Origin: an uncultured Apibacter sp.
GTDB taxonomy: Bacteria; Bacteroidota; Bacteroidia; Flavobacteriales; Weeksellaceae
Direction of reading: 5' to 3'
DNA: 60,195 nucleotides
Assembly (NCBI GenBank): GCA_945280365.1
Contig: CALYQD010000015.1
Span: forward strand, 1-60,195
The notes beneath the pieces are model-generated. The model did no database searches. It saw only the letters and a list, made by a program, of their open reading frames with translations, and was not told the origin of the DNA. The stretch's first letter is position 1, and each line of letters begins with the position of its first letter. A program made the position numbers and the translations under genes. Of this stretch, positions 1 to 60,195 are shown one piece after another.

Positions 1-473
1 AAATGTAAGAAATTTATAATTTCTTGATATTGTTTTTCAAATAAATTCATTAAAAATATGGTATTAAAATAATTATATTTTCTATTGTTAAGTAATAAGT
101 TGATGATATTAGTAAATCTTAATTAATTATTTCTACAACTATTTTACATATAAGAATAATCATAGAGAGAATTAAATAAAAAATATTGGATAAAAAGCCA
201 TAGCAAAAATCAATTTCTAAGATTAATTTTCTTATCCAAATGTAAACATATTAGATTAAAACTCTTATTAAAAATATATAAATAGCAAAACTAAAATACT
301 TTTGCAATCTAATAATTTGAATAATTCACTTTATTATATAGTTATAAAACAATCTATTGTGTATATAGATTGTTAGTATGTAATTAGTATAATTTTCTAT
401 AAAAAAATAAACAAAAAAGGGAATGAAAATTAATTCAAACCCTAATATAATTATTTAAAATGTATGCTAAATT
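1..473. other. AT-rich intergenic region with one hairpin
   Basis: No open reading frame I can support lies here. The only structure is an inverted repeat at 348-374, arms AACAATCTAT and ATAGATTGTT around a 7-base loop. It lies downstream of the SH3 gene on the minus strand and could act as a terminator, but there is no clear T-run, so this is weak. Confidence 0.4.
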
Positions 474-893
474 TTATATCGCTGTTAAATATTCTGTATT
501 ACAATATCCTTCAGTCCCATCTTCAGATCGTATCAAATACCAATCATCATTATACTTGCTTAAATAAGTTACCGTAGATTGGTGAGCTGCCTTACCTATT
601 ATAGGTTGATCGGTACCCGGTCCTTTCCTTATATTTAAATTGGTGCTTTGAGTAATCACCTTATATTTGGAAGAAGGAGCATTCGGCGATACATTTACGT
701 TCAAAATAAGATCTCCTGATCTAAAATCGGGATCAATTTTATTATATACTGACCAAAGTTGATCTTTAGATTCTCCGTTTGGAACTTCTCCGTCAATATA
801 AAGAACGTTATTTTGCTCTTTTACGGAAAGATTTGTAATACCTAAACTATTTGCTTTGGAAATTAATTCTGCATATTTATCTTGTAAAGCCAT
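474..893 (-). CDS. BON-like/SH3b domain protein
   Basis: A 139-residue protein. Residues about 1-70 look like a BON-type alpha/beta fold (a 'GITNLSVKEQNNVLYIDGEV' pattern), and residues about 77-139 look like a bacterial SH3 domain (LNIRKGPG, then WYLIRSEDGTEGYC). SH3b domains usually bind cell-wall peptides. Odd point: no signal peptide or membrane segment is visible, so export is not supported by the sequence. The gene starts 6 bases after the stop of the BON lipoprotein gene and is surely co-transcribed with it; the pairing recalls the BON plus LysM architecture of E. coli YgaU. The exact role is unknown. Confidence 0.75.
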   Translation of the reverse strand: MALQDKYAELISKANSLGITNLSVKEQNNVLYIDGEVPNGESKDQLWSVYNKIDPDFRSGDLILNVNVSPNAPSSKYKVITQSTNLNIRKGPGTDQPIIGKAAHQSTVTYLSKYNDDWYLIRSEDGTEGYCNTEYLTAI

Positions 894-899
894 CTTATT

Positions 900-1379
900 T
901 TATTTAAGTAATAATTTCTGTTCTATTTTTTTTGGTTGTAAGGCATTGATAGCTTGCATAAGTCTTGGTAATTCACTTCTATTTAATTCTCCGTTAAGAG
1001 TAACTATTCCGTCATTTACATCAGCAGTAACCCCTGTATATCCTTTTAAAACATCATTTACTTTAGATTCTAAAACGGAATCTGCAGAGACTTCTACACT
1101 ACTAGCAGTTTCTTTAATGGTTGCATTGTCTTCAACAGATTTAATACCCGGAATAGCTTTAACGGCATTTTCAGTAGATTGTTTTGCATTATCATCATTA
1201 TATTCACCTGAAAGTGTTGCCACTCCTTTTTTTACATCTATATTCACTCCTTCCGGTAACACTGCTTTTGCTTTGGTAACTAAGTCAGAATCTTTAGGTT
1301 CTGTTTTGCATGATGTCAATGAAAAACTTAAGGTACCCATTATAACAAAAGCTAATAAAATTTTTCTAATTTGTTTCAT
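900..1379 (-). CDS. BON-domain lipoprotein
   Basis: A 159-residue lipoprotein. The N-terminus has a lysine/arginine start, a hydrophobic stretch and a lipobox ending in LTSC, with the lipidated Cys at residue 24. The mature part contains two BON-like repeats (about 30-95 and 95-150), each with the 'ADVNDGIVTLNGEL' type pattern. BON domains are thought to bind phospholipid surfaces in the periplasm; OsmY-like proteins are the model. First gene of a two-gene operon with the SH3b gene. The function in envelope maintenance or stress is inferred from the family only. Confidence 0.82.
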   Translation of the reverse strand: MKQIRKILLAFVIMGTLSFSLTSCKTEPKDSDLVTKAKAVLPEGVNIDVKKGVATLSGEYNDDNAKQSTENAVKAIPGIKSVEDNATIKETASSVEVSADSVLESKVNDVLKGYTGVTADVNDGIVTLNGELNRSELPRLMQAINALQPKKIEQKLLLK

Positions 1380-1589
1380 AATTTGGTTTTTTAGGTCTAT
1401 TTTTAAATTGATAATATAATTTTATAACTAGTAAATAAAAACAAAAATTATTCCATTATAAATTAACTAGTTAATTGTAAATAAAATGAGAAAAATAGAT
1501 GAATAACTTATATTATTTTACATTTATATTTATTTAACTAAAATCATTGATAGATATAGAGCAAAATACCTTATAAAAACAGTCTTATT

Positions 1590-2483
1590 ATGTCAGATGT
1601 CCGTTTGAAAATATTTTATTCTGTAGCAAAAAACTTAAGTTTTACCAAGGCAGCCGAAGAACTTTATATATCTCAACCGGCAGTTACTAAAAATATAAAG
1701 GAATTGGAGACTGAATATGACATGACGCTATTTCTTCGAAAGGGAAATAAAATAGAGCTTACAGATGCAGGTAAATTATTATTGTTTCACTCAGAAAAAA
1801 TTATAGACATTTACAAGCAAATTAGATTCGATTTTGATTTGTTAAAAAATAATTTTTCCGGTACTTTTCAATTAGGAGCAAGTACCACTTTAGGTCAGTA
1901 TTTACTTCCGGCACTTATGTCGCAATTTCATTCCATGCATCCAAAAATCAAAATGTCTCTTATAACTGCTAACACGAGGGATATTGAAAAGTATCTTATT
2001 GAGAAAAAAATTGAATTGGGATTGGTTGAAGGGAAACCTTCGAATAAACAACTTAAGTATATCCCATTTTTACAAGATGAAATTATAGCTATTGCTCACA
2101 CTTCTCAAGAAATCTCTACCAGAGAATCTTTATCTTTAGAAGAATTAAAGACTATTCCTTTAGTATTAAGAGAATTGGGGTCAGGAAGCCTTGATATTAT
2201 AAGGGATGCTTTTCAATCTAAAAACATATTGTTAAAAGACTTGAATATTGCTATGCATTTAGGAAGCACTGAAGGAATTAAATCGTATTTGACCCACGCG
2301 AATTGTATCGGATTTGTTTCTATAGCTGCTATAAATAAAGAAATAAAAAATGGAGAATTTCAAGTCATTGATATTGAGGGGATCAATATTGAACGATGGT
2401 TTTATTTTGTTTACAATCAAGGAGTTCCTCAAGGGAATTCAGATCTATTTATAAAATTTGCTACGACCCATTATAACTTTTAG
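1590..2483 (+). CDS. LysR-family transcriptional regulator
   Basis: A 297-residue LysR-type regulator. The winged helix-turn-helix is at residues about 1-60 (FYSVAKNLSFTKAAEELYISQPAVTKNIKELE), followed by a periplasmic-binding-protein-like effector domain (about 90-290). It lies 59 bases ahead of and in the same direction as the YeiH-type membrane protein, so it probably regulates that gene and may share its transcript. In many genomes this pairing is divergent (for example yeiE/yeiH of E. coli); here it is co-directional. The effector is not readable from the sequence. It is divergent from the BON lipoprotein gene with about 210 bases between them. Confidence 0.9.
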   Translation: MSDVRLKIFYSVAKNLSFTKAAEELYISQPAVTKNIKELETEYDMTLFLRKGNKIELTDAGKLLLFHSEKIIDIYKQIRFDFDLLKNNFSGTFQLGASTTLGQYLLPALMSQFHSMHPKIKMSLITANTRDIEKYLIEKKIELGLVEGKPSNKQLKYIPFLQDEIIAIAHTSQEISTRESLSLEELKTIPLVLRELGSGSLDIIRDAFQSKNILLKDLNIAMHLGSTEGIKSYLTHANCIGFVSIAAINKEIKNGEFQVIDIEGINIERWFYFVYNQGVPQGNSDLFIKFATTHYNF

Positions 2484-2542
2484 TTATAAATAATAACTTT
2501 TTTTCATAGGGCTATCTATATATATTTATTGATATTTGTCTG

Positions 2543-3529
2543 ATGAATCAACCGAAAACTAAAAATAAGTTATTATCATTCTTCACTAATGGAAAAAAAA
2601 TAATATTTATACTTTTAAGCTTATCCTGTCTTATTTTTACTATAGATACCCCTTTAGCATTATTATTAGGTATATTATTTTCCTTTATAGCAGGAAATCC
2701 CTATCCTAAATCCACTAAAAAAATTACCCGTTATCTTTTACAATTATCTATTATTGGTTTAGGATTTGGAATGGATTTAGTGACAGCTATAAAAGTGGGT
2801 AAAGAAGGGTTGATTTTTACTATAGCATCTATCTGTATCACATTACTAATTGGAATAACGGTAGGTCGGCTGCTTCATATTAATAAAAAAATAGCCTTTT
2901 TAATAGCTTCCGGCACGGCTATTTGTGGAGGGAGCGCAATTGCAGCAATATCTCCACTTATTCATGCAGATGAAGAGGAGACAACCCTTTCAATGGCGAC
3001 CATATTTATTTTAAATTCAATAGCTTTATTCGTGTTCCCTGTATTAGGACATATATTTCACCTTACACAAGAGCAATTCGGTTATTGGTCTGCATTGGCC
3101 ATACATGATACCAGCTCCGTGGTAGGAGCAGCACAACATTACGGAGCAAAAGCATTAGAAATTGCAACCATGGTTAAATTGGAAAGAGCCCTATGGATTA
3201 TCCCTTTATCCTTTGTAACACTTATTGCTTTCAAAGAAGGTAAAGAGGACAAGAGTAAGAAGATAAAAATTCCATATTTCATTTTCTTGTTTCTTTTAGC
3301 AATTATAGCTAATACCTATATGCCAAAATACTTTCCGGTATTTTTCCAGATAAATCATTGGTTAGTAGGGGCAGCTAAAAAAGGGTTAACTCTAACATTA
3401 TTTTTCATTGGAGCAAACTTAAATTTAAAATCAATAAAAAAAGTAGGAATAGAGCCTTTCTTGTTAGGGGGAATCCTATGGATAATTATATCTATTGTTT
3501 CATTAATAGTACTACAATTTTTCTTTTAA
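2543..3529 (+). CDS. YeiH/UPF0324-family membrane protein (putative sulfate exporter family)
   Basis: A 328-residue protein with about ten hydrophobic segments. The conserved 'GTAICGGSAIAAISPLI' and 'AIHDTSSVVGAA' stretches are typical of the YeiH/UPF0324 family, annotated in databases as putative sulfate exporters, although transport has not been firmly shown for most members. Directly follows the LysR gene, which probably controls it. The gene converges on argH: its TAA stop (3527-3529) overlaps the argH stop (3526-3528 on the other strand), so the two transcripts necessarily collide or read into each other's 3' ends, and no hairpin terminator separates them. Confidence 0.85.
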   Translation: MNQPKTKNKLLSFFTNGKKIIFILLSLSCLIFTIDTPLALLLGILFSFIAGNPYPKSTKKITRYLLQLSIIGLGFGMDLVTAIKVGKEGLIFTIASICITLLIGITVGRLLHINKKIAFLIASGTAICGGSAIAAISPLIHADEEETTLSMATIFILNSIALFVFPVLGHIFHLTQEQFGYWSALAIHDTSSVVGAAQHYGAKALEIATMVKLERALWIIPLSFVTLIAFKEGKEDKSKKIKIPYFIFLFLLAIIANTYMPKYFPVFFQINHWLVGAAKKGLTLTLFFIGANLNLKSIKKVGIEPFLLGGILWIIISIVSLIVLQFFF

Positions 3530-4815
3530 TATGTGTTCCAATTGCTTTCCATTTTCATTTTAATTTCTTCAAGGCAGAGGTTATTAATGCTTCCCTCATG
3601 GGTATGCGAAGTTTTTTTGCAAGATTGAAAAGTTCCTTCTTCCACTTGTTGAGCTATTAACTTATAAGCATCTCGAAAAGGAATACCTTGAGAAACTAAT
3701 TCATTCAATTCCTCAACAGTAAATAAATAATCATACTTAGGATCATCAAGGATATTATCCTTTACTTGAATATCTTGTAAAGAATAATGAGCCATATCTA
3801 AGCATGCCTTAATATTTTGTATTCCCGGTATGATTCCTTCTTTCAATAATTGAAAATCTCTATGATAACCGCTAGGTAAGTTATTTGTTATCAAAGTTAG
3901 CTCATAGGGTAAGGACTGTATCTTATTGCATTTTCCTCGTATTAATTCAAACACATCTGGATTTTTTTTATGAGGCATAATGCTGGAACCTGTAGTTAGG
4001 CGTGAAGGGAGAGAAAGAAAATTATAATTTTGGCTGGAGTATAAGGTTACATCCATCGCTAACTTGGATAAAGTACCGGCTAAACTGCTAAGGGCATAGG
4101 CAGTTGTTTTTTCCGATTTTCCTCGACTCATTTGTGCAGCAACGGAGTTGAACTTTAAGGTATTAAAACCTAATTCTTTTGTAGTAAATGTTCGGTCAAT
4201 AGGAAAAGAGCTTCCATATCCCGCTGCTGATCCTAGTGGGTTTTGATCTATTATTCGTAAAGCAGCGTTTATTAAAATTATATCGTCAATTAAACTTTCT
4301 GCATAAGCTGAAAACCACATGCCAAAAGAAGAAGGCATAGCGATTTGAAAATGAGTATATCCCGGTAGTAAAACATTTTTATTTTTTTCAGCTAGATCCA
4401 TCAGAAGATCAAAAAGTGCGCGGGTTTGATTTTTAATAATTTGTAATTCATCTTTTAAAAATAAATGCATATCAACCAAGATTTGATCATTTCGAGAGCG
4501 AGCAGTGTGAATCTTTTTTCCAGCCTCGCCAACCTTTTCGGTCAATAAGAATTCAATTTTCGAATGTACATCTTCAAATTTATCTTCAATCTGGAAAGTT
4601 TTATTGTCAATATCCTTGAGAATTTCATGTAAAGCATTTACAAGATCTTGCTTTTCTTTCTCCGATATTAGTCCTACTTTACCTAACATTTTTGCTTGCG
4701 CTAAAGAGCCTAACACATCGTATTTTGCTAAAACGACATCAAGTTCTCTGTCATTTCCTACTGTAAATAACTCAATTCGCTTATCGGTTGATATACCTTT
4801 TTCCCAAAGTTTCAT
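3526..4815 (-). CDS. argH: Argininosuccinate lyase
   Basis: A 429-residue enzyme of the fumarase/aspartase superfamily that splits argininosuccinate into arginine and fumarate, the last step of arginine synthesis. The signature loop GSSIMPHKKNPD, carrying the catalytic Ser, is clear, as are 'HTARSRNDQ' and 'GYTHFQIA'. It is a little shorter than the usual 450-470 residues, as in other Bacteroidota. Last gene of the arginine cluster, 27 bases after the deacetylase gene. It converges on the YeiH-type gene with a 4-base overlap of the stop codons. Confidence 0.97.
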   Translation of the reverse strand: MKLWEKGISTDKRIELFTVGNDRELDVVLAKYDVLGSLAQAKMLGKVGLISEKEKQDLVNALHEILKDIDNKTFQIEDKFEDVHSKIEFLLTEKVGEAGKKIHTARSRNDQILVDMHLFLKDELQIIKNQTRALFDLLMDLAEKNKNVLLPGYTHFQIAMPSSFGMWFSAYAESLIDDIILINAALRIIDQNPLGSAAGYGSSFPIDRTFTTKELGFNTLKFNSVAAQMSRGKSEKTTAYALSSLAGTLSKLAMDVTLYSSQNYNFLSLPSRLTTGSSIMPHKKNPDVFELIRGKCNKIQSLPYELTLITNNLPSGYHRDFQLLKEGIIPGIQNIKACLDMAHYSLQDIQVKDNILDDPKYDYLFTVEELNELVSQGIPFRDAYKLIAQQVEEGTFQSCKKTSHTHEGSINNLCLEEIKMKMESNWNTY

Positions 4816-4842
4816 TTTAAAAATTTTAATATAATTATAGTA

Positions 4843-5919
4843 CTATAAGAGAGTTTTATTTAATAGTTCGATATAAAGAGGTATGGCCTCTTCTATTTCC
4901 TCACGGAAAATATATTCATCGGCAGTATGAGATCGTAGAGAATTTCCTGGCCCCATTTTCAAAGAAGGACATGTTAACACCACCTGATCTGAAAGAGTGG
5001 GGGAACCGTAGGTTTCTCTCCCTAATTCAATGCCGGCTAAAACTAAGGGATGAGTTTTAGGTATAGAGGAAGATTTTTGTTTCAAAGACCTGGGTGTAAT
5101 TAAAACTTTTTCAGACGATAAGTTTTTATCAATGATTGAAAATATTTCTTCATTTGTATAACAATCGTTTACGCGTATGTCAATCACCAACCTACATTGT
5201 TCCGGGACAAGATTATGCTGTTTTCCTGCATCAATTTGAGATACAGTCATTTTCATGGGACCTAAAACTTCTGATATTTTTTCAAAAGAATAGTCTTTAA
5301 ACCATTCAATTACTGGCAAAGCATTGTAAATAGAATTATTCGGATTATTGTGAGCAGCATGACTGGCTGTTCCTTTTACGATAATATCCAACACGAGTAA
5401 TCCTTTTTCGGCAATGGCTAATTGCATAAGCGTCGGCTCTCCAATAATGGCACATGCTAGAGTAGGTAAATGTTTTAAAACACTGTTTAGACCTTTGGCA
5501 CCGCTATTTTCTTCTTCAGCAGAAGCCACCATAATTAAATTATATTTTAAGTCTTTATGAGAATAAAAATAGGTAAATACAGCTAAAAGTGAAACCAAAC
5601 AGCCGCCGGCGTCATTGGAACCTAAACCGAATATTTTTCCGTCTTTCTCTATAGCTTCAAAAGGATTGTGTGTATATTCCTTATTTGGGAAAACAGTATC
5701 TTGATGGGAATTTAAGAGTAAGTTGGGTTTGCTTTCATCAAAATACTTATTATAAGCCCATACATTATTATTTTCCCTTTTATATGGAATATTGTTGTGC
5801 GTAAACCAGGCTTCAATCAATAAAGAAGTATGGTGTTCTTCTCCTGAAAATGAAGGAGTTGAAATTAAATTTTTTAGAAGGTCAATAGCTTCTAAAGTCA
5901 GTTGTTTGATTGTTTTCAT
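4843..5919 (-). CDS. argE: M20-family deacylase, probable N-acetyl(succinyl)-citrulline deacylase
   Basis: A 358-residue zinc hydrolase of the M20/ArgE/DapE family. Likely metal ligands are H72 and D103, with catalytic D74 (SHQDT) and E135/E136 (SAEEENSG), then a dimerisation domain. In Bacteroidota arginine clusters that use the alternative transcarbamylase, this enzyme removes the acyl group after carbamoylation, that is from acyl-citrulline rather than from acyl-ornithine. Since ArgF' here looks succinyl-specific (Ser90), the substrate may be N-succinylcitrulline; that part is inference. Placed 7 bases after argB and 27 before argH, within one operon. Confidence 0.88.
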   Translation of the reverse strand: MKTIKQLTLEAIDLLKNLISTPSFSGEEHHTSLLIEAWFTHNNIPYKRENNNVWAYNKYFDESKPNLLLNSHQDTVFPNKEYTHNPFEAIEKDGKIFGLGSNDAGGCLVSLLAVFTYFYSHKDLKYNLIMVASAEEENSGAKGLNSVLKHLPTLACAIIGEPTLMQLAIAEKGLLVLDIIVKGTASHAAHNNPNNSIYNALPVIEWFKDYSFEKISEVLGPMKMTVSQIDAGKQHNLVPEQCRLVIDIRVNDCYTNEEIFSIIDKNLSSEKVLITPRSLKQKSSSIPKTHPLVLAGIELGRETYGSPTLSDQVVLTCPSLKMGPGNSLRSHTADEYIFREEIEEAIPLYIELLNKTLL

Positions 5920-5926
5920 AAAACTT

Positions 5927-6709
5927 TTATAAAGTGATACGAGTATGTAATTGATTAGGGTTACTAATTATTTCCGGATTGGATATAATAATATTTTCTA
6001 CTCCTTGTGCAAGGGCTTCGAAACAATTATCGAGCTTCGGGATCATACCGGAATGGATAATATTGTTCGTTTTCAAATTTTGATAGGAATTATAATTTAT
6101 GCTTTCAATTACACTAGTATCATCTTCAATATCTTGTAAAACCCCCATTTTTTCAAAACAATAGAGCAAGGTCGTGTTATATAGAGAAGATAGACCTACA
6201 GCAAGAGATTGGGCTATGGAATCAGCATTGGTATTAAGCAATTGTCCTTTTTTATCATGCGTAATGGCACAGAAGACAGGTGTTATTCCTGAATCTAGTA
6301 ATTTTTTAATCCATTCGGAATTTATCCCGATTACATCTCCCACAAATCCGTAATCATTTGTGCTATTTTCTCTTTTTTGTGAAAATATTGAATTTCCGTC
6401 AGCACCTGTAAGTCCAATCGCAGAATTATTAAAACCTTGAAGCTGAGCAACAATTTTTTTATTGCAAAGTCCGGCATACGTCATAATTGCCACATCAAGC
6501 ATTTCTTCATTAGTGACCCTTCTTCCATCAATCATTATTGATTCAACACCTAATTTTACTGCCAATCTTGTTGCAGCTTTTCCTCCCCCGTGAACTAAAA
6601 TTTTAGGAGTTTTTAAGGTGGAAAAATCCTGCAAAAATCGGAAAAGGACTTCCGGGTTATCGATTACATTCCCTCCAATTTTAATAATAGTTAATTGGTT
6701 TTTATTCAT
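5927..6709 (-). CDS. argB: Acetylglutamate (or succinylglutamate) kinase
   Basis: A 260-residue amino-acid kinase. The phosphate-binding start IIKIGGNV and the 'ILVHGGGKAATRLA' loop are clear, along with the 'GLTGADGNSI' segment and the C-terminal 'GMIPKLDNC' found in this family. It phosphorylates the N-acylated glutamate made by the first enzyme of the pathway. The acyl group could be succinyl, given the Ser in the transcarbamylase three genes' worth of pathway later; nothing in this protein alone settles that. There is no N-terminal helix of the kind that makes the hexameric, arginine-inhibited type, so feedback control by arginine may lie elsewhere. Confidence 0.95.
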   Translation of the reverse strand: MNKNQLTIIKIGGNVIDNPEVLFRFLQDFSTLKTPKILVHGGGKAATRLAVKLGVESIMIDGRRVTNEEMLDVAIMTYAGLCNKKIVAQLQGFNNSAIGLTGADGNSIFSQKRENSTNDYGFVGDVIGINSEWIKKLLDSGITPVFCAITHDKKGQLLNTNADSIAQSLAVGLSSLYNTTLLYCFEKMGVLQDIEDDTSVIESINYNSYQNLKTNNIIHSGMIPKLDNCFEALAQGVENIIISNPEIISNPNQLHTRITL

Positions 6710-6746
6710 GGTGAAATTAATAAAATTAATACTATAGTATTGTTGT

Positions 6747-7697
6747 TTATGTTAGTTCTTCCAGAATTTTCGTAAGAATTGTTTGAGCCGAATAGATACG
6801 ATTATTGGCTTCAGGAATAACAATTGAGGTTTCACTATCCAATATTTCATCGGTAACGATCATGTTTCGTCGAACGGGTAAACAATGCATGAATTTAGCA
6901 TTATTGGTTAAATCCATCTGTCTTTTGCCTATGGTCCAAGTAGGATCTTCGCTGGTTATTTGCCCGTAATCGTTGTAATTGCTCCAATTTTTTGCGTAAA
7001 TAAAATCAGCATTTCTAAAAGCTTCTTCCTGATTATATACAATTTTTATTCCTTTTGTGATTTCCGGATTAAGTTCATAGCCTAAAGGATGAGTAATAAT
7101 AAAATCTACCTCCATCTTCTTCATCATTTTGGCAAATGAATTAGGAACGGATTGTGGAAGAGCCTTAGGGTGGGGCGCCCAGCTCAATACAACTTTAGGA
7201 CGTTCGGTTTTCTTATATTCCTCAATTGTCAATGCATCCGCAAGGGCTTGTAAAGGGTGCTCGGTAGCTCCTTCCAAACTTATCACCGGTACAGATGCAT
7301 AGGTAAGAAACGAAGAAATAACCATTTCCTCTTCGTCTTTTTTCTTATCTTTTAAGGTAGGGAAACTTCTGATTGCTATAATATCGCAATACTGTGATAT
7401 GACTCTGGCAGCTTCCTTAATATGTTCTGAAGCAGAACCATCCATTATCGTTCCGTTTTCAAATTCTAATGTCCAGCCTTCTGTGTTTAAATTCATAACC
7501 ATGCATTCCATTCCCAAGTTACGGGCTGCTTTTTGTGTACTTAATCGTGTCCTTAGACTAGGATTAAAAAATAAAAGCCCTATGGTTTTGTCTCTTCCCA
7601 ATTCTTTATTAGCGAAAGGATTTTTCTTGATTTTTTTGGCTAGTTTTAAAAGTTCATTTAAGTTTTGAATATCATCAACAGAAGTATATTTCTTCAT
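6747..7697 (-). CDS. argF': N-acyl-ornithine transcarbamylase, likely N-succinylornithine type
   Basis: A 316-residue transcarbamylase. The carbamoyl-phosphate motif is FFNPSLRTR, followed by HPLQALAD and HCLPVRR. The overall sequence matches the Bacteroidota/Xanthomonas class that acts on acylated ornithine rather than ornithine. The key residue lies in the loop MDGSASEH: S90 aligns with Pro90 of the Bacteroides fragilis succinylornithine enzyme and with Glu92 of the Xanthomonas acetylornithine enzyme. Published mutagenesis changed the Xanthomonas Glu to Ser or Pro and switched it to succinylornithine, so the succinyl substrate is predicted. Fourth from the end of the arginine operon; 24 bases after argD. 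Confidence 0.93.
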   Translation of the reverse strand: MKKYTSVDDIQNLNELLKLAKKIKKNPFANKELGRDKTIGLLFFNPSLRTRLSTQKAARNLGMECMVMNLNTEGWTLEFENGTIMDGSASEHIKEAARVISQYCDIIAIRSFPTLKDKKKDEEEMVISSFLTYASVPVISLEGATEHPLQALADALTIEEYKKTERPKVVLSWAPHPKALPQSVPNSFAKMMKKMEVDFIITHPLGYELNPEITKGIKIVYNQEEAFRNADFIYAKNWSNYNDYGQITSEDPTWTIGKRQMDLTNNAKFMHCLPVRRNMIVTDEILDSETSIVIPEANNRIYSAQTILTKILEELT

Positions 7698-7721
7698 TAT
7701 TTCTAAGTTTATATAGTGTTA

Positions 7722-8846
7722 TTAAAAGAAAGACAGTAAACTGTCGTAAAATATATCAATTTCTTTTTTAGAAATGTTTAAAGGAGGAAGTACCCTTAAT
7801 AGGTTTTTGTTACTGGAATTACCAGTAAAAATATTTTTTTCATAAATTAATTTTTTACGAAGATCAGCCACTTCGAAATCAAATTCAAGTCCTAACATCA
7901 ATCCCTTTCCTTTAATTTTTTTTATTTGCGGAATTGAAGCAAATTTTTCAATAAAGTAGGCGGATTGCTCGCGGACATTTTCCAATATATGCTCATTTTC
8001 AAAAACCTCTAAAACAGCCAAAGCTGCTGCACAAGCAAGATGATTACCCCCAAAAGTGGTTCCTAATAATCCATAAGATGGTTTAAATTCAGGGGAAATT
8101 AGTATTCCTCCAATAGGGAAGCCATTACCCATTCCTTTGGCTAAAGATATAATATCTGCTTTAATTCCGTGATGCTGATGGGCAAAAAATTTTCCCGATC
8201 TTCCATATCCGCATTGGATTTCATCTAGAATTAAAATTACTTTATTTTCTTTACAAACTTTTTCAAGTTCCTGGAAAAACTCTTTAGTTCCTTCGTCCAA
8301 GCCTCCAACACCTTGTATTGCTTCAATAATAACTGAAGAAATATTCCCTTTGGCTATCTCTTTTTTTACGGTTTCTATATCATTTAACTCACAAAATATT
8401 ACGTCATGTTGATAATTGAGTGGAGCAATAATTTTAGGATTGTCAGTTACTGCAACTGCTGCAGAAGTTCTCCCATGAAAACTATTTTTAAAAGCTAAAA
8501 TTTTAGATTTTCCGGTATGGAAAGAAGCTAATTTTAGAGCATTTTCATTGGCTTCAGCTCCGGAATTGCAGAGAAATAAAGCATACTCAGGATATTCTGA
8601 AATTTGAGGTAATAAATTTCCGAGTTTTCTCTGTAGAGGGTTGATAATTGAGTTGGAATAAAACCCGATTTTATTAATTTGTTCGGTTACTTGCTTTATA
8701 TAAGTCGGATGTGAATGCCCGATTGAAATAACACCGTGTCCCCCATAAAAATCAAGATAAGCATTCCCATTTTCATCCCATACAGTACTGCCTAATGCTC
8801 TTTCGGGAGCTATCGTATAGAGTGGATATACGTTAAATAAACTCAT
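7722..8846 (-). CDS. argD: Acyl-ornithine aminotransferase
   Basis: A 374-residue class III PLP aminotransferase. The cofactor lysine is K237 in SLAKGMGNGFPIGG, with the PLP-contacting Asp at D208 in LILDEIQCGYGR. It moves an amino group from glutamate to N-acylglutamate semialdehyde, giving acyl-ornithine. Placement between proC and argF' in the operon supports an arginine role rather than ornithine or 4-aminobutyrate catabolism. Whether acetyl or succinyl substrate is preferred cannot be read directly. Confidence 0.95.
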   Translation of the reverse strand: MSLFNVYPLYTIAPERALGSTVWDENGNAYLDFYGGHGVISIGHSHPTYIKQVTEQINKIGFYSNSIINPLQRKLGNLLPQISEYPEYALFLCNSGAEANENALKLASFHTGKSKILAFKNSFHGRTSAAVAVTDNPKIIAPLNYQHDVIFCELNDIETVKKEIAKGNISSVIIEAIQGVGGLDEGTKEFFQELEKVCKENKVILILDEIQCGYGRSGKFFAHQHHGIKADIISLAKGMGNGFPIGGILISPEFKPSYGLLGTTFGGNHLACAAALAVLEVFENEHILENVREQSAYFIEKFASIPQIKKIKGKGLMLGLEFDFEVADLRKKLIYEKNIFTGNSSNKNLLRVLPPLNISKKEIDIFYDSLLSFF

Positions 8847-8900
8847 TTTAGTATTTGTTTTAAATTATTATAAGTAAAGCAATAAATAGAGAAGTCTCAA

Positions 8901-9695
8901 TTATTTATTCGAAATTTGACTAATTTTTTTATAAGAAGCTAAAAGTCCTTTAATGATAGCAGAACTTGCTCCTTGATGATCCATTTCATTAATTCCTGCA
9001 ATTGTGCATCCGCCCGGTGTAGTAACCTTATCAATTTCTTGTTCAGGATTACTTTTTTTAATTTCTAGTAGACGTGCTGCGCCGATGCAGGTTTGAGTAA
9101 TCATGGCTATCGCTTCATTAGGTTCGAGTCCCATTTCTATAGCGCCTAAAGTGTGAGCCCGAATAATCCTCATCCAAAAAGCAATGCCACTGGAACAAAT
9201 AATAGTGGCCGCTTGCATTTGTTCTTCTGGAATTTCAATAGCATGACCTAGTTGATTAAAGATATTCAAAGCGATTGGTATTCGTTCTTTTCCTTTTGAA
9301 TTTGAACACAGACAGGTCATGGATTGATTCACTGATATGGCAGTATTTGGCATCGCCTGAATAATGGATTGATTACTACCTATATGTTCTTCTAATTTAG
9401 AGATATTGAATCCTGCTACCACAGATATGATTGTATGAGTATCGGTAAGTAAGTCTTTACATTCGCTCAAAACGATCGGTAATATTTTGGGCTGAACGGC
9501 AAAAATTATAATTTCTGAATTTTTAATTGCCGTTTTATTATCAGAAGTCAGAAATATAGAATGAGAGGTTTCAAATTCTTTTATTGTTTCAATATTCCGT
9601 TTAGTAATATATAATGTTTCTGTAAAATTGCTATTAATAATCCCTTTGGCTATTGCCAATCCTAAATTTCCTGCTCCGATAATTGCTATTTTCAT
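8901..9695 (-). CDS. proC: Pyrroline-5-carboxylate reductase
   Basis: A 264-residue reductase that makes proline from pyrroline-5-carboxylate using NAD(P)H. The Rossmann start MKIAIIGAGNLGLAIAKG and the C-terminal 'KVTTPGGCTIAGI' are diagnostic. Being inside the arginine cluster links proline and arginine synthesis from glutamate, an arrangement common in Flavobacteriia. It follows argC after a 200-base spacer, so it may have its own promoter, and lies 54 bases ahead of argD. Confidence 0.95.
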   Translation of the reverse strand: MKIAIIGAGNLGLAIAKGIINSNFTETLYITKRNIETIKEFETSHSIFLTSDNKTAIKNSEIIIFAVQPKILPIVLSECKDLLTDTHTIISVVAGFNISKLEEHIGSNQSIIQAMPNTAISVNQSMTCLCSNSKGKERIPIALNIFNQLGHAIEIPEEQMQAATIICSSGIAFWMRIIRAHTLGAIEMGLEPNEAIAMITQTCIGAARLLEIKKSNPEQEIDKVTTPGGCTIAGINEMDHQGASSAIIKGLLASYKKISQISNK

Positions 9696-9894
9696 ATTAT
9701 TGCTTTTACTTGTAAAAAATAAATCATAATTATTAATTCATCTCAGGTGTTAAATTTACTATAGTTTATAGTTTGGAATCATACCAAATTACATTAGAAA
9801 AATTTAATTAATACACCAAGGAAACTAATTATGTTTTTGTAGTTTCTATGTGCAATTTTTATAATGAATTATTTTATTCATATTTAAATTATAT

Positions 9895-10875
9895 TTAGAA
9901 TGCTACCGGTTTTAAATGTAATCCTTCAGATTCATCGAATCCGAATAGCAGATTCATATTTTGTATTGCCTGTCCGGAAGCTCCTTTAGTTAAATTATCA
10001 ATTACCGATGTAATCAACAGGATATCTCCATGCCTTTGTATCTCCAATAAACATTTATTGGTATTAACCACCTGCTTTATAGAGATAGGGTCATTTGAAA
10101 GATAAATAAAAGGATGATCTTTATAATATTCAGTATATAAATTTATAGCTTGTTCCTTAGATATATCCGTTTTTAAATAGACGCCGGCAAGAATACCACG
10201 AGAAAAATTTCCACGCATCGGCAGGAAATAGAGTTGATAATTATCGTCTCCTAGATAATGAATGCTTTGTAAAATTTCAGCTTCGTGTTGGTGGCTGAAT
10301 TCTTTATAAAATGATACATTATTATTTCTCCAACTAAAATGAGTAGTAGAAGAAAGAGATTGTCCGGCTCCGGTAGAACCGGTTACGGCATTTATATGGA
10401 TATCTTTATGTAACAGACCTTCCTTAGCTAAAGGGAGTAATGCTAATTGAATAGCAGTGGCGAAGCAACCGGGATTTGCAATATTTTTTGCTTTTCTTAT
10501 TTCCTCTCTTTGTAATTCAGGAAGTCCGTATGTAAATGACCTTTCTTGAAATGTATGGTTAGGTTTAACTCTGAAATCATTACTAAGATCAATAATTTTC
10601 GTGTTTTTAGAATATAGATTATTTTCTAAGAATTTTCTGGATTTACCGTGTCCCAAACAAAGAAAAACCACGTCTGAATCCTGGTCGATTTTATCAGTGA
10701 AAATTAAGTTAGTTTCACCTAAAAGATCTTCATGCACTTTACTTACAGGATTGCCAGAATTGGAGGTACTGTAAATGGATGTAATCTCCACATTAGGATG
10801 ATTGATAAGAATTCGTATTAATTCTCCGGCAGTGTAACCTGCGCCTCCTACTATACTTGCTTTTATTTTATTCAT
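9895..10875 (-). CDS. argC: N-acyl-gamma-glutamyl-phosphate reductase
   Basis: A 326-residue NADPH-dependent reductase; third step of the arginine pathway. The dinucleotide motif is SIVGGAGYTAGELIRIL, and the catalytic Cys is C137 in NPGCFATA; 'THFSWRNNN' and 'HQHEAEI' follow as in the family. Spacers of 355 bases upstream (to argG) and 200 bases downstream (to proC) are unusually long for the cluster, so internal promoters are possible, but I see no clear consensus box in them. Confidence 0.96.
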   Translation of the reverse strand: MNKIKASIVGGAGYTAGELIRILINHPNVEITSIYSTSNSGNPVSKVHEDLLGETNLIFTDKIDQDSDVVFLCLGHGKSRKFLENNLYSKNTKIIDLSNDFRVKPNHTFQERSFTYGLPELQREEIRKAKNIANPGCFATAIQLALLPLAKEGLLHKDIHINAVTGSTGAGQSLSSTTHFSWRNNNVSFYKEFSHQHEAEILQSIHYLGDDNYQLYFLPMRGNFSRGILAGVYLKTDISKEQAINLYTEYYKDHPFIYLSNDPISIKQVVNTNKCLLEIQRHGDILLITSVIDNLTKGASGQAIQNMNLLFGFDESEGLHLKPVAF

Positions 10876-11230
10876 TTTGAATGTTAGGCTATTACTAAAC
10901 TAGGCTTTGTCTATTATAAGATTGCATTAAGTTAAGATAAATTTCATATTTATATAATTTTTATTGGATAATTTTTTTAATAAATTAATTTACTTACGGG
11001 ATAAAAGTGATATAATCTACAAAACATCATTAAATAAAATTTTAAAATTTATGTGTTTTTTTTATTTCAAAATATCTTCTTCTATGAAAATTTTAAAAAT
11101 GTTTTGATTTATTTAATCAATTTATACGCTTAGTTATGACCATTCTTTTCTTGTATTTTTATTATAGCACATTGAAAGAAGTAGTAAATTAATTATTTAT
11201 AAATTATCATATAGAATATAATTTTAAAAT
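10876..11230. other. argG-argC spacer, no gene seen
   Basis: A 355-base AT-rich gap between two genes of the same cluster. I see no credible reading frame, strong hairpin or consensus Bacteroidota promoter. It probably carries a promoter for argC because of its length, but that is inference only. Confidence 0.4.
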
Positions 11231-12418
11231 TTATTCTTGATCATTAAAACTATGATGGATTTTTAATTGATTTCCGAATATTTTTATAAATCCTTTTGCA
11301 TCTCTACTATCCCATGCTTGATTTTCTTCACCGTAAATTGCAACTTTGGATTGCATCATATCATAAGGTGAATTTATGCCGATCATGCGGAAATAATAAG
11401 GGTATAGCTGAACCTTTACAGTTCCTGTAACTCGTTTTTGAGATGAGGTTAAAAAAGCCTCTATATCTCTCATAACCGGATCTAAGTATTGAGCTTCATG
11501 CAATAAAGTTCCATACCAATTTGCTAAGGAATCTTTATGTAATAGTTGCCAGCGAGAAAGGGTATGTTTTTCAAGCAGGTGATGTGCTTTAATAATTATC
11601 ATTGAGGCGGGAGCTTCAAAACCTACACGTCCTTTTATTCCCAAAATGGTGTCTCCAACATGTATATCTCTTCCAATGGCATATTTTCCACCAATTTCAT
11701 TAAGTTTTTGAATTAAAGCAACAGAATTCATTTTTTCACCATTTAATCCAATGGGTTCTCCTTTAGAGAATTCAATTTCAAGTATAGCAGAATCTGTTTC
11801 GGAAAGTTGAGTAGGAAAGGCATCTTCCGGTAATGCAAGATCGGAAGAAAGAGTTTCAACACCTCCAACAGAAGTACCCCATATACCTTTATTGATGGAA
11901 TACTTAGCTTTTTCCCAGTTCATATGTATTCCCTGTTTTTTCAAATAATCTACTTCTTGTTGACGAGTAACTTTTTCATCGCGGATCGGCGTAATTATTT
12001 TAGATTTAGGTGAGATGACTTCAAAAGCAACATCAAAACGTATTTGATCGTTTCCTGCTCCCGTACTTCCATGAACAATATATTCTGCCTCTATACTCTT
12101 GGCATATTCCGCGATTGCAATTGATTGAAAGATTCGTTCAGCACTTACAGATAAGGGATAAGTATTATTTTTCAGAATATTTCCATAGATAAGAAAACGT
12201 AAGCAATCTTTGTAAAACTTGTCGATTATATTTATGGTTTTGTGAAAACTGGAACCCAGTTCGTAAGCGCGTTTTTCTATTTGTTTCAATTCTTCACTTG
12301 AAAAACCTCCGGTATTTATTATAACCGTGTGTACTTCCATTTCATGCTCTCTTGTTAGCTTAACCAGAGAATAAGAGGTATCGAGACCACCACTGTATGC
12401 CAAAACTGCTTTTTTCAT
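11231..12418 (-). CDS. argG: Argininosuccinate synthase
   Basis: A 395-residue enzyme joining citrulline and aspartate with ATP. The ATP-binding P-loop AYSGGLDTSYSLVKL at the start and 'HGSTGAGNDQIRFD' are diagnostic. Starts 9 bases after the stop of the GNAT gene, so the two are co-transcribed. It is the penultimate pathway step although it lies second in the operon; gene order does not follow pathway order, as in other Flavobacteriia. Confidence 0.97.
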   Translation of the reverse strand: MKKAVLAYSGGLDTSYSLVKLTREHEMEVHTVIINTGGFSSEELKQIEKRAYELGSSFHKTINIIDKFYKDCLRFLIYGNILKNNTYPLSVSAERIFQSIAIAEYAKSIEAEYIVHGSTGAGNDQIRFDVAFEVISPKSKIITPIRDEKVTRQQEVDYLKKQGIHMNWEKAKYSINKGIWGTSVGGVETLSSDLALPEDAFPTQLSETDSAILEIEFSKGEPIGLNGEKMNSVALIQKLNEIGGKYAIGRDIHVGDTILGIKGRVGFEAPASMIIIKAHHLLEKHTLSRWQLLHKDSLANWYGTLLHEAQYLDPVMRDIEAFLTSSQKRVTGTVKVQLYPYYFRMIGINSPYDMMQSKVAIYGEENQAWDSRDAKGFIKIFGNQLKIHHSFNDQE

Positions 12419-12427
12419 AAAGGTATT

Positions 12428-13090
12428 TTAAATGGTTTTAATTTGAGAATTGTCGAAATCTTTTTTAGATTTAATATGAAGGACTTCTTTTATTTTGTTT
12501 AATTGAGTAATGACTTTTTTGTCGAAACTATTTTTTTGTGTATTATCCATTTCCTTTTTTTTGTCTTTTGGATCAAATAACATACCGGTACATAAGCACA
12601 TTTTATTCTGTTTACTTTGTAAAATATTAAAATTAGTACAAGTTCTACATCCATTCCAAAATTCAGGATCATCAGTCAGTTCAGAAAAAGGAACCGGCTT
12701 ATAGCCTAATTCCGAATTTATTTTCATAACGGCCAACCCTGTTGTTATTCCGAATATTTTAGCTTCAGGAAATTTCTTTCGCGTATAATCAAAAATAAAA
12801 TGCTTGATTTTCTTAGCTAATCCCACACCTCTGTAGTCAGGATGAACTATTAGTCCTGAATGGACGACAAACTCTCCGTTTTGCCATTTTTCTATATAAC
12901 AGAAACCTGCAAATTTTGAATCATCGAGAGCTAATATGGCCTGCCGTTGGTCCATTTTTTTTTGTATATACTCAGGAGTTCTTTTAGCAATTCCAGTACC
13001 CCTAACAATCGCCGATTGATATATAGTTTCACATATTTCCTCAGCGTATTGATAATGTTTTTCTGTAGCAACAACAATATTGATATTCAT
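12428..13090 (-). CDS. GNAT acyltransferase, candidate first enzyme of arginine synthesis
   Basis: A 220-residue GNAT-fold protein. The acyl-CoA binding signature is VHPDYRGVGLAKKI (about 82-95). A cysteine cluster follows: C148, C151, C165 and C167 (CxxC, 13 residues, CxC), which could bind a metal, then a charged tail. It heads the arginine operon, 9 bases before argG, and no argA or argJ is seen in the window; Bacteroidota clusters usually have a GNAT at this spot. I infer that it makes N-acetyl- or N-succinylglutamate, the latter fitting the Ser90 of ArgF'. It could instead modify something else. Confidence 0.75.
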   Translation of the reverse strand: MNINIVVATEKHYQYAEEICETIYQSAIVRGTGIAKRTPEYIQKKMDQRQAILALDDSKFAGFCYIEKWQNGEFVVHSGLIVHPDYRGVGLAKKIKHFIFDYTRKKFPEAKIFGITTGLAVMKINSELGYKPVPFSELTDDPEFWNGCRTCTNFNILQSKQNKMCLCTGMLFDPKDKKKEMDNTQKNSFDKKVITQLNKIKEVLHIKSKKDFDNSQIKTI

Positions 13091-13220
13091 TTTATAATAA
13101 TAATATACTTATATAAATAAATAGATAAATGAAAAACAGCTTTACTTGAACAAGTTTACTGTATTAAAATGCGGAAGTGTCGGCTCTGTAAAAATTTAAG
13201 ATCAAAGCCTAACCTGCCTA
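13091..13220 (-). promoter_or_regulatory. Arginine operon leader RNA with two hairpins
   Basis: About 120 bases of untranslated leader follow the predicted start of transcription. Near its 5' end GGCTTTG can pair with CAGAGCC (7 bp with one G-U, loop 14). Further down, ACAG...ACTTG and CAAGT...CTGT followed by a T-run could form a weak terminator. There is no ATG-started leader peptide, unlike the ilv and leu operons. Control by a repressor or by attenuation are both possible. Confidence 0.4.
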
Positions 13221-13251
13221 CTAAAGTAGATAGGATAAGAGAAGATGACAA
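13221..13251 (-). promoter_or_regulatory. Arginine operon promoter
   Basis: On the minus strand a TTG (13249-13251) is followed after exactly 20 bases by TACTTTAG (13221-13228). This fits the Bacteroidota sigma-ABfr pattern TTG, 17-23 bases, TAnnTTTG with one mismatch. It lies about 130 bases upstream of the GNAT start. Confidence 0.6.
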
Positions 13252-13526
13252 TTTTATTAACTAGCAATTTTAAATTGCGTAATAACATGACTAAGATTTT
13301 TTAAATTTTTAAAATCTAAATTAACAGAACAAAATTAATAATATTTTTTTTATACAAATAAAATTTTAAAAAAAATATATGGTTAAAATTAAATTTTTTT
13401 ATAATATATGTTGTTAGAGAATTTCAAGAGTTTTAGAATAATGGTTTGATGGAATGGTTTGCAATTCTAATTGATAGTTTATTCAGACAAAAAATTTTAA
13501 TTTTGTATATAAAATACTAAATCTTT
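13252..13526. other. Divergent spacer upstream of the arginine operon
   Basis: AT-rich spacer between the arginine promoter and the histidine phosphatase gene on the plus strand. It should contain the phosphatase promoter; TAGTTTAT at about 13474 preceded by TTG is a possible but poor match. No gene seen. Confidence 0.35.
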
Positions 13527-14234
13527 ATGGGATCTAAAATTACATTTTATATAGCTCGTCATGGAAGGACGATTTTAAATTCATTAAATAAGGTACAAGG
13601 GTGGAGTGATACTCCTCTAACGAAAGAAGGAATTGAAGTAGCAGAAAATTTAGGAAAAGGTCTGAGAGATATTAAATTTTCGTCTGCATATTGCAGCGAT
13701 TTGAGAAGGACGCGAGAAACTATCAATATTGTTTTAAACAATTCAGGACAAAAAGAACTTACAGTTGTAGAGAAACCTGAATTTAGAGAAATTTGTTTCG
13801 GGGCTTACGAAACAGCCTTTGCAACGGAAATGTTTAAAGATGTGGCATTATATCTTCATTACACTAAAGTAGAAGATCTATTTGCTGATATTTTTGATAA
13901 GAATAAAGAAATAACTTATAAAGATGCCGTAAATACAATCAGCATTTTAGATCCGATGAAAATGGCAGAAGATTTTAATACGGTAGAGAAAAGAACCCAT
14001 AAAGCTTTAAATGAGATTGTGGAAAAAGAAAATAAGTATAATGAAGATAGGAATGTATTGATTGTTTCTCATGGATTAAGTATTACTTTGATGCTTCACA
14101 ATCTAGGTGGTAAAAAATTATTTGTAAAAGATTTGGATAATGCTTCTATCTGTAAAGTTTTGTATGAAGATGGAAAATTTATGATTGAATCTGTTAATGA
14201 TATGAGCTATGTTGATAAAGGTCAAAATAGTTAA
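13527..14234 (+). CDS. Histidine phosphatase family protein (phosphoglycerate-mutase-like)
   Basis: A 235-residue member of the histidine phosphatase superfamily. The phosphorylated His is H12 in the RHGRT motif (residues 11-15), followed by 'VQGWSDTPLTKEG' and by the second catalytic His in 'LIVSHGLSITLML'. Cofactor-dependent phosphoglycerate mutases have longer, different sequences, so this is more likely a broad phosphatase. It stands alone, divergent from the arginine operon, and ends just before a strong terminator. The substrate is unknown. Confidence 0.88.
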   Translation: MGSKITFYIARHGRTILNSLNKVQGWSDTPLTKEGIEVAENLGKGLRDIKFSSAYCSDLRRTRETINIVLNNSGQKELTVVEKPEFREICFGAYETAFATEMFKDVALYLHYTKVEDLFADIFDKNKEITYKDAVNTISILDPMKMAEDFNTVEKRTHKALNEIVEKENKYNEDRNVLIVSHGLSITLMLHNLGGKKLFVKDLDNASICKVLYEDGKFMIESVNDMSYVDKGQNS

Positions 14235-14272
14235 CTATTTTTAGTAAGCAAACCTTTTAATATATAATAGAA

Positions 14273-14302
14273 GATTGGATGATAATCATCCAGTCTTTTT
14301 TT
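14273..14302 (+). terminator. Intrinsic terminator after the histidine phosphatase
   Basis: Ten-base-pair stem, GATTGGATGA with TCATCCAGTC (one G-U), a 3-base loop TAA and a run of seven T. Confidence 0.9.
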
Positions 14303-14575
14303 ATTAATATATTTTGTATTTTTAATTTTTATGTAGTAGTTTCTATATTTTTTTATATAATAGATGATTCCTCATAATAAGTTCGATTACGTAAATCCTA
14401 TTTTTACAATTAATAATTATTCTTCTTTAAAAAATTATATAAATAGATAAATATATATTTATATTTTAGTTCTAATAAAATTTAATTTATCTGTTCAGTA
14501 TAAAAATATAATAATTTTTCGTTCTACATTAAATAAAATATTTGTTTATCAATAAGGACTTATAAACTAACAGAT

Positions 14576-15625
14576 ATGAATTTACGCCTTAAAATGATAA
14601 AGGAACAACGAATGGGAGTTCTTTTATTACTTAGTATTATATTTATTCTCGAAATTATTATTCATAGCAATTTTTTATTTTCATCAAGTTTAGATAGTAA
14701 TGTACCTTTCTCATTTGTAGAAGAAATTAATGATGAAATTGATGATAATAAATTAAAAGATAAAAAACTTGAATTATTTGATCCCAATAAATGTACTTCC
14801 GAGGATTGGCAACATTTAGGATTTTCAAAGAAACAAGCAGAAGTACTTATAAAATATAAAGCTAAGTTAGGCGGTACGTTTAGTTCTAAAGAACAGATTA
14901 AATCCTGTTTTGTCATTTCTGAAGAGATGTTTTCAAAGATTTCACCATTTTTATTGCTTCCAGATGGAAATGTAACAAAAGAAGAACTAAATGAATCAAA
15001 AAATATAAGATATAAGCTTCGTACTTTTGATCCTAATATTTTTGAGATAAAGGATTGGGTGAACATAGGCTTTTCTGAAAAACAGGCAGAAAGTATTTTA
15101 AAATATAAGAAAACGTTAGGGGATGGTATATTTAGTTCTAAAGAAGACATAAAAAGATGTTATGTTATTTCCTCTTCGAAATATAAAGAACTGGAAGATT
15201 TTATTATCCTACCAAAGCATATCTACGAAAATAAAACGGTTTTAAAAGTAAATACACAAAAAGATCTAAATTCTGCGACCTATCAGGATATTTTTTCAAT
15301 TATTAACAATGAAATTATAACTAAGAGGATACTAGGTTTTAGAAAAGTACTAGGTGGTTTCGTATCATTAGAACAGGTAAAAGATGTGTATGATATAACA
15401 CCTGATATGGTAAGAAAAATTTTTGATTCTTTTATTCTTGATCTGACTAAAGTCAAAAAAATAAATTTACAAACTGCGTCAGAACAAGAATTACATAATC
15501 AGGTTTATATAAGGAAATACAAAAGCAAGATATTGGAAGCAAGAAATAAGGGGAAAGATCCATTACAAGTGATTCCGGAATCAGACCCTAAATATCAGTT
15601 TATTATGAATTATTTAGAACAATAA
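14576..15625 (+). CDS. Membrane-anchored helix-hairpin-helix repeat protein
   Basis: A 349-residue protein with one N-terminal membrane helix (about 15-35) and then at least three ComEA-like helix-hairpin-helix repeats. Repeat 1 covers about 62-130 and repeat 2 about 142-212; both have the pattern 'FDPN...DW...GFS.KQAE..LKYK..LG..FSSKE.IK.C'. Repeats 3 and 4 (about 220-349) are more diverged. HhH units bind DNA without sequence preference, and ComEA is the competence receptor, but ComEA normally has a single such unit. The protein probably faces the periplasm. It stands alone, with its own terminator overlapping the stop codon. A role in DNA uptake is only a guess. Confidence 0.75.
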   Translation: MNLRLKMIKEQRMGVLLLLSIIFILEIIIHSNFLFSSSLDSNVPFSFVEEINDEIDDNKLKDKKLELFDPNKCTSEDWQHLGFSKKQAEVLIKYKAKLGGTFSSKEQIKSCFVISEEMFSKISPFLLLPDGNVTKEELNESKNIRYKLRTFDPNIFEIKDWVNIGFSEKQAESILKYKKTLGDGIFSSKEDIKRCYVISSSKYKELEDFIILPKHIYENKTVLKVNTQKDLNSATYQDIFSIINNEIITKRILGFRKVLGGFVSLEQVKDVYDITPDMVRKIFDSFILDLTKVKKINLQTASEQELHNQVYIRKYKSKILEARNKGKDPLQVIPESDPKYQFIMNYLEQ

Positions 15626-15660
15626 AGAAGCCCATGAAGGCTTCTTTATTTATAATTTTT
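15624..15660 (+). terminator. Intrinsic terminator after the HhH gene
   Basis: AAAGAAGCC (15624-15632) pairs with GGCTTCTTT (15639-15647), loop of 6, then a T-rich tail. The left arm overlaps the TAA stop. The ribB gene converges from the other side and may use the same hairpin. Confidence 0.85.
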
Positions 15661-15679
15661 GTTTATAAAAGAAAAAATA

Positions 15680-16810
15680 TTAAATTTTAATTTCATTTAT
15701 AATCTTAATACCATAGCCACTACTAAGTGGGAAATTCTTATTAGGGTTTGTTGTTAAAACATTAATGTATTTAATTCCTAAATCTTTTATAATCTGAGCA
15801 CCGATTCCTAAATCTCTTTCATCTGAATTGATTTCCAAATTGGCTTTTTCTTCTGATATGTATTTTTTTAGATCACCAAGATGATTTTCAATCATTTCCG
15901 TGTTGGAAGAATTGTTTATAAATATAAGCACCCCTTTGCCTTCGTTGTCAATAAAATCTATGGCTCTCTGTACAATTGTCTCTTCACCCTGAGCAAGAAT
16001 TTTGAAAAGATCTAAATATACGTTAATGGCAATAACTTTTACCGGAATGGTTTCATCATTTTTAATATCCCCTTTAACTAAAGCAAAATGAATGTGTTCA
16101 TTGGTTTTATCTTTATAAGCTATGAATCTTAATTCTCCATAATGAGTGTTGATCTTTTCATCCTCGATTTTTTCAATTAATGAATCATTTTTTAGTCGAT
16201 AAGAAATTAAATCTTTAATAGTTATAATTTTTAAATCAAACTTTTTAGCAACTTCCATCAATTGAGGCATTCGAGCCATGGTTCCATCCTCATCCATAAT
16301 TTCAACTAGAACACCGGTTGAAGGGAGACCCGCCAATTGTAATAAATCCACAGTAGCTTCAGTATGTCCGTCTCGTTTAAGTACCCCACCTTTTTTTGCC
16401 ACTAAAGGAAATATATGTCCCGGTCGTGCAAAATCAGTTGGTTTTATATTCTCATCCACTAAGGCTCGTATAGTTTTAGATCTATCCGAAGCAGAAATTC
16501 CTGTCGTAACTCCATGTCCGAGTAAATCCACAGAAACGGTAAAAGCAGTTTGTTTTGGATCTGTATTCCTTCCAACCATAAATTCTAAATCCAATTCTTC
16601 TGCTCTCTTTTGGGTAAGGGGAGTACAGATTAATCCTCTTCCGTGTTTAGTCATGAAATTTATGGTTTCGGGAGTCATAGTTGAAGCAGCTGCTACAAAA
16701 TCACCTTCGTTTTCACGGTTTTCATCATCGACAACTATAATTACCTTGCCTTGCCTTAAATCTTCAAGAGCCTCTGATATGGTATTCATTTTAAAGTCTG
16801 TAATAATCAT
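15680..16810 (-). CDS. ribB: 3,4-dihydroxy-2-butanone-4-phosphate synthase with degenerate GTP cyclohydrolase II-like domain
   Basis: A 376-residue protein for riboflavin synthesis. Residues 1-210 are a full RibB domain: VVDDENRENEGDF (27-38), 'GRGLICTPL', 'RPGHIFPL', 'RDGHTEA'. Residues about 220-376 are related to GTP cyclohydrolase II, but the zinc-binding stretch with three cysteines (SECLTGD...CDCG in active enzymes) is replaced by VIAINVYLDLF with no Cys, so this half cannot be a normal cyclohydrolase. Many Flavobacteriia share this form. The start overlaps the stop of the upstream permease gene by 4 bases (ATGA); M8 is an alternative start. Confidence 0.9.
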   Translation of the reverse strand: MIITDFKMNTISEALEDLRQGKVIIVVDDENRENEGDFVAAASTMTPETINFMTKHGRGLICTPLTQKRAEELDLEFMVGRNTDPKQTAFTVSVDLLGHGVTTGISASDRSKTIRALVDENIKPTDFARPGHIFPLVAKKGGVLKRDGHTEATVDLLQLAGLPSTGVLVEIMDEDGTMARMPQLMEVAKKFDLKIITIKDLISYRLKNDSLIEKIEDEKINTHYGELRFIAYKDKTNEHIHFALVKGDIKNDETIPVKVIAINVYLDLFKILAQGEETIVQRAIDFIDNEGKGVLIFINNSSNTEMIENHLGDLKKYISEEKANLEINSDERDLGIGAQIIKDLGIKYINVLTTNPNKNFPLSSGYGIKIINEIKI

Positions 16811-18273
16811 TGGTATCTACTGTGTTCTAAATTTTTTTGTTTTATAAATTTATTAATAAATTTTTTAAAAGGTTTTAAATAATTATCAACATCAAACAAC
16901 TCTGAATCCTTCATGGATTTAATGGTTAGAAAAATTCCAACAGGTAAAAATAAAGCATTTGGAATCCATGAAGCCCAATAAGGATTTATAACCTGGTTCT
17001 TTGCTAAATTTTCCATATAGAGTCCTAAAATATAAAATATGATAAATATTATGATTGCTACAACTACAGGTAAACCTACTCCTCCCTTTCTTATGATAGA
17101 GCCTAGAGGAGCACCAATAAGAAAAAATACTATGCAGGTAATAGAATAAGAAATTATATTTTTTTGCTGCCAGATAATCATTTTAGCAACAAATTTTTCA
17201 ATCGCTTTCATTTCTGTAGCTTTTGAACTTAATTCGTGTTTAGAAATTTTAACCTGCTCAATTGCGGCTTTTACTAAATTATATTTAGTCAAATCATCTA
17301 AGTTTGACCATTCGAAAGGGTAAGTTTCATTGTATATACTATAGTCTAAAGAATCTAATTGATTGTTTTGACCTAATAATATTATTTTCAAGCCGTTCTC
17401 TCCAATCTCTTTAAAATATGCGGTATTCGAAGTTTGTATTGAATCTATATACGTGCTTAATTCCGATACAGATTTATACCTGAAGTTATCACCTTCGGAT
17501 TGCTTGTCCAAAGATTTTTTAATTAAGTCTGAAATATCATAATATTGGGTTAATGTATCAAATTTGATAGCATTACCTGGTTGTTTTTTCAGTTCATTAT
17601 AATTTTTTCCTCTAATATTATCTTGGTATATAAACCCATTATACAATTCAATCTTTAGGTAATGATTATCTTTTGAAACAATATTTCCTTTATCCGCAAT
17701 AATAGTTTGTTGATCTTCAAATGGAGATGCATTTTTATGAATAAAAACTTGATCCCATTCACTGTCATTCTTGCCACTTTTTTTACCTATCTTTATGCTT
17801 AAGGGATTCATTTCTTTTATGAATCTTCCTTCTTCAAAATTTAATGCTGGCCTTGTTTGTGCAATATTGATAAGCATATTGCGAGCTCTCCTTTGATTCT
17901 CAGGTAGGGTAGTGTTGCAAAAATAAAATAACCAGATAGCTATTAAAATGATGAGACTAAAAAGAGGATACATGATTCTTGCTAATGATATTCCGGCTGA
18001 TTTCATGGCCGCCAATTCATAGCGCTCTCCAAATCCGCCAAATGTCATAATGGAAGATAATAATATGGTTAGTGGTAAAACTAAACGAATAACGTCAAGT
18101 CCTAAATAATACAACAATTTAGATATGTCCCATAAGTTCAATCCTTTGCCTAAAAATTTGTCCATTTGATTAAAGGCAAATTGAATTACAAAGATGAACA
18201 TTAAAACGCTAAATATAAATAAAAAAGGACCAAAAAAAGTGCGTATAATATACCAATCTAACTTTTTAATCAT
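16807..18273 (-). CDS. LptF/LptG-family permease
   Basis: A 488-residue protein of the YjgP/YjgQ (LptF/LptG) family. Three N-terminal membrane helices (about 10-125), a long periplasmic region (about 130-360) and three C-terminal helices (about 365-465) match the family layout. These proteins form the inner-membrane part of the lipopolysaccharide exporter together with LptB. Only one such gene is in this window. It sits between the LolA-like gene (3 bases away) and ribB (4-base overlap), so lipoprotein and LPS export genes are transcribed together. Which of the F or G roles it has cannot be told. Confidence 0.85.
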   Translation of the reverse strand: MIKKLDWYIIRTFFGPFLFIFSVLMFIFVIQFAFNQMDKFLGKGLNLWDISKLLYYLGLDVIRLVLPLTILLSSIMTFGGFGERYELAAMKSAGISLARIMYPLFSLIILIAIWLFYFCNTTLPENQRRARNMLINIAQTRPALNFEEGRFIKEMNPLSIKIGKKSGKNDSEWDQVFIHKNASPFEDQQTIIADKGNIVSKDNHYLKIELYNGFIYQDNIRGKNYNELKKQPGNAIKFDTLTQYYDISDLIKKSLDKQSEGDNFRYKSVSELSTYIDSIQTSNTAYFKEIGENGLKIILLGQNNQLDSLDYSIYNETYPFEWSNLDDLTKYNLVKAAIEQVKISKHELSSKATEMKAIEKFVAKMIIWQQKNIISYSITCIVFFLIGAPLGSIIRKGGVGLPVVVAIIIFIIFYILGLYMENLAKNQVINPYWASWIPNALFLPVGIFLTIKSMKDSELFDVDNYLKPFKKFINKFIKQKNLEHSRYQ

Positions 18274-18276
18274 CTT

Positions 18277-18900
18277 TTATAACTCTGTTAGTGTGTAATC
18301 TTTATAGTTATTTTTATCAAATGTAAGTAAAGATTTATTAACAATTAAATTTTCTTTGAAATCGATGATCATTAAAATCAATGAACTTCCATCGTTATAA
18401 TTTTCAGATACTCTGATTACTTTATTATCAGAAAGAGCAATAAATATTGATTTTGATTTTTTAGTATCGTTAGGAACTAATTTTATAACGGAACATTTTA
18501 TATTATTAATGATTGCATTTCCTTCAAAAGTTATGTTGAATCCTGATTTATATAAATTTAAGATATTGGTAGGAGAGAGACTTTCTCCATCTTCTTTTTC
18601 GGAAGAGGTTATTTCTTTATCTTCCTTGGATATGGTATAAATTTTGTTTCCATCGTAAATTTGAGTAAGAGTAGGCAAAATCAAATGATATTTTTCCTTT
18701 GCTGCATACACTTGCCCAATTTCTGATATACTTTTTTTTCCCGGTTGAGAATATAAATAATTAAATTTTATATAAAAAGTTGAATTTTTGCTGAGCTTAC
18801 TACTGGCAGAATCTAAAAGCCTTTTTGCTTCCGGGTCTATTTTTTGTGCCCATAATATAATTGAAGAACTAATAAGTAATAATGCAAATATCTTTTTCAT
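18277..18900 (-). CDS. LolA-like outer-membrane lipoprotein carrier
   Basis: A 207-residue secreted protein with a signal peptide (MKKIFALLLISSSIILWAQ) and a LolA/LolB-like beta fold: 'FYIKFNYLYSQPGKKSISEIGQVYAAKEKYHLILP' and later 'DGNKIYTISKEDKE'. LolA ferries lipoproteins across the periplasm to the outer membrane. It lies 18 bases after ftsK and 3 before the Lpt-type permease. Bacteroidota LolA proteins are diverged from the E. coli form, so the assignment rests on length, signal peptide, pattern and the ftsK neighbour, which is also typical in other bacteria. Confidence 0.8.
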   Translation of the reverse strand: MKKIFALLLISSSIILWAQKIDPEAKRLLDSASSKLSKNSTFYIKFNYLYSQPGKKSISEIGQVYAAKEKYHLILPTLTQIYDGNKIYTISKEDKEITSSEKEDGESLSPTNILNLYKSGFNITFEGNAIINNIKCSVIKLVPNDTKKSKSIFIALSDNKVIRVSENYNDGSSLILMIIDFKENLIVNKSLLTFDKNNYKDYTLTEL

Positions 18901-18918
18901 AATATTATTAAGTATTTT

Positions 18919-21399
18919 TTAGTTGTTTAAATTTTCCAATAATTGTTCCAAACTTACTAGGTCTGTGATTAATACTTTGCGTGCTTTACTACCTTCAAAA
19001 GCGCCAACGATGCCGAATGCTTCCAATTGATCCATAATTCTACCCGCTCTGTTATAACCCAATGACAATTTTCGCTGTATTAACGAGGTAGATCCTTGTT
19101 GTGCAGTTACGATTACTCTAGCTGCATCATTGAAAAGTTCATCTCTTTTTGCTTCTGAGACTTCATTCTGGCTAGCATTAGTATTATCTTCATAAAATTC
19201 CGGTAATTGATATGCATCAGGATATCCTTGTTGAGAACCTATATATTCTGTGATTTTATCTACTTCTGGGGTGTCTACAAAAGCACATTGCATACGTATC
19301 AATTCATTTCCCGTTGTAAATAACATATCACCTTTTCCAATTAGCTGATCTGCTCCATTTCCATCTAAAATAGTTCTGGAATCAATTTTGGAAGTTACAC
19401 GAAAAGCTACTCGAGCAGGGAAATTGGCTTTAATCATACCTGTAATAACATTTACCGAAGGTCTTTGCGTAGCAATAATTAGATGAATTCCTATGGCTCT
19501 GGCTAGCTGAGCTAATCTGGCAATCGGAAGTTCAACCTCTTTTCCCGCAGTCATGATTAAATCAGCAAATTCGTCTATAACTAAGACAATATACGGTAAA
19601 AAACGATGTCCTTTTTCAGGGTTTAATTTACGTTCTTTAAATTTTTGATTATATTCTTTAATGGTTCTTACATAGGCGCTTTGGAGAAGTTTGTAACGAT
19701 TATCCATCTCGACACAAAGTGAATTTAAAGTATTAATTACTTTAGTAGTATCGGTGATAATGGCTTCTTCCGTATCAGGTAATTTTGCGAGAAAATGACG
19801 CTCAATTTTATTATATAGAGTAAGCTCTACCTTTTTAGGGTCTACAAATACAAATTTCAATTCACTAGGATGCTTTTTATATAATAAGGAAGTTATTATA
19901 GCATTTAAACCTACAGATTTACCCTGACCTGTTGCTCCTGCCATTAGCATATGAGGCATTTTAGCTAAATCTGTAACAAAAGTTTCATTAGAAATGGTTT
20001 TTCCAAAAACAATCGGAAGTTCCATATCTATTTTTTGAAATTTTTGAGAAGCAATTACCGATCGCATGGAAACCATGGTAGCCGTGCTGTTTGGTACCTC
20101 AATACCTATAGTTCCTTTTCCTGGAATTGGAGCTATAATACGTATTCCTAAAGCAGCAAGGCTAAGGGCAATATCATCTTCTAAATTTTTAATTTTAGAA
20201 ATTCGTATACCTGCTTCCGGTATGATTTCATATAAGGTCACCGTAGGACCCACTGTTGCCTTTATACTTGAAATTCCAATACCATAGTTAGCTAATGTAG
20301 TTACAATTTTATTTTTATTTTCTTCTAACTCTTCATTATTAATAGTAATGTTGTTGTTGATATTATAATTTGTAAGAAGGTCGAGTGTCGGGAATTTATA
20401 TTTTGGTAAATCCAATTTAGGATCATAAGGTCCAAATTCTTCTAAAATGTTTTTATGAGGCTCAATTTCAGTTAGAAGCTCTTCTTTTTTTGTTTCTTCA
20501 ATGGTGAGTGAAATATCCTCCTCAACTGTTTCTTCAATTGTAGGGATATCTATCTCAAAATCAGTGGTAGATTGACTTATATCATTATTTGCTGTAGATT
20601 TCTGTAATTCTAAAGTTGAATCAGATAAGCTTAATGGAATATTTTCTTCAACTAGTGTTTCAGAATCTCTCGTCTGTTTATCTTCTTTTTCAACTTTTTC
20701 ATCTGAAGGGCTTTTTGTAAAAACAGTCTCAGATTGAGCCGTTTTAGGATCTTTTATTTTCTCATAAATTTGATCTTCTTTAAATGGTTCATTTATTTCA
20801 TTGTTTTTCTTTTCAGCCGTTTTAGACTGTGTTCCGGGATGTACTTGTAATTTGGATTTTATATTTTCTACACTAAGGTTAAACTCAAGAATGAAATATA
20901 TTGAAATTGTTAATAACAATATAATACCTGTCCCCACGCTTCCAAGTAAAGATTTTAAATAATCATAGACTTCGTATCCTATTAAGCCAGAAAGAAGCCA
21001 TTTAGAGCCCAAAACCATAGCTAGGAATATCGGTGTCCATATGATAAAGAAAATTCCATGAGAAAGTAGTTTCCATATTTTTAGAATTTCTTTATCAAAT
21101 AATATTTTAAAGGATAAAATTAAAAAGAAAAATGGGATAAAAACAGAAATAGCTCCAACACCGTCAAAAATAAATATTTGTCCTAAATACGCTCCTATTT
21201 TACCGATGATATTTTGTGCAGTAATATTTTTATTTAAAAAAGAAGTTAATTGACTTTGATCTTCTTTCCAATTATAATAGAATGATATAAATGAAATAAA
21301 TAATATAAGGGAAAAGCTAAATAGAACTAATCCTAAGATTGTTTTTAATAGAGGTTTTTTTTTATTTTTTTTTATACTATCTTTTGGATTATTCTCCAT
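18919..21399 (-). CDS. ftsK: DNA translocase FtsK
   Basis: An 826-residue FtsK/SpoIIIE protein that pumps DNA at the division septum so chromosome ends separate. Four or five membrane helices lie in residues about 20-180, a low-complexity acidic linker about 185-330, the motor with Walker A GATGQGKS near residue 485 and Walker B 'IVLVIDEFADLI', and a C-terminal winged-helix gamma domain (STSLIQRKLSLGYNRAGRIM, about 760-826) that reads KOPS-type orienting sequences. It is complete and of ordinary length. First in a run with the LolA-like, Lpt-type and ribB genes. Confidence 0.96.
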   Translation of the reverse strand: MENNPKDSIKKNKKKPLLKTILGLVLFSFSLILFISFISFYYNWKEDQSQLTSFLNKNITAQNIIGKIGAYLGQIFIFDGVGAISVFIPFFFLILSFKILFDKEILKIWKLLSHGIFFIIWTPIFLAMVLGSKWLLSGLIGYEVYDYLKSLLGSVGTGIILLLTISIYFILEFNLSVENIKSKLQVHPGTQSKTAEKKNNEINEPFKEDQIYEKIKDPKTAQSETVFTKSPSDEKVEKEDKQTRDSETLVEENIPLSLSDSTLELQKSTANNDISQSTTDFEIDIPTIEETVEEDISLTIEETKKEELLTEIEPHKNILEEFGPYDPKLDLPKYKFPTLDLLTNYNINNNITINNEELEENKNKIVTTLANYGIGISSIKATVGPTVTLYEIIPEAGIRISKIKNLEDDIALSLAALGIRIIAPIPGKGTIGIEVPNSTATMVSMRSVIASQKFQKIDMELPIVFGKTISNETFVTDLAKMPHMLMAGATGQGKSVGLNAIITSLLYKKHPSELKFVFVDPKKVELTLYNKIERHFLAKLPDTEEAIITDTTKVINTLNSLCVEMDNRYKLLQSAYVRTIKEYNQKFKERKLNPEKGHRFLPYIVLVIDEFADLIMTAGKEVELPIARLAQLARAIGIHLIIATQRPSVNVITGMIKANFPARVAFRVTSKIDSRTILDGNGADQLIGKGDMLFTTGNELIRMQCAFVDTPEVDKITEYIGSQQGYPDAYQLPEFYEDNTNASQNEVSEAKRDELFNDAARVIVTAQQGSTSLIQRKLSLGYNRAGRIMDQLEAFGIVGAFEGSKARKVLITDLVSLEQLLENLNN

Positions 21400-21550
21400 A
21401 TTGATTTTCTAATAAATTTAAATTTACAAAAATTATAGTTTACGTCTGTGTTAAATTTTATTTTAAATAAGATATTTTATTATATGTAAATAGGTGAATA
21501 AAAACATTATTCACCTATAAACTATTTTTAAGGTTTTTCAAAAAGAAAAA

Positions 21551-22282
21551 TTATTTTCGTGACCCAAGAAATCTTAATAAATATAAGAAAAGATTAATAA
21601 AATCTAAATATAAAGATAAAGCCCCTTGAATAGCTATTTTAGAATAGTTCTCTCCTGATTCTTCATTTATCTGAGCTCCAATATTTTTAAGTGTTTGCGT
21701 ATGATAAGCTATTAATCCCACAAATATTAAAACTCCTACTACAGAAGTTATTAAATCCAACATAGTGTTTTTTAAGAAAATATTTACTAATAAAGCTAAT
21801 AATACTCCTAATAGCGCCATAGATAAAATCTTTCCAAATTTAGTTAAATCCGTTTTTGCGAAATATCCATATAAACTCATTATAGCAAAGGTGCCGGCAG
21901 AAATAAAAAATGTGGTAGCGATAGAAGACATAGTATAAGCTAAAAATATGATGGATAATGTCATTCCATTTATAAAAGAATAAAAAAGAAAAACAGCCAT
22001 TGCTAAGCTTAAAGTCATTTTGTGAATAGCCCCCCCTAAGGCAATAACCAATCCTAATTCACCAATAATCAAGGCATAATATAAAAATGTCGGACCGGTA
22101 GGAGTGAACATTAGATTTAGTACTCCCGGTGAGTTGGCTGTAAAATAAGCAGTAAAACCGCTTATAAATAAAGCGAAGCTCATCCACATATATACTTTAG
22201 AAATAAATGTAGCTTGTTGCTTTGCAGTAATATTTTTTTGAAACGATGTTTCCAATGTGTTTTCGTAATCTTTAAAATCCAT
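21551..22282 (-). CDS. Bax inhibitor-1/YccA family membrane protein
   Basis: A 243-residue protein with seven hydrophobic segments and the family pattern near the end, 'GALSLYLDFINLFLYLLRFLGSRK'. The UPF0005/Bax inhibitor-1 family includes E. coli YccA, which modulates the FtsH protease, and YetJ, a pH-sensitive calcium channel. The function here is unknown. A good -7 box TACATTTG lies about 22 bases before the start, giving a very short untranslated leader. Confidence 0.9.
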   Translation of the reverse strand: MDFKDYENTLETSFQKNITAKQQATFISKVYMWMSFALFISGFTAYFTANSPGVLNLMFTPTGPTFLYYALIIGELGLVIALGGAIHKMTLSLAMAVFLFYSFINGMTLSIIFLAYTMSSIATTFFISAGTFAIMSLYGYFAKTDLTKFGKILSMALLGVLLALLVNIFLKNTMLDLITSVVGVLIFVGLIAYHTQTLKNIGAQINEESGENYSKIAIQGALSLYLDFINLFLYLLRFLGSRK

Positions 22283-22303
22283 TTCCTTGATTATTTATAA
22301 ACC

Positions 22304-22311
22304 CAAATGTA
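22304..22311 (-). promoter_or_regulatory. -7 box of the Bax inhibitor gene
   Basis: TACATTTG on the minus strand, a perfect match to TAnnTTTG. The -33 position reads TTT rather than TTG at the expected 20-base distance. Confidence 0.5.
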
Positions 22312-22400
22312 CAATTTTTATGTTATTTTATAAAGAGATTATTTATTCCAAAAATAAATTAAAAAAAATATTATTGTAATATTCACGTTCTCAACATATT

Positions 22401-22832
22401 TCACCAATTGGAAATTTTATTCACACGATGTTGATGTCTTCCCCCTTCGAAATTAGTCGATAGAAATATGTCAATGATATTCTGAGCCAATTCTTTAGCG
22501 ATGAAACGAGTGGGAATAGCCAATACATTTGCATTGTTGTGTTGTCTAGCTAGACGGGCTATATCTGTTTGCCAACAAAGTGCACAACGAATTCCCAAAT
22601 GCTTATTGGCAGTGATGGAGACTCCTTCACCGCTTCCGCAGAAAAGAATTCCAAAGTCAAATTCATGATTTTCAACAGCAATAGCCAAAGGATGTACAAA
22701 ATCAGGATAGTCTACACTTTCTCCTGAATAAGTTCCAAAATCATGAACTTGATTTCCTTTTTCTGTAAGGTATTTAAATATATAATTTTTATATTCAAAT
22801 CCTGCATGATCTGAAGCTAACGCTATTTTCAT
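22401..22832 (-). CDS. rpiB: Ribose-5-phosphate isomerase B
   Basis: A 143-residue sugar isomerase interconverting ribose 5-phosphate and ribulose 5-phosphate. The N-terminal 'ALASDHAGFEYK' (phosphate and sugar contact) and 'LFCGSGEGVSITANKHLGIRCAL' with the active-site Cys are diagnostic. Normal length. It lies 11 bases after gltX and is probably co-transcribed with it. Confidence 0.95.
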   Translation of the reverse strand: MKIALASDHAGFEYKNYIFKYLTEKGNQVHDFGTYSGESVDYPDFVHPLAIAVENHEFDFGILFCGSGEGVSITANKHLGIRCALCWQTDIARLARQHNNANVLAIPTRFIAKELAQNIIDIFLSTNFEGGRHQHRVNKISNW

Positions 22833-22843
22833 AACATATTTTT

Positions 22844-24352
22844 TTAAATTTTTAATTCTAAATTTTTTATACGTTGTAAAGTTTCTGTTTTTCCAAGTAT
22901 TTCCATAATGACAGGAACATCCGGCCCTTTGAGATCTCCAACTAAAGCTAAGCGCAAAGGTTGCATGATTTTGCCGAATCCCATTCCTGATTTTTCAACG
23001 AATTCATGAATATAAGTATGCAATTCTTTTTCTGTAAAAGATACTGATTCCAATTCAGAATATAATTGAAATAGGATGGGTTTAGTATCTTCTTTGATAG
23101 CCTTTTTAAAGCTTTTTTCATTATATGTGCTAGGAGCTAGCCAGAAAAAAGAGCCTATGTCCCAAATTTCTTTTACAAAATTAACTCTCTCTTTTAAGAG
23201 TTCTACAATTCGAAGATCCTTAGCATCATCTGTTTCAATGTTTTTTTCTTTTAATATCTTCTGAAATTCTGGTAATAATCTATAGGCATCAGATTTACTA
23301 ATATATTCATGATTAAACCATTTTGCTTTTTCGGGATTAAAACGGGCTCCGGCTTTATGAACTTTTTCCAGATCGAATTCATCAATCATTTCATGTAAAG
23401 AGATGATTTCTTTATCGTTGGAGGGCGACCAACCTAGTAAGGCAAGCATATTAATAAATGCTTCAGGTAAATAACCTTCTTCTTTATAGCCTATAGAAGA
23501 AGTTCCGTCCTTTACATTTTTCCATGCAAGAGGAAAAACAGGAAATCCGTATTTGTCACCGTCTCGTTTGCTTAATTTGCCTTTCCCTTCCGGCTTTAAG
23601 ATTAATGGTAAATGGGCAAATTCGGGAGATTTCCAACCAAATGCTTCATAAAGCAATATATGTAAAGCTAACGAAGGTAACCATTCTTCGCCTCTAATGA
23701 CATGTGTAATTTCCATCGTATGATCATCTACAATATTAGCAAAATGGTATGTAGGCATACCATCGGTCTTTACAAGAACTTTATCATCTAATATTGAAGT
23801 ATCAATAGTGAAATTACCACGGATAATATCATTTAAAACTAAAGTTCTATGAGGTGGAATTTTAAATCTGATCACATAAGGCGTACCGGCATTTAATTTT
23901 TGTTCAACTTCATCATTAGGGAGAGTAAGGCTATTATTTAAACTATTTCTAATTTCATGATTATAAGAAAACACTTTTCCTTGCTCTTCATATTCTTTTC
24001 GTAATTTTTCTAATTCCTCAGGTGTGTCGAATGCTATGTATGCATAGTCAGTTTTGAGTATTTCATGAATATATTTATTATAAATATCTTTTCTTTCAGA
24101 TTGTTTATAAGGAGCAAAGGGACCTCCTTTTTCAGGACTCTCGTCAAGTTCTAATCCGCACCATTTTAAGGAATCATTAATGTATTTTTCAGCTTCTTCA
24201 ACGTAACGGTTTTGATCTGTATCTTCAATTCGCAGTATAAATTTGCCTTTATTTTTTTTAGCAAAAAGATAATTATATAATGCGGTTCTAACTCCTCCGA
24301 TATGTAAATACCCTGTTGGACTGGGTGCAAAGCGAACTCTAATTTCTGACAT
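22844..24352 (-). CDS. gltX: Glutamyl-tRNA synthetase
   Basis: A 502-residue class I aminoacyl-tRNA synthetase. The HIGH-type motif is in SPTGYLHIGGVRTALYNYL (about 11-29) and the KMSKS-type motif is KLSKRDG (about 257-263); an anticodon-binding domain follows. Complete and of usual length. A perfect Bacteroidota -7 box, TATTTTTG, lies 19-26 bases before the start. Followed 11 bases later by rpiB. Confidence 0.97.
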   Translation of the reverse strand: MSEIRVRFAPSPTGYLHIGGVRTALYNYLFAKKNKGKFILRIEDTDQNRYVEEAEKYINDSLKWCGLELDESPEKGGPFAPYKQSERKDIYNKYIHEILKTDYAYIAFDTPEELEKLRKEYEEQGKVFSYNHEIRNSLNNSLTLPNDEVEQKLNAGTPYVIRFKIPPHRTLVLNDIIRGNFTIDTSILDDKVLVKTDGMPTYHFANIVDDHTMEITHVIRGEEWLPSLALHILLYEAFGWKSPEFAHLPLILKPEGKGKLSKRDGDKYGFPVFPLAWKNVKDGTSSIGYKEEGYLPEAFINMLALLGWSPSNDKEIISLHEMIDEFDLEKVHKAGARFNPEKAKWFNHEYISKSDAYRLLPEFQKILKEKNIETDDAKDLRIVELLKERVNFVKEIWDIGSFFWLAPSTYNEKSFKKAIKEDTKPILFQLYSELESVSFTEKELHTYIHEFVEKSGMGFGKIMQPLRLALVGDLKGPDVPVIMEILGKTETLQRIKNLELKI

Positions 24353-24370
24353 TTTCTATATTTTACTACG

Positions 24371-24378
24371 CAAAAATA
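24371..24378 (-). promoter_or_regulatory. -7 box of gltX
   Basis: TATTTTTG on the minus strand, matching TAnnTTTG fully; no clear TTG at -33. Confidence 0.45.
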
Positions 24379-24419
24379 ACAAAGAAAATAGATATATTAT
24401 AAACATTTGATTCCTAAAT

Positions 24420-26150
24420 TTATTTAGCTTTTTTATAGGATTGATAATAATTGAAAATTTTATTGTAGTGATTATCTAGATATATTAATAGCTTACTTTT
24501 ATCTTTTTCATCAAATTGTGCTATAAATTTTGTATTATTTTTTCCTTTAGAACCGAAAAAATGAAGATTATTATTAGTCACGTCGTAAGGTATTTTTACT
24601 ACGCGATATGCAATATCGTTTTCTTCTAATCTTGTTAAATTCGATTTAAAAAAATAATCAATGGGAACTATAGTGTTTTTATCTAGTTTCCTTAATTGAG
24701 CTATTTGATAATGGGTATTTAAACTGAAATAGAAATTTATTGTCAGAGATATTATAATAAATAAAAAGGTATTTAAGCTTATTAACGATATTGTTAAATT
24801 TGTTAAGATTTTAGCATATATATTTTTTTTAGATTTATATTCCATTAATAAAAGAATTATTATAGGAAATAAATAGAGTTGAGGTACCATTCTTGCAAGC
24901 CAAAAATCCGGAAAAGATAAAATACTGGCTGCGATTCCTAAAATTAAATAATATAATACGGAAGGAGTATTATTAGCTAAAAATAAAGACATAACTAAAA
25001 GTACTGCTGTAAGAATAATAATAACACAAAAAAATGGTCCAAAACCTCCATAGGTAATTGTTACTTCACTAAGATTTTTTATTTCAGAAAGCTTTACAGA
25101 AAAAGGTATTTTAAGATTCATTGTTTGGTTACTTCTTCCGGTATAAGAAAAATAAGATATAAATGCTTTTTCAATTCTGTTTTTTTTATAAAAATCTTCA
25201 TTTACATGAGATGATAATAAGTTATCAACTTTATCTTTTCCAAATACCGGATGAAAAATATGAAGATTATTTTTTATATTAGTGTAATAAGGATTTACAT
25301 TGGTTAAAGGAAAAATAATTAATCCGGTAATAAAGAAAGGAAGTAAATATTTAAATTTTAATTTATCATTTTTCCATAAATATATAAAGACAAATAGTAC
25401 AAGTATAAAGATTAAAAGGAGAGAGGTAAATTTCAATGATGAAATTATGGATAGGATAAAAATAAAATTAAGAAATTCAATTTTGTTATAATTTTTAACT
25501 AAAAGAACTAATGAGCAAATTAATATAATTAAGCAAGAGTACATAAATCCATCTAAATAATGAGTAAATATTTCTGTAACTACAATAGGATTCACACATA
25601 TGAGAAAGGTATAAATATATTTTTTTAAATTACTTAAATTAGCTTGATTTAATAGTTTAAAAACATATATTATAGAAGCTATAAGAACAATCATATTAAT
25701 AAGTTTACCTGATTCCATTTTTTTTGTAAAAGAATAGATGGAAGCAGCAATTACTTCATAGCCTTTAGGATAAGATTGTACGTATATCTGTGCTACATTC
25801 GTTTTTGAAATTTCGTAAATAGGATTCCACCCTTGTTTTAAGTTTATAATGCTTTCCAAATGATACCATTGGCCATCAGTTGAAAGGTCATAAAAAAATA
25901 TAGAAAGATAGAAAGACAGTGTATAAAATATAATCGTTAAAAACCACTCATAAAAAATATTTTTTTTTGACAGGAAAGGAAGTGTAAAATAAGAAATTAT
26001 AAATGAAAATAATATTACGTATCGGGGAATACTTATTTTGAATAAAAATAATATATTAGATAAAAATAAGATTATAAAAAGTGGTGATATAGTAAAAAAT
26101 ACTAATATTGATGAGTTAATATGGGATTTATTTTTAAAATTTATTACCAT
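24420..26150 (-). CDS. Polytopic membrane protein, possible GT-C type glycosyltransferase
   Basis: A 576-residue protein with about a dozen membrane helices. An early loop holds DLSTDGQWYHLESIINLKQGWNPIYE; an Asp followed by 'G..YH' in the first outer loop is typical of GT-C glycosyltransferases that use lipid-linked sugars. The C-terminal 90 residues are soluble. I cannot name the family with certainty, and a plain unknown membrane protein is the alternative. It stands alone between gltX and the end of the ilv operon. Composition is AT-rich, as usual for membrane genes here. Confidence 0.5.
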   Translation of the reverse strand: MVINFKNKSHINSSILVFFTISPLFIILFLSNILFLFKISIPRYVILFSFIISYFTLPFLSKKNIFYEWFLTIIFYTLSFYLSIFFYDLSTDGQWYHLESIINLKQGWNPIYEISKTNVAQIYVQSYPKGYEVIAASIYSFTKKMESGKLINMIVLIASIIYVFKLLNQANLSNLKKYIYTFLICVNPIVVTEIFTHYLDGFMYSCLIILICSLVLLVKNYNKIEFLNFIFILSIISSLKFTSLLLIFILVLFVFIYLWKNDKLKFKYLLPFFITGLIIFPLTNVNPYYTNIKNNLHIFHPVFGKDKVDNLLSSHVNEDFYKKNRIEKAFISYFSYTGRSNQTMNLKIPFSVKLSEIKNLSEVTITYGGFGPFFCVIIILTAVLLVMSLFLANNTPSVLYYLILGIAASILSFPDFWLARMVPQLYLFPIIILLLMEYKSKKNIYAKILTNLTISLISLNTFLFIIISLTINFYFSLNTHYQIAQLRKLDKNTIVPIDYFFKSNLTRLEENDIAYRVVKIPYDVTNNNLHFFGSKGKNNTKFIAQFDEKDKSKLLIYLDNHYNKIFNYYQSYKKAK

Positions 26151-26180
26151 TTAAATAAAGATCAGTTATGCAAATATATG

Positions 26181-26284
26181 AAAAAAGGAATATGTTGTTC
26201 ACGTATTCCTTTTTTTTATTTTTTATAATTAAAATTAATTATTTTCCGATCTTAATTCTCTAATAGTCACCACTTCTGCTTTTT
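26181..26284 (-). pseudogene. Decayed second copy of the ilvC 3' end and terminator
   Basis: This stretch aligns base for base with about 26355-26459, which is the ilvC terminator, 3' tail and last 15 or so codons. In the ilvC frame the copy reads KAEVVTIRELRSENN then stop, against KAGAVVRELRPENN in ilvC. The shared 'TTTTTTATAATTAAAATTAA' tail and the hairpin arms AAAGGAATA and TATTCCTTT (26184-26212) make chance similarity very unlikely. The coding part is lost upstream. It is either a tandem duplication or what remains of a second ilvC. Confidence 0.8.
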
Positions 26285-26359
26285 ATATAAAAAAATACTA
26301 ATATGTATTTTTTATTAATTAACATTTTAATATAAATTTATTATACATATGGCATAAAA

Positions 26360-26388
26360 AAAGGAATATGTAATTTACATATTCCTTT
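26360..26388 (-). terminator. Intrinsic terminator of the ilv operon
   Basis: Thirteen-base-pair perfect stem, AAAGGAATATGTA with TACATATTCCTTT, loop of 3, followed on the minus strand by seven T. Confidence 0.92.
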
Positions 26389-26409
26389 CTTTATTTTTTA
26401 TAATTAAAA

Positions 26410-27456
26410 TTAATTATTTTCGGGTCTTAATTCTCTAACAACTGCTCCCGCTTTCCACATTTCGCTTTCGCGAAGAGCTTTTAACTCTTTTTCCAATTTT
26501 TCGCGATAATCCGGCTTAGAGTTAGTATCAATAGATCTTTGAGCTTCATTACCACAAGCTACTTCTGCATATAATTTTGCAAATACAGGTTTTGTAGCGT
26601 CATGGAAAGGTGTCATCCAATCTAATGCTCCTCTTTGAGCAGTAGTAGAACAGTTAGCATACATCCAATCCATTCCTTTTTCAGCAAAAAGCGGCATTAG
26701 CGATTGAGTAAGCTCTTCAACGGTTTCATTAAATGCTTCTGATGGTGTGTGTCCGTTTTCACGTAATACTTCATATTGAGCTAATAAGATACCTTGAATA
26801 GCCCCCATTAAGGTACCTCTTTCTCCGGTAAGGTCAGAATATACTTCACGTTTGAAGTCAGTTTCAAATAAATATCCGGAACCTACTCCTATACCTAAAG
26901 CGATAGTTCTGTCTTTAGCTTTTCCCGTTGCATCTTGGTAGATAGCATAGCTTGAGTTCAACCCTCTACCTTCTAGGAACATACGTCTAAGGCTAGTTCC
27001 TGATCCTTTAGGAGCAACTAATATTACATCTATATCTTTAGGGGGTATAATTCCGGTACGATCGCTGAAAGTGATACCAAAACCATGAGAAAAATATAAT
27101 GCTTTTCCGGCTGTTAAATAAGGTTTTAATTTTGGCCAAACTTCAATTTGAGCAGCATCTGATAATAAATACTGAATAATAGTTCCTTTGGAAGCTGCTT
27201 CTTCTATATCAAATAATGTTTCTCCGGGAACCCATCCATCAGCAATAGCTTTTTCCCAAGTTTTACCGCCTTTACGTTGACCAACGATCACATTAAAGCC
27301 ATTATCTCTTAAATTTAAGGCTTGTCCGGGACCTTGTACTCCATACCCAATAACTGCAATGGTTTCACCTTTTAATGTTTCCCTAGCTTTTTCTAAAGGA
27401 AACTCATCACGAGTAATAACATTTTCAATTACTCCACCAAAATTCATTTGTGCCAT
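26410..27456 (-). CDS. ilvC: Ketol-acid reductoisomerase
   Basis: A 348-residue enzyme converting acetolactate and acetohydroxybutyrate to the dihydroxy acids with NADPH and magnesium. The nucleotide-binding start is IAVIGYGVQGPGQALNLRD and the metal-binding acidic residues lie in 'SDLTGERGTLMGA' and 'ETVEELTQ'. The GYGVQGPGQ form and length match the Bacteroidota type, which resembles the eukaryotic enzyme. Last gene of the ilv operon, 13 bases after ilvN; no ilvA follows, and instead a decayed copy of this gene's end lies downstream. Confidence 0.96.
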   Translation of the reverse strand: MAQMNFGGVIENVITRDEFPLEKARETLKGETIAVIGYGVQGPGQALNLRDNGFNVIVGQRKGGKTWEKAIADGWVPGETLFDIEEAASKGTIIQYLLSDAAQIEVWPKLKPYLTAGKALYFSHGFGITFSDRTGIIPPKDIDVILVAPKGSGTSLRRMFLEGRGLNSSYAIYQDATGKAKDRTIALGIGVGSGYLFETDFKREVYSDLTGERGTLMGAIQGILLAQYEVLRENGHTPSEAFNETVEELTQSLMPLFAEKGMDWMYANCSTTAQRGALDWMTPFHDATKPVFAKLYAEVACGNEAQRSIDTNSKPDYREKLEKELKALRESEMWKAGAVVRELRPENN

Positions 27457-27469
27457 CTTGTTAGTATTT

Positions 27470-28024
27470 TTAATTTTTTATTAAAGATTCTTTTATTTTT
27501 AATTCGCTTAACATATCACTTAAGCGTTCTATTTTTGAAGTATTTATAGCTATTCTTCCAGAGCGAATAAACTGCAAAACTTTTATATTCTCACTTAATT
27601 CTTGAAACAGCGCTTGTGTATCTGTGTAATGTCCTGTTTTTTGAATTACAACACAAATCTCGTTAATTTCAAGTATCTGAGCATTATATTTTCTAATTAA
27701 ATTTTCAACCGAGCCAATTTTTAGGAATTCAGGTGTCGGTAATTTATATAATGCAATTTCTTGATGAATGAGTTCATCGTCAGTATTATAATAAGATTTT
27801 AATACATCCACACATTTGTCAATTTGCTTGACAACTTTTTCAATGGTTTCTTTATCGCAAAGAACCGTAATGGTAAATTTATGTATTCCTTCTATAGCAG
27901 ATGGAGATACTGATAAAGTTTCTATATTTAAAAATCTTCTGGTAAAAACACTAGTAACCTGACCCAAAAGTCCCACCGTGTTTTCAGAAAATATGGTAAC
28001 AGTGTATAACGTTTTATTTTTCAT
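27470..28024 (-). CDS. ilvN: Acetolactate synthase small (regulatory) subunit
   Basis: A 184-residue regulatory subunit when started at MKNKTLYTVTIFSENTVGLLGQ. The longer frame to 28099 would overlap the methyltransferase gene by 71 bases and adds a non-conserved extension, so I reject it; the chosen ATG lies 4 bases after the upstream stop. The ACT domain (about 5-75, with 'ENTVGLLGQVTSVFTRRFLNIETLSVSPS') binds valine or other end products in the family and controls the large subunit. Separated from ilvB by a methyltransferase gene. Confidence 0.93.
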   Translation of the reverse strand: MKNKTLYTVTIFSENTVGLLGQVTSVFTRRFLNIETLSVSPSAIEGIHKFTITVLCDKETIEKVVKQIDKCVDVLKSYYNTDDELIHQEIALYKLPTPEFLKIGSVENLIRKYNAQILEINEICVVIQKTGHYTDTQALFQELSENIKVLQFIRSGRIAINTSKIERLSDMLSELKIKESLIKN

Positions 28025-28028
28025 GATT

Positions 28029-28700
28029 TTACTTTTTAGCATATAAAACTGCGAAGTCGTAATATTTATAAAGACAATCAACCTCTTTAAATCCTGCACT
28101 TTTAAGCCAATTTAATTGCTCTAGCAAAGGACTCCTTTTATCTAACTTTATTCGTTCAAAGCAAGCCTCAATTGCTTCTTGAGCTAAGCCACTTTTTTCA
28201 ATATACGCTCTCCATAATCTGTCATAAAGTGTAGAAAAAAATTCATCATTTCCCGCAATTTGTTCTGCATTTATAAATACACCGTTTTCCTTAAGATAGG
28301 AAAATATGGAATTATAAAGTTTAATTTTATCAAAATCCTCTAAATGATGAATTGCTAAAGAGGATACCACCGCATCGAAAGGTTGAGTTACTGTTAACGT
28401 GGTAAAATTCTGACAGATTATTTTAATATTAGGATTATTAATAAATCTATTTTTGGCAACTTCCAGCATCTTTTCAGAAAAATCAACTAAAGTGATTTTA
28501 GCTTTAGGATATTTTTGTAAAATAAATTCAGATAATAATCCGGTACCTGCTCCGATATCTAGGATTTCAGGGGAAGAAGTTGAAAGATTTATATTTTCTA
28601 CCGTAATCTGATAAAAATCGTCAAAACAAGGAATTAATTTCTTTCTTTGTTGATCGTATTGATGTGCGACGGAATTAAATTTGGATTGAATAGTTTTCAT
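28029..28700 (-). CDS. Class I SAM-dependent methyltransferase inside the ilv operon
   Basis: A 223-residue methyltransferase. Motif I is EILDIGAGTGLLSEF (about 46-60), motif II 'ITLVDFSEKMLEVA', motif IV 'FDAVVSSLAIHHL'. The substrate is not recognisable; there are loose similarities to the CmoA and BioC types but nothing decisive. Its place is odd: it separates ilvB (10 bases upstream) from ilvN (4 bases downstream), two genes for subunits of one enzyme that are normally adjacent. It has no promoter or terminator of its own and must be co-expressed with branched-chain amino acid synthesis. Confidence 0.85.
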   Translation of the reverse strand: MKTIQSKFNSVAHQYDQQRKKLIPCFDDFYQITVENINLSTSSPEILDIGAGTGLLSEFILQKYPKAKITLVDFSEKMLEVAKNRFINNPNIKIICQNFTTLTVTQPFDAVVSSLAIHHLEDFDKIKLYNSIFSYLKENGVFINAEQIAGNDEFFSTLYDRLWRAYIEKSGLAQEAIEACFERIKLDKRSPLLEQLNWLKSAGFKEVDCLYKYYDFAVLYAKK

Positions 28701-28710
28701 AATTTTTAGT

Positions 28711-30417
28711 TTATAGTTGATTAGATTCTCCCAACAAAATGTTAGTTACACAAGAACCTGCAGGTACCATAGGATAAACCATTCCTTGTAATTCTACTTG
28801 TACATCCAATAAATAAGGACCTTTATGACTAATCATTTCATCAATTGCCTTATCTAAATCATCTCTTTCACTTATGGTTTTAGATTTTATATTATAAGCC
28901 TTAGCGATAGCTTCGAAATTTGGGTTTTTCATAAGAGTTTCAGAATATCTTTTATCAAAAAATAATTCTTGCCATTGACGTACCATGCCAAGGAAATGAT
29001 TATTTAAAATAATTATTTTCACATCAATGTCGTATTGCATGATGGTTCCCAATTCTTGTATAGTCATTTGTATCCCTCCATCACCCACAAATAAGCAGAC
29101 CGTTCTATTGGGAGCACCAATTTTAGCTCCTATAGCTGCAGGCAATCCAAATCCCATGGTACCCAGTCCTCCCGAAGTAATAACGCTTCTACTATGTTTG
29201 TATTTAAAGTATCGCACTCCCATCATTTGGTTCTGTCCAACATCGGTAACTAATATTCCTTCATGGTTTGTAGCTTCGGAAACTTTTCTAACTACTTCCC
29301 CCATCTTTAAGCTTCCTGCTTCCGGATACAATTCTTTTTTGATTACAGCATCATATTCTTTACTGTCATATTCTTTGAAGCTATCAAGCCATTCAGTATG
29401 CTTACTCTCATGGAGAAGTTTTGTAACTTCTGCTAAGGTAGTTTTTGCATCCCCAAGAACTTTTACATGAGTTTTTACATTTTTATCAACCTCAGAAGGA
29501 TCAATATCAAAGTGAATAATTTTTGCCTGTTTAGCATAAGTATTTAAATCACCGGTGACACGATCGTCAAATCGCATACCTATTGCAATTAAAACATCGC
29601 ATTCATTAGTTTTAATGTTTGGGGCAACATTTCCGTGCATTCCTAAAAGTCCGACATTTAGCGGATGGTCTGTAGGTATAGCTGAAAGGCCTAACATAGT
29701 GGACGCTCCGGGAATATTTGCTTTCTCTAAGAAATTTTTAAGTTCCTTTTCCGCACCGCTTAAAATAACCCCTTGTCCAATTAAAGCCAGAGGCTTTTTT
29801 GCTTCATTAATTAATTTTGCAGCTGATTGAATTTCTTCTTGTTTTAAATCGGGAATCGGCTGGTAGCTTCTTATAAAATTAATATCTTTTGGAGAATATT
29901 CAAATTGTCCGATCAAAGCATCTTTTGTAATATCTAATACCACAGGTCCTTTGCGACCGTTACTAGCAATATAAAAAGCTCTAGCTACCGCCCATGGAAT
30001 TTCTTCTGCATTACGTATTTGATATGTCCATTTGCTAATTGGCTTGGTAATTCCTACTACATCTGCTTCTTGGAAAGCATCACTTCCTAATAAGCCGGAA
30101 AATACCTGGCCGGATATTACTACTAAAGGAGTACTGTCAATCATAGCATCTGCAATTCCAGTTACCGTATTTGTAGCACCGGGACCTGAAGTTACTAATA
30201 CTATTCCGGGTTTTCCATTAGCTCGGGCATAACCTTGCGCAGCATGGGCAGCTGCCTGTTCATGACGTACAAGAATATGATTGATTTTATCTGTGTAATC
30301 ATATAAAGCATCGAATACCGGCATAATAGCCCCTCCCGGATATCCGAATATAGTGTCTACACCTTCTTTAAGCAAGGATTTTATTAAAGCCTCACTTCCT
30401 GAAATATTAGTATTCAT
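28711..30417 (-). CDS. ilvB: Acetolactate synthase large (catalytic) subunit
   Basis: A 568-residue thiamine-diphosphate enzyme that condenses pyruvate with pyruvate or 2-oxobutyrate. The catalytic Glu region is 'HILVRHEQAAAHAAQGYARA', the FAD-binding middle domain 'LLGMHGNVAPN...IAIGMRFDDRVTGDL', and the ThDP motif 'FVGDGGIQMTIQELGTIMQYDI...ILNNHFLGMVRQW'. Complete and of usual length. It follows ilvD by 30 bases and precedes the methyltransferase by 10. Confidence 0.96.
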   Translation of the reverse strand: MNTNISGSEALIKSLLKEGVDTIFGYPGGAIMPVFDALYDYTDKINHILVRHEQAAAHAAQGYARANGKPGIVLVTSGPGATNTVTGIADAMIDSTPLVVISGQVFSGLLGSDAFQEADVVGITKPISKWTYQIRNAEEIPWAVARAFYIASNGRKGPVVLDITKDALIGQFEYSPKDINFIRSYQPIPDLKQEEIQSAAKLINEAKKPLALIGQGVILSGAEKELKNFLEKANIPGASTMLGLSAIPTDHPLNVGLLGMHGNVAPNIKTNECDVLIAIGMRFDDRVTGDLNTYAKQAKIIHFDIDPSEVDKNVKTHVKVLGDAKTTLAEVTKLLHESKHTEWLDSFKEYDSKEYDAVIKKELYPEAGSLKMGEVVRKVSEATNHEGILVTDVGQNQMMGVRYFKYKHSRSVITSGGLGTMGFGLPAAIGAKIGAPNRTVCLFVGDGGIQMTIQELGTIMQYDIDVKIIILNNHFLGMVRQWQELFFDKRYSETLMKNPNFEAIAKAYNIKSKTISERDDLDKAIDEMISHKGPYLLDVQVELQGMVYPMVPAGSCVTNILLGESNQL

Positions 30418-30447
30418 AGTCTTTATTCTTATTATTTAAGTCATTAA

Positions 30448-32274
30448 TTATATTATTCTTACTGCACCTAAATCCGCTGAGCTAACCATACTAGCGTATG
30501 CTTTTAATGCTTTTGAAATTTTACGTTCTCTGTTGGGTTTAAATGCTTCGTTACCTTTTGAATATTCTTGATTCCTTCGAAATTCCAGTTCTTCATCGGA
30601 TATTTTAACGTTAATAGAACGATTAGGAATATCAATTTCAATAATATCTCCGTCTTCTACCAAACCTATGGCTCCTCCGGCTGCAGCTTCAGGGGAAACA
30701 TGTCCTATGGATAAACCGGAAGTTCCTCCTGAAAATCTTCCGTCAGTAATTAAAGCGCATTCTTTTCCTAAATGTTTTGATTTTATATAGGAAGTAGGGT
30801 AGAGCATCTCTTGCATTCCTGGGCCTCCTTTTGGACCTTCATAGGTAATGATTACGACATCGCCGGACTGAACTTTTCCTGATAAAATTCCTTCGCAAGC
30901 AGCATCTTGTGATTGAAATACTTTTGCCGTACCTGTAAATTTAAATATGCTTTCGTCTACTCCCGCCGTTTTTACCACACATCCGTTTAAAGCTATATTA
31001 CCTTTTAATATAGCTAACCCACCGTCTTTAGTGTAAGCATGTTCCATATCTCGAATACATCCTTCAGATCGATCGGTATCAAGGGTAGGATAGGCTGAAT
31101 TTTGTGATCCCATTACTAAATTAAACTTATTCCCAGGAGCTGATTTATATAAATTTAATGCTTCTTGATTAGGAGCTTCCGTAGTTATATCATATTTTTC
31201 TATTGCTTGTTTTAATGTATAACCGTCAATTCGGTAGGTAGAGGTATTGATTAAATTTGATTTAGCTAATTCATTCAAAATACCCATAATACCACCGGCT
31301 CGATTTACATCTTGAATATGGTATTTTGTTGTATTCGGAGCAACTTTACATAGACAAGGTATTTTTCTAGATAAGGAATCTATATCGTCCATAGTGAATT
31401 CCACCTGTGCCTCATTTGCGATGGCTAAAAGATGAAGGATTGTATTCGTAGATCCACCCATAGCAATATCTAAAGCCATAGAATTGAGGAAAGCCTGTTT
31501 CGTAGCAATACTTCTTGGCAATATGGAATCATCTCCATCACGATAATATTTGTAAGCATTTTTTACAATCAAGGCAGCGGCATCTTTAAATAGTTTTTTT
31601 CTATTTTCATGGGTTGCTACTATGGTGCCATTTCCGGGCAAGGCTAATCCGATTGCTTCATTTAAGCAGTTCATAGAATTTGCTGTGAACATACCAGAGC
31701 AAGAACCACAAGTAGGACAAGCAGATCGTTCAATGGCATTGACTTCTTTGTCTGATACAGTGGAATCTGCAGATTTAATCATAGCATCAATTAGATCTAA
31801 ATGTTGATGATTTAATTCTCCTGCTTCCATAGGTCCACCGGAAACGAAAATAGTTGGAATATTTAATCGCATAGAAGCCATGAGCATACCAGGTGTTATT
31901 TTATCACAATTGCTTATACATATCATTGCATCAGCTTTGTGAGCATTTACCATATATTCAACACTATCAGCAATTAAATCTCTAGAAGGAAGAGAATATA
32001 ACATTCCGTCGTGTCCCATAGCAATACCATCATCTATGGCAATGGTATTAAATTCAGCAGCAAAACATCCTAATGCTTCTATTTCCGATTTTACAAATTG
32101 TCCTATTTGATGTAAATGCACATGCCCGGGTACGAATTGGGTAAATGAATTGACGATTGCAATCAAAGGTTTACCCATTTGTTCCTCCTGCATTCCGTTT
32201 GCTCTCCATAGAGCGCGGGCTCCAGCCATTCTTCTACCATGGGTACTGGTGTGACTTCTTAACTGGTTTTTCAT
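30448..32274 (-). CDS. ilvD: Dihydroxy-acid dehydratase
   Basis: A 608-residue iron-sulfur dehydratase, the third common step of valine and isoleucine synthesis. The cluster-binding cysteines are in '[13 protein letters not shown]' and '[18 protein letters not shown]', and '[22 protein letters not shown]' marks the C-terminal domain. First structural gene of the operon, preceded by a leader peptide and an attenuator-type terminator, so it is very likely controlled by supply of charged branched-chain tRNAs. Confidence 0.97.
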
Positions 32275-32308
32275 TTTTTTAGTTTATTTTTGTTTCTTTA
32301 TAAAATTA

Positions 32309-32339
32309 AAGCCCTTTCCTTAATAGGGAGAAAGGGCTT
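32309..32339 (-). terminator. Attenuator hairpin of the ilvD operon
   Basis: Minus-strand hairpin, arms AAGCCCTTTC and GAAAGGGCTT (10 bp), followed by a T-rich run, located between the leader peptide stop (32388) and the ilvD start. CTCCC in its 11-base loop can pair with GGGAG in the stretch just after the leader stop (GGGGGAGGG), giving a possible antiterminator. Read with the leader peptide this is the attenuator. Confidence 0.8.
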
Positions 32340-32387
32340 ATGATATTTTATAACTACAATAGATTCTACTAACATCCCTCCCCCTGA

Positions 32388-32444
32388 TTAACAAATATTG
32401 ACCAGAATGAGGTTTAATAAGAGTATGTAGTTTAAATGAGACAT
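32388..32444 (-). CDS. Leader peptide of the ilvD operon
   Basis: An 18-codon frame, MSHLNYILLLNLILVNIC, opening about 35 bases after the predicted transcription start and ending 48 bases before the terminator hairpin. Eleven... counted conservatively, six Leu, three Ile and one Val make up more than half the peptide, exactly the three end products of the pathway, with a block of three Leu at residues 8-10. The codons include TTA, CTC, CTG, ATA and ATT. This is the hallmark of a ribosome-mediated attenuation leader. No protein function beyond being translated is expected. Confidence 0.85.
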   Translation of the reverse strand: MSHLNYILLLNLILVNIC

Positions 32445-32485
32445 TAGTTTTTAATTATATATTTTTATAACTTATAAGAGTGAGA

Positions 32486-32516
32486 CAAAATTAAGATAGT
32501 TTTTTATTATGTCCAA
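32486..32516 (-). promoter_or_regulatory. ilvD operon promoter
   Basis: TTG (32514-32516), 20-base spacer, then TAATTTTG (32486-32493), a complete match to the Bacteroidota TTG/TAnnTTTG pattern on the minus strand. It places the transcript start roughly 35 bases before the leader peptide ATG. Confidence 0.75.
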
Positions 32517-32806
32517 ATATTATTTGTAAATAAAATAATATTTGATAAAAGTAAATCCTAATTTAATGTTAAAAATAAAAAAAAAATATATTATTTATAT
32601 TGTATTAATTTATTAAGTGTGAAATTTCTTTAATTTTTTATTTATTAGATAAAATTAGAGGTTTAGTATAAAAAAAATAGATTAAATTAAATTGTTAAAA
32701 TATTTTTATTAAGAAGTCTGTATTTTTTGTCTTAAATTGTCTCGTATCTTTACTTAAATTACACAATAGTTTCTAAAAAAATCTAAAATAATAAGATTGA
32801 ATATAA
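32517..32806. other. AT-rich spacer between the ilv and leu operons
   Basis: Nothing beyond very AT-rich sequence is seen. It separates the ilvD promoter from the leuB terminator; no gene is supported. Confidence 0.4.
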
Positions 32807-32838
32807 AAAGAACTCCTTTGTAAAGAAGTCCTTTTTTA
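32807..32838 (-). terminator. Intrinsic terminator after leuB
   Basis: Minus-strand stem of 12 bp (two G-U), AAAAAGGACTTC with GGAGTTCTTTTT, loop TTTACAAA, starting right at the leuB stop. Confidence 0.85.
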
Positions 32839-33909
32839 TTATGAATTTTGGATATAATTAACAATCCATTTTCCAACTTCAGTGGTTGAATAAGCTTTTC
32901 CCTCGAAAGCGATATCTTCTGTTACAATTTTTTGTTCCATAGAAGCATCTACCGCTTTTCTAATCAAAGCACCTTCCTTTTTTAAATCAAAAGCATATTC
33001 GAACATCAAGGCAGCGGAAAGTATGGTAGCAAGTGGATTTGCTATATTTTTCCCTGCTGCTTGTGGATAAGAGCCATGTATAGGTTCGAAAACAGAAGTA
33101 TGAATGCCGATTGAAGCTGAAGGTAACATTCCCAAAGATCCTGTAATAACGGAAGCCTCATCTGTTAAAATATCTCCAAATAGGTTTTCAGTTACCAATA
33201 CATCAAAACGTTTCGGCCATTGAATAATTTGCATTGCAGCATTATCAACAAACATGTATTCAGTTTCAATATCTGGAAATTCTTTTTCAATCTCCTGAGA
33301 AACTTGCCTCCATAGACGAGATGAGCAAAGCACATTTGCTTTATCAACTATAGTAAGTTTTTTATTTCGCTGTCCAGCTAATTTATAGGCTAATCTAACT
33401 ATTCTTTCAATTTCCTCTCTAGTATAAACGCAAGTATCATAAGCGGTATTTCCGTCTTCACTTCTTCCTTGAGGTCTTCCAAAATATAAACCTCCCGTTA
33501 ATTCTCTGACACACATAAAATCTGCACCTTCAACTAAGTCAGGTCGTAAAGGGGATTTATGTATTAGTGAAGGAAACGTATTGATAGGGCGAAGGTTTGC
33601 ATATAAACCAAGATCTTTTCTCATTTTCAATAATCCTTGTTCCGGACGAACTTTGGCAGAAGGATTATTGTCATATTTTGGATCTCCGATTGCCCCAAAA
33701 AGAACAGCGTCTGAATTCATACAAAGTTCATGAGTCTCCTGCGGATAAGGATTTCCGGTTTTGTCAATTGCAATTGCTCCTACTAACGCTTCTTTATAGG
33801 CAAGCTCATGATTAAATTTGGCACATATAGCTTTAGTTACATCTAAAGCCTGAGCAATAATCTCAGGGCCAATTCCATCTCCCGGTAATACGGCTATATT
33901 TAATTTCAT
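32839..33909 (-). CDS. leuB: 3-isopropylmalate dehydrogenase
   Basis: A 356-residue decarboxylating dehydrogenase. '[10 protein letters not shown]' at the start, '[13 protein letters not shown]' in the middle and '[27 protein letters not shown]' mark the isopropylmalate type, as does '[18 protein letters not shown]' at the nucleotide site. The same enzyme could oxidise 3-methylmalate for isoleucine if the adjacent gene makes citramalate. Last gene of the leu operon, 82 bases after the cimA-like gene. Confidence 0.96.
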
Positions 33910-33991
33910 TTTATATATTCTTTTATTTATTTTTTTCTAGTATAATATGTTTTTTAAAATGTTGAAACAATTATTTTTTACAAAATTAATT

Positions 33992-35503
33992 TCAATGTAA
34001 ATTTTCAATAATGTTCAACATTTTTTCAGTTGCTTTAATGGCAGCTTCGGTTTGGTCAGCATCCAATCCTCTGGTTTTAAATTCATAGTTATTGAGCTTC
34101 CAAGATATAACGGTTTGAACTAAAGCATCTGTTTGCCCTCCGGGAGGAATAATTACTTTGTAATTAGTAAGAATGGGTTTGGCTTTATTTAATTTTTCAT
34201 ATATAAGGCTGATCGCCTCGGAAAAAGCGTCATACTGTCCATCTCCAGATGCAGTTTGTTCATATGTTTTACCATCTATTTCCATTCTTATAGAGGCGGT
34301 TGGGTGCAGACCTTTACTTAAAACTAATGCATACGAAAGAATTTTTACTTTCTTTTCATTTTCATTAGTGTTTAAAACATCGGATATGATAAAGGGGAGG
34401 TCTTCCTGTGTAATAATCTCTTTTCTATCTCCTAATTCAATCACGCGATTGGTCACCTTGATCATATCTTTTTCATCGAGTTCTATGCCTAAAGCCTCTA
34501 TATTTTTTTTAATGTTAGCTTTTCCTGATAATTTACCTAAAGCATATTCTCTGATACGACCGAATCTATTCGGATGAAGATCATTGTAATAAAGATTGTT
34601 TTTATTGTCTCCGTCAGCATGAATTCCTGCAGTTTGTGTAAAAACATTTTCGCCTATTACTGGTTGGTTAGAAGAAATATTTTGTCCCGAATAAGTCTCT
34701 ACTACGCGACTTACTTTATTTAACATAAATTCTTTAACGGAGGTCTTTATTTTCATTTGATCATGAAGAACAGCAATTACGCTAGGTAATGGTGCATTTC
34801 CCGCTCTTTCTCCTAATCCATTCATGGTTACATGAATACCATGGATTCCTGAATCTACAGCAGCCATTACATTAGCCACAGCTAAGTCATAATCATTGTG
34901 AGCATGAAAATCAAAATGAATATCGGGATAACGATTTACTATTTCAGTACAAAAAAGTTTCGTGTTATTCGGATTTAGTATTCCTAAGGTATCAGGAAGC
35001 ATAAAACGTTTAATGGGAAGACTTTTAAGATTATCGAGCATAAAAAATACGTAATCTTTTGAATGGATCATTCCATTAGACCAATCTTCAAGATATATAT
35101 TAACGGATATATTCATAGATTGCGCTAGTAAAATATCATGCTTAATATCCTCTAAATGTTGCTGAGGAGTTTTACGTAATTGCTCTGTTACATGTTTTAG
35201 CGAGCCTTTAGTTAGTAAATTTATTATTTTACACCCGGAATCTTTTATCCAACGTAAAGAGGCTCCTTTATCTACAAATCCTAATATTTCCAATTTTTCC
35301 AAGTTTCCGGAGCTTTCTGCCCAAGAAGCTATTTTTTTAACGGTCAGAAACTCTCCTTCAGAAACTTTGGCAGAAGCAATTTCCAATCGGTTTATTCCCA
35401 TGTCTATGAGTAGACGGGCAACGCTTAACTTCTCCTGCATTGAAAATGAAACTCCGGAAGTTTGCTCTCCGTCACGGAGAGTGGTATCCATAATTTCTAT
35501 CAT
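33992..35503 (-). CDS. 2-isopropylmalate synthase paralogue, probable (R)-citramalate synthase
   Basis: A 503-residue member of the LeuA/CimA family: TIM-barrel start '[23 protein letters not shown]', metal site 'HFDFHAHNDYDLAVAN' and 'HVTMNGLGERAGNAPL', and a C-terminal LeuA dimer-type regulatory domain (about 380-500). A true leuA heads the same operon, so this second copy likely has another acceptor. Pyruvate, giving citramalate for isoleucine, is the best guess, since no threonine deaminase gene is seen and leuC, leuD and leuB, which would process citramalate, surround it. A second isopropylmalate synthase is the alternative. Confidence 0.75.
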   Translation of the reverse strand: MIEIMDTTLRDGEQTSGVSFSMQEKLSVARLLIDMGINRLEIASAKVSEGEFLTVKKIASWAESSGNLEKLEILGFVDKGASLRWIKDSGCKIINLLTKGSLKHVTEQLRKTPQQHLEDIKHDILLAQSMNISVNIYLEDWSNGMIHSKDYVFFMLDNLKSLPIKRFMLPDTLGILNPNNTKLFCTEIVNRYPDIHFDFHAHNDYDLAVANVMAAVDSGIHGIHVTMNGLGERAGNAPLPSVIAVLHDQMKIKTSVKEFMLNKVSRVVETYSGQNISSNQPVIGENVFTQTAGIHADGDNKNNLYYNDLHPNRFGRIREYALGKLSGKANIKKNIEALGIELDEKDMIKVTNRVIELGDRKEIITQEDLPFIISDVLNTNENEKKVKILSYALVLSKGLHPTASIRMEIDGKTYEQTASGDGQYDAFSEAISLIYEKLNKAKPILTNYKVIIPPGGQTDALVQTVISWKLNNYEFKTRGLDADQTEAAIKATEKMLNIIENLH

Positions 35504-35578
35504 ACTATTTTTTTTATTAATGAAACATGATTGACCAGTTGGAAATATTACTTTAATCTACGAATGATAAAATCGTAA

Positions 35579-36175
35579 TTAATATTGAAAAATACGTTTT
35601 TTTTCATACTCTTCGATTTTATCTTTTTTTGATAGTAGATAATCAATATCGTCAAGTCCTTGAATAAGACATTCTTTTTTGTAAGAATTTATGTCAAAAA
35701 TTTCAGTTTTTCCCGTTTTATTATTTGTGATAGATTGCTTTTCAAGATCTATCGTAATAGTATTTTTAGGGTCCGAATGGATGCTTTCAAAAAGATCCGA
35801 TAAAAACTCCGGGCTAACTACTACTGGAAGTAAGCCGTTGTTTAGAGAGTTGTTCTTAAAAATATCTGCAAAATAGCTGGAAACAACCGCACGAAATCCA
35901 TAACCTGATACAGCCCAAGCAGCATGTTCTCTACTTGATCCGCTTCCGAAATTTTTTCCTGCTACTAAAATTGTACCACTGTAGGTAGGATTATTTAATA
36001 CAAAATCTGGTTTTGGATTTCCGCTTTTATCATATCTCCAATCTGCGAATAAGTTATCACCAAATCCTTCTTTATTCGTTGCTTTTAAGAATCGTGCCGG
36101 TATTATTTGGTCTGTATCCACATTTTCTATTGGAAGTGGAATGTATGTTGATGTTATCGTTTTAAATTTTTCCAT
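35579..36175 (-). CDS. leuD: 3-isopropylmalate dehydratase small subunit
   Basis: A 198-residue swivel domain of the isopropylmalate isomerase. 'PIENVDTDQIIPARFLK' and 'GKNFGSGSSREHAAWAVSGYGFRAVVSSYFADIFKNN' are diagnostic. It forms the active enzyme with LeuC, whose gene ends 16 bases upstream. Confidence 0.96.
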   Translation of the reverse strand: MEKFKTITSTYIPLPIENVDTDQIIPARFLKATNKEGFGDNLFADWRYDKSGNPKPDFVLNNPTYSGTILVAGKNFGSGSSREHAAWAVSGYGFRAVVSSYFADIFKNNSLNNGLLPVVVSPEFLSDLFESIHSDPKNTITIDLEKQSITNNKTGKTEIFDINSYKKECLIQGLDDIDYLLSKKDKIEEYEKKRIFQY

Positions 36176-36191
36176 GTTGTTTTTTATAGAA

Positions 36192-37586
36192 TTAGTTTAA
36201 TTTTCTAGGATCGGTTATTTTTCCGGTTACAGCGGCTGCTGCAGCTACCAATGGACTGGCTAAAATAGTTCTGGCGCCGGGTCCTTGTCTTCCTTCAAAG
36301 TTTCTATTAGTGGTAGAAACCGCATATTTTCCTGCTGGAACTTTGTCATCATTCATAGCAAGACATGCAGAACAACCGGGTTGACGTATTTCGAATCCTG
36401 CTTCTTCTAAAATGTCATACAAACCTTCATCGATAAGTTGTTGAGCAACTCGATGACTTCCGGGAACTAACCATGCTGTAACATTTTCTGCTTTTTTCTT
36501 ACCCTTAACAAAATTTGCAAAAGTTCTAAAATCTTCAATTCTTCCATTAGTGCAACTTCCTATAAACACATAGTCTATAGGCTTTCCTTCCATTTTTTCT
36601 CCTGGATTGAAGCCCATATAATTCAATGATTTTATAAAAGAAATTTTACCTGTTTCATCCAACCCTTCTAATGTTGGTATAGATCCGGTTATTGAAACCC
36701 CCATACCTGGATTGGTCCCGTAAGTAACCATAGGTTCAATTTTAGAAGCGTCAAATGTATATTCTTTATCGAATTTAGCTCCTTCATCTGTTTTTAGAGT
36801 TTTCCAATATTCGATAGCTTCATTCCATTTATCTCCTTTAGGAGCAAAGTCTTTACCTTTAAGATATTCGAATGTTGTTTCATCAGGAGCAATTAACCCT
36901 CCACGTGCTCCCATTTCGATGCTTAAATTACAAAGGGTCATTCTTTGTTCCATGTTTAGATTTCGAATTGCTTCACCCGCATATTCAACAAAATATCCGG
37001 TAGCTCCTCCCGTAGTAAGGGTTGAAATCATAAATAATGCTAAATCTTTAGCGGTAACTCCGTCACTTAAAGATCCATTAAAGTTAATTCTCATGGTTTT
37101 AGGTCTACTTTGAAGAATACATTGAGTAGCTAATACCATTTCAACTTCACTGGTTCCTATTCCAAAAGCAATAGCTCCAAAAGCACCATGAGTAGAAGTA
37201 TGGCTATCTCCACAAACTATAGTCATACCCGGTTGGGTATATCCATTTTCCGGTCCGATGATATGAACTACTCCATTTCTTTCGTTTCCAAGTGCATATA
37301 ATGTAAGTCCAAATTCTTCTGCATTTTTAGAAAGTGTATCTAATTGTTTTTTGGATATAGGGTCTTTTACCGGCTGATCTTGATTGCAGGTTGGTGTATT
37401 ATGGTCAGCAGTAAGTGTGGTTTGTTCTGGTCTGAAAACCTTTAATCCTCTTTCTCTTAGTCCGTTGAAGGCTTGAGGGCTGGTAACTTCATGGCAAAAA
37501 TGCCTATCTATATATAATTGGGTAGGCCCATCTTGTATAGAAGTAACCGTATGAGCATCCCAAATTTTGTCAAAAAGTGTTTTCAT
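36192..37586 (-). CDS. leuC: 3-isopropylmalate dehydratase large subunit
   Basis: A 464-residue aconitase-family protein carrying a 4Fe-4S cluster. The ligands lie in '[14 protein letters not shown]' and '[14 protein letters not shown]'; '[31 protein letters not shown]' is the other signature. Acts with LeuD on 2-isopropylmalate, and probably on citramalate in this organism. Placed 37 bases after leuA. Confidence 0.97.
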
Positions 37587-37623
37587 GGTATATTCTCTTT
37601 TTTAATTGGTTTAATTATAAATG

Positions 37624-39114
37624 TTAAACGGTAAATTTATTTATAGCGTCAATATAGGCTTCCACAGAAGCAGTAACAATATCTGTATTTGCTGCAAAGC
37701 CATAATAGTTTTTGCCATTATATTCTACTTGCATATGTACTTTCCCTAAATCATCGCTTCCTTTATTAATAGCTTGAATTAAAAATTCATGAATAGTCAT
37801 TTGTTTTTTGAGTATTTCTTTAACTGTATTGATAGCTGCGTCGACAGGACCGTTTCCGAAGGAAGTAGAGGTGAATTTTTCTCCGGCAATATCTAAGGTA
37901 ACAATCGCTGCATTTTTAACGCCTTTACCAGATGTAACTTGTAGAAAATCCAATTTAATACGATTGCTTTCATTCGGTTCTTTTCCAACAAGAATTAATA
38001 GGTCATCGTCGTTAATATCTTTCTTTTTGTCAGCTAATTCTAAAAATCGTTCATAGATAGTGGTTAATTCATTTGATTCAACTTTAATTCCCAATAAGTT
38101 TAATCTGTTTTTAAGAGCATGGCGTCCACTACGGGCTGTTAAAACGATTGCGTTGTCATCAATACCTACTTCTTTAGGGTCTATAATTTCATAGGTTGAA
38201 AGGTTTTTCAATACGCCGTCCTGATGTATTCCAGAGGAATGAGCAAATGCATTTCTTCCAACAATTGCCTTATTGGGTTGGATAGGCATATTCATTAAGC
38301 TGGAAACCATTTTACTTACAGGATATAATTTTTTGGTATTAATACTTGTCTCTATAGCTAATTCCTTGTGGCTTTTAATTGCCATAACAACTTCTTCTAG
38401 AGAAGTATTTCCTGCACGTTCACCAATTCCATTCATGGTAACTTCCACTTGTCTAGCCCCATTTATAACTCCCATAAGAGAATTGGCAGTTGCCATTCCT
38501 AAATCTTGATGACAATGTGTAGATAAAATGGCGTTTTTCATATCCACATGTTCCATCAGATATTTTATCTTTTCTCCATATTCCGTAGGAAGGCAATAAC
38601 CGGTAGTATCAGGGATATTTATTACTGTTGCTCCTGCATTTATAACTGCCTGAACCACTTTGGCTAAATATTCATTGTCTGTTCTTCCGGCATCTTCAGC
38701 ATAGAATTCTACGTCTTCAACAAATTTTTTAGCATAGGCGGTTGCTGCAACAGCTCTTTTGATTATTTCCTCTCGAGTAGAATTAAATTTATATTTAATA
38801 TGGTAATCGGAAGTTCCAATTCCTGTATGTATTCTTTTTTTCTTCGCATATTTAAGAGCATCGGCTGCTACTTCTATGTCTTTTTCTACAGCGCGAGTTA
38901 GAGCGCAGATGGTTGGTCTTGTTACTGCTTTGGAAATGGCTTCTACTGAGCTAAAATCTCCAGGACTTGAAATCGGGAAACCGGCTTCAATAACATCTAC
39001 TCCTAATTCTTCTAATGCTTTAGCAACTTCTATTTTTTCAATTGTATTTAACTGACACCCGGGTACCTGTTCTCCATCCCGTAAAGTAGTGTCGAAAATG
39101 AATAATTTATCCAT
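37624..39114 (-). CDS. leuA: 2-isopropylmalate synthase
   Basis: A 496-residue synthase that starts the leucine branch from 2-oxoisovalerate and acetyl-CoA. '[21 protein letters not shown]', '[16 protein letters not shown]' and '[22 protein letters not shown]' are the catalytic signatures; the C-terminal 115 residues form the leucine-binding allosteric domain. First structural gene of the leu operon, preceded by a leader peptide and an attenuator hairpin, so both feedback inhibition and attenuation by leucine are likely. Confidence 0.96.
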
Positions 39115-39149
39115 CTTTATATCGTTTTCTTTTGTGATTAATAAACAAT

Positions 39150-39185
39150 AAAAAGCCTTTCCCCTTGGAGTGAGAAAGGCTTTTT
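39150..39185 (-). terminator. Attenuator hairpin of the leuA operon
   Basis: Minus-strand stem of 12 bp, AAAAAGCCTTTC with GAAAGGCTTTTT, between the leader peptide and leuA. Its left side contains CTCACTC (39168-39174), which is fully complementary to GAGTGAG overlapping the last codons of the leader peptide (39217-39223): a 7-bp candidate antiterminator. Confidence 0.82.
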
Positions 39186-39213
39186 ATATTTTGTATAATT
39201 TACAACATAAGCG

Positions 39214-39276
39214 TTACTCACTCTGAGTTTTACCCAGAATCAGAATAATGCTAATTATGTTAGTAAACAATGACAT
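39214..39276 (-). CDS. Leader peptide of the leuA operon
   Basis: A 20-codon frame, MSLFTNIISIILILGKTQSE, starting about 25 bases after the predicted transcription start. Five Ile and three Leu are packed into residues 3-14. The stop lies 28 bases before the terminator hairpin, and the last codons (AGT GAG) belong to the sequence that can pair with the terminator arm. The ilvD leader also begins with MS. This is the expected form of a ribosome-sensing leader for branched-chain amino acids; Ile being more frequent than Leu is slightly odd for a leu operon but fits if the operon also makes isoleucine through citramalate. Confidence 0.82.
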   Translation of the reverse strand: MSLFTNIISIILILGKTQSE

Positions 39277-39584
39277 TCGTTTTATTAATTATAATTGGCC
39301 GCTAAATTATGATAATTTTTCTAATTACCAAAATAAATTTTATAAAAAATATTTTTACTTTATATTGATTTCAATAATTAAAGTACTATTTTTTTTTGAA
39401 ATAAATGAAATATTATGTTCATATATATACTAAAAAAATAGTTTGAATAATCTATTTTTCATCTATTATTCAAAAAAATGAATTAAGAAAAGAGTAAATA
39501 TAAAATATAGTATGAACTTTGATTTTATCAAAAATACACATGTTTGAGATAATTATATCAAAAAAAAATTGTTTTTTAATTTTT
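39277..39584. other. AT-rich spacer with the leuA promoter
   Basis: Contains the leuA promoter at 39302-39331 and otherwise only AT-rich sequence between leuA and the ABC-protein gene. No gene seen. Confidence 0.45.
39302..39331 (-). promoter_or_regulatory. leuA operon promoter
   Basis: TTG (39329-39331), 19-base spacer, TAATTTAG (39302-39309): one mismatch to the Bacteroidota pattern. The start of transcription would fall about 25 bases before the leader peptide. Confidence 0.65.
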
Positions 39585-41027
39585 TTATTGTTTAGTTAAA
39601 ATAAGTTCATGATTTATACTTGTTGGTATTTCGTTTTTCTGATGGGTAACATAAATTAATGATTTATGGAAATCACAAAATTCTTCGATAATTCGTAATA
39701 CGCGAGATTTATTGCCCATGTCTAATCCATGTAAGGGTTCATCGAGAATTACAAGAGATGGATTTTTTACAAAAACGCGTGCTAAGAGTACTAGACGCTG
39801 CTCTCCGGTTGATACAGTAAGAAAAGATACGTTTTTTAACTTTTCTATGTGTAAGGCCTCCATCCATTGTATAGATATTTTTTTTTGCTCGTCGTTACAT
39901 TTTCTATATAGTCCAATGGTATCAAAAAAACCTGAACCAATTACTTCAAGACAGCTTATATTTTTTTGATAATATAGATGCATTTCCGGAGAAACATAGC
40001 CAATATGTTTTTTTATATCCCAAATACTTTCTCCTGTTCCTCGTTTTTTATCGAATAAAATTATATCATTGGCATAAGCTTGAGGATTGTCGGCTGCTAT
40101 TACACTTAATAAAGTGGATTTTCCAGATCCGTTAGGTCCGGATAATAGCCATTTTTCACCTTTTACAACTTTCCAAGATAAATCTTTTAGAATTGTCCTA
40201 TTTCCATAACGGATGTTTATATGGTTTAATAATAGTGCATTTTTGTAATTGTTTTGATTGTTTTGGTTTTCAAAGTTTGGAAGAAACTTTTTATCATTTA
40301 AACTTATAGTGAATAAAGTATTTTGTAATTTTTTGTCGGTTAAAAAATCATTTATACTTAGACTATCTAATATTTCTTTGTTTTTAATAGGTAAGATATG
40401 CGTAATAATAGGGGAGATATCGTAAAGATCCGAAATAAGAAGTACTATTTGTACATTTTTTAGATTTTTTAGATTTTGAAAAACCTCTTCTAAAACTTGT
40501 TTTGCTTGAATATCCAATCCAATAAATGGATTATCCAAAATTAATATTCTGGGTTGGGTAGACAAAGTTTGTATAATTAAAAATTTCCTTAGCTCTCCAC
40601 TGGAAAGAAGATCTATATTCTTTTCAATTAAATCTTCAATTCTGAATGTTTCGATTAAATATTTTATCCATTTTAAGTCAGCATTTTTAAACAAAATATC
40701 TTTTACTTTTGGTGTATCATCATTTAATCCGATATTCCATCTTTGTTGATAATAACTATCTTGGGTTTTGGTAAATGAATAAATATTTCGAAAAGCGACC
40801 ACTTTAATGTAATTACTTAAGCAAGTCTTTTTTTCTTTATAAAGAATCTTTCCTTCTTTTAAAGCATATTTTCCGAATAAAATATCGATAAGTAGGGATT
40901 TGCCTGATCCGTTGGGACCAATAATTGCCCAATGTTGCGAGGAGTTAATTTTCCAGTTGATTGGTTGGGAGAATCTTACAGTTTCATTTTGTGGAATTAT
41001 ATTTTCTAATTTTAGTAATGTATCCAT
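39585..41027 (-). CDS. ModF-like double ABC ATPase
   Basis: A 480-residue protein made of two ABC ATPase domains and no membrane segment. Walker A sites are GPNGSGKS at 37-44 and again near 294-301; ABC signatures are LSSGELRKFLI and VSTGEQRLVLLARVF; Walker B 'LDNPFIGLD' and 'LDEPLHGLD'. The first signature, LSSGE, is close to the consensus. The architecture and length match E. coli ModF (PhrA), an ATPase linked to molybdate transport genes, but no transport gene is adjacent. Could also be a ribosome-associated ABC-F-like protein, though the linker typical of those is absent. Confidence 0.8.
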   Translation of the reverse strand: MDTLLKLENIIPQNETVRFSQPINWKINSSQHWAIIGPNGSGKSLLIDILFGKYALKEGKILYKEKKTCLSNYIKVVAFRNIYSFTKTQDSYYQQRWNIGLNDDTPKVKDILFKNADLKWIKYLIETFRIEDLIEKNIDLLSSGELRKFLIIQTLSTQPRILILDNPFIGLDIQAKQVLEEVFQNLKNLKNVQIVLLISDLYDISPIITHILPIKNKEILDSLSINDFLTDKKLQNTLFTISLNDKKFLPNFENQNNQNNYKNALLLNHINIRYGNRTILKDLSWKVVKGEKWLLSGPNGSGKSTLLSVIAADNPQAYANDIILFDKKRGTGESIWDIKKHIGYVSPEMHLYYQKNISCLEVIGSGFFDTIGLYRKCNDEQKKISIQWMEALHIEKLKNVSFLTVSTGEQRLVLLARVFVKNPSLVILDEPLHGLDMGNKSRVLRIIEEFCDFHKSLIYVTHQKNEIPTSINHELILTKQ

Positions 41028-41200
41028 TTTTATTGTTTAAAAATTTGTAAAAACTAAATGTAATAAAATTTAAACACTTCTTTTTTTCAATACTATTTAT
41101 ATGTAATAACTAGTAACTAAAAAAAATATGATTAGTGTCAAATGTAAAACTTTGATAATAAATTTGTTTACAAGGATAGGAAGAATGTTTTACAAAACCT

Positions 41201-41208
41201 TATCTTTG
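41201..41208 (+). promoter_or_regulatory. -7 box of the polyprenyl synthase gene
   Basis: TATCTTTG, a full TAnnTTTG match, 27 bases before the start codon; no TTG at a fitting distance. Confidence 0.5.
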
Positions 41209-41234
41209 TATAAAGATATAGAAAATATGAAATA

Positions 41235-42206
41235 ATGCCTTTTTTAGATAAATATAAATTAATTGTTACAGATGCCATTGAGAACTATAAGCTAACTAAT
41301 TCTCCTCACCAATTATACGATCCTATCAATTATATTTTAGCATTGGGAGGGAAGCATCTACGCCCTATCATATTATTAATGTCTTGTGATCTATTTGATG
41401 GAGATATTGAAAGAGCGGTAAAGCCTGCCTTAGGAATAGAATATTTTCACAATTTTTCCTTAATGCATGACGATATTATGGATAAAGCCTCTTTACGTAG
41501 AGGTAAAAAAACAGTTCACGTAAAGTATGATGAGAATACCGCTATACTGTCAGGTGACGCTTTATTGGTAAAATCATTTCAGATGTATGAAGATCTTGAT
41601 TCTCACTTGTTTAAAAAATGTTTTGCCCTATTTTCTCAAACGGCACTAGAAGTTTGTGAAGGACAGCAATATGATATGAATTTTGAAAAACAGCAAGAGG
41701 TATCTTATGATGAGTATATCGATATGATAACTAAAAAGACCGCTGTTCTGTGTGCTTGCGCATTGGAGATGGGAGCTTTATTGGCTGAAGCTGGGGTTGA
41801 AGATTCGAAAAATATGTATGAATTTGGTCGTCATTTAGGAATTGCATTTCAGTTAATGGATGATTATTTAGATGTATTTGGAAAACAAGAAACTATAGGT
41901 AAAAAACATGCCGGCGATATTGATGAAAATAAAAAAACTATTTTATACATATTAGCCAAACAAAAGGCTAATGAAAATCAACAAAGAAAATTAAATCATT
42001 GGTATTCTGTTATAGAAGCAAGTCAGGATAAGATCAACGAAGTTTTGACTATTTTTAAAGAATTGGATGTTGCTACCTCTTGTATGGAATTAATAAAACA
42101 CTATTCTGATCAGGCAAAAAAATATTTAGAAATGGTTAAGGCAGATACAAATAAGAAAAAGATGTTTTATGAATTAATAGATTATTTATTAATGAGGGAT
42201 AATTAG
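41235..42206 (+). CDS. Polyprenyl diphosphate synthase
   Basis: A 323-residue trans-prenyltransferase that lengthens isoprenoid chains from isopentenyl diphosphate. First Asp-rich motif DDIMD near residue 80 (LMHDDIMDKASLRRG), second 'QLMDDYLDVFG' near residue 209, and 'GKKHAGDIDENKKT'. Could supply the menaquinone side chain or shorter farnesyl/geranylgeranyl products; chain length cannot be read with confidence. It begins a plus-strand run with the GSCFA gene, 5 bases away. Confidence 0.92.
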   Translation: MPFLDKYKLIVTDAIENYKLTNSPHQLYDPINYILALGGKHLRPIILLMSCDLFDGDIERAVKPALGIEYFHNFSLMHDDIMDKASLRRGKKTVHVKYDENTAILSGDALLVKSFQMYEDLDSHLFKKCFALFSQTALEVCEGQQYDMNFEKQQEVSYDEYIDMITKKTAVLCACALEMGALLAEAGVEDSKNMYEFGRHLGIAFQLMDDYLDVFGKQETIGKKHAGDIDENKKTILYILAKQKANENQQRKLNHWYSVIEASQDKINEVLTIFKELDVATSCMELIKHYSDQAKKYLEMVKADTNKKKMFYELIDYLLMRDN

Positions 42207-42211
42207 TACGT

Positions 42212-43210
42212 ATGATATTTAGAACAGAATTGCCATATAATCCTAATAATTCGATTAAGATTGATTACAAAAGTAAAATATTTACTATAGGTTCTTGTTT
42301 TGCTACTGAAATTTCCAATAAGCTTTCAGAATATAAGTTTTCGGTGATGCATAACCCTTTTGGAGTTATATTTCATCCCTTAGCCATAGAAAACGCAATC
42401 ATGAGGATTTTTTCTCAAGAAGAATATCAGGCTTCAGAGCTGTTTAAATACGAAGAATTATATTTAAGTTGGGATCATCATTCCTCTTTTAGTGATATAT
42501 CTAAAGAGAAGGTTCTAAATACTATTAATCAAAATATACATCAAGCCAACAGTTTTCTACAAGAAACAGACATGGTTATAATTACTCTTGGAACCTCATT
42601 TGTATATAAATTAACTCAATTTGATATAATAGTTGCCAATTGTCATAAAATACCAAATTCAAATTTTTCTAAAATATTATTATCAGAGCATCAAATAAAA
42701 ACTTCTCTTAAAAATATTATAGAAATGTTGACAGAAATGGGTAAAAAAGAAATGAAAATTTTTTTTACCTTAAGTCCTGTAAGACATATAAAAGATGGAA
42801 TTATTGAAAATAATAAGAGTAAGTCAAAATTATTATGTGCTATTCATTCAGTAGTTGAATCGTACGATAATTGTGAATATTTTCCTTCCTATGAATTTAT
42901 GATGGACGACTTAAGAGATTATCGCTTTTATAAGGAAGATATGATTCATCCGAACGACCTAGCTATTAAATATATTTGGGAAAAATTTAAGACAGCTCAT
43001 ATATCATCTAAAGATTACACTACTATGCAAATGGTAAAAAAAGTAAATACTTCTTTACAACATAAAATTCAAAATAAACATACGATAGCATATAAGAAGT
43101 TTTTGTATAGTATTTTAAAACATATTAAAGATTTGGAGCCGTTTCTGCCCCCTATGGCTTTTAAAGAAGAATTTCAGGAATTAAGAAATAGAATGAATGA
43201 ATCTTATTAA
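42212..43210 (+). CDS. GSCFA-domain protein
   Basis: A 332-residue protein with the family-naming motif GSCFA at residues 27-31 (FTIGSCFATEISNKL) and a later 'FSPVRHIKDG' and 'MIHPNDLAIKYIWE'. The fold is related to SGNH hydrolases, where the Ser and the late His would be catalytic: the Ser in GSC and the H in 'HPND' fit. The substrate is not known. It lies 5 bases after the polyprenyl synthase gene and 40 before tatD. Confidence 0.88.
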   Translation: MIFRTELPYNPNNSIKIDYKSKIFTIGSCFATEISNKLSEYKFSVMHNPFGVIFHPLAIENAIMRIFSQEEYQASELFKYEELYLSWDHHSSFSDISKEKVLNTINQNIHQANSFLQETDMVIITLGTSFVYKLTQFDIIVANCHKIPNSNFSKILLSEHQIKTSLKNIIEMLTEMGKKEMKIFFTLSPVRHIKDGIIENNKSKSKLLCAIHSVVESYDNCEYFPSYEFMMDDLRDYRFYKEDMIHPNDLAIKYIWEKFKTAHISSKDYTTMQMVKKVNTSLQHKIQNKHTIAYKKFLYSILKHIKDLEPFLPPMAFKEEFQELRNRMNESY

Positions 43211-43250
43211 ATCCTAGTAATAATTTTATAACATTAAAAAGATAAAAGGA

Positions 43251-44021
43251 ATGATACTAATAGACACCCATACTCATATATATTCTGAAAAGTTTGATCA
43301 TGACAGGGATAAAGTTATCCAAAGAGCTATGGATATAGGAGTGCAACGTTTTTACCTTCCATCTATAAATTCTTCATATTATAATAAAATGGAAGATCTT
43401 AAAAATAAATATCCTGAAAATATGTTTTTAATGATCGGCCTTCATCCATGCGATGTGAAATCAGAAACATACGAACACGAATTAGCTTTTGTAGAAAATA
43501 AGTTATTGGAAGAAAAATTTGCAGCTGTTGGAGAAATCGGTTTAGATCTATATTGGGATACTACTACATTGGAATTGCAAAAATATGCTTTTATTAAACA
43601 AATAAATTTAGCTAAGAAATTTAAGCTGCCTATAATAATTCATATAAGAGATGCTTTTAAAGAAGCATTGGAAATTCTTGAAAAAGAGAAGGATTCGGAT
43701 TTATATGGGATAGTACATTGTTTTAGTGGAAACTTAGAGCAAGCAAAACAATTTATAGATTTGGGGTTTTATTTAGGTATAGGTGGAGTAGTTACTTTTA
43801 AGAATGGAAAAATTGATAAATTTTTGAAAGAAATTCCTCTAGAAAATATAGTTTTGGAAACTGATTCCCCTTATTTAGCACCTACACCGTTTCGAGGAAA
43901 AAGAAATGAATCATCGTATTTAAAAGTAATTGCAGATAAAATTTCAGATATCTATGAGCTCATGCCTGATGAAGTAGGTAAAATTACTTCAGAAAATGCA
44001 AGAAGAATTTTTAATCTATAA
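43251..44021 (+). CDS. TatD-family metal-dependent deoxyribonuclease
   Basis: A 256-residue amidohydrolase-fold protein. Metal ligands: 'IDTHTHIYSEKF' (H7, H9), 'AVGEIGLDLYW' (Glu), 'IIHIRDA' (His), 'GIVHCFSG' and 'VLETDSPYLAP' (Asp). TatD-family enzymes have DNase activity in DNA repair or turnover. Of normal length. Third in a plus-strand run. Confidence 0.93.
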   Translation: MILIDTHTHIYSEKFDHDRDKVIQRAMDIGVQRFYLPSINSSYYNKMEDLKNKYPENMFLMIGLHPCDVKSETYEHELAFVENKLLEEKFAAVGEIGLDLYWDTTTLELQKYAFIKQINLAKKFKLPIIIHIRDAFKEALEILEKEKDSDLYGIVHCFSGNLEQAKQFIDLGFYLGIGGVVTFKNGKIDKFLKEIPLENIVLETDSPYLAPTPFRGKRNESSYLKVIADKISDIYELMPDEVGKITSENARRIFNL

Positions 44022-44083
44022 AATAAAATTTAAGATGAAATAATATCATATAGTATTATTCATAATATTTAAATATAACGGTT

Positions 44084-45034
44084 ATGCAAAGAAATATGCT
44101 CTTTGATTCTTTGAAATTCGGTTTAATATATTTAATGGTTTTTGGTCATACTTTACAATATAATTCCGGAAGTATTAAAGATGCTATTTATGGGTTTATA
44201 TATTCATTTCATATGCCTTTATTTATATTTGTTTCCGGATATTTTTCAAAAAATATAAATTTGGGAAAATATAAAAAATCATTTATATCACTTATAATTA
44301 CGTTTACAATATTCCAATTTATTTATTCTTTTCCCTTATTGTTTTTAGATTTTAAAGAATGGCTTATCTTTTTCGCTAAACCTAAAGGATGGTATATTAT
44401 CGGATTATTAGTATGGCGTCTTCTATTCCTTTTAGCTAAAGATAAATTTTCTAAATACAGTTTGCTAAGTTTGTCTTTTATTTTTCCTCTTTGTATAGGA
44501 TTCTTCGATTATGAAATACCTTTGTTCAGAATATTTACTTTTTTTCCCTATTTTCTTTTAGGTGCTTATTGTAGAGAATCAACAATTTTTAAAATAAGAG
44601 ATATAAATAAAATTTATACAATAGGTTTCTTAATTATATTCTTTATTTGCATGTATTTCTTTGTTAATAGAGAATTCATAGTCTCTCTTTTTGGAGAAGC
44701 CCCTTATATTGAACAAGATTCTTCCAGGATTACAGGACTCTTATATAGGATTTTAGCGTATTTTTTAGCAATAGTAGTTTCTATTGGAGTTATCAATTTA
44801 GTTCCTGATACCATTGGCAAGTATGGTTCGAAAACGTTAGAAATATATTTGATGCATCACATTTTTTTATATTTATTATATGTGGCATTGTTTCCTTTTT
44901 TACATTTTCATCCCGGCATAGTATCAAATTTTGGTATTTCCGCACTCATTATTATATTGTGTCTATATTTAAGTATGTTTAAAGTTGTTAAAATCATTAT
45001 GGCTCCATTAGACTATTTGAATAAAATAAAATAA
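44084..45034 (+). CDS. Acyltransferase family 3 membrane protein
   Basis: A 316-residue protein with about ten membrane helices. The early 'FDSLKFGLIYLMVFGHTLQYN' and 'SFHMPLFIFVSGYFSK' are the family signatures, with the catalytic His in the FGHT stretch. Such enzymes O-acetylate sugars of cell-surface polysaccharides; the target here is unknown. It starts 62 bases after tatD and is followed by a perfect palindromic terminator. Confidence 0.88.
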   Translation: MQRNMLFDSLKFGLIYLMVFGHTLQYNSGSIKDAIYGFIYSFHMPLFIFVSGYFSKNINLGKYKKSFISLIITFTIFQFIYSFPLLFLDFKEWLIFFAKPKGWYIIGLLVWRLLFLLAKDKFSKYSLLSLSFIFPLCIGFFDYEIPLFRIFTFFPYFLLGAYCRESTIFKIRDINKIYTIGFLIIFFICMYFFVNREFIVSLFGEAPYIEQDSSRITGLLYRILAYFLAIVVSIGVINLVPDTIGKYGSKTLEIYLMHHIFLYLLYVALFPFLHFHPGIVSNFGISALIIILCLYLSMFKVVKIIMAPLDYLNKIK

Positions 45035-45120
45035 CAGTAATAAAAAATTAAAGTAAAAAGCCTGTTTTGAACAAGTTTTTATAGATCAGTATTAAAAGAC
45101 TATTAAAATAGAAATAAAAA

Positions 45121-45142
45121 AAATCCGGTCTAGACCGGATTT
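45121..45142. terminator. Perfect palindromic bidirectional terminator
   Basis: A 22-base perfect palindrome (arms AAATCCGGTCT and AGACCGGATTT) between the convergent acyltransferase and rpmA genes, with A-runs before and T-rich sequence after, so it can stop both transcripts. Confidence 0.88.
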
Positions 45143-45167
45143 CATATTTTTACATAAATCGTTATAT

Positions 45168-45437
45168 TTATGCCTGAGCTTCACTACTAGGTTGTATGGA
45201 AACATAGGAACGATTATTTTGTTTTTTTCTAAAAACTACTATTCCATCTGTTAGAGCAAACAAAGTATGATCTTTACCCATTCCAACATTATCACCTGGG
45301 TGATGAGTTGTTCCTCTTTGTCTAACTAAGATGTTACCTGCTTTGGCGTCTTGACCACCGAAAATCTTTACTCCTAATCTTTTGGAATGTGATTCTCTAC
45401 CGTTTTTGGAGCTACCAACTCCTTTCTTGTGTGCCAT
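45168..45437 (-). CDS. rpmA: 50S ribosomal protein L27
   Basis: An 89-residue ribosomal protein; [20 protein letters not shown] is diagnostic. It has no cleavable N-terminal extension of the Firmicute kind: MAHKKG is the direct start. It lies 20 bases after rplU, the usual pair. Ends before the palindromic terminator. Confidence 0.98.
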
Positions 45438-45457
45438 GCTTTAATTTCTTTATTAAA

Positions 45458-45835
45458 TTAATCTTCTGCTTTTGCTTCTGTTTCTTTTTTAGGAGCTGCT
45501 TTTTTTGCCGCTTTTTTAGGTGCTTCCAACCCGCCAATAGATACAATTTGTATTTGAGTAAATTGTTGTCTATGACCGTTTTTCACTTTATATCCTTTTC
45601 TTCTTTTCTTTTTAAAGACAATTACTTTGTCTCCTTTTACTTGATCTAAGACTTTAGCGACTACTGTCACTCCATTAATAACTGGGGCGCCAACTGTTAC
45701 AGAACCGTTATCGGTAAGCAATACTTTGTCGAAAGTTACTTCGTCATCAATATTAGCTTTCAAACGGTTTACGAACAATTTTTGGTCTTGCTCAACTTTG
45801 TATTGAAGCCCTGCTATCTCTACAATTGCGTACAT
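45458..45835 (-). CDS. rplU: 50S ribosomal protein L21
   Basis: A 125-residue ribosomal protein when started at MYAIVEIAGLQYKVEQ. The longer frame up to 45931 adds 32 non-conserved residues and passes over the promoter, so it is rejected. 'KRRKGYKVKNGHRQQFTQIQI' is the RNA-binding signature. A C-terminal Lys/Ala-rich tail of about 20 residues (EAPKKAAKKAAPKK...) extends past the bacterial core and is common in Bacteroidota. Pairs with rpmA. Confidence 0.96.
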   Translation of the reverse strand: MYAIVEIAGLQYKVEQDQKLFVNRLKANIDDEVTFDKVLLTDNGSVTVGAPVINGVTVVAKVLDQVKGDKVIVFKKKRRKGYKVKNGHRQQFTQIQIVSIGGLEAPKKAAKKAAPKKETEAKAED

Positions 45836-45856
45836 AAAATATTCGTTTTTGGTTTG

Positions 45857-45864
45857 CAAATATA
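45857..45864 (-). promoter_or_regulatory. -7 box of the rplU-rpmA operon
   Basis: TATATTTG on the minus strand, 22 bases before the rplU start. The flanking sequence TATATTTGCAAACCAAA is identical to that at the tRNA promoter (54202 on). Confidence 0.7.
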
Positions 45865-45957
45865 GTGAATTTTTTAATATCGAAAATGTATTCTTATTGT
45901 AAAATATAAAAAGATAAAAAATGAGAAACATATTAATAAAAGAAAAATTACAATGTT

Positions 45958-45965
45958 TACCTTTG
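45958..45965 (+). promoter_or_regulatory. -7 box of fmt
   Basis: TACCTTTG, a full TAnnTTTG match, 31 bases before the fmt start. No TTG at the right distance. Confidence 0.5.
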
Positions 45966-45996
45966 TATTATATACAAATTTATACGCATATTTTAC

Positions 45997-46959
45997 ATGA
46001 CAAAAAAAGCATTAAGAATAGTCTATATGGGAACTCCGGAGTTTGCAGTAGCTCCATTAGAAGAAATTATAAAGTCCGGATATGAAGTGGTAGGAGTAGT
46101 AACAACCCCGGATAAGCCAGCTGGAAGAGGACAAAAAATAGCAGAATCCTCTGTTAAAAAATATGCATTGAGTCATGATTTACCTCTATTTCAACCGGTA
46201 AAAATGAAAGATCCTGAATTTGTAAGCCAACTTCAAAAGCTGAATCCCGATGTAATAGTAATTGTTGCTTTTCGTTTGTTACCTAAAGAAGTGTGGTCCC
46301 TACCTAAACTAGGAACTTTTAATTTGCATGCTTCTTTATTGCCTCAGTACAGAGGAGCATCACCTATAAATTTTGCTATAATTAATGGGGATAAAGTGTC
46401 TGGAGTAACAACATTTTTTATAGATGATAAGATTGATACCGGTGAAATTTTATTACAGGCCAAAACTGAAATTAATGATTCTGATGATGCAGGAATTCTA
46501 CATGATAAATTGAAAATACTTGGAAAACACTTAGTAGTAAAAACCTTAGATGGATTAGCAGAAGGGATTTTAAAACCTCAAAAACAAATTCTTAAAGAAG
46601 ATGTAGAATACAAATATGCTCCTAAAATATTTAAAAATGATTGTCAAATACGGTGGGAAGAACCTTTAGAAAAAATACATAATTTAATAAGAGGCTTAAG
46701 TCCTTATCCTACTGCTTTTACTCATTTACTAATTAATGGAGAATCAAAAATTTTAAAAATATATAAAGGACATTATAAAATTGAAAAGCATATCTTAGAA
46801 ATTGGAACTGTAATTATAGAAGGGAAAAAGATACTTAAAATCGCAGCATCTGATGGGTTCTATTTTTTAAATGAAGTGCAGTTAGAAGGAAAGAAAAGAA
46901 TGAGGATTTCAGATTTTATCAATGGACTAACAATAAAACATAATTTAAAAGTTAACTAA
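45997..46959 (+). CDS. fmt: Methionyl-tRNA formyltransferase
   Basis: A 320-residue enzyme that formylates initiator Met-tRNA. The N-terminal 'RIVYMGTPEFAVAPLEEII', 'TPDKPAGRGQK' and the formyl-folate site 'NLHASLLPQYRGASPINFAIINGDKVSGVT' are diagnostic. Complete. Followed 8 bases later by a HAD phosphatase. Confidence 0.97.
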   Translation: MTKKALRIVYMGTPEFAVAPLEEIIKSGYEVVGVVTTPDKPAGRGQKIAESSVKKYALSHDLPLFQPVKMKDPEFVSQLQKLNPDVIVIVAFRLLPKEVWSLPKLGTFNLHASLLPQYRGASPINFAIINGDKVSGVTTFFIDDKIDTGEILLQAKTEINDSDDAGILHDKLKILGKHLVVKTLDGLAEGILKPQKQILKEDVEYKYAPKIFKNDCQIRWEEPLEKIHNLIRGLSPYPTAFTHLLINGESKILKIYKGHYKIEKHILEIGTVIIEGKKILKIAASDGFYFLNEVQLEGKKRMRISDFINGLTIKHNLKVN

Positions 46960-46967
46960 GTTATTAT

Positions 46968-47777
46968 ATGGATTATAGTAAGTTAAAATTAGTGGTAACA
47001 GATATGGATGGCACCTTGCTTCATTCAGACCATACATTAAATAAGGAGTTCTTTACAATTTATGAAAAGCTGAAAAGATTGGATATAAAATTTGCTGTAG
47101 CTAGTGGAAGACAATATTACAGTCTTTTAGGTGATTTTGAAAGTATTAAAGATGAAATATATTTCATTGCGGAAAATGGAGGGAATGTGGTACATGATGA
47201 AAAACAATTATTTGTTCATAAACTTGATCAAGAGGTAATTAATGAAGTAGCACAATTAATTTTACCCTTACCGGATACACAGATGCTTTTATGTGGGGTA
47301 AACAGTGCATACATTGAAGAAGGTCATTATGAATTTGAAAAGCAAATAGCTCCCTATTATCCTAAAAGAAAAATTATTGCGGATTTTCAAAAAAAACTTA
47401 ATGATCAGATTGTAAAAATTGCCATATATAATTCTGATAGTTCCGAAGAAAATATTTTACCACTTGTTGAACATCTCAGTGAAAATTATCAAGTAGTAAT
47501 ATCGGGGAAAAATTGGTTGGATATATCTGTTAACAATGCCAATAAGGGGTTTGCATTAAAAGAAATTCAAGAAATATTAAAAATATCTAAAGATGAAACT
47601 ATGGCTTTTGGGGATTATTTAAATGATTTAGGTATGTTTAATGAAAGTTATTTTAGTTATGCAATGAAAAATGCTCATCCCAAATTGAAAGAAATCGCAA
47701 AATTTGAAGCAGACACTAATGATGAAGATGGGGTATTAAAGGTATTAAAGGAAGTGATTGCGCAAAGAGGATTATAA
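46968..47777 (+). CDS. HAD-family (Cof-type) phosphatase
   Basis: A 269-residue phosphatase. The nucleophile motif is VTDMDGTLLHSDHTL (Asp12, Asp14), motif II 'FAVASGRQY', and motif IV 'AFGDYLNDLGMF', with a C2 cap between. Cof-type members hydrolyse sugar phosphates and similar compounds. The substrate cannot be told. Co-transcribed with fmt, 8 bases away. Confidence 0.9.
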   Translation: MDYSKLKLVVTDMDGTLLHSDHTLNKEFFTIYEKLKRLDIKFAVASGRQYYSLLGDFESIKDEIYFIAENGGNVVHDEKQLFVHKLDQEVINEVAQLILPLPDTQMLLCGVNSAYIEEGHYEFEKQIAPYYPKRKIIADFQKKLNDQIVKIAIYNSDSSEENILPLVEHLSENYQVVISGKNWLDISVNNANKGFALKEIQEILKISKDETMAFGDYLNDLGMFNESYFSYAMKNAHPKLKEIAKFEADTNDEDGVLKVLKEVIAQRGL

Positions 47778-47981
47778 ATAACTAAAGATTGCACGTTATT
47801 TATTGGTATTTTATATAAATACTGTTATAATTAATAATAATTATAATTGGTGAAAAAATAAAAATATTACCTAAATATAATTAAAATAAAGGAAATTTTC
47901 CTATATCGTGTTAATAAGGATACTGTTTAAAGATTAGGATTATACTCAATTATTTTTTTTAAGAATTTAAATAAAAACAAA

Positions 47982-48740
47982 ATGAAAAGAAAAATATTTA
48001 CCTTATTAATAATTGTTTCGTACATAGTAAAAGCAGCTAATTTAGAAGTTGGATACACTGCAGTTTCAAATACTATTTTGGAACAAGAACCAACGTTAGA
48101 ATCAGTTCTTCATAACTATTATATTGCTGTAGCCGGAAGTAAAGAAAAATTAGAACAGCTTACTTCCTTAGTTTCTAAAGGGGAAATGTCTATTAAGGAT
48201 GTTCCTAATAAAGTGAGTTTTGAAATTAAATACAAAACACCTAATAAGTATATATCTAAATTTTTATTTATGGGAAAAACCACGATAACTGGTTTTGATG
48301 GAAAAAACCTATTTTACAATATGAGTGCTGTTGACTATGAAGATCAATTAAGAGAAAGACTACTACCATTAAAAGGAATATCAGAGTTATATTATACCTC
48401 TGACAATGCCGTATTTGATGGTAAGGAAATGTTAGCTGGTAAGGAAGTTTATAAGATAATAGTTACAGATAATTTTGTAAAACACGTTGTTTATTTCGAT
48501 CTTAAAACAGGTTTCAAAGTAAAGGAGGATATAATAGAGTGTATTGAAGTGAATGAAGTAGTGATGACAAAAGAGTATTCAGATTATAAAAATTTTAATG
48601 GATATAAATTACCCACTAAGATTACCACAAATATTATCCGAAAAACAGATACGAAAACCTATACTTTTCCTGAAATTCAAGAAACCATTACTAAGTATAA
48701 AATAAATCCTAAATTAAACGATTCAGAATTCAAACTTTAA
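47982..48740 (+). CDS. Secreted LolA/LppX-fold-like protein of unknown function
   Basis: A 252-residue protein with a signal peptide (about 1-18, MKRKIFTLLIIVSYIVKA) and the beta-rich pattern of LolA-like or 'outer membrane lipoprotein-sorting' proteins: 'GEMSIKDVPNKVSFEIKYKTPNKYISKFLFMG...GFDGKNLFYNM', then 'KHVVYFDLKTGFKVKEDI'. No lipobox is seen, so it is probably soluble in the periplasm. Alone, after a 204-base spacer; a terminator follows at once. The assignment is by pattern only. Confidence 0.55.
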   Translation: MKRKIFTLLIIVSYIVKAANLEVGYTAVSNTILEQEPTLESVLHNYYIAVAGSKEKLEQLTSLVSKGEMSIKDVPNKVSFEIKYKTPNKYISKFLFMGKTTITGFDGKNLFYNMSAVDYEDQLRERLLPLKGISELYYTSDNAVFDGKEMLAGKEVYKIIVTDNFVKHVVYFDLKTGFKVKEDIIECIEVNEVVMTKEYSDYKNFNGYKLPTKITTNIIRKTDTKTYTFPEIQETITKYKINPKLNDSEFKL

Positions 48741-48748
48741 TTTTAAAT

Positions 48749-48771
48749 AAAAGGCCTTTTTAAGGCCTTTT
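48749..48771. terminator. Bidirectional intrinsic terminator
   Basis: AAAAGGCC pairs with GGCCTTTT, loop of 7, between the convergent LolA-like and MscS genes. Confidence 0.85.
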
Positions 48772-48789
48772 ATTATAATATTAGTTAAA

Positions 48790-50565
48790 TTAATCATTAG
48801 TTTTCTTTTTATATTGCGGTGGCATGACAGTTTCATTGCCATCTCGCTCTGCATAAAAATGTGGAGACAAAATTTCAATTCCTTCTTCATGGAACCTATC
48901 AATAATATTTTTATGAAGATTTGAATAAACTTTAGGCATAGCCAAATCGCAATCTGTGTAAGCATTAATTTGATAGCAGCAATAAAAATCTTCTAACTCT
49001 TTAATTAAAACAAAGGGAGAAGGATTTTTCATTACCCCCTCAGTATTTGTTGCAGCTTCAATAAGTAAATCCTCCACTTTTTTTCGAGGAATATCATAAC
49101 CTACTGTAATATCTGAATAAATGATAATTCCATAGTTTCTTGCTGAAGTGCTATAATTGACTGTTTGAGAGGAAAGTATAAATGAATTAGGTATTGTAAT
49201 TAATTCATTTTTAGATGTTCTGATACGTGTTACAAAAGGCGTTTTTTCAACTACATTTCCAACCGTATCATTTAATTTAATTTGATCTCCTATTTTAAAG
49301 GCACGCATATAGGTGATAACTAATCCGGACATTAAATTTCCAATTACAGTAGTTGAACCTAAAGATATGATAAGTCCAATAAACACAGATATTCCTTGAA
49401 AGGCGGGAGAATTGGAATTAGGAAGTAGAGGCCATATCATTATAAACATAAAAGAATAAAGTAAAAAGCGAAGGATATTGAAGGTTGAGTAAGCCCAATC
49501 CGAATAAAAGCCTTTTATTTTAATTCTTTCTTCGAATATTTCTCCTGCAAAATATTTTAAGATTTTAATAATATATTTGAAAATAAGGTATATAAAAATA
49601 ATTTTTACAAGATTTGGTATGTAATGTATAATTGTATTTCCCATGTCTTTGGCCATGTTGCTCACAAAATTGAAAATATAATACACATATTTTTCTGTTT
49701 CAGGAAAAATTGAAAAAATAATAAATAAAGATATAATTAATTGGATAATGATAAATGAATATTTAATTACCTTCGTTACGGAAACCAATAACACTTCCTG
49801 TCGATCATTTGTTAGGAATTTATTAGCTTTGAATTTTTCATTAATTAATTTTTTTAAATAATTTTTAATTTTATTAAATAATTTTTGAGTAAAATAAATA
49901 GCAATTATTTGAATAATAATAACTAAAAATAAAATTAAGAATGATTTAATTTTTTGCTGAAGTCCGTATTTTGAATGGAGTTCAGAAATTTTTTTAGAAA
50001 TAATTGAGGTATACTTTTTAGCAAGATCTTGTCGAGATAAATTTTGCCATAATCCATCCTGATCCGACAAAGTAATTATAACTTTATCACCTGACATTAT
50101 ATCGGTTACATATTCGGTTTCATAGGTATAAATAGAGTCTGGTTTAAGTTTTAATTTTTTTCCTTCTGCTAGTATTACTTCCTGTACTTTACTTGCGCGG
50201 TCAGCAGGCATAACTCCCCCTCTTCTTGCATATAGATAAAATAATGTATCTCTATCGATAACAACAGGAAATCCTTTGGTAGTTGCTCGTAGTGAATCTA
50301 TTCGCTTTTTCTGTAATGCTTTTTTTAAGGAATCCGTTTTACCCATATTTTTCTTTTCAGTGAGTAGGGCAATTTGACTCAATTTTAATTCTTGGACTTG
50401 CATTTTTAATTCCTGAATTTTAAGAGAGTCTCTTTTTCCTTGAGATAGGAGAGTGTCTTCGCATTCACTGTTATTTTCACTAGTATTTTGAGCGTAGGCA
50501 CCCAAAGTTGTAGTTAAATAGAGCAGTATTAAGAAGAATATATTTTGATTTGTTTTTTTCATCAT
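48790..50565 (-). CDS. MscS-family mechanosensitive ion channel
   Basis: A 591-residue channel. A signal peptide (residues 1-25, ending near GAYAQ) and a periplasmic part (about 26-205) precede several membrane helices (205-410) and the MscS beta domain: 'TTVIGNLMSGLVITYMRAFKIGDQIKLNDTVGNVVEKTPFVTRIRTSKNELITIPNSFIL' starts near 405. It opens under membrane tension to release solutes after osmotic downshock. The larger size than E. coli MscS (286 residues) matches the extended MscM/YbdG-type forms. Confidence 0.9.
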   Translation of the reverse strand: MMKKTNQNIFFLILLYLTTTLGAYAQNTSENNSECEDTLLSQGKRDSLKIQELKMQVQELKLSQIALLTEKKNMGKTDSLKKALQKKRIDSLRATTKGFPVVIDRDTLFYLYARRGGVMPADRASKVQEVILAEGKKLKLKPDSIYTYETEYVTDIMSGDKVIITLSDQDGLWQNLSRQDLAKKYTSIISKKISELHSKYGLQQKIKSFLILFLVIIIQIIAIYFTQKLFNKIKNYLKKLINEKFKANKFLTNDRQEVLLVSVTKVIKYSFIIIQLIISLFIIFSIFPETEKYVYYIFNFVSNMAKDMGNTIIHYIPNLVKIIFIYLIFKYIIKILKYFAGEIFEERIKIKGFYSDWAYSTFNILRFLLYSFMFIMIWPLLPNSNSPAFQGISVFIGLIISLGSTTVIGNLMSGLVITYMRAFKIGDQIKLNDTVGNVVEKTPFVTRIRTSKNELITIPNSFILSSQTVNYSTSARNYGIIIYSDITVGYDIPRKKVEDLLIEAATNTEGVMKNPSPFVLIKELEDFYCCYQINAYTDCDLAMPKVYSNLHKNIIDRFHEEGIEILSPHFYAERDGNETVMPPQYKKKTND

Positions 50566-50810
50566 ATGTGAATTTATACTTCATTAAGTGTAAGTAATTA
50601 TTATTTAATGAACATGTGTGATATAAAATAAAAAGATTTAATATTTTAGAGTTTTATTCTATATAAATAGGATAAAATTATTTAATTGTTTGTATTTTTA
50701 TTTTATAACAAATAAACTAATAAAATTTTAAAATAAAAAAAATATTTATAGATAAAAGAATCACATTCATAAATACTACCCCAAATAAGTTATGTGTATT
50801 ATTTAAACTT

Positions 50811-51593
50811 TTACAACCAGTTTTCATTAAGTAATTCGGCTAAATCTTTAACATATATTTCAGAGCTTTTATTTTTAGTCTGTATCCCATCTGCGAGCAT
50901 GGTATTGCAGAATGGGCATCCTGTAGCAATAATATCGGGATTAAGTTGTAAGGCCTCTTCTGTTCTCTCAATATTAATATCTTTAGAACCTCGTTCAGGT
51001 TCTTTAAACATTTGTGCACCTCCGGCACCACAGCAAAAGCCATTTTGTTTACAACGTTTCATTTCTAATAAATTTGCTTCAAGTTGGGCTAATAATTTTC
51101 GCGGAGCTTCATACTCATCATTGGCCCTTCCTAAATAACAAGGATCATGAAAAGTTATTTTCTTCCCCTTAAAGATTCCTCCTTTTACTTTTATTTTACC
51201 TTCATTTAGTAAAGATTGTAAAAATTGTGTATGATGTAACACTTCATAATTACCTCCTAATTGTGGATATTCATTCTTTAAAGTATTAAAACAATGAGGA
51301 CAGGCAGTCACTATTTTTTTTATTTGATAAGAATTTAAAATTTCTATATTCATCATTGCCTGCATTTGAAAAAGAAACTCGTTACCTGCTCTTTTTGCAG
51401 GATCCCCTGTACAACCTTCTTCCTGACCTAATATGGCGAATTCCACGTTAGCTTTTTGCAGTAAAGAAGCGAAAGATCTCGTTATTTTTTTAGCTCTTTC
51501 ATCAAAACTACCGGCACATCCCACCCAAAATAATATTTCCGGGGATTTGCCTTCTTCCTTAAATTCCGCCATTGTTTTTATGGGTCGTTCCAT
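50811..51593 (-). CDS. CCG-domain Fe-S protein (heterodisulfide-reductase-type subunit)
   Basis: A 260-residue protein with two CCG (cysteine-rich) units: 'ILFWVGCAGSFDERA...EEGCTGDPAKR...TACPHCFNTLKNEYP' and 'HDPCYLGRANDEYEAPRK...NGFCCGAGGAQMF...ATGCPFCNTML'. These bind noncubane Fe-S centres in HdrB and related subunits such as GlpC and LutA. Placed 34 bases after the membrane Fe-S subunit gene; the pair is a conserved electron-transfer module in Bacteroidota. The electron donor and acceptor are unknown. Confidence 0.87.
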   Translation of the reverse strand: MERPIKTMAEFKEEGKSPEILFWVGCAGSFDERAKKITRSFASLLQKANVEFAILGQEEGCTGDPAKRAGNEFLFQMQAMMNIEILNSYQIKKIVTACPHCFNTLKNEYPQLGGNYEVLHHTQFLQSLLNEGKIKVKGGIFKGKKITFHDPCYLGRANDEYEAPRKLLAQLEANLLEMKRCKQNGFCCGAGGAQMFKEPERGSKDINIERTEEALQLNPDIIATGCPFCNTMLADGIQTKNKSSEIYVKDLAELLNENWL

Positions 51594-51627
51594 GATGTGG
51601 TTTATTTTCTAAAAATAAATAAAAAAA

Positions 51628-52947
51628 TTACTCTTTAGTCCAATTTGCTCTATCACTTTGACTAAATTGCCAAGGTGCATTATTATTTTCTATATTATTC
51701 ATCATAATATTCAATTCATTAGGTGCATCCGTTTTTTCCATAACTAAATATCTTCTCATATCAATAATAATGGAAAGAGGATCAATGAGAAGCGGACAAG
51801 CTTCTACACAGGCATTACAAGTAGTACAGGCCCAAAGTTCTTCTGTAGAGATATAGTCTCCTAAAAGTTGTTTACCGTCCTCCAAAAAATGTCCGTTTTT
51901 ATCAATGTTTCTTCCTATTTCATCTATACGATCACGTACATCCATCATAATTTTCCTAGGAGAAAGTTTTTTTCCGGTTAAATTTGCCGGACAATTTGAA
52001 GTGCACCGTCCACATTCAGTACATGTATAAGCATTTAACAATTGAACCCATGATAAATCTGTTGCATCACTAACTCCAAATTTTTCTGGAATGGTATCAT
52101 CCGCTTCAGCACTGTATGGATCCGTATTCGGGGCTATTAATAATTTTACTTCTTTAGATACGGATTCCAGATTATTCAACTGTCCTTTTTTATGAAGGGA
52201 AGCAAAATAAGTATTGGGAAAAGCCAATATAATATGCAAATGTTTTGAAAAATAAAGATAGTTTAAAAAAAATAATACTCCTATATAATGAAACCACCAA
52301 GTGGATTTTTGCCATATGAATAAGCTTTCTTTAGAAAAGGAAGAAAATAATTGCTCAAAAGTATAAGTACTTATCGGGAAAAATCCACAAGAGTACTCGA
52401 TTCCCATTCTTTGAAGGGTTGAATCGGATGCATTCATAATAAGTAATGAAAGCATCATTAAAAATTCTATAGCTAAAATGAGGTTTCCGTCCATATGCGG
52501 CCAACCTAGTAAATCTTTAGAATTAAGTCTAGAAACTTTAGTTATGTTTCTTCGTATAAAGAAAATGGTAACTGCAATTAATACTAAAAAAGATAATATA
52601 TCTACCGTACCGGTTACAAAATTGTAAAAAGAGGCAGGTAATATTTTTCCGAAATATCTATGCGTACCTAATATTCCGTCTGCAAATATTTCAATTAATT
52701 CAATATTTATAATAATAAAGCCAGAATATACTATAATGTGTAAAAGTCCGGATATAGGACGAATCATCATTTTTCCTTGCCCTATGGCTATTCTTAAAAC
52801 TAAGAGCCACCTTTGAGCAATATGATCTGAACGATTTTCAGATTTGCCTAATAGAATATTTCTTTTTATTTTAAGAATATTACGAATGAACAATCCAATT
52901 CCAACAAAAGCAAGAAGTAAGAATATGATGTTCTGTACGTAATCCAT
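51628..52947 (-). CDS. Membrane-bound 4Fe-4S dicluster electron-transfer subunit
   Basis: A 439-residue protein with about five membrane helices (5-250) resembling a nitrate-reductase gamma/HdrE-type cytochrome subunit, then two 4Fe-4S clusters: 'AYTCTECGRCTSNCPANLTGK' and 'LWACTTCNACVEACPLLIDP'. It should pass electrons between the quinone pool and the CCG partner encoded next. Upstream, 45 bases away, is the MCE-domain gene. The overall pathway is not known. Confidence 0.85.
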   Translation of the reverse strand: MDYVQNIIFLLLAFVGIGLFIRNILKIKRNILLGKSENRSDHIAQRWLLVLRIAIGQGKMMIRPISGLLHIIVYSGFIIINIELIEIFADGILGTHRYFGKILPASFYNFVTGTVDILSFLVLIAVTIFFIRRNITKVSRLNSKDLLGWPHMDGNLILAIEFLMMLSLLIMNASDSTLQRMGIEYSCGFFPISTYTFEQLFSSFSKESLFIWQKSTWWFHYIGVLFFLNYLYFSKHLHIILAFPNTYFASLHKKGQLNNLESVSKEVKLLIAPNTDPYSAEADDTIPEKFGVSDATDLSWVQLLNAYTCTECGRCTSNCPANLTGKKLSPRKIMMDVRDRIDEIGRNIDKNGHFLEDGKQLLGDYISTEELWACTTCNACVEACPLLIDPLSIIIDMRRYLVMEKTDAPNELNIMMNNIENNNAPWQFSQSDRANWTKE

Positions 52948-52992
52948 AATTAGCTTATTAACGGATCTTCAAACCCATAACAGAATTTATTG

Positions 52993-53967
52993 TTAGTTGA
53001 TCGGCTCTTCTTTTTTTTTGGTTTTATCTTTTCCCCCAAAGATTGAAAAATGTACATATCTTTTTGGATGGGTTTTTAAATCATCCAATAAAACGCTCAA
53101 ATTTTTAGAAGCTTGAGTTAAATTTGAATATAATCCGGGATCATTCATAAGTTTCCCCATGGTACCTTCTCCAGAATTAATTTTACTTGATATATCATTA
53201 AGATTACTTAAAGTGGATTCCAGCTTCTTAACAGCAACATCCAAATCAGTTTTGTTAAGCTTATCGGCCATCATTCCATATTTTTCAACAGTTGAATTAG
53301 TAGTAACCAACATCTTGTTCGTATTGTCTATAGCCGTAGTAATTTTAGATGAATTAGTGGCGAGCAATTGATTTGCACCTTTACCTAATTTATTGAATTC
53401 AGCTATAGCATTGTTTAAATTAGCTAAAGAAGCTTCTATGTTTTGTCTGTTTTTTTCATTAAGAAGCTTATTAGTAGAGGCCAAGGTAGAGTCTAACCGC
53501 ATCAATACTGTATTCGCATTGTCACTGATAGGTTTTATCTTTTCTTCAGCGAGATCCATTAAACCGGGAACTAAACTTCCTTTTAGGGTATCACCTGATT
53601 TCGCAATTTCTGCTTGATCTTCTGCCAGCACTAAGTTAATTTCTGCTCCATTCATAAAGCTAGTAACAATTTGAGCAACAGAATTTTTAGAAAATTTATA
53701 ATCTTTGTCTACATTTATGGATACAATGAAACTAATATTTTTTGTTTTGGTTGGGACCGGGGTAATAGATTCGACCATACCTACCTTCAATCCGTTTATA
53801 TTTACATTTTTGGATTTTGATAAACCTTCAACTTTATTATACTTTATATAATAGGTATTTTGGTTAGTAAAAATGTTTTGTGCTTTTAAAAATTTAAATA
53901 ACCACCAAAAAGCTATTAAGGTTACAATTATTATTATACCTGCTATAAATTCCTTTCTTGCTTTCAC
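52993..53967 (-). CDS. MlaD/MCE-domain lipid-transport protein
   Basis: A 324-residue protein with one N-terminal membrane anchor (about 8-26), an MCE domain (about 38-115, 'YYIKYNKVEGLSKSKNVNINGLKVGMVESI') and a long alpha-helical tail (about 130-300) with Asn-rich, coiled-coil-like sequence. MCE proteins build tunnels carrying lipids between membranes. No permease or ATPase gene for such a system is adjacent. A good -7 box, TATATTTG, lies 26-33 bases upstream. Confidence 0.88.
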   Translation of the reverse strand: MKARKEFIAGIIIIVTLIAFWWLFKFLKAQNIFTNQNTYYIKYNKVEGLSKSKNVNINGLKVGMVESITPVPTKTKNISFIVSINVDKDYKFSKNSVAQIVTSFMNGAEINLVLAEDQAEIAKSGDTLKGSLVPGLMDLAEEKIKPISDNANTVLMRLDSTLASTNKLLNEKNRQNIEASLANLNNAIAEFNKLGKGANQLLATNSSKITTAIDNTNKMLVTTNSTVEKYGMMADKLNKTDLDVAVKKLESTLSNLNDISSKINSGEGTMGKLMNDPGLYSNLTQASKNLSVLLDDLKTHPKRYVHFSIFGGKDKTKKKEEPIN

Positions 53968-53992
53968 TTTTATATTTTAGAATAACTTTTGA

Positions 53993-54000
53993 CAAATATA
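53993..54000 (-). promoter_or_regulatory. -7 box of the MCE-domain gene
   Basis: TATATTTG on the minus strand, full match to TAnnTTTG; -33 not clear. Confidence 0.55.
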
Positions 54001-54178
54001 AACAATTAATAAAAAAACCATTGTTTTTTTTAAATGAAGATAAATAAAAGAGATAGAAGCAAAAGTTCTCAATGGTTTTTAGGGTTTATGTTATTATAAT
54101 TTTTCAATTTTAATAAATTGATACTTAATCGTGTAAGTAAATTGATTATGAAAATAGTTTAAAAATTGAAAAAAAAGT

Positions 54179-54209
54179 TTGCAGAAAAGAAAAATCAATT
54201 CTATATTTG
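54179..54209 (+). promoter_or_regulatory. Promoter of the tRNA-Gly/tRNA-Leu operon
   Basis: TTG (54179-54181), exactly 20 bases, then TATATTTG (54202-54209): the best promoter in the window by fit to the Bacteroidota consensus, 35 bases before tRNA-Gly. Confidence 0.85.
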
Positions 54210-54243
54210 CAAACCAAATTACAAGAGAGACGTTAATTGAAGC

Positions 54244-54316
<73 letters not shown>

Positions 54317-54348
54317 CAGGTTTGATAATTAAAATTTAATAATACTAA

Positions 54349-54432
54349 GCCCCGGTGGTGGAATTGGTAGACACGCAGGACTTAAAATCCTGTGGCCATT
54401 AGGCTGTACGGGTTCAAGTCCCGTCTGGGGTA
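54349..54432 (+). tRNA. tRNA-Leu (UAA)
   Basis: An 84-base class II tRNA: acceptor GCCCCGG with CTGGGGT, anticodon loop CTTAAAA (anticodon TAA at 54383-54385), a long variable arm, and GGTTCAAGTCC in the T arm. Co-transcribed with tRNA-Gly. TTA is the main leucine codon in this AT-rich DNA, so this tRNA carries much of the load. Confidence 0.97.
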
Positions 54433-54439
54433 CGTTTTT

Positions 54440-54486
54440 AAAGGCTTAAACATTTGACTGTAAATGATTTAAGCCTTTTTCTTTTT
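54440..54486 (+). terminator. tRNA operon terminator
   Basis: AAAGGCTTAA pairs with TTAAGCCTTT, with an inner CATTT/AAATG pair, and the following TTCTTTTT is T-rich. Confidence 0.85.
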
Positions 54487-54586
54487 ACAATACGCCGACA
54501 TCAAGCCGAAAAATTAAGTAAAAAGTATTTTTTAGTAAAATTTGTTTGATGTCTTAATTAAAATAATCCCCCAATTATAAAACATA

Positions 54587-54618
54587 AAAAAGCACCTTAA
54601 AAATTTAAAGTGCTTTTA
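54587..54618 (-). terminator. Intrinsic terminator after the 96-residue unknown gene
   Basis: AAAAGCAC pairs with GTGCTTTT across an A/T-rich centre; on the minus strand it is followed by a T-run, downstream of the gene ending at 54649. Confidence 0.7.
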
Positions 54619-54648
54619 TAAATTATTTAAAGGTTGTTTAAACGCTAT

Positions 54649-54939
54649 TTAATTAATATTTAAAGAACTGTCTAAAAATTCAAAGGGTGCATAATCTAAC
54701 AACTCTCTTTGTATCTCTAGTAAATTAGTTACATCCTCAGGATTTGTGGTTATTAACATATTTTCATCTTTTAAACACAATATGTTTATACAAATATTTA
54801 AAATTGAAGTTTGTAACCTGTATAAGTGCCAATAATTACAAATTTCAAACTCTATAAACTTTTTACTTGTTTTGGAGTTTGTTTTAATCTTTTCTAAATA
54901 ACAAGGGGGAATACTGTTTTTTGTTGCATTTTTTTGCAT
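54649..54939 (-). CDS. Small protein of unknown function (96 residues)
   Basis: A 96-residue reading frame with its own terminator. The sequence has one Cys-containing hydrophobic stretch (LQTSILNICINILCL, about 42-57) and no family I know. Asn- and Lys-rich, as expected for AT-rich accessory DNA. Its start codon touches the first copy of a 16-bp direct repeat, so the 110-bp palindromic insert lies directly in its 5' region. It is first in the island after tRNA-Leu. It may be a real small gene, or a decayed remnant. Confidence 0.5.
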   Translation of the reverse strand: MQKNATKNSIPPCYLEKIKTNSKTSKKFIEFEICNYWHLYRLQTSILNICINILCLKDENMLITTNPEDVTNLLEIQRELLDYAPFEFLDSSLNIN

Positions 54940-54955
54940 AATGTTTTTACTTTAG
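54940..54955. repeat. 16-bp direct repeat, copy 1
   Basis: AATGTTTTTACTTTAG, identical to 55066-55081. Together they bracket a 110-bp palindromic insert. TACTTTAG with a TTG 21 bases before it also resembles a plus-strand promoter. Confidence 0.85.
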
Positions 54956-55065
54956 GAAATATAACCCCGTATAAATTAGGTGTCCTAGCGGTAAAAAAAT
55001 ATCGCTTGCAGTCCTTTCGGGTATTGCCACCATGTTATACGGGAAATTTTTTTACTAGTTTTCAA
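54956..55065. repeat. 110-bp palindromic insert between direct repeats
   Basis: The ends of the inner structure are CCCGTATAA (54966-54974) and TTATACGGG (55035-55043), a perfect 9-bp inverted repeat. Inside, GGTG/CACC, AGCG/CGCT and a GTCC-TTTC-GGGT hairpin can form arms, so the folded strand would resemble a small cloverleaf. GC content is clearly higher than the surroundings. No coding capacity. It may be a small non-autonomous mobile repeat or a recombination site; I believe similar sequences are dispersed in Bacteroidota, but cannot check. Confidence 0.7.
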
Positions 55066-55081
55066 AATGTTTTTACTTTAG
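55066..55081. repeat. 16-bp direct repeat, copy 2
   Basis: Identical to copy 1 at 54940-54955; distance between copies 126 bases. Confidence 0.85.
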
Positions 55082-55155
55082 AAGTTGTAAAAAGTAATAA
55101 AAAGCAAAATTTCTTTTGTTATAATGTTATGTTTTTTATTAAACTTAGTTATTTA

Positions 55156-55671
55156 AGGTTTTCAAAAAATTTGTTGAAAACCTATTAAAGATTGTTTTTG
55201 TTTGCTCCACAAAATAGGTAAGTAATTGAAGTAAACTTTTGATTCACTAAATTTGGTGAATCAAAAAAAGGTTGTTTTACATTCAACGAAATAATTACGG
55301 GTAATAATGTATTTTTTGATATTATTTTCACTTATTGGCTTACCTTTATATAATTGTTTTGACAACTTTGTCAAATCGTCGTACTATTTAGTAAATTGAG
55401 TAGTTCAAGAAAATTATTGAGTTACACGTTTGACAATTTAGTCAAACGAGAAAAATAATTTGCTTAATAATTTCGTTAAGCAAAAGTATTCACGATTGAT
55501 AAAGTTCTCAGATATAAAAACAAACCATTCTATAATGTTGTTGAGCGGTGTAATTACTTTATTAAAGAAATAAAATTTATTATTTCACTAAATTGTGAAA
55601 CCTGAAAAATACCGTACAACAAACTTGGCGAATGGGGCTTTTTTAACCCTTTTTCACAAACTTATGAAAAA
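55156..55671. repeat. Cluster of seven hairpins with similar loops
   Basis: Seven perfect short inverted repeats: 55156-55183 (arms AGGTTTTCAA), 55239-55264 (TTGATTCAC), 55358-55375 (TTTGAC), 55427-55448 (CGTTTGAC), 55459-55484 (TTTGCTTAA), 55583-55600 (TTTCAC), 55650-55671 (TTTTTCA). Stems differ, but each loop is 6-8 bases with A's on the left and T's on the right (aaaatttg, taaatttg, aacttt, aattta, taatttcg, taaatt, caaactta). No gene overlaps them. The last one sits at the stop of the DUF1493-like gene and may serve as its terminator. The AT-rich context raises chance pairing, but not to this density. Confidence 0.65.
55538..55622. repeat. Second imperfect inverted repeat of the island
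   Basis: TTGTTGAGCGGT (55538-55549) and ACCGTACAACAA (55611-55622) are inverted copies matching at 10 of 12 positions, 61 bases apart, enclosing one of the hairpins. Size and layout resemble the 54966-55043 structure. Possibly a recombination site of the attC type; unproven. Confidence 0.5.
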
Positions 55672-55672
55672 A

Positions 55673-56023
55673 CTATTTTAATATCCCCGTTTTAATAGCC
55701 TCTTGTAATTCTGCAATGCTTAAGTCTTTTAATTCAGGTTCTTTAATTGCTTCTTGTGAAAGTATGTTTTTAACTTTGTTAAATATACTTTTAAAAACAT
55801 CAGTTATTGAGTACGCTTCGGGGTAAAATCTTTCATCAAAATTAAACTTATTACTTACAGCAATATTAAACTCTTTTGTAAAATGTATCAAAAAATCGTC
55901 TACATCGTCTCCAACTAAGCCAAAGTCTTTATATAGTTTCATATCAGGTGTAAAAACTATTCTTTTGTCTTTTTTTGATAGTAATTCTTTTTCTAGGAAT
56001 TTTTGTAATTTATTATCAATCAT
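55673..56023 (-). CDS. DUF1493-like small acidic protein
   Basis: A 116-residue protein. 'MKLYKDFGLVGDDVDDFLIHFTKEFNI' (about 29-54) resembles the DUF1493 family, which has an acyl-carrier-protein-like helix bundle; the Ser that carries the cofactor in true carriers is replaced by Asp here (GDD), so it is not a carrier. The rest is charged and helical. Second gene of a two-gene operon, 19 bases after the 195-residue gene. Small acidic partner proteins in such pairs are often immunity proteins, but that is inference only. Confidence 0.6.
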   Translation of the reverse strand: MIDNKLQKFLEKELLSKKDKRIVFTPDMKLYKDFGLVGDDVDDFLIHFTKEFNIAVSNKFNFDERFYPEAYSITDVFKSIFNKVKNILSQEAIKEPELKDLSIAELQEAIKTGILK

Positions 56024-56042
56024 AGTTTATTTAATTATAAAA

Positions 56043-56630
56043 TTACCAATATCCACTACTGCCACCGCCTCCAAAGCTCCCACCATTGCCAAAGCCTTTA
56101 AAGGTTACTTTATCATTTTTCTTATCAAGCTCATATATCTCAATTAATAATTGTACTACATCAATAATTATTAAAGCTGCTCCAACATTAGGTATTAATC
56201 TCCCTAATCCTCTTCCTAGTCCTTTTGTAGAAACTAGTTTAAAATTAGCATTAATGCTATAAATTTTAAATGACATTTGTTGAGGGAGTGCTTTAGATAA
56301 ATATTTAGAGGCAATTGAAGTGCCTTTAACTGTACCATGTGTTACAAAACGCTTTTTTAATATAGGGCTACCAATTAAAAACATTCCTGTACCTACAACA
56401 GATTTGCTATAATTATGATTCGTGATGGTTTCTTTAAGATTTATATCGCCAGTTTCAAAATAGTAGGGATTTGAGTTATTGTTATAACGTGCAAAATTGC
56501 TTGTAAGGTTATCTTTTAAAGCTCTTTGTATTTCAAAATTGCTTTTATAACTAATCCCAAATTCGCTATTTCTCCTAGCTCGTTCAATAATATCTAATAT
56601 TTCATAGTCTGACAGGTCGTTATATCCCAT
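56043..56630 (-). CDS. Unknown protein with a hydrophobic segment and Gly-rich C-terminus
   Basis: A 195-residue protein of no family I recognise. Residues about 1-60 are charged and helical, a moderately hydrophobic stretch lies near 78-92 (SVVGTGMFLIGSPIL), and a clear hydrophobic segment with repeated Gly around it is near 138-165 (GLGRLIPNVGAALIIIDVVQLLIEI), followed by a short charged stretch and a Gly/Ser-rich end (GGSFGGGGSSGYW). No signal peptide. The layout, soluble front and single long hydrophobic hairpin at the back, recalls pore-forming toxin domains; the partner gene 19 bases downstream could be its immunity protein. This is a hypothesis. Confidence 0.5.
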   Translation of the reverse strand: MGYNDLSDYEILDIIERARRNSEFGISYKSNFEIQRALKDNLTSNFARYNNNSNPYYFETGDINLKETITNHNYSKSVVGTGMFLIGSPILKKRFVTHGTVKGTSIASKYLSKALPQQMSFKIYSINANFKLVSTKGLGRGLGRLIPNVGAALIIIDVVQLLIEIYELDKKNDKVTFKGFGNGGSFGGGGSSGYW

Positions 56631-56705
56631 AAATTACACTAATATTTAAATAAATGTAAACTCAAATATAGATAAAATACAGTTAAAGTATATAAAAAGT
56701 GATAA

Positions 56706-56786
56706 CTAATTATTGCCTTTGTCCTTTAGTTTTCTCCTTTTTTCTTTCCAGTTTTCGGCACTCATATAGTTTTGTACCGTATGGGG
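56706..56786 (-). pseudogene. Short Lys/Arg-rich frame, possible 3' remnant of a gene
   Basis: Read on the minus strand, the frame gives VPHTVQNYMSAENWKEKRRK followed by LKDKGNN and a stop, immediately after another stop in the same frame. The composition is more protein-like than its surroundings and recalls the C-terminal end of a DNA-binding or mobile-element protein, but I cannot identify it. A shadow frame is the alternative. Confidence 0.25.
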
Positions 56787-56792
56787 TACTTA

Positions 56793-56838
56793 AACCGTTA
56801 ATCATTTTGAATTTCAAAAAGGTTAGCGGTTTTTTTAT
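56793..56838 (+). terminator. Orphan terminator-like hairpin
   Basis: AAACCGTTAA pairs with TTAGCGGTTT (one G-U), with an inner TTGAA/TTCAA, followed by a run of seven T on the plus strand. No plus-strand gene ends here, so it may be left from a lost gene. Confidence 0.5.
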
Positions 56839-56980
56839 TTTTAAAAGTATATATGATAAAGAATATAATTTTAATACTATTTTGCCTTATCTTTTATTTA
56901 TGCATGATATAATAAAATATTTGATCTTTTTTATCAGAAACCAAACTCTCTAAATATATTAGCCTATTTAAATATTGTTA

Positions 56981-57022
56981 AAAAAAATAATTATTTAACG
57001 CTAATTAAATAATTATTTTTTT
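56981..57022. repeat. Perfect 18-bp AT-only inverted repeat
   Basis: Arms AAAAAAATAATTATTTAA and TTAAATAATTATTTTTTT, loop CGCTAA. It could work as a terminator in either direction. Confidence 0.7.
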
Positions 57023-57403
57023 GATATAATTTGTATTGCTTTAGTTCGGTCTATAGTCCTTTTCGGTATTTTGTTATTTTTATATGATGTAATAAATAGG
57101 GTAAATAAGTTTTCATTTCTAATTTAATACATTTGCTATATTTATCTTAATTAATGAATTTTTTATTATAAATGAAGTGTATTTTTAAATTTTAATAAAT
57201 AATAAACGTTGCAAGGTTTATTAATACTAAACTTTAAATTTATCATATTAAGAAAAGAGTGAATCAAATTATCTACTTATTAAAATTCTACTAAGATTAA
57301 TTTCTATTAAATAGAATGATACTTGTTGTAACTCTTGCTATTTAAATAATAATTAGATTAAACTTTGTATTATTATAGTAGTAATTAATTCACTCTTTTT
57401 ATT

Positions 57404-59818
57404 TTAAATTTTTGAAAACCTTTTAGCAGCAATTACTTGGTTGTTCTCGTCATATATATATATTAAATAAATTCCTTTTTGCCATGAATTATTGGCTGAA
57501 ATATTCAACTTATTAGTTTTATTAGGTAGGGTACGATTATCAATATAATTACCACCATAAATCGAATTAATATGATATCTTTTTATTGGGATATTAGATT
57601 CAATAGTGAAGTTAGAATATACAGGATTAGGGTATAATTTCACTTCAGCAGCTCTAGGATCCACTGTCCATTTTTCAGAATAAATACCTGTACCGTAATT
57701 TCCATACGCATCGCTTATTTTAGACCTATCAATCTGTAAAGTATAAATGCCGTTTATGTTATTATATTGAGCTAATCCTTCCAAAGTAAACCTTTGTTTG
57801 TTATAATTCTTAGTTAATGTAGCTTTATCTAGATTTACTTTACCAAACCCTTCTTCCAAAATAGTGATGGATTCTTTAGAGAAATTAACCGGTTGATTGA
57901 ATTCAAATTCGATTTTATCGATTGTTTTACCCTTGTTTTCCAGTCCGGTAATTTTGACAATTTTAATTTCATCAACCAATTGAATTCTAGTAGAGAATAT
58001 ATTAGAATCTTTATATTGCTCTTTATCGATGCCTTTAGGATCTATAACGGCAATAAGATAATATTTTCCGGCTTTATAAGGGAAATTTAATGTAGTTTTG
58101 AATTTGCCTGTTCCTTTTGCGGGAATAAATTCGGGAATAGAGTAGGTAGTAAGCAGTCTATCGTTATTACTCCAAATATTATCATCAGATAAATAGTATC
58201 CAACAGATATATTCTTAGCTGAATTTGAAGAGCTTGTATTTTCAACTATAGTGGTTACTTGAAGAGAGTTATTTACGATTATAGCATCCTTAGGTAAATT
58301 AAACGTAATCTGAATAGGATTATTAAATATAAAATCTTTCCATTGATCAGCATTAGCATAAAGTTTTAGAGCTGCATTAGGGACCTTTAACAAACATTTG
58401 GTTTTATTAATTCCATTAAAAACGTTTTTACCAAGTTCCGGAGGAGTTAAACTTTTGCTAATAAAATTCGTTAATTCAGAAGCATCACTAAATGCTCCTT
58501 CTCCTACAAAGTTTACGGATTCGGGTAAAATAATCTCTTTAATTTCGGATAAATAAAAAGCCTCTTTCTCAATAGTTTTTAAGTTTTTAGGTAATACTAC
58601 CGTGCCTTTAAAAGCGGCAAAAGATTTATAAGGTAAAGTTTCCAAATGATTGGGAAGAATAATTTTACCTTCTACACCAACAAAAGCATACCCTCCAATA
58701 TTTTTTAGTTTATATGATTTGGATAAATCTAAATTTAGATTACTAGCAAATTCAAAAGCGTAATCTGCAATAGTTTCTAATTGTGGGCATTGGGTAAGGT
58801 CTAAGGTGTTGATTTGAGAAAAGTAAAAAGCCTCTTTTCCAATAGTTTTTAAATTTTTAGGTAATACTATCGTTCCATAAAAACCTTCGAAAGATTTATA
58901 AGGCAAAGTTTCCAACTGATTGGGGAGTATTACTTTTCCTGGTACATGACAAAAAGCAGATTGACCAATATTTTCCAATAGGATACATTTGGAAAAGTCA
59001 AGCATATTAATTTGAGAATCATAAAAAGCTTGTTTTTCAATAGTTTTTAAATTTTTGGGTAAAACTACCGTTCCATTAAAACCGGCAATAGATTTATAAG
59101 GTAAGGTTTCCAACTGATCGGGAAGAATAATTTTACCTTTTACTCTAAGAAAAGCATATTCACCAATATTTTTTAGCTTAGTTGATTTAGATAAATCCAG
59201 ATTCAGATTATAAGCATATTGAAAAGCAGAATTTTCGATAGTTTCCAGAAGAGGACATTGAGTAAGATCCAAGGTATTGATTTTGGAAAAGTAAAAAGCT
59301 TCTTTTCCAATAGTTTTTAAATTTTTAGGTAAAACTACCGTTCCATTAAAGCTGCTGAAAGATAATTCAGGCAAATTTTCCAACTGATCGGGAAGAATAA
59401 TTCTACCTTTTATTCCATTAAAAGCATATTTGCCAATGTTTTTTAGTAGACTACACTTTGAAGCATCTATGCTGACATTATAAGCATTTTGAAAAGCATA
59501 GTTTGAAATAGTAGTTAAAGAGGACGGCAAAATAATATTTTTCAATATAGTATTATATTCAAAAATATTGGCGGGAAGTATTCCGTCGTTCGCCCCAGAA
59601 TTAGAAAGGTCTAAAACCGATAGTTTTTTCATACTTTTTAAAGTAGTGTAATCAACAGAATTAATTTTTCCATTAATTTTTAATTCGGTAATAGAGTTAA
59701 TTTCGCTACCCAGTAGTTTGGATAAACTTCCTGGGGTTTTAACATCAATAACTTTTACTTGACAATGCAAGTAAACTATTGAAAAAAAATAAAATAAAAA
59801 AAGTAGAGAATTTTTCAT
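57404..59818 (-). CDS. T9SS-exported leucine-rich-repeat surface protein
   Basis: An 804-residue secreted protein. A signal peptide (1-20, ending LHCQ) is followed by BspA-type leucine-rich repeats (about 40-470) of the LRR_5 kind. Residues 138-227, 228-293, 294-383 and 384 onward are near-copies of one module starting 'GKIILPDQLETLPYKS' (90 residues; the second lacks 24). Then a CARDB-like adhesion domain (about 490-600), an Ig-like domain (about 615-715), and a type A C-terminal sorting domain ('KLYPNPVYSNFTIESNIPIK...NSWQKGIYLIYIYDENNQV', about 725-804) that directs export by the type IX system. Probably a surface adhesin. Confidence 0.9.
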   Translation of the reverse strand: MKNSLLFLFYFFSIVYLHCQVKVIDVKTPGSLSKLLGSEINSITELKINGKINSVDYTTLKSMKKLSVLDLSNSGANDGILPANIFEYNTILKNIILPSSLTTISNYAFQNAYNVSIDASKCSLLKNIGKYAFNGIKGRIILPDQLENLPELSFSSFNGTVVLPKNLKTIGKEAFYFSKINTLDLTQCPLLETIENSAFQYAYNLNLDLSKSTKLKNIGEYAFLRVKGKIILPDQLETLPYKSIAGFNGTVVLPKNLKTIEKQAFYDSQINMLDFSKCILLENIGQSAFCHVPGKVILPNQLETLPYKSFEGFYGTIVLPKNLKTIGKEAFYFSQINTLDLTQCPQLETIADYAFEFASNLNLDLSKSYKLKNIGGYAFVGVEGKIILPNHLETLPYKSFAAFKGTVVLPKNLKTIEKEAFYLSEIKEIILPESVNFVGEGAFSDASELTNFISKSLTPPELGKNVFNGINKTKCLLKVPNAALKLYANADQWKDFIFNNPIQITFNLPKDAIIVNNSLQVTTIVENTSSSNSAKNISVGYYLSDDNIWSNNDRLLTTYSIPEFIPAKGTGKFKTTLNFPYKAGKYYLIAVIDPKGIDKEQYKDSNIFSTRIQLVDEIKIVKITGLENKGKTIDKIEFEFNQPVNFSKESITILEEGFGKVNLDKATLTKNYNKQRFTLEGLAQYNNINGIYTLQIDRSKISDAYGNYGTGIYSEKWTVDPRAAEVKLYPNPVYSNFTIESNIPIKRYHINSIYGGNYIDNRTLPNKTNKLNISANNSWQKGIYLIYIYDENNQVIAAKRFSKI
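58670..59407 (-). repeat. Tandem LRR modules inside the surface protein gene
   Basis: Three head-to-tail coding modules (two of 90 codons around one of 66), with a fourth, more diverged copy following toward 58485. The similarity at DNA level, for example repeated 'gttttaaattttTAGGTAA'-type stretches, points to fairly recent duplication, and slippage between modules could change their number. Confidence 0.75.
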
Positions 59819-60195
59819 AAAAATACATTTTAATAGGATTAGTAATTTTTTAATTTTTAATGGTATAAAGGTACTAATAATATTAAATTAATATTTTAAA
59901 ATGATAAAACTCACAAATATATGTATTTATAATGCTTAATTTATACTGTTTGTTTATTTTGTTATTTATTTTTATTTTTGTTTAATAAATTGTTTTTATG
60001 TCGATTAGTTAACTTAATTATATTTGTAGTAAGTGTCAGGTTTATAGGTATTTGTTATTCAATGTCAGGTTTTAACATAATGTTTATAGTTGAATGATAC
60101 CTATCACCAATATCGTTGAAAAATACATTCCATTTTTATAAAAAAGACCAAGGCGGAACAATTTGTTCCGCCTTGGTCTTTAAGAAACTACTAAT
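59819..60195. other. AT-rich spacer upstream of the surface protein
   Basis: It contains a possible promoter for the surface protein, with TACCTTTA on the minus strand at about 59866-59873, and the terminator at 60143-60181. No gene is seen. Confidence 0.4.
60143..60181 (-). terminator. Perfect 18-bp terminator of a gene beyond the right edge
   Basis: Arms AAAGACCAAGGCGGAACA and TGTTCCGCCTTGGTCTTT, loop ATT. On the minus strand it is followed by TTTTTT-rich sequence, so it should end a minus-strand transcript entering from outside the window. Confidence 0.88.

Follow-up and report, generated by a model that had tools for sequence, protein, structure and literature searches.

The leuA leader and the leu/ilv genes of the Apibacter window

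The window analysed here – the whole 60,195-nucleotide stretch of contig CALYQD010000015.1 from an uncultured Apibacter sp. (assembly GCA_945280365.1, 2.57 Mb) – carries a minus-strand run of branched-chain amino acid genes in the order leuA, leuC, leuD, citramalate-synthase-like, leuB, ilvD, ilvB, methyltransferase-like and ilvN. The first of these, leuA (37624-39114, with its ATG at 39114), encodes a 2-isopropylmalate synthase of 496 aa that exceeds the cut-offs of NF002086 (725.6 bits) and TIGR00973 (662.4 bits), and its closest named LeuA relative is that of A. mensalis (94%). Its probable operon members leuC (36192-37586, TIGR00170) and leuD (35579-36175, TIGR00171), together with leuB (32839-33909, TIGR00169) and the dihydroxy-acid dehydratase gene ilvD (30448-32274, NF009103 and TIGR00110), also score above their cut-offs, and a second LeuA-family gene at 33992-35503 is called citramalate-synthase-like from a best match to NF042433 (CimA; 647 bits) that falls below that family's cut-off of 950. 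The small methyltransferase-like gene (28029-28700, minus strand) follows ilvB and overlaps the listed start of the next ORF, ilvN. Elsewhere in the window, an Rfam c4-2 RNA match (61.6 bits; 54963-55044, minus strand) is located near two tRNA genes.

Upstream of leuA, and on the same strand, is a short leader region. A promoter-like site at 39302-39331, which we take to be of the Bacteroidota type from the promoter consensus of that phylum, is present much as the sequence-only reading had described it, with TTG at 39331-39329, 19 bases, and TAATTTAG at 39309-39302; a TAnnTTTG-like box is visible by eye upstream of many other Apibacter and Dysgonomonas leaders. It is followed by a leader ORF of 20 codons, MSLFTNIISIILILGKTQSE (39214-39276; ATG at 39276, stop TAA at 39216-39214), which is rich in Ile and Leu, and whose codons 7-14 (39235-39258; Ile Ile Ser Ile Ile Leu Ile Leu) are putative control codons. 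Near the end of this ORF, GAGTGAG (39223-39217; segment 2) is the exact complement of CTCACTC (39174-39168; segment 3), as had been claimed, and the two are the candidate 5′ and 3′ strands of an antiterminator, with segment 3 also contributing to the left arm and loop of a terminator. The intrinsic terminator itself (39150-39185) was correctly recognised in the earlier reading but is longer than the 12 bp given there, since the MFE structure has 14 pairs, including one G-U and A/U ends, with an 8-nt loop and a T5 end.

The leader folds far more stably than expected from its composition (-43.7 kcal/mol vs -20.05 +/- 2.99 in 200 shuffles, z -7.9), and its MFE structure corresponds to the termination state: segment 2 and the Ile/Leu codons are held in a 1:2 or protector hairpin (39220-39240, in which 39240-39232 pair with 39228-39220, sequestering segment 2) beside the 14-bp terminator. 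Taken in the window alone, the 7-bp complement is moderately unusual, with an equal helix found in one of 60 dinucleotide shuffles; it is conservation with compensation in relatives that raises the pairing above chance.

Antiterminator, terminator and leader frame in relatives

We compared 85 leuA upstream regions, comprising the window, 80 relatives and four further Apibacter genomes. A script blind to the antiterminator called candidate terminators in 73 of the 84 regions of sufficient length – some of them spurious hairpins far from the gene (e.g. L024, L038, L051, L068, L078 and L080) – and none in the other 11, including L089, L043, L050 and L081, where a pattern search does find a terminator. 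A helix with the terminator left arm was equalled in at most three of 60 shuffles for 51 of the 73, with 22 failing this criterion. The pattern search finds a terminator of the leuA-leader type in 72 of the 85 regions and none in 13 (among them L032, with only 67 nt), seven of which belong to a Muribaculaceae-like LeuA clade, so that the attenuator is dispensable. This clade has nine rows, of which L045, L046, L053, L060, L065, L067 and L079 are without an attenuator terminator upstream of leuA, whereas a pattern resembling a terminator is present in L071 and L076. The L053 row bears the label Lachnospiraceae but encodes a Bacteroidales LeuA, perhaps reflecting a mis-binned contig.

Seventy of the 72 pattern-positive leaders, from Apibacter and Bacteroidales, make up the helix alignment. 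RNAalifold retained just seven terminator pairs on this set, and the antiterminator was therefore counted with a named structure. The 8-pair antiterminator helix is paired in 90.9% of 538 cells, vs 35-65% when the partner is slid by one to three columns, and 41 cells are doubly changed, compared with 15.8 +/- 2.7 in shuffled alignments. Observed values were matched in none of 500 shuffles for four of five measures, that of double-changed cells included; one shuffle in 500 matched the remaining measure, the count of pairs with double changes (six of eight). At least 11 double-change events are required on the LeuA tree, with rows having a G-U or no standard pair excluded. Compensation is seen within the genus, where GAGTGAG/CTCACTC is replaced by AGGATGAG/CTCATCCT in A. 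muscae (L005), and beyond it, with AGGAAGTGAGA/TCTCACTTCCT in Parabacteroides (L029), AAGCGAG/CTCGCTT in L039 and TTGTGGAAATGGGA/TCCCATTTCCACAA in L052. Covariation had been proposed as the check on these two 7-mers, and independent drift as the observation that would speak against their pairing; what is found is concerted change. The terminator helix is paired in 94.0% of cells (equalled by 0/500 shuffles) and has double changes in seven of its 12 pairs (3/500).

These data bear on the simplest alternative, namely that a plain terminator happens to lie behind an ORF and a complementary 7-mer that arose by chance. AT-rich intergenic DNA and the one shuffle in 60 that equals the window helix would allow for this, but compensatory changes affect six of eight pairs, as in one of 500 shuffles, and 41 cells are doubly changed, as in none of 500; the same-strand upstream ORF (39585-41027) stops some 400 nt short of the terminator, and the layout is repeated before eight other types of amino-acid synthesis gene (see below). 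Chance complementarity is rejected by the covariation, and we regard this alternative as scarcely credible.

The behaviour of the remaining helix, the protector, is more variable. A consensus fold of 27 leaders of the Apibacter/Dysgonomonas type contains it, and in folds of the 70 leaders without a ribosome it sequesters segment 2 in 47 and not in 23, with segment 2 paired to segment 3 in 22. Ribosome positions were then imposed by masking, under a rule set in this analysis that ignores kinetics: with the ribosome just 5′ of segment 2 the predicted antiterminator has at least four pairs in 68/70 leaders and at least six in 64/70, and with segment 2 covered the terminator is formed in all 70.

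The best leader frame has a mean of 8.4 Ile/Leu/Val among 17 codons across the 70 leaders, vs 4.5 in the second-best frame, with L006, L007, L011 and L021 having a second frame that is equally rich. Counted from the base at which the 8-pair helix begins, the stop codon falls between -8 and +26 nt in all 70 (the choice of frame being tied in four leaders and possibly wrong in L071); the commonest arrangement is a TGA inside AGTGAG, 4 nt into the helix (28/70), and the A. muscae peptide, MNIFTNILGIILILT, ends ahead of segment 2. Because the stop may fall before, inside or after the 7-mer, segment 2 is conserved as RNA, and the end of the peptide is not conserved; the proposal that the pairing is built into the codons of the leader peptide is thus not borne out. 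The attenuation model requires that a terminating ribosome be able to cover segment 2, which the observed stop positions would permit.

Recurrence before other amino-acid genes

A covariance model (R1) built only from the 70 leuA leaders, with no ilvD sequences, was searched against the whole Apibacter genome. Its top match is the leuA leader, itself part of the training set (E 3.6e-15), and the next is the ilvD leader (32299-32444, E 6.2e-4), in agreement with the earlier suggestion that the two share a plan. This sister attenuator, on the minus strand, has a leader ORF MSHLNYILLLNLILVNIC (32388-32444), a terminator predicted by folding at 32309-32339, and a candidate antiterminator, paired by hand, of 9 bp including three G-U between GGGGAGGGA (32383-32375) and TTTCTCCCT (32333-32325), the corresponding strands being CAGAAAAAGG/CCTTTTTCTG in a relative (L154). 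An Ile/Leu/Val-rich ilvD leader is seen in seven of nine Apibacter genomes, the gene start being mis-set, and the leader not judged, in the other two.

Across 395 genomes of the class, R1 gives 42 matches at E <= 0.001 in 34 genomes. Of the best 30 of these 42 loci, 29 precede amino-acid genes – 11 leuA (the window's own included), one ilvD, five ilvB, four ilvE, one ilvN-like, six thrA and one asnA – and the other, L139, runs into a contig end; ten representative loci were named by NCBIfam, two of them as ilvN-like with scores below that family's cut-off. The leaders differ in their codons. Those before thrA, which encodes aspartokinase/homoserine dehydrogenase, are rich in Thr and Ile (L133, L138, L140, L141, L148 and L150; e.g. 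MTTNNTIIITIITTGINLGGR), an ilvB leader is rich in Val and Ile (MNTKNNNIIVVVVSSLG), an ilvE leader reads MNTFFNLIIVIIIIGSQ, and the asnA leader is rich in Asn (MMNFYFNNNFNYATPPGGD). The asnA leader (L147, G332:C1:346707-346834) has its own terminator and lies immediately behind another terminator-like hairpin.

A second model (R2), trained on R1-derived leaders of ilvE, thrA, ilvB, ilvD, ilvN-like and asnA genes together with some of the leuA leaders, has matches at E <= 0.01 in 80 of 296 Flavobacteriales genomes. The 29 best loci outside this genome, of more than 100 listed, lie before ilvE (19), ilvN-like genes (four), ilvD (two), ilvB (two) and ilvA (two), the matches at ilvE, ilvB, ilvD and ilvN arising partly by construction, with ilvA and hisG outside the training set. 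R2 also finds a third attenuator candidate in the Apibacter genome, upstream of hisG (L195, G000:C2:109187-109314, plus strand; E 0.0016), with a His-rich leader, MIQLHFHHHYLHTYNQVR, and a pairing by hand of AATCAGGTG with CGCCTGATT. The layout therefore recurs before eight gene types other than leuA – ilvD, ilvB, ilvE, ilvN-like, ilvA, thrA, asnA and hisG. Eleven weaker own-genome matches (E >= 0.04) have no downstream ORF matching the panel of amino-acid enzymes that was the sole set compared. Both models also match the leuA terminator on its opposite strand (R1 39039-39193, plus strand, E 0.0034; R2 39087-39193, plus strand, E 0.0014), which was set aside as a symmetry artefact.

Some of these attenuators appear in tandem, one leader and terminator following another ahead of an ilvE or ilvN-like gene. 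Two same-strand matches 3-19 nt apart are present in 14 of the 80 R2-matched genomes, of which nine were read, the tandem units being at L160 (G053), L168, L174, L176, L182, L185, L186, L187 and L192. The L176 tandem resembles a recent duplication, and the others have diverged.

The leader codons fit the downstream gene at thrA, asnA, ilvE and hisG. Residues were also counted in all three frames of 58 loci, with no ORFs chosen. Thr averages 6.3 before thrA vs 1.2-3.0 before leu and ilv genes, with a count of 4 before both asnA and hisG; Asn is 6 before asnA (a single locus) vs 2.0-3.8 elsewhere, and His is 5 before hisG (also a single locus) vs 0.7-3.7 elsewhere. The corresponding Leu count, blurred by the other frames of Ile codon runs, does not mark out leuA (4.5, vs 6.5 before thrA and 8.0 before ilvA).

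Two further alternatives can be weighed at this point. The short ORF could be incidental to a metabolite- or tRNA-sensing RNA, either a riboswitch or a T-box, for which the retention of segment 2 as RNA even outside the ORF could be cited. The amino acids of the leader nonetheless vary with the downstream gene, and Rfam has no T-box or riboswitch match at gathering score in the window, with only a tRNA above gathering in 12 relatives; we consider such a sensor very unlikely. Alternatively, the ORF might encode a functional small hydrophobic membrane peptide, with the RNA structure acting on the stability or translation of the mRNA and not on termination. Many bacterial small ORFs do encode membrane peptides, and the Ile/Leu run makes the leuA leader peptide hydrophobic, yet the ends of these peptides vary freely (stops at -8 to +26) and in the thrA, asnA and hisG leaders the abundant residues are Thr, Asn and His, so that a membrane peptide is hard to entertain at all.

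Proposed attenuation, origin and relation to known systems

We conclude, with a probability of roughly 0.9, that the leader is a ribosome-mediated transcription attenuator of leuACD that would sense Ile/Leu through its leader peptide. RNA polymerase would start just 5′ of the leader ORF. With ample Ile-tRNA and Leu-tRNA, the ribosome would reach the stop and cover segment 2 (GAGUGAG), segment 3 would enter the terminator, and transcription would end; when Ile or Leu is scarce, the ribosome would stall on the AUU AUU CUG AUU CUG run and open the 1:2 hairpin, and the freed segment 2 would pair with segment 3 (CUCACUC), preventing the terminator and allowing leuACD to be transcribed. Comparison among genomes supports the predicted anatomy, with its covarying antiterminator and terminator helices, Ile/Leu-rich frame and recurrence with matching codons; from it we infer the stalling of the ribosome, the codon that decides and regulation in the cell. 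The marks of an attenuator that such a comparison can reveal – an ORF with codons of the pathway, a terminator, a covarying antiterminator and a reachable stop – all appear to be present, and the fit is good except for the protector hairpin, which is missing from roughly one in three predicted folds.

The leuA leader is present in all nine Apibacter genomes, and by eye no leader lies directly upstream of 17 other Flavobacteriales leuA loci. The Apibacter LeuA, of 496 residues, is 81-83% identical to Dysgonomonas-type rows, compared with 61-71% for non-Apibacter Flavobacteriales, and where family-mates have a match the LeuA open frame is in most cases shorter (392-408 codons). In the LeuA tree, Apibacter groups with Dysgonomonas (SH-aLRT 92), and with three more Dysgonomonadaceae-type rows added (95); in a smaller tree the same two nodes have values of 95 and only 62. 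A single clade of Apibacter LeuA with four family-mates' short LeuA was rejected (AU p 2.9e-47), as was its grouping with one long family-mate LeuA (p 1.5e-10), and placing Apibacter and all 11 Flavobacteriales of the smaller tree on one side of a branch was not rejected by the AU test (p 0.152). The order leuA, leuC, leuD is common to Bacteroidales, and leuA-leuC spacing is approximately 1.1-1.3 kb in three of the Dysgonomonas rows examined (L009, L015 and L019). Apibacter LeuA thus appears to group with Dysgonomonas (Bacteroidales) and not with its family-mates, and does not look ancestral to Flavobacteriia; this grouping, the identities, the rejected union with family-mates and the shared gene order make it likely that the leu operon and leader were acquired together by transfer, with the p of 0.152 leaving this unproven. 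The sequence-only reading had suggested a common device of the lineage, which holds for the mechanism – the same plan lies before other amino-acid genes – but probably not for the history of this leuA copy.

In Proteobacteria, attenuation through a leader peptide belongs to textbook knowledge, and enterobacterial examples control leu, ilvGMEDA, ilvBN and thr (through leuL, ilvL, ivbL and thrL). The Apibacter leader resembles these in having an ORF with putative control codons, a predicted 1:2 protector, a 2:3 antiterminator and a 3:4 terminator before an operon of the same pathway, and the thrA leaders found here combine codons for Thr and Ile, which is also the case in thrL. It differs in that the stop often lies inside segment 2 (the TGA of AGTGAG, 28/70) and in that no Rfam leader family scores above threshold: at gathering and permissive thresholds nothing exceeds a family cut-off in the leuA leader, and Rfam models caught neither the leuA nor the ilvD attenuator in the window. 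RF00506 (Thr_leader) reaches 25.4 bits vs a gathering score of 55. The Bacteroid-trp leader carries Trp codons. As Rfam RF01692 (PMC2864571), it is a leader RNA from the same phylum and gives the top-scoring match over the full model length, but at 29.3 bits vs 49 it is below gathering, and its sequence is other than that of the leuA leader.

Flavobacterium psychrophilum is presumably of the same order as Apibacter. In the parts of its transcriptome paper available to us, 'strong clues' are reported for leader-peptide attenuation before amino-acid operons, along with conserved 5′ elements that precede pheA and hisG and have no Rfam matches (PMC9723704); these resemble the present leaders in phylum and in position before amino-acid biosynthesis operons, the Apibacter hisG leader included, and by word counts of the main text alone that paper names neither 'leuA' nor 'ilv'. 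The ilvBNC attenuators of Corynebacterium, as described in the portions consulted of PMC11857589 and PMC10272879, similarly place upstream hairpins or a uORF in control of a branched-chain operon, but in a different phylum and a different operon. According to the sections seen of a 2010 survey, leader-peptide systems were known only in Proteobacteria and Actinobacteria, to which the survey added Firmicutes (PMC2965389), and the text seen on B. thetaiotaomicron leaders makes a general remark on short ORFs (PMC7366714). Within the text available from these sources, attenuators before amino-acid operons of this phylum are mentioned in PMC9723704 and not in PMC4833913, PMC7366714, PMC2965389 or PMC2864571; subscription literature was mostly outside the search, and absence from print is not implied. 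The type of mechanism is long known, and the leuA leader would add to attenuators already hinted at in Flavobacterium (PMC9723704, as far as its text was seen).

One tentative reading, which we hold to be possible rather than probable, is that these leaders descend from one homologous Bacteroidota scaffold – with a segment 2 that is rich in G and often contains a UGA stop, a left arm of pyrimidines (e.g. GCCUUUCUC) and a terminator – that has been re-aimed by exchange of control codons (Ile, Leu, Val, Thr, Asn and His), duplicated in series (ilvE and ilvN-like), and carried from one order to another along with its operon, Apibacter leuA being a case.

Bacteroidota dominate many guts, and the phylum's leader-peptide attenuation is little charted, being represented in the literature examined, as far as its text was available, by one F. 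psychrophilum paragraph and a single Rfam family. From the covarying helices and the matches of the two covariance models, candidate attenuators open to experiment can be named for genes of leucine, isoleucine/valine, threonine, asparagine and histidine synthesis. The Apibacter case suggests the transfer of an operon and its RNA switch as a unit, and the tandem arrangements invite the question of whether such attenuators follow a serial logic.
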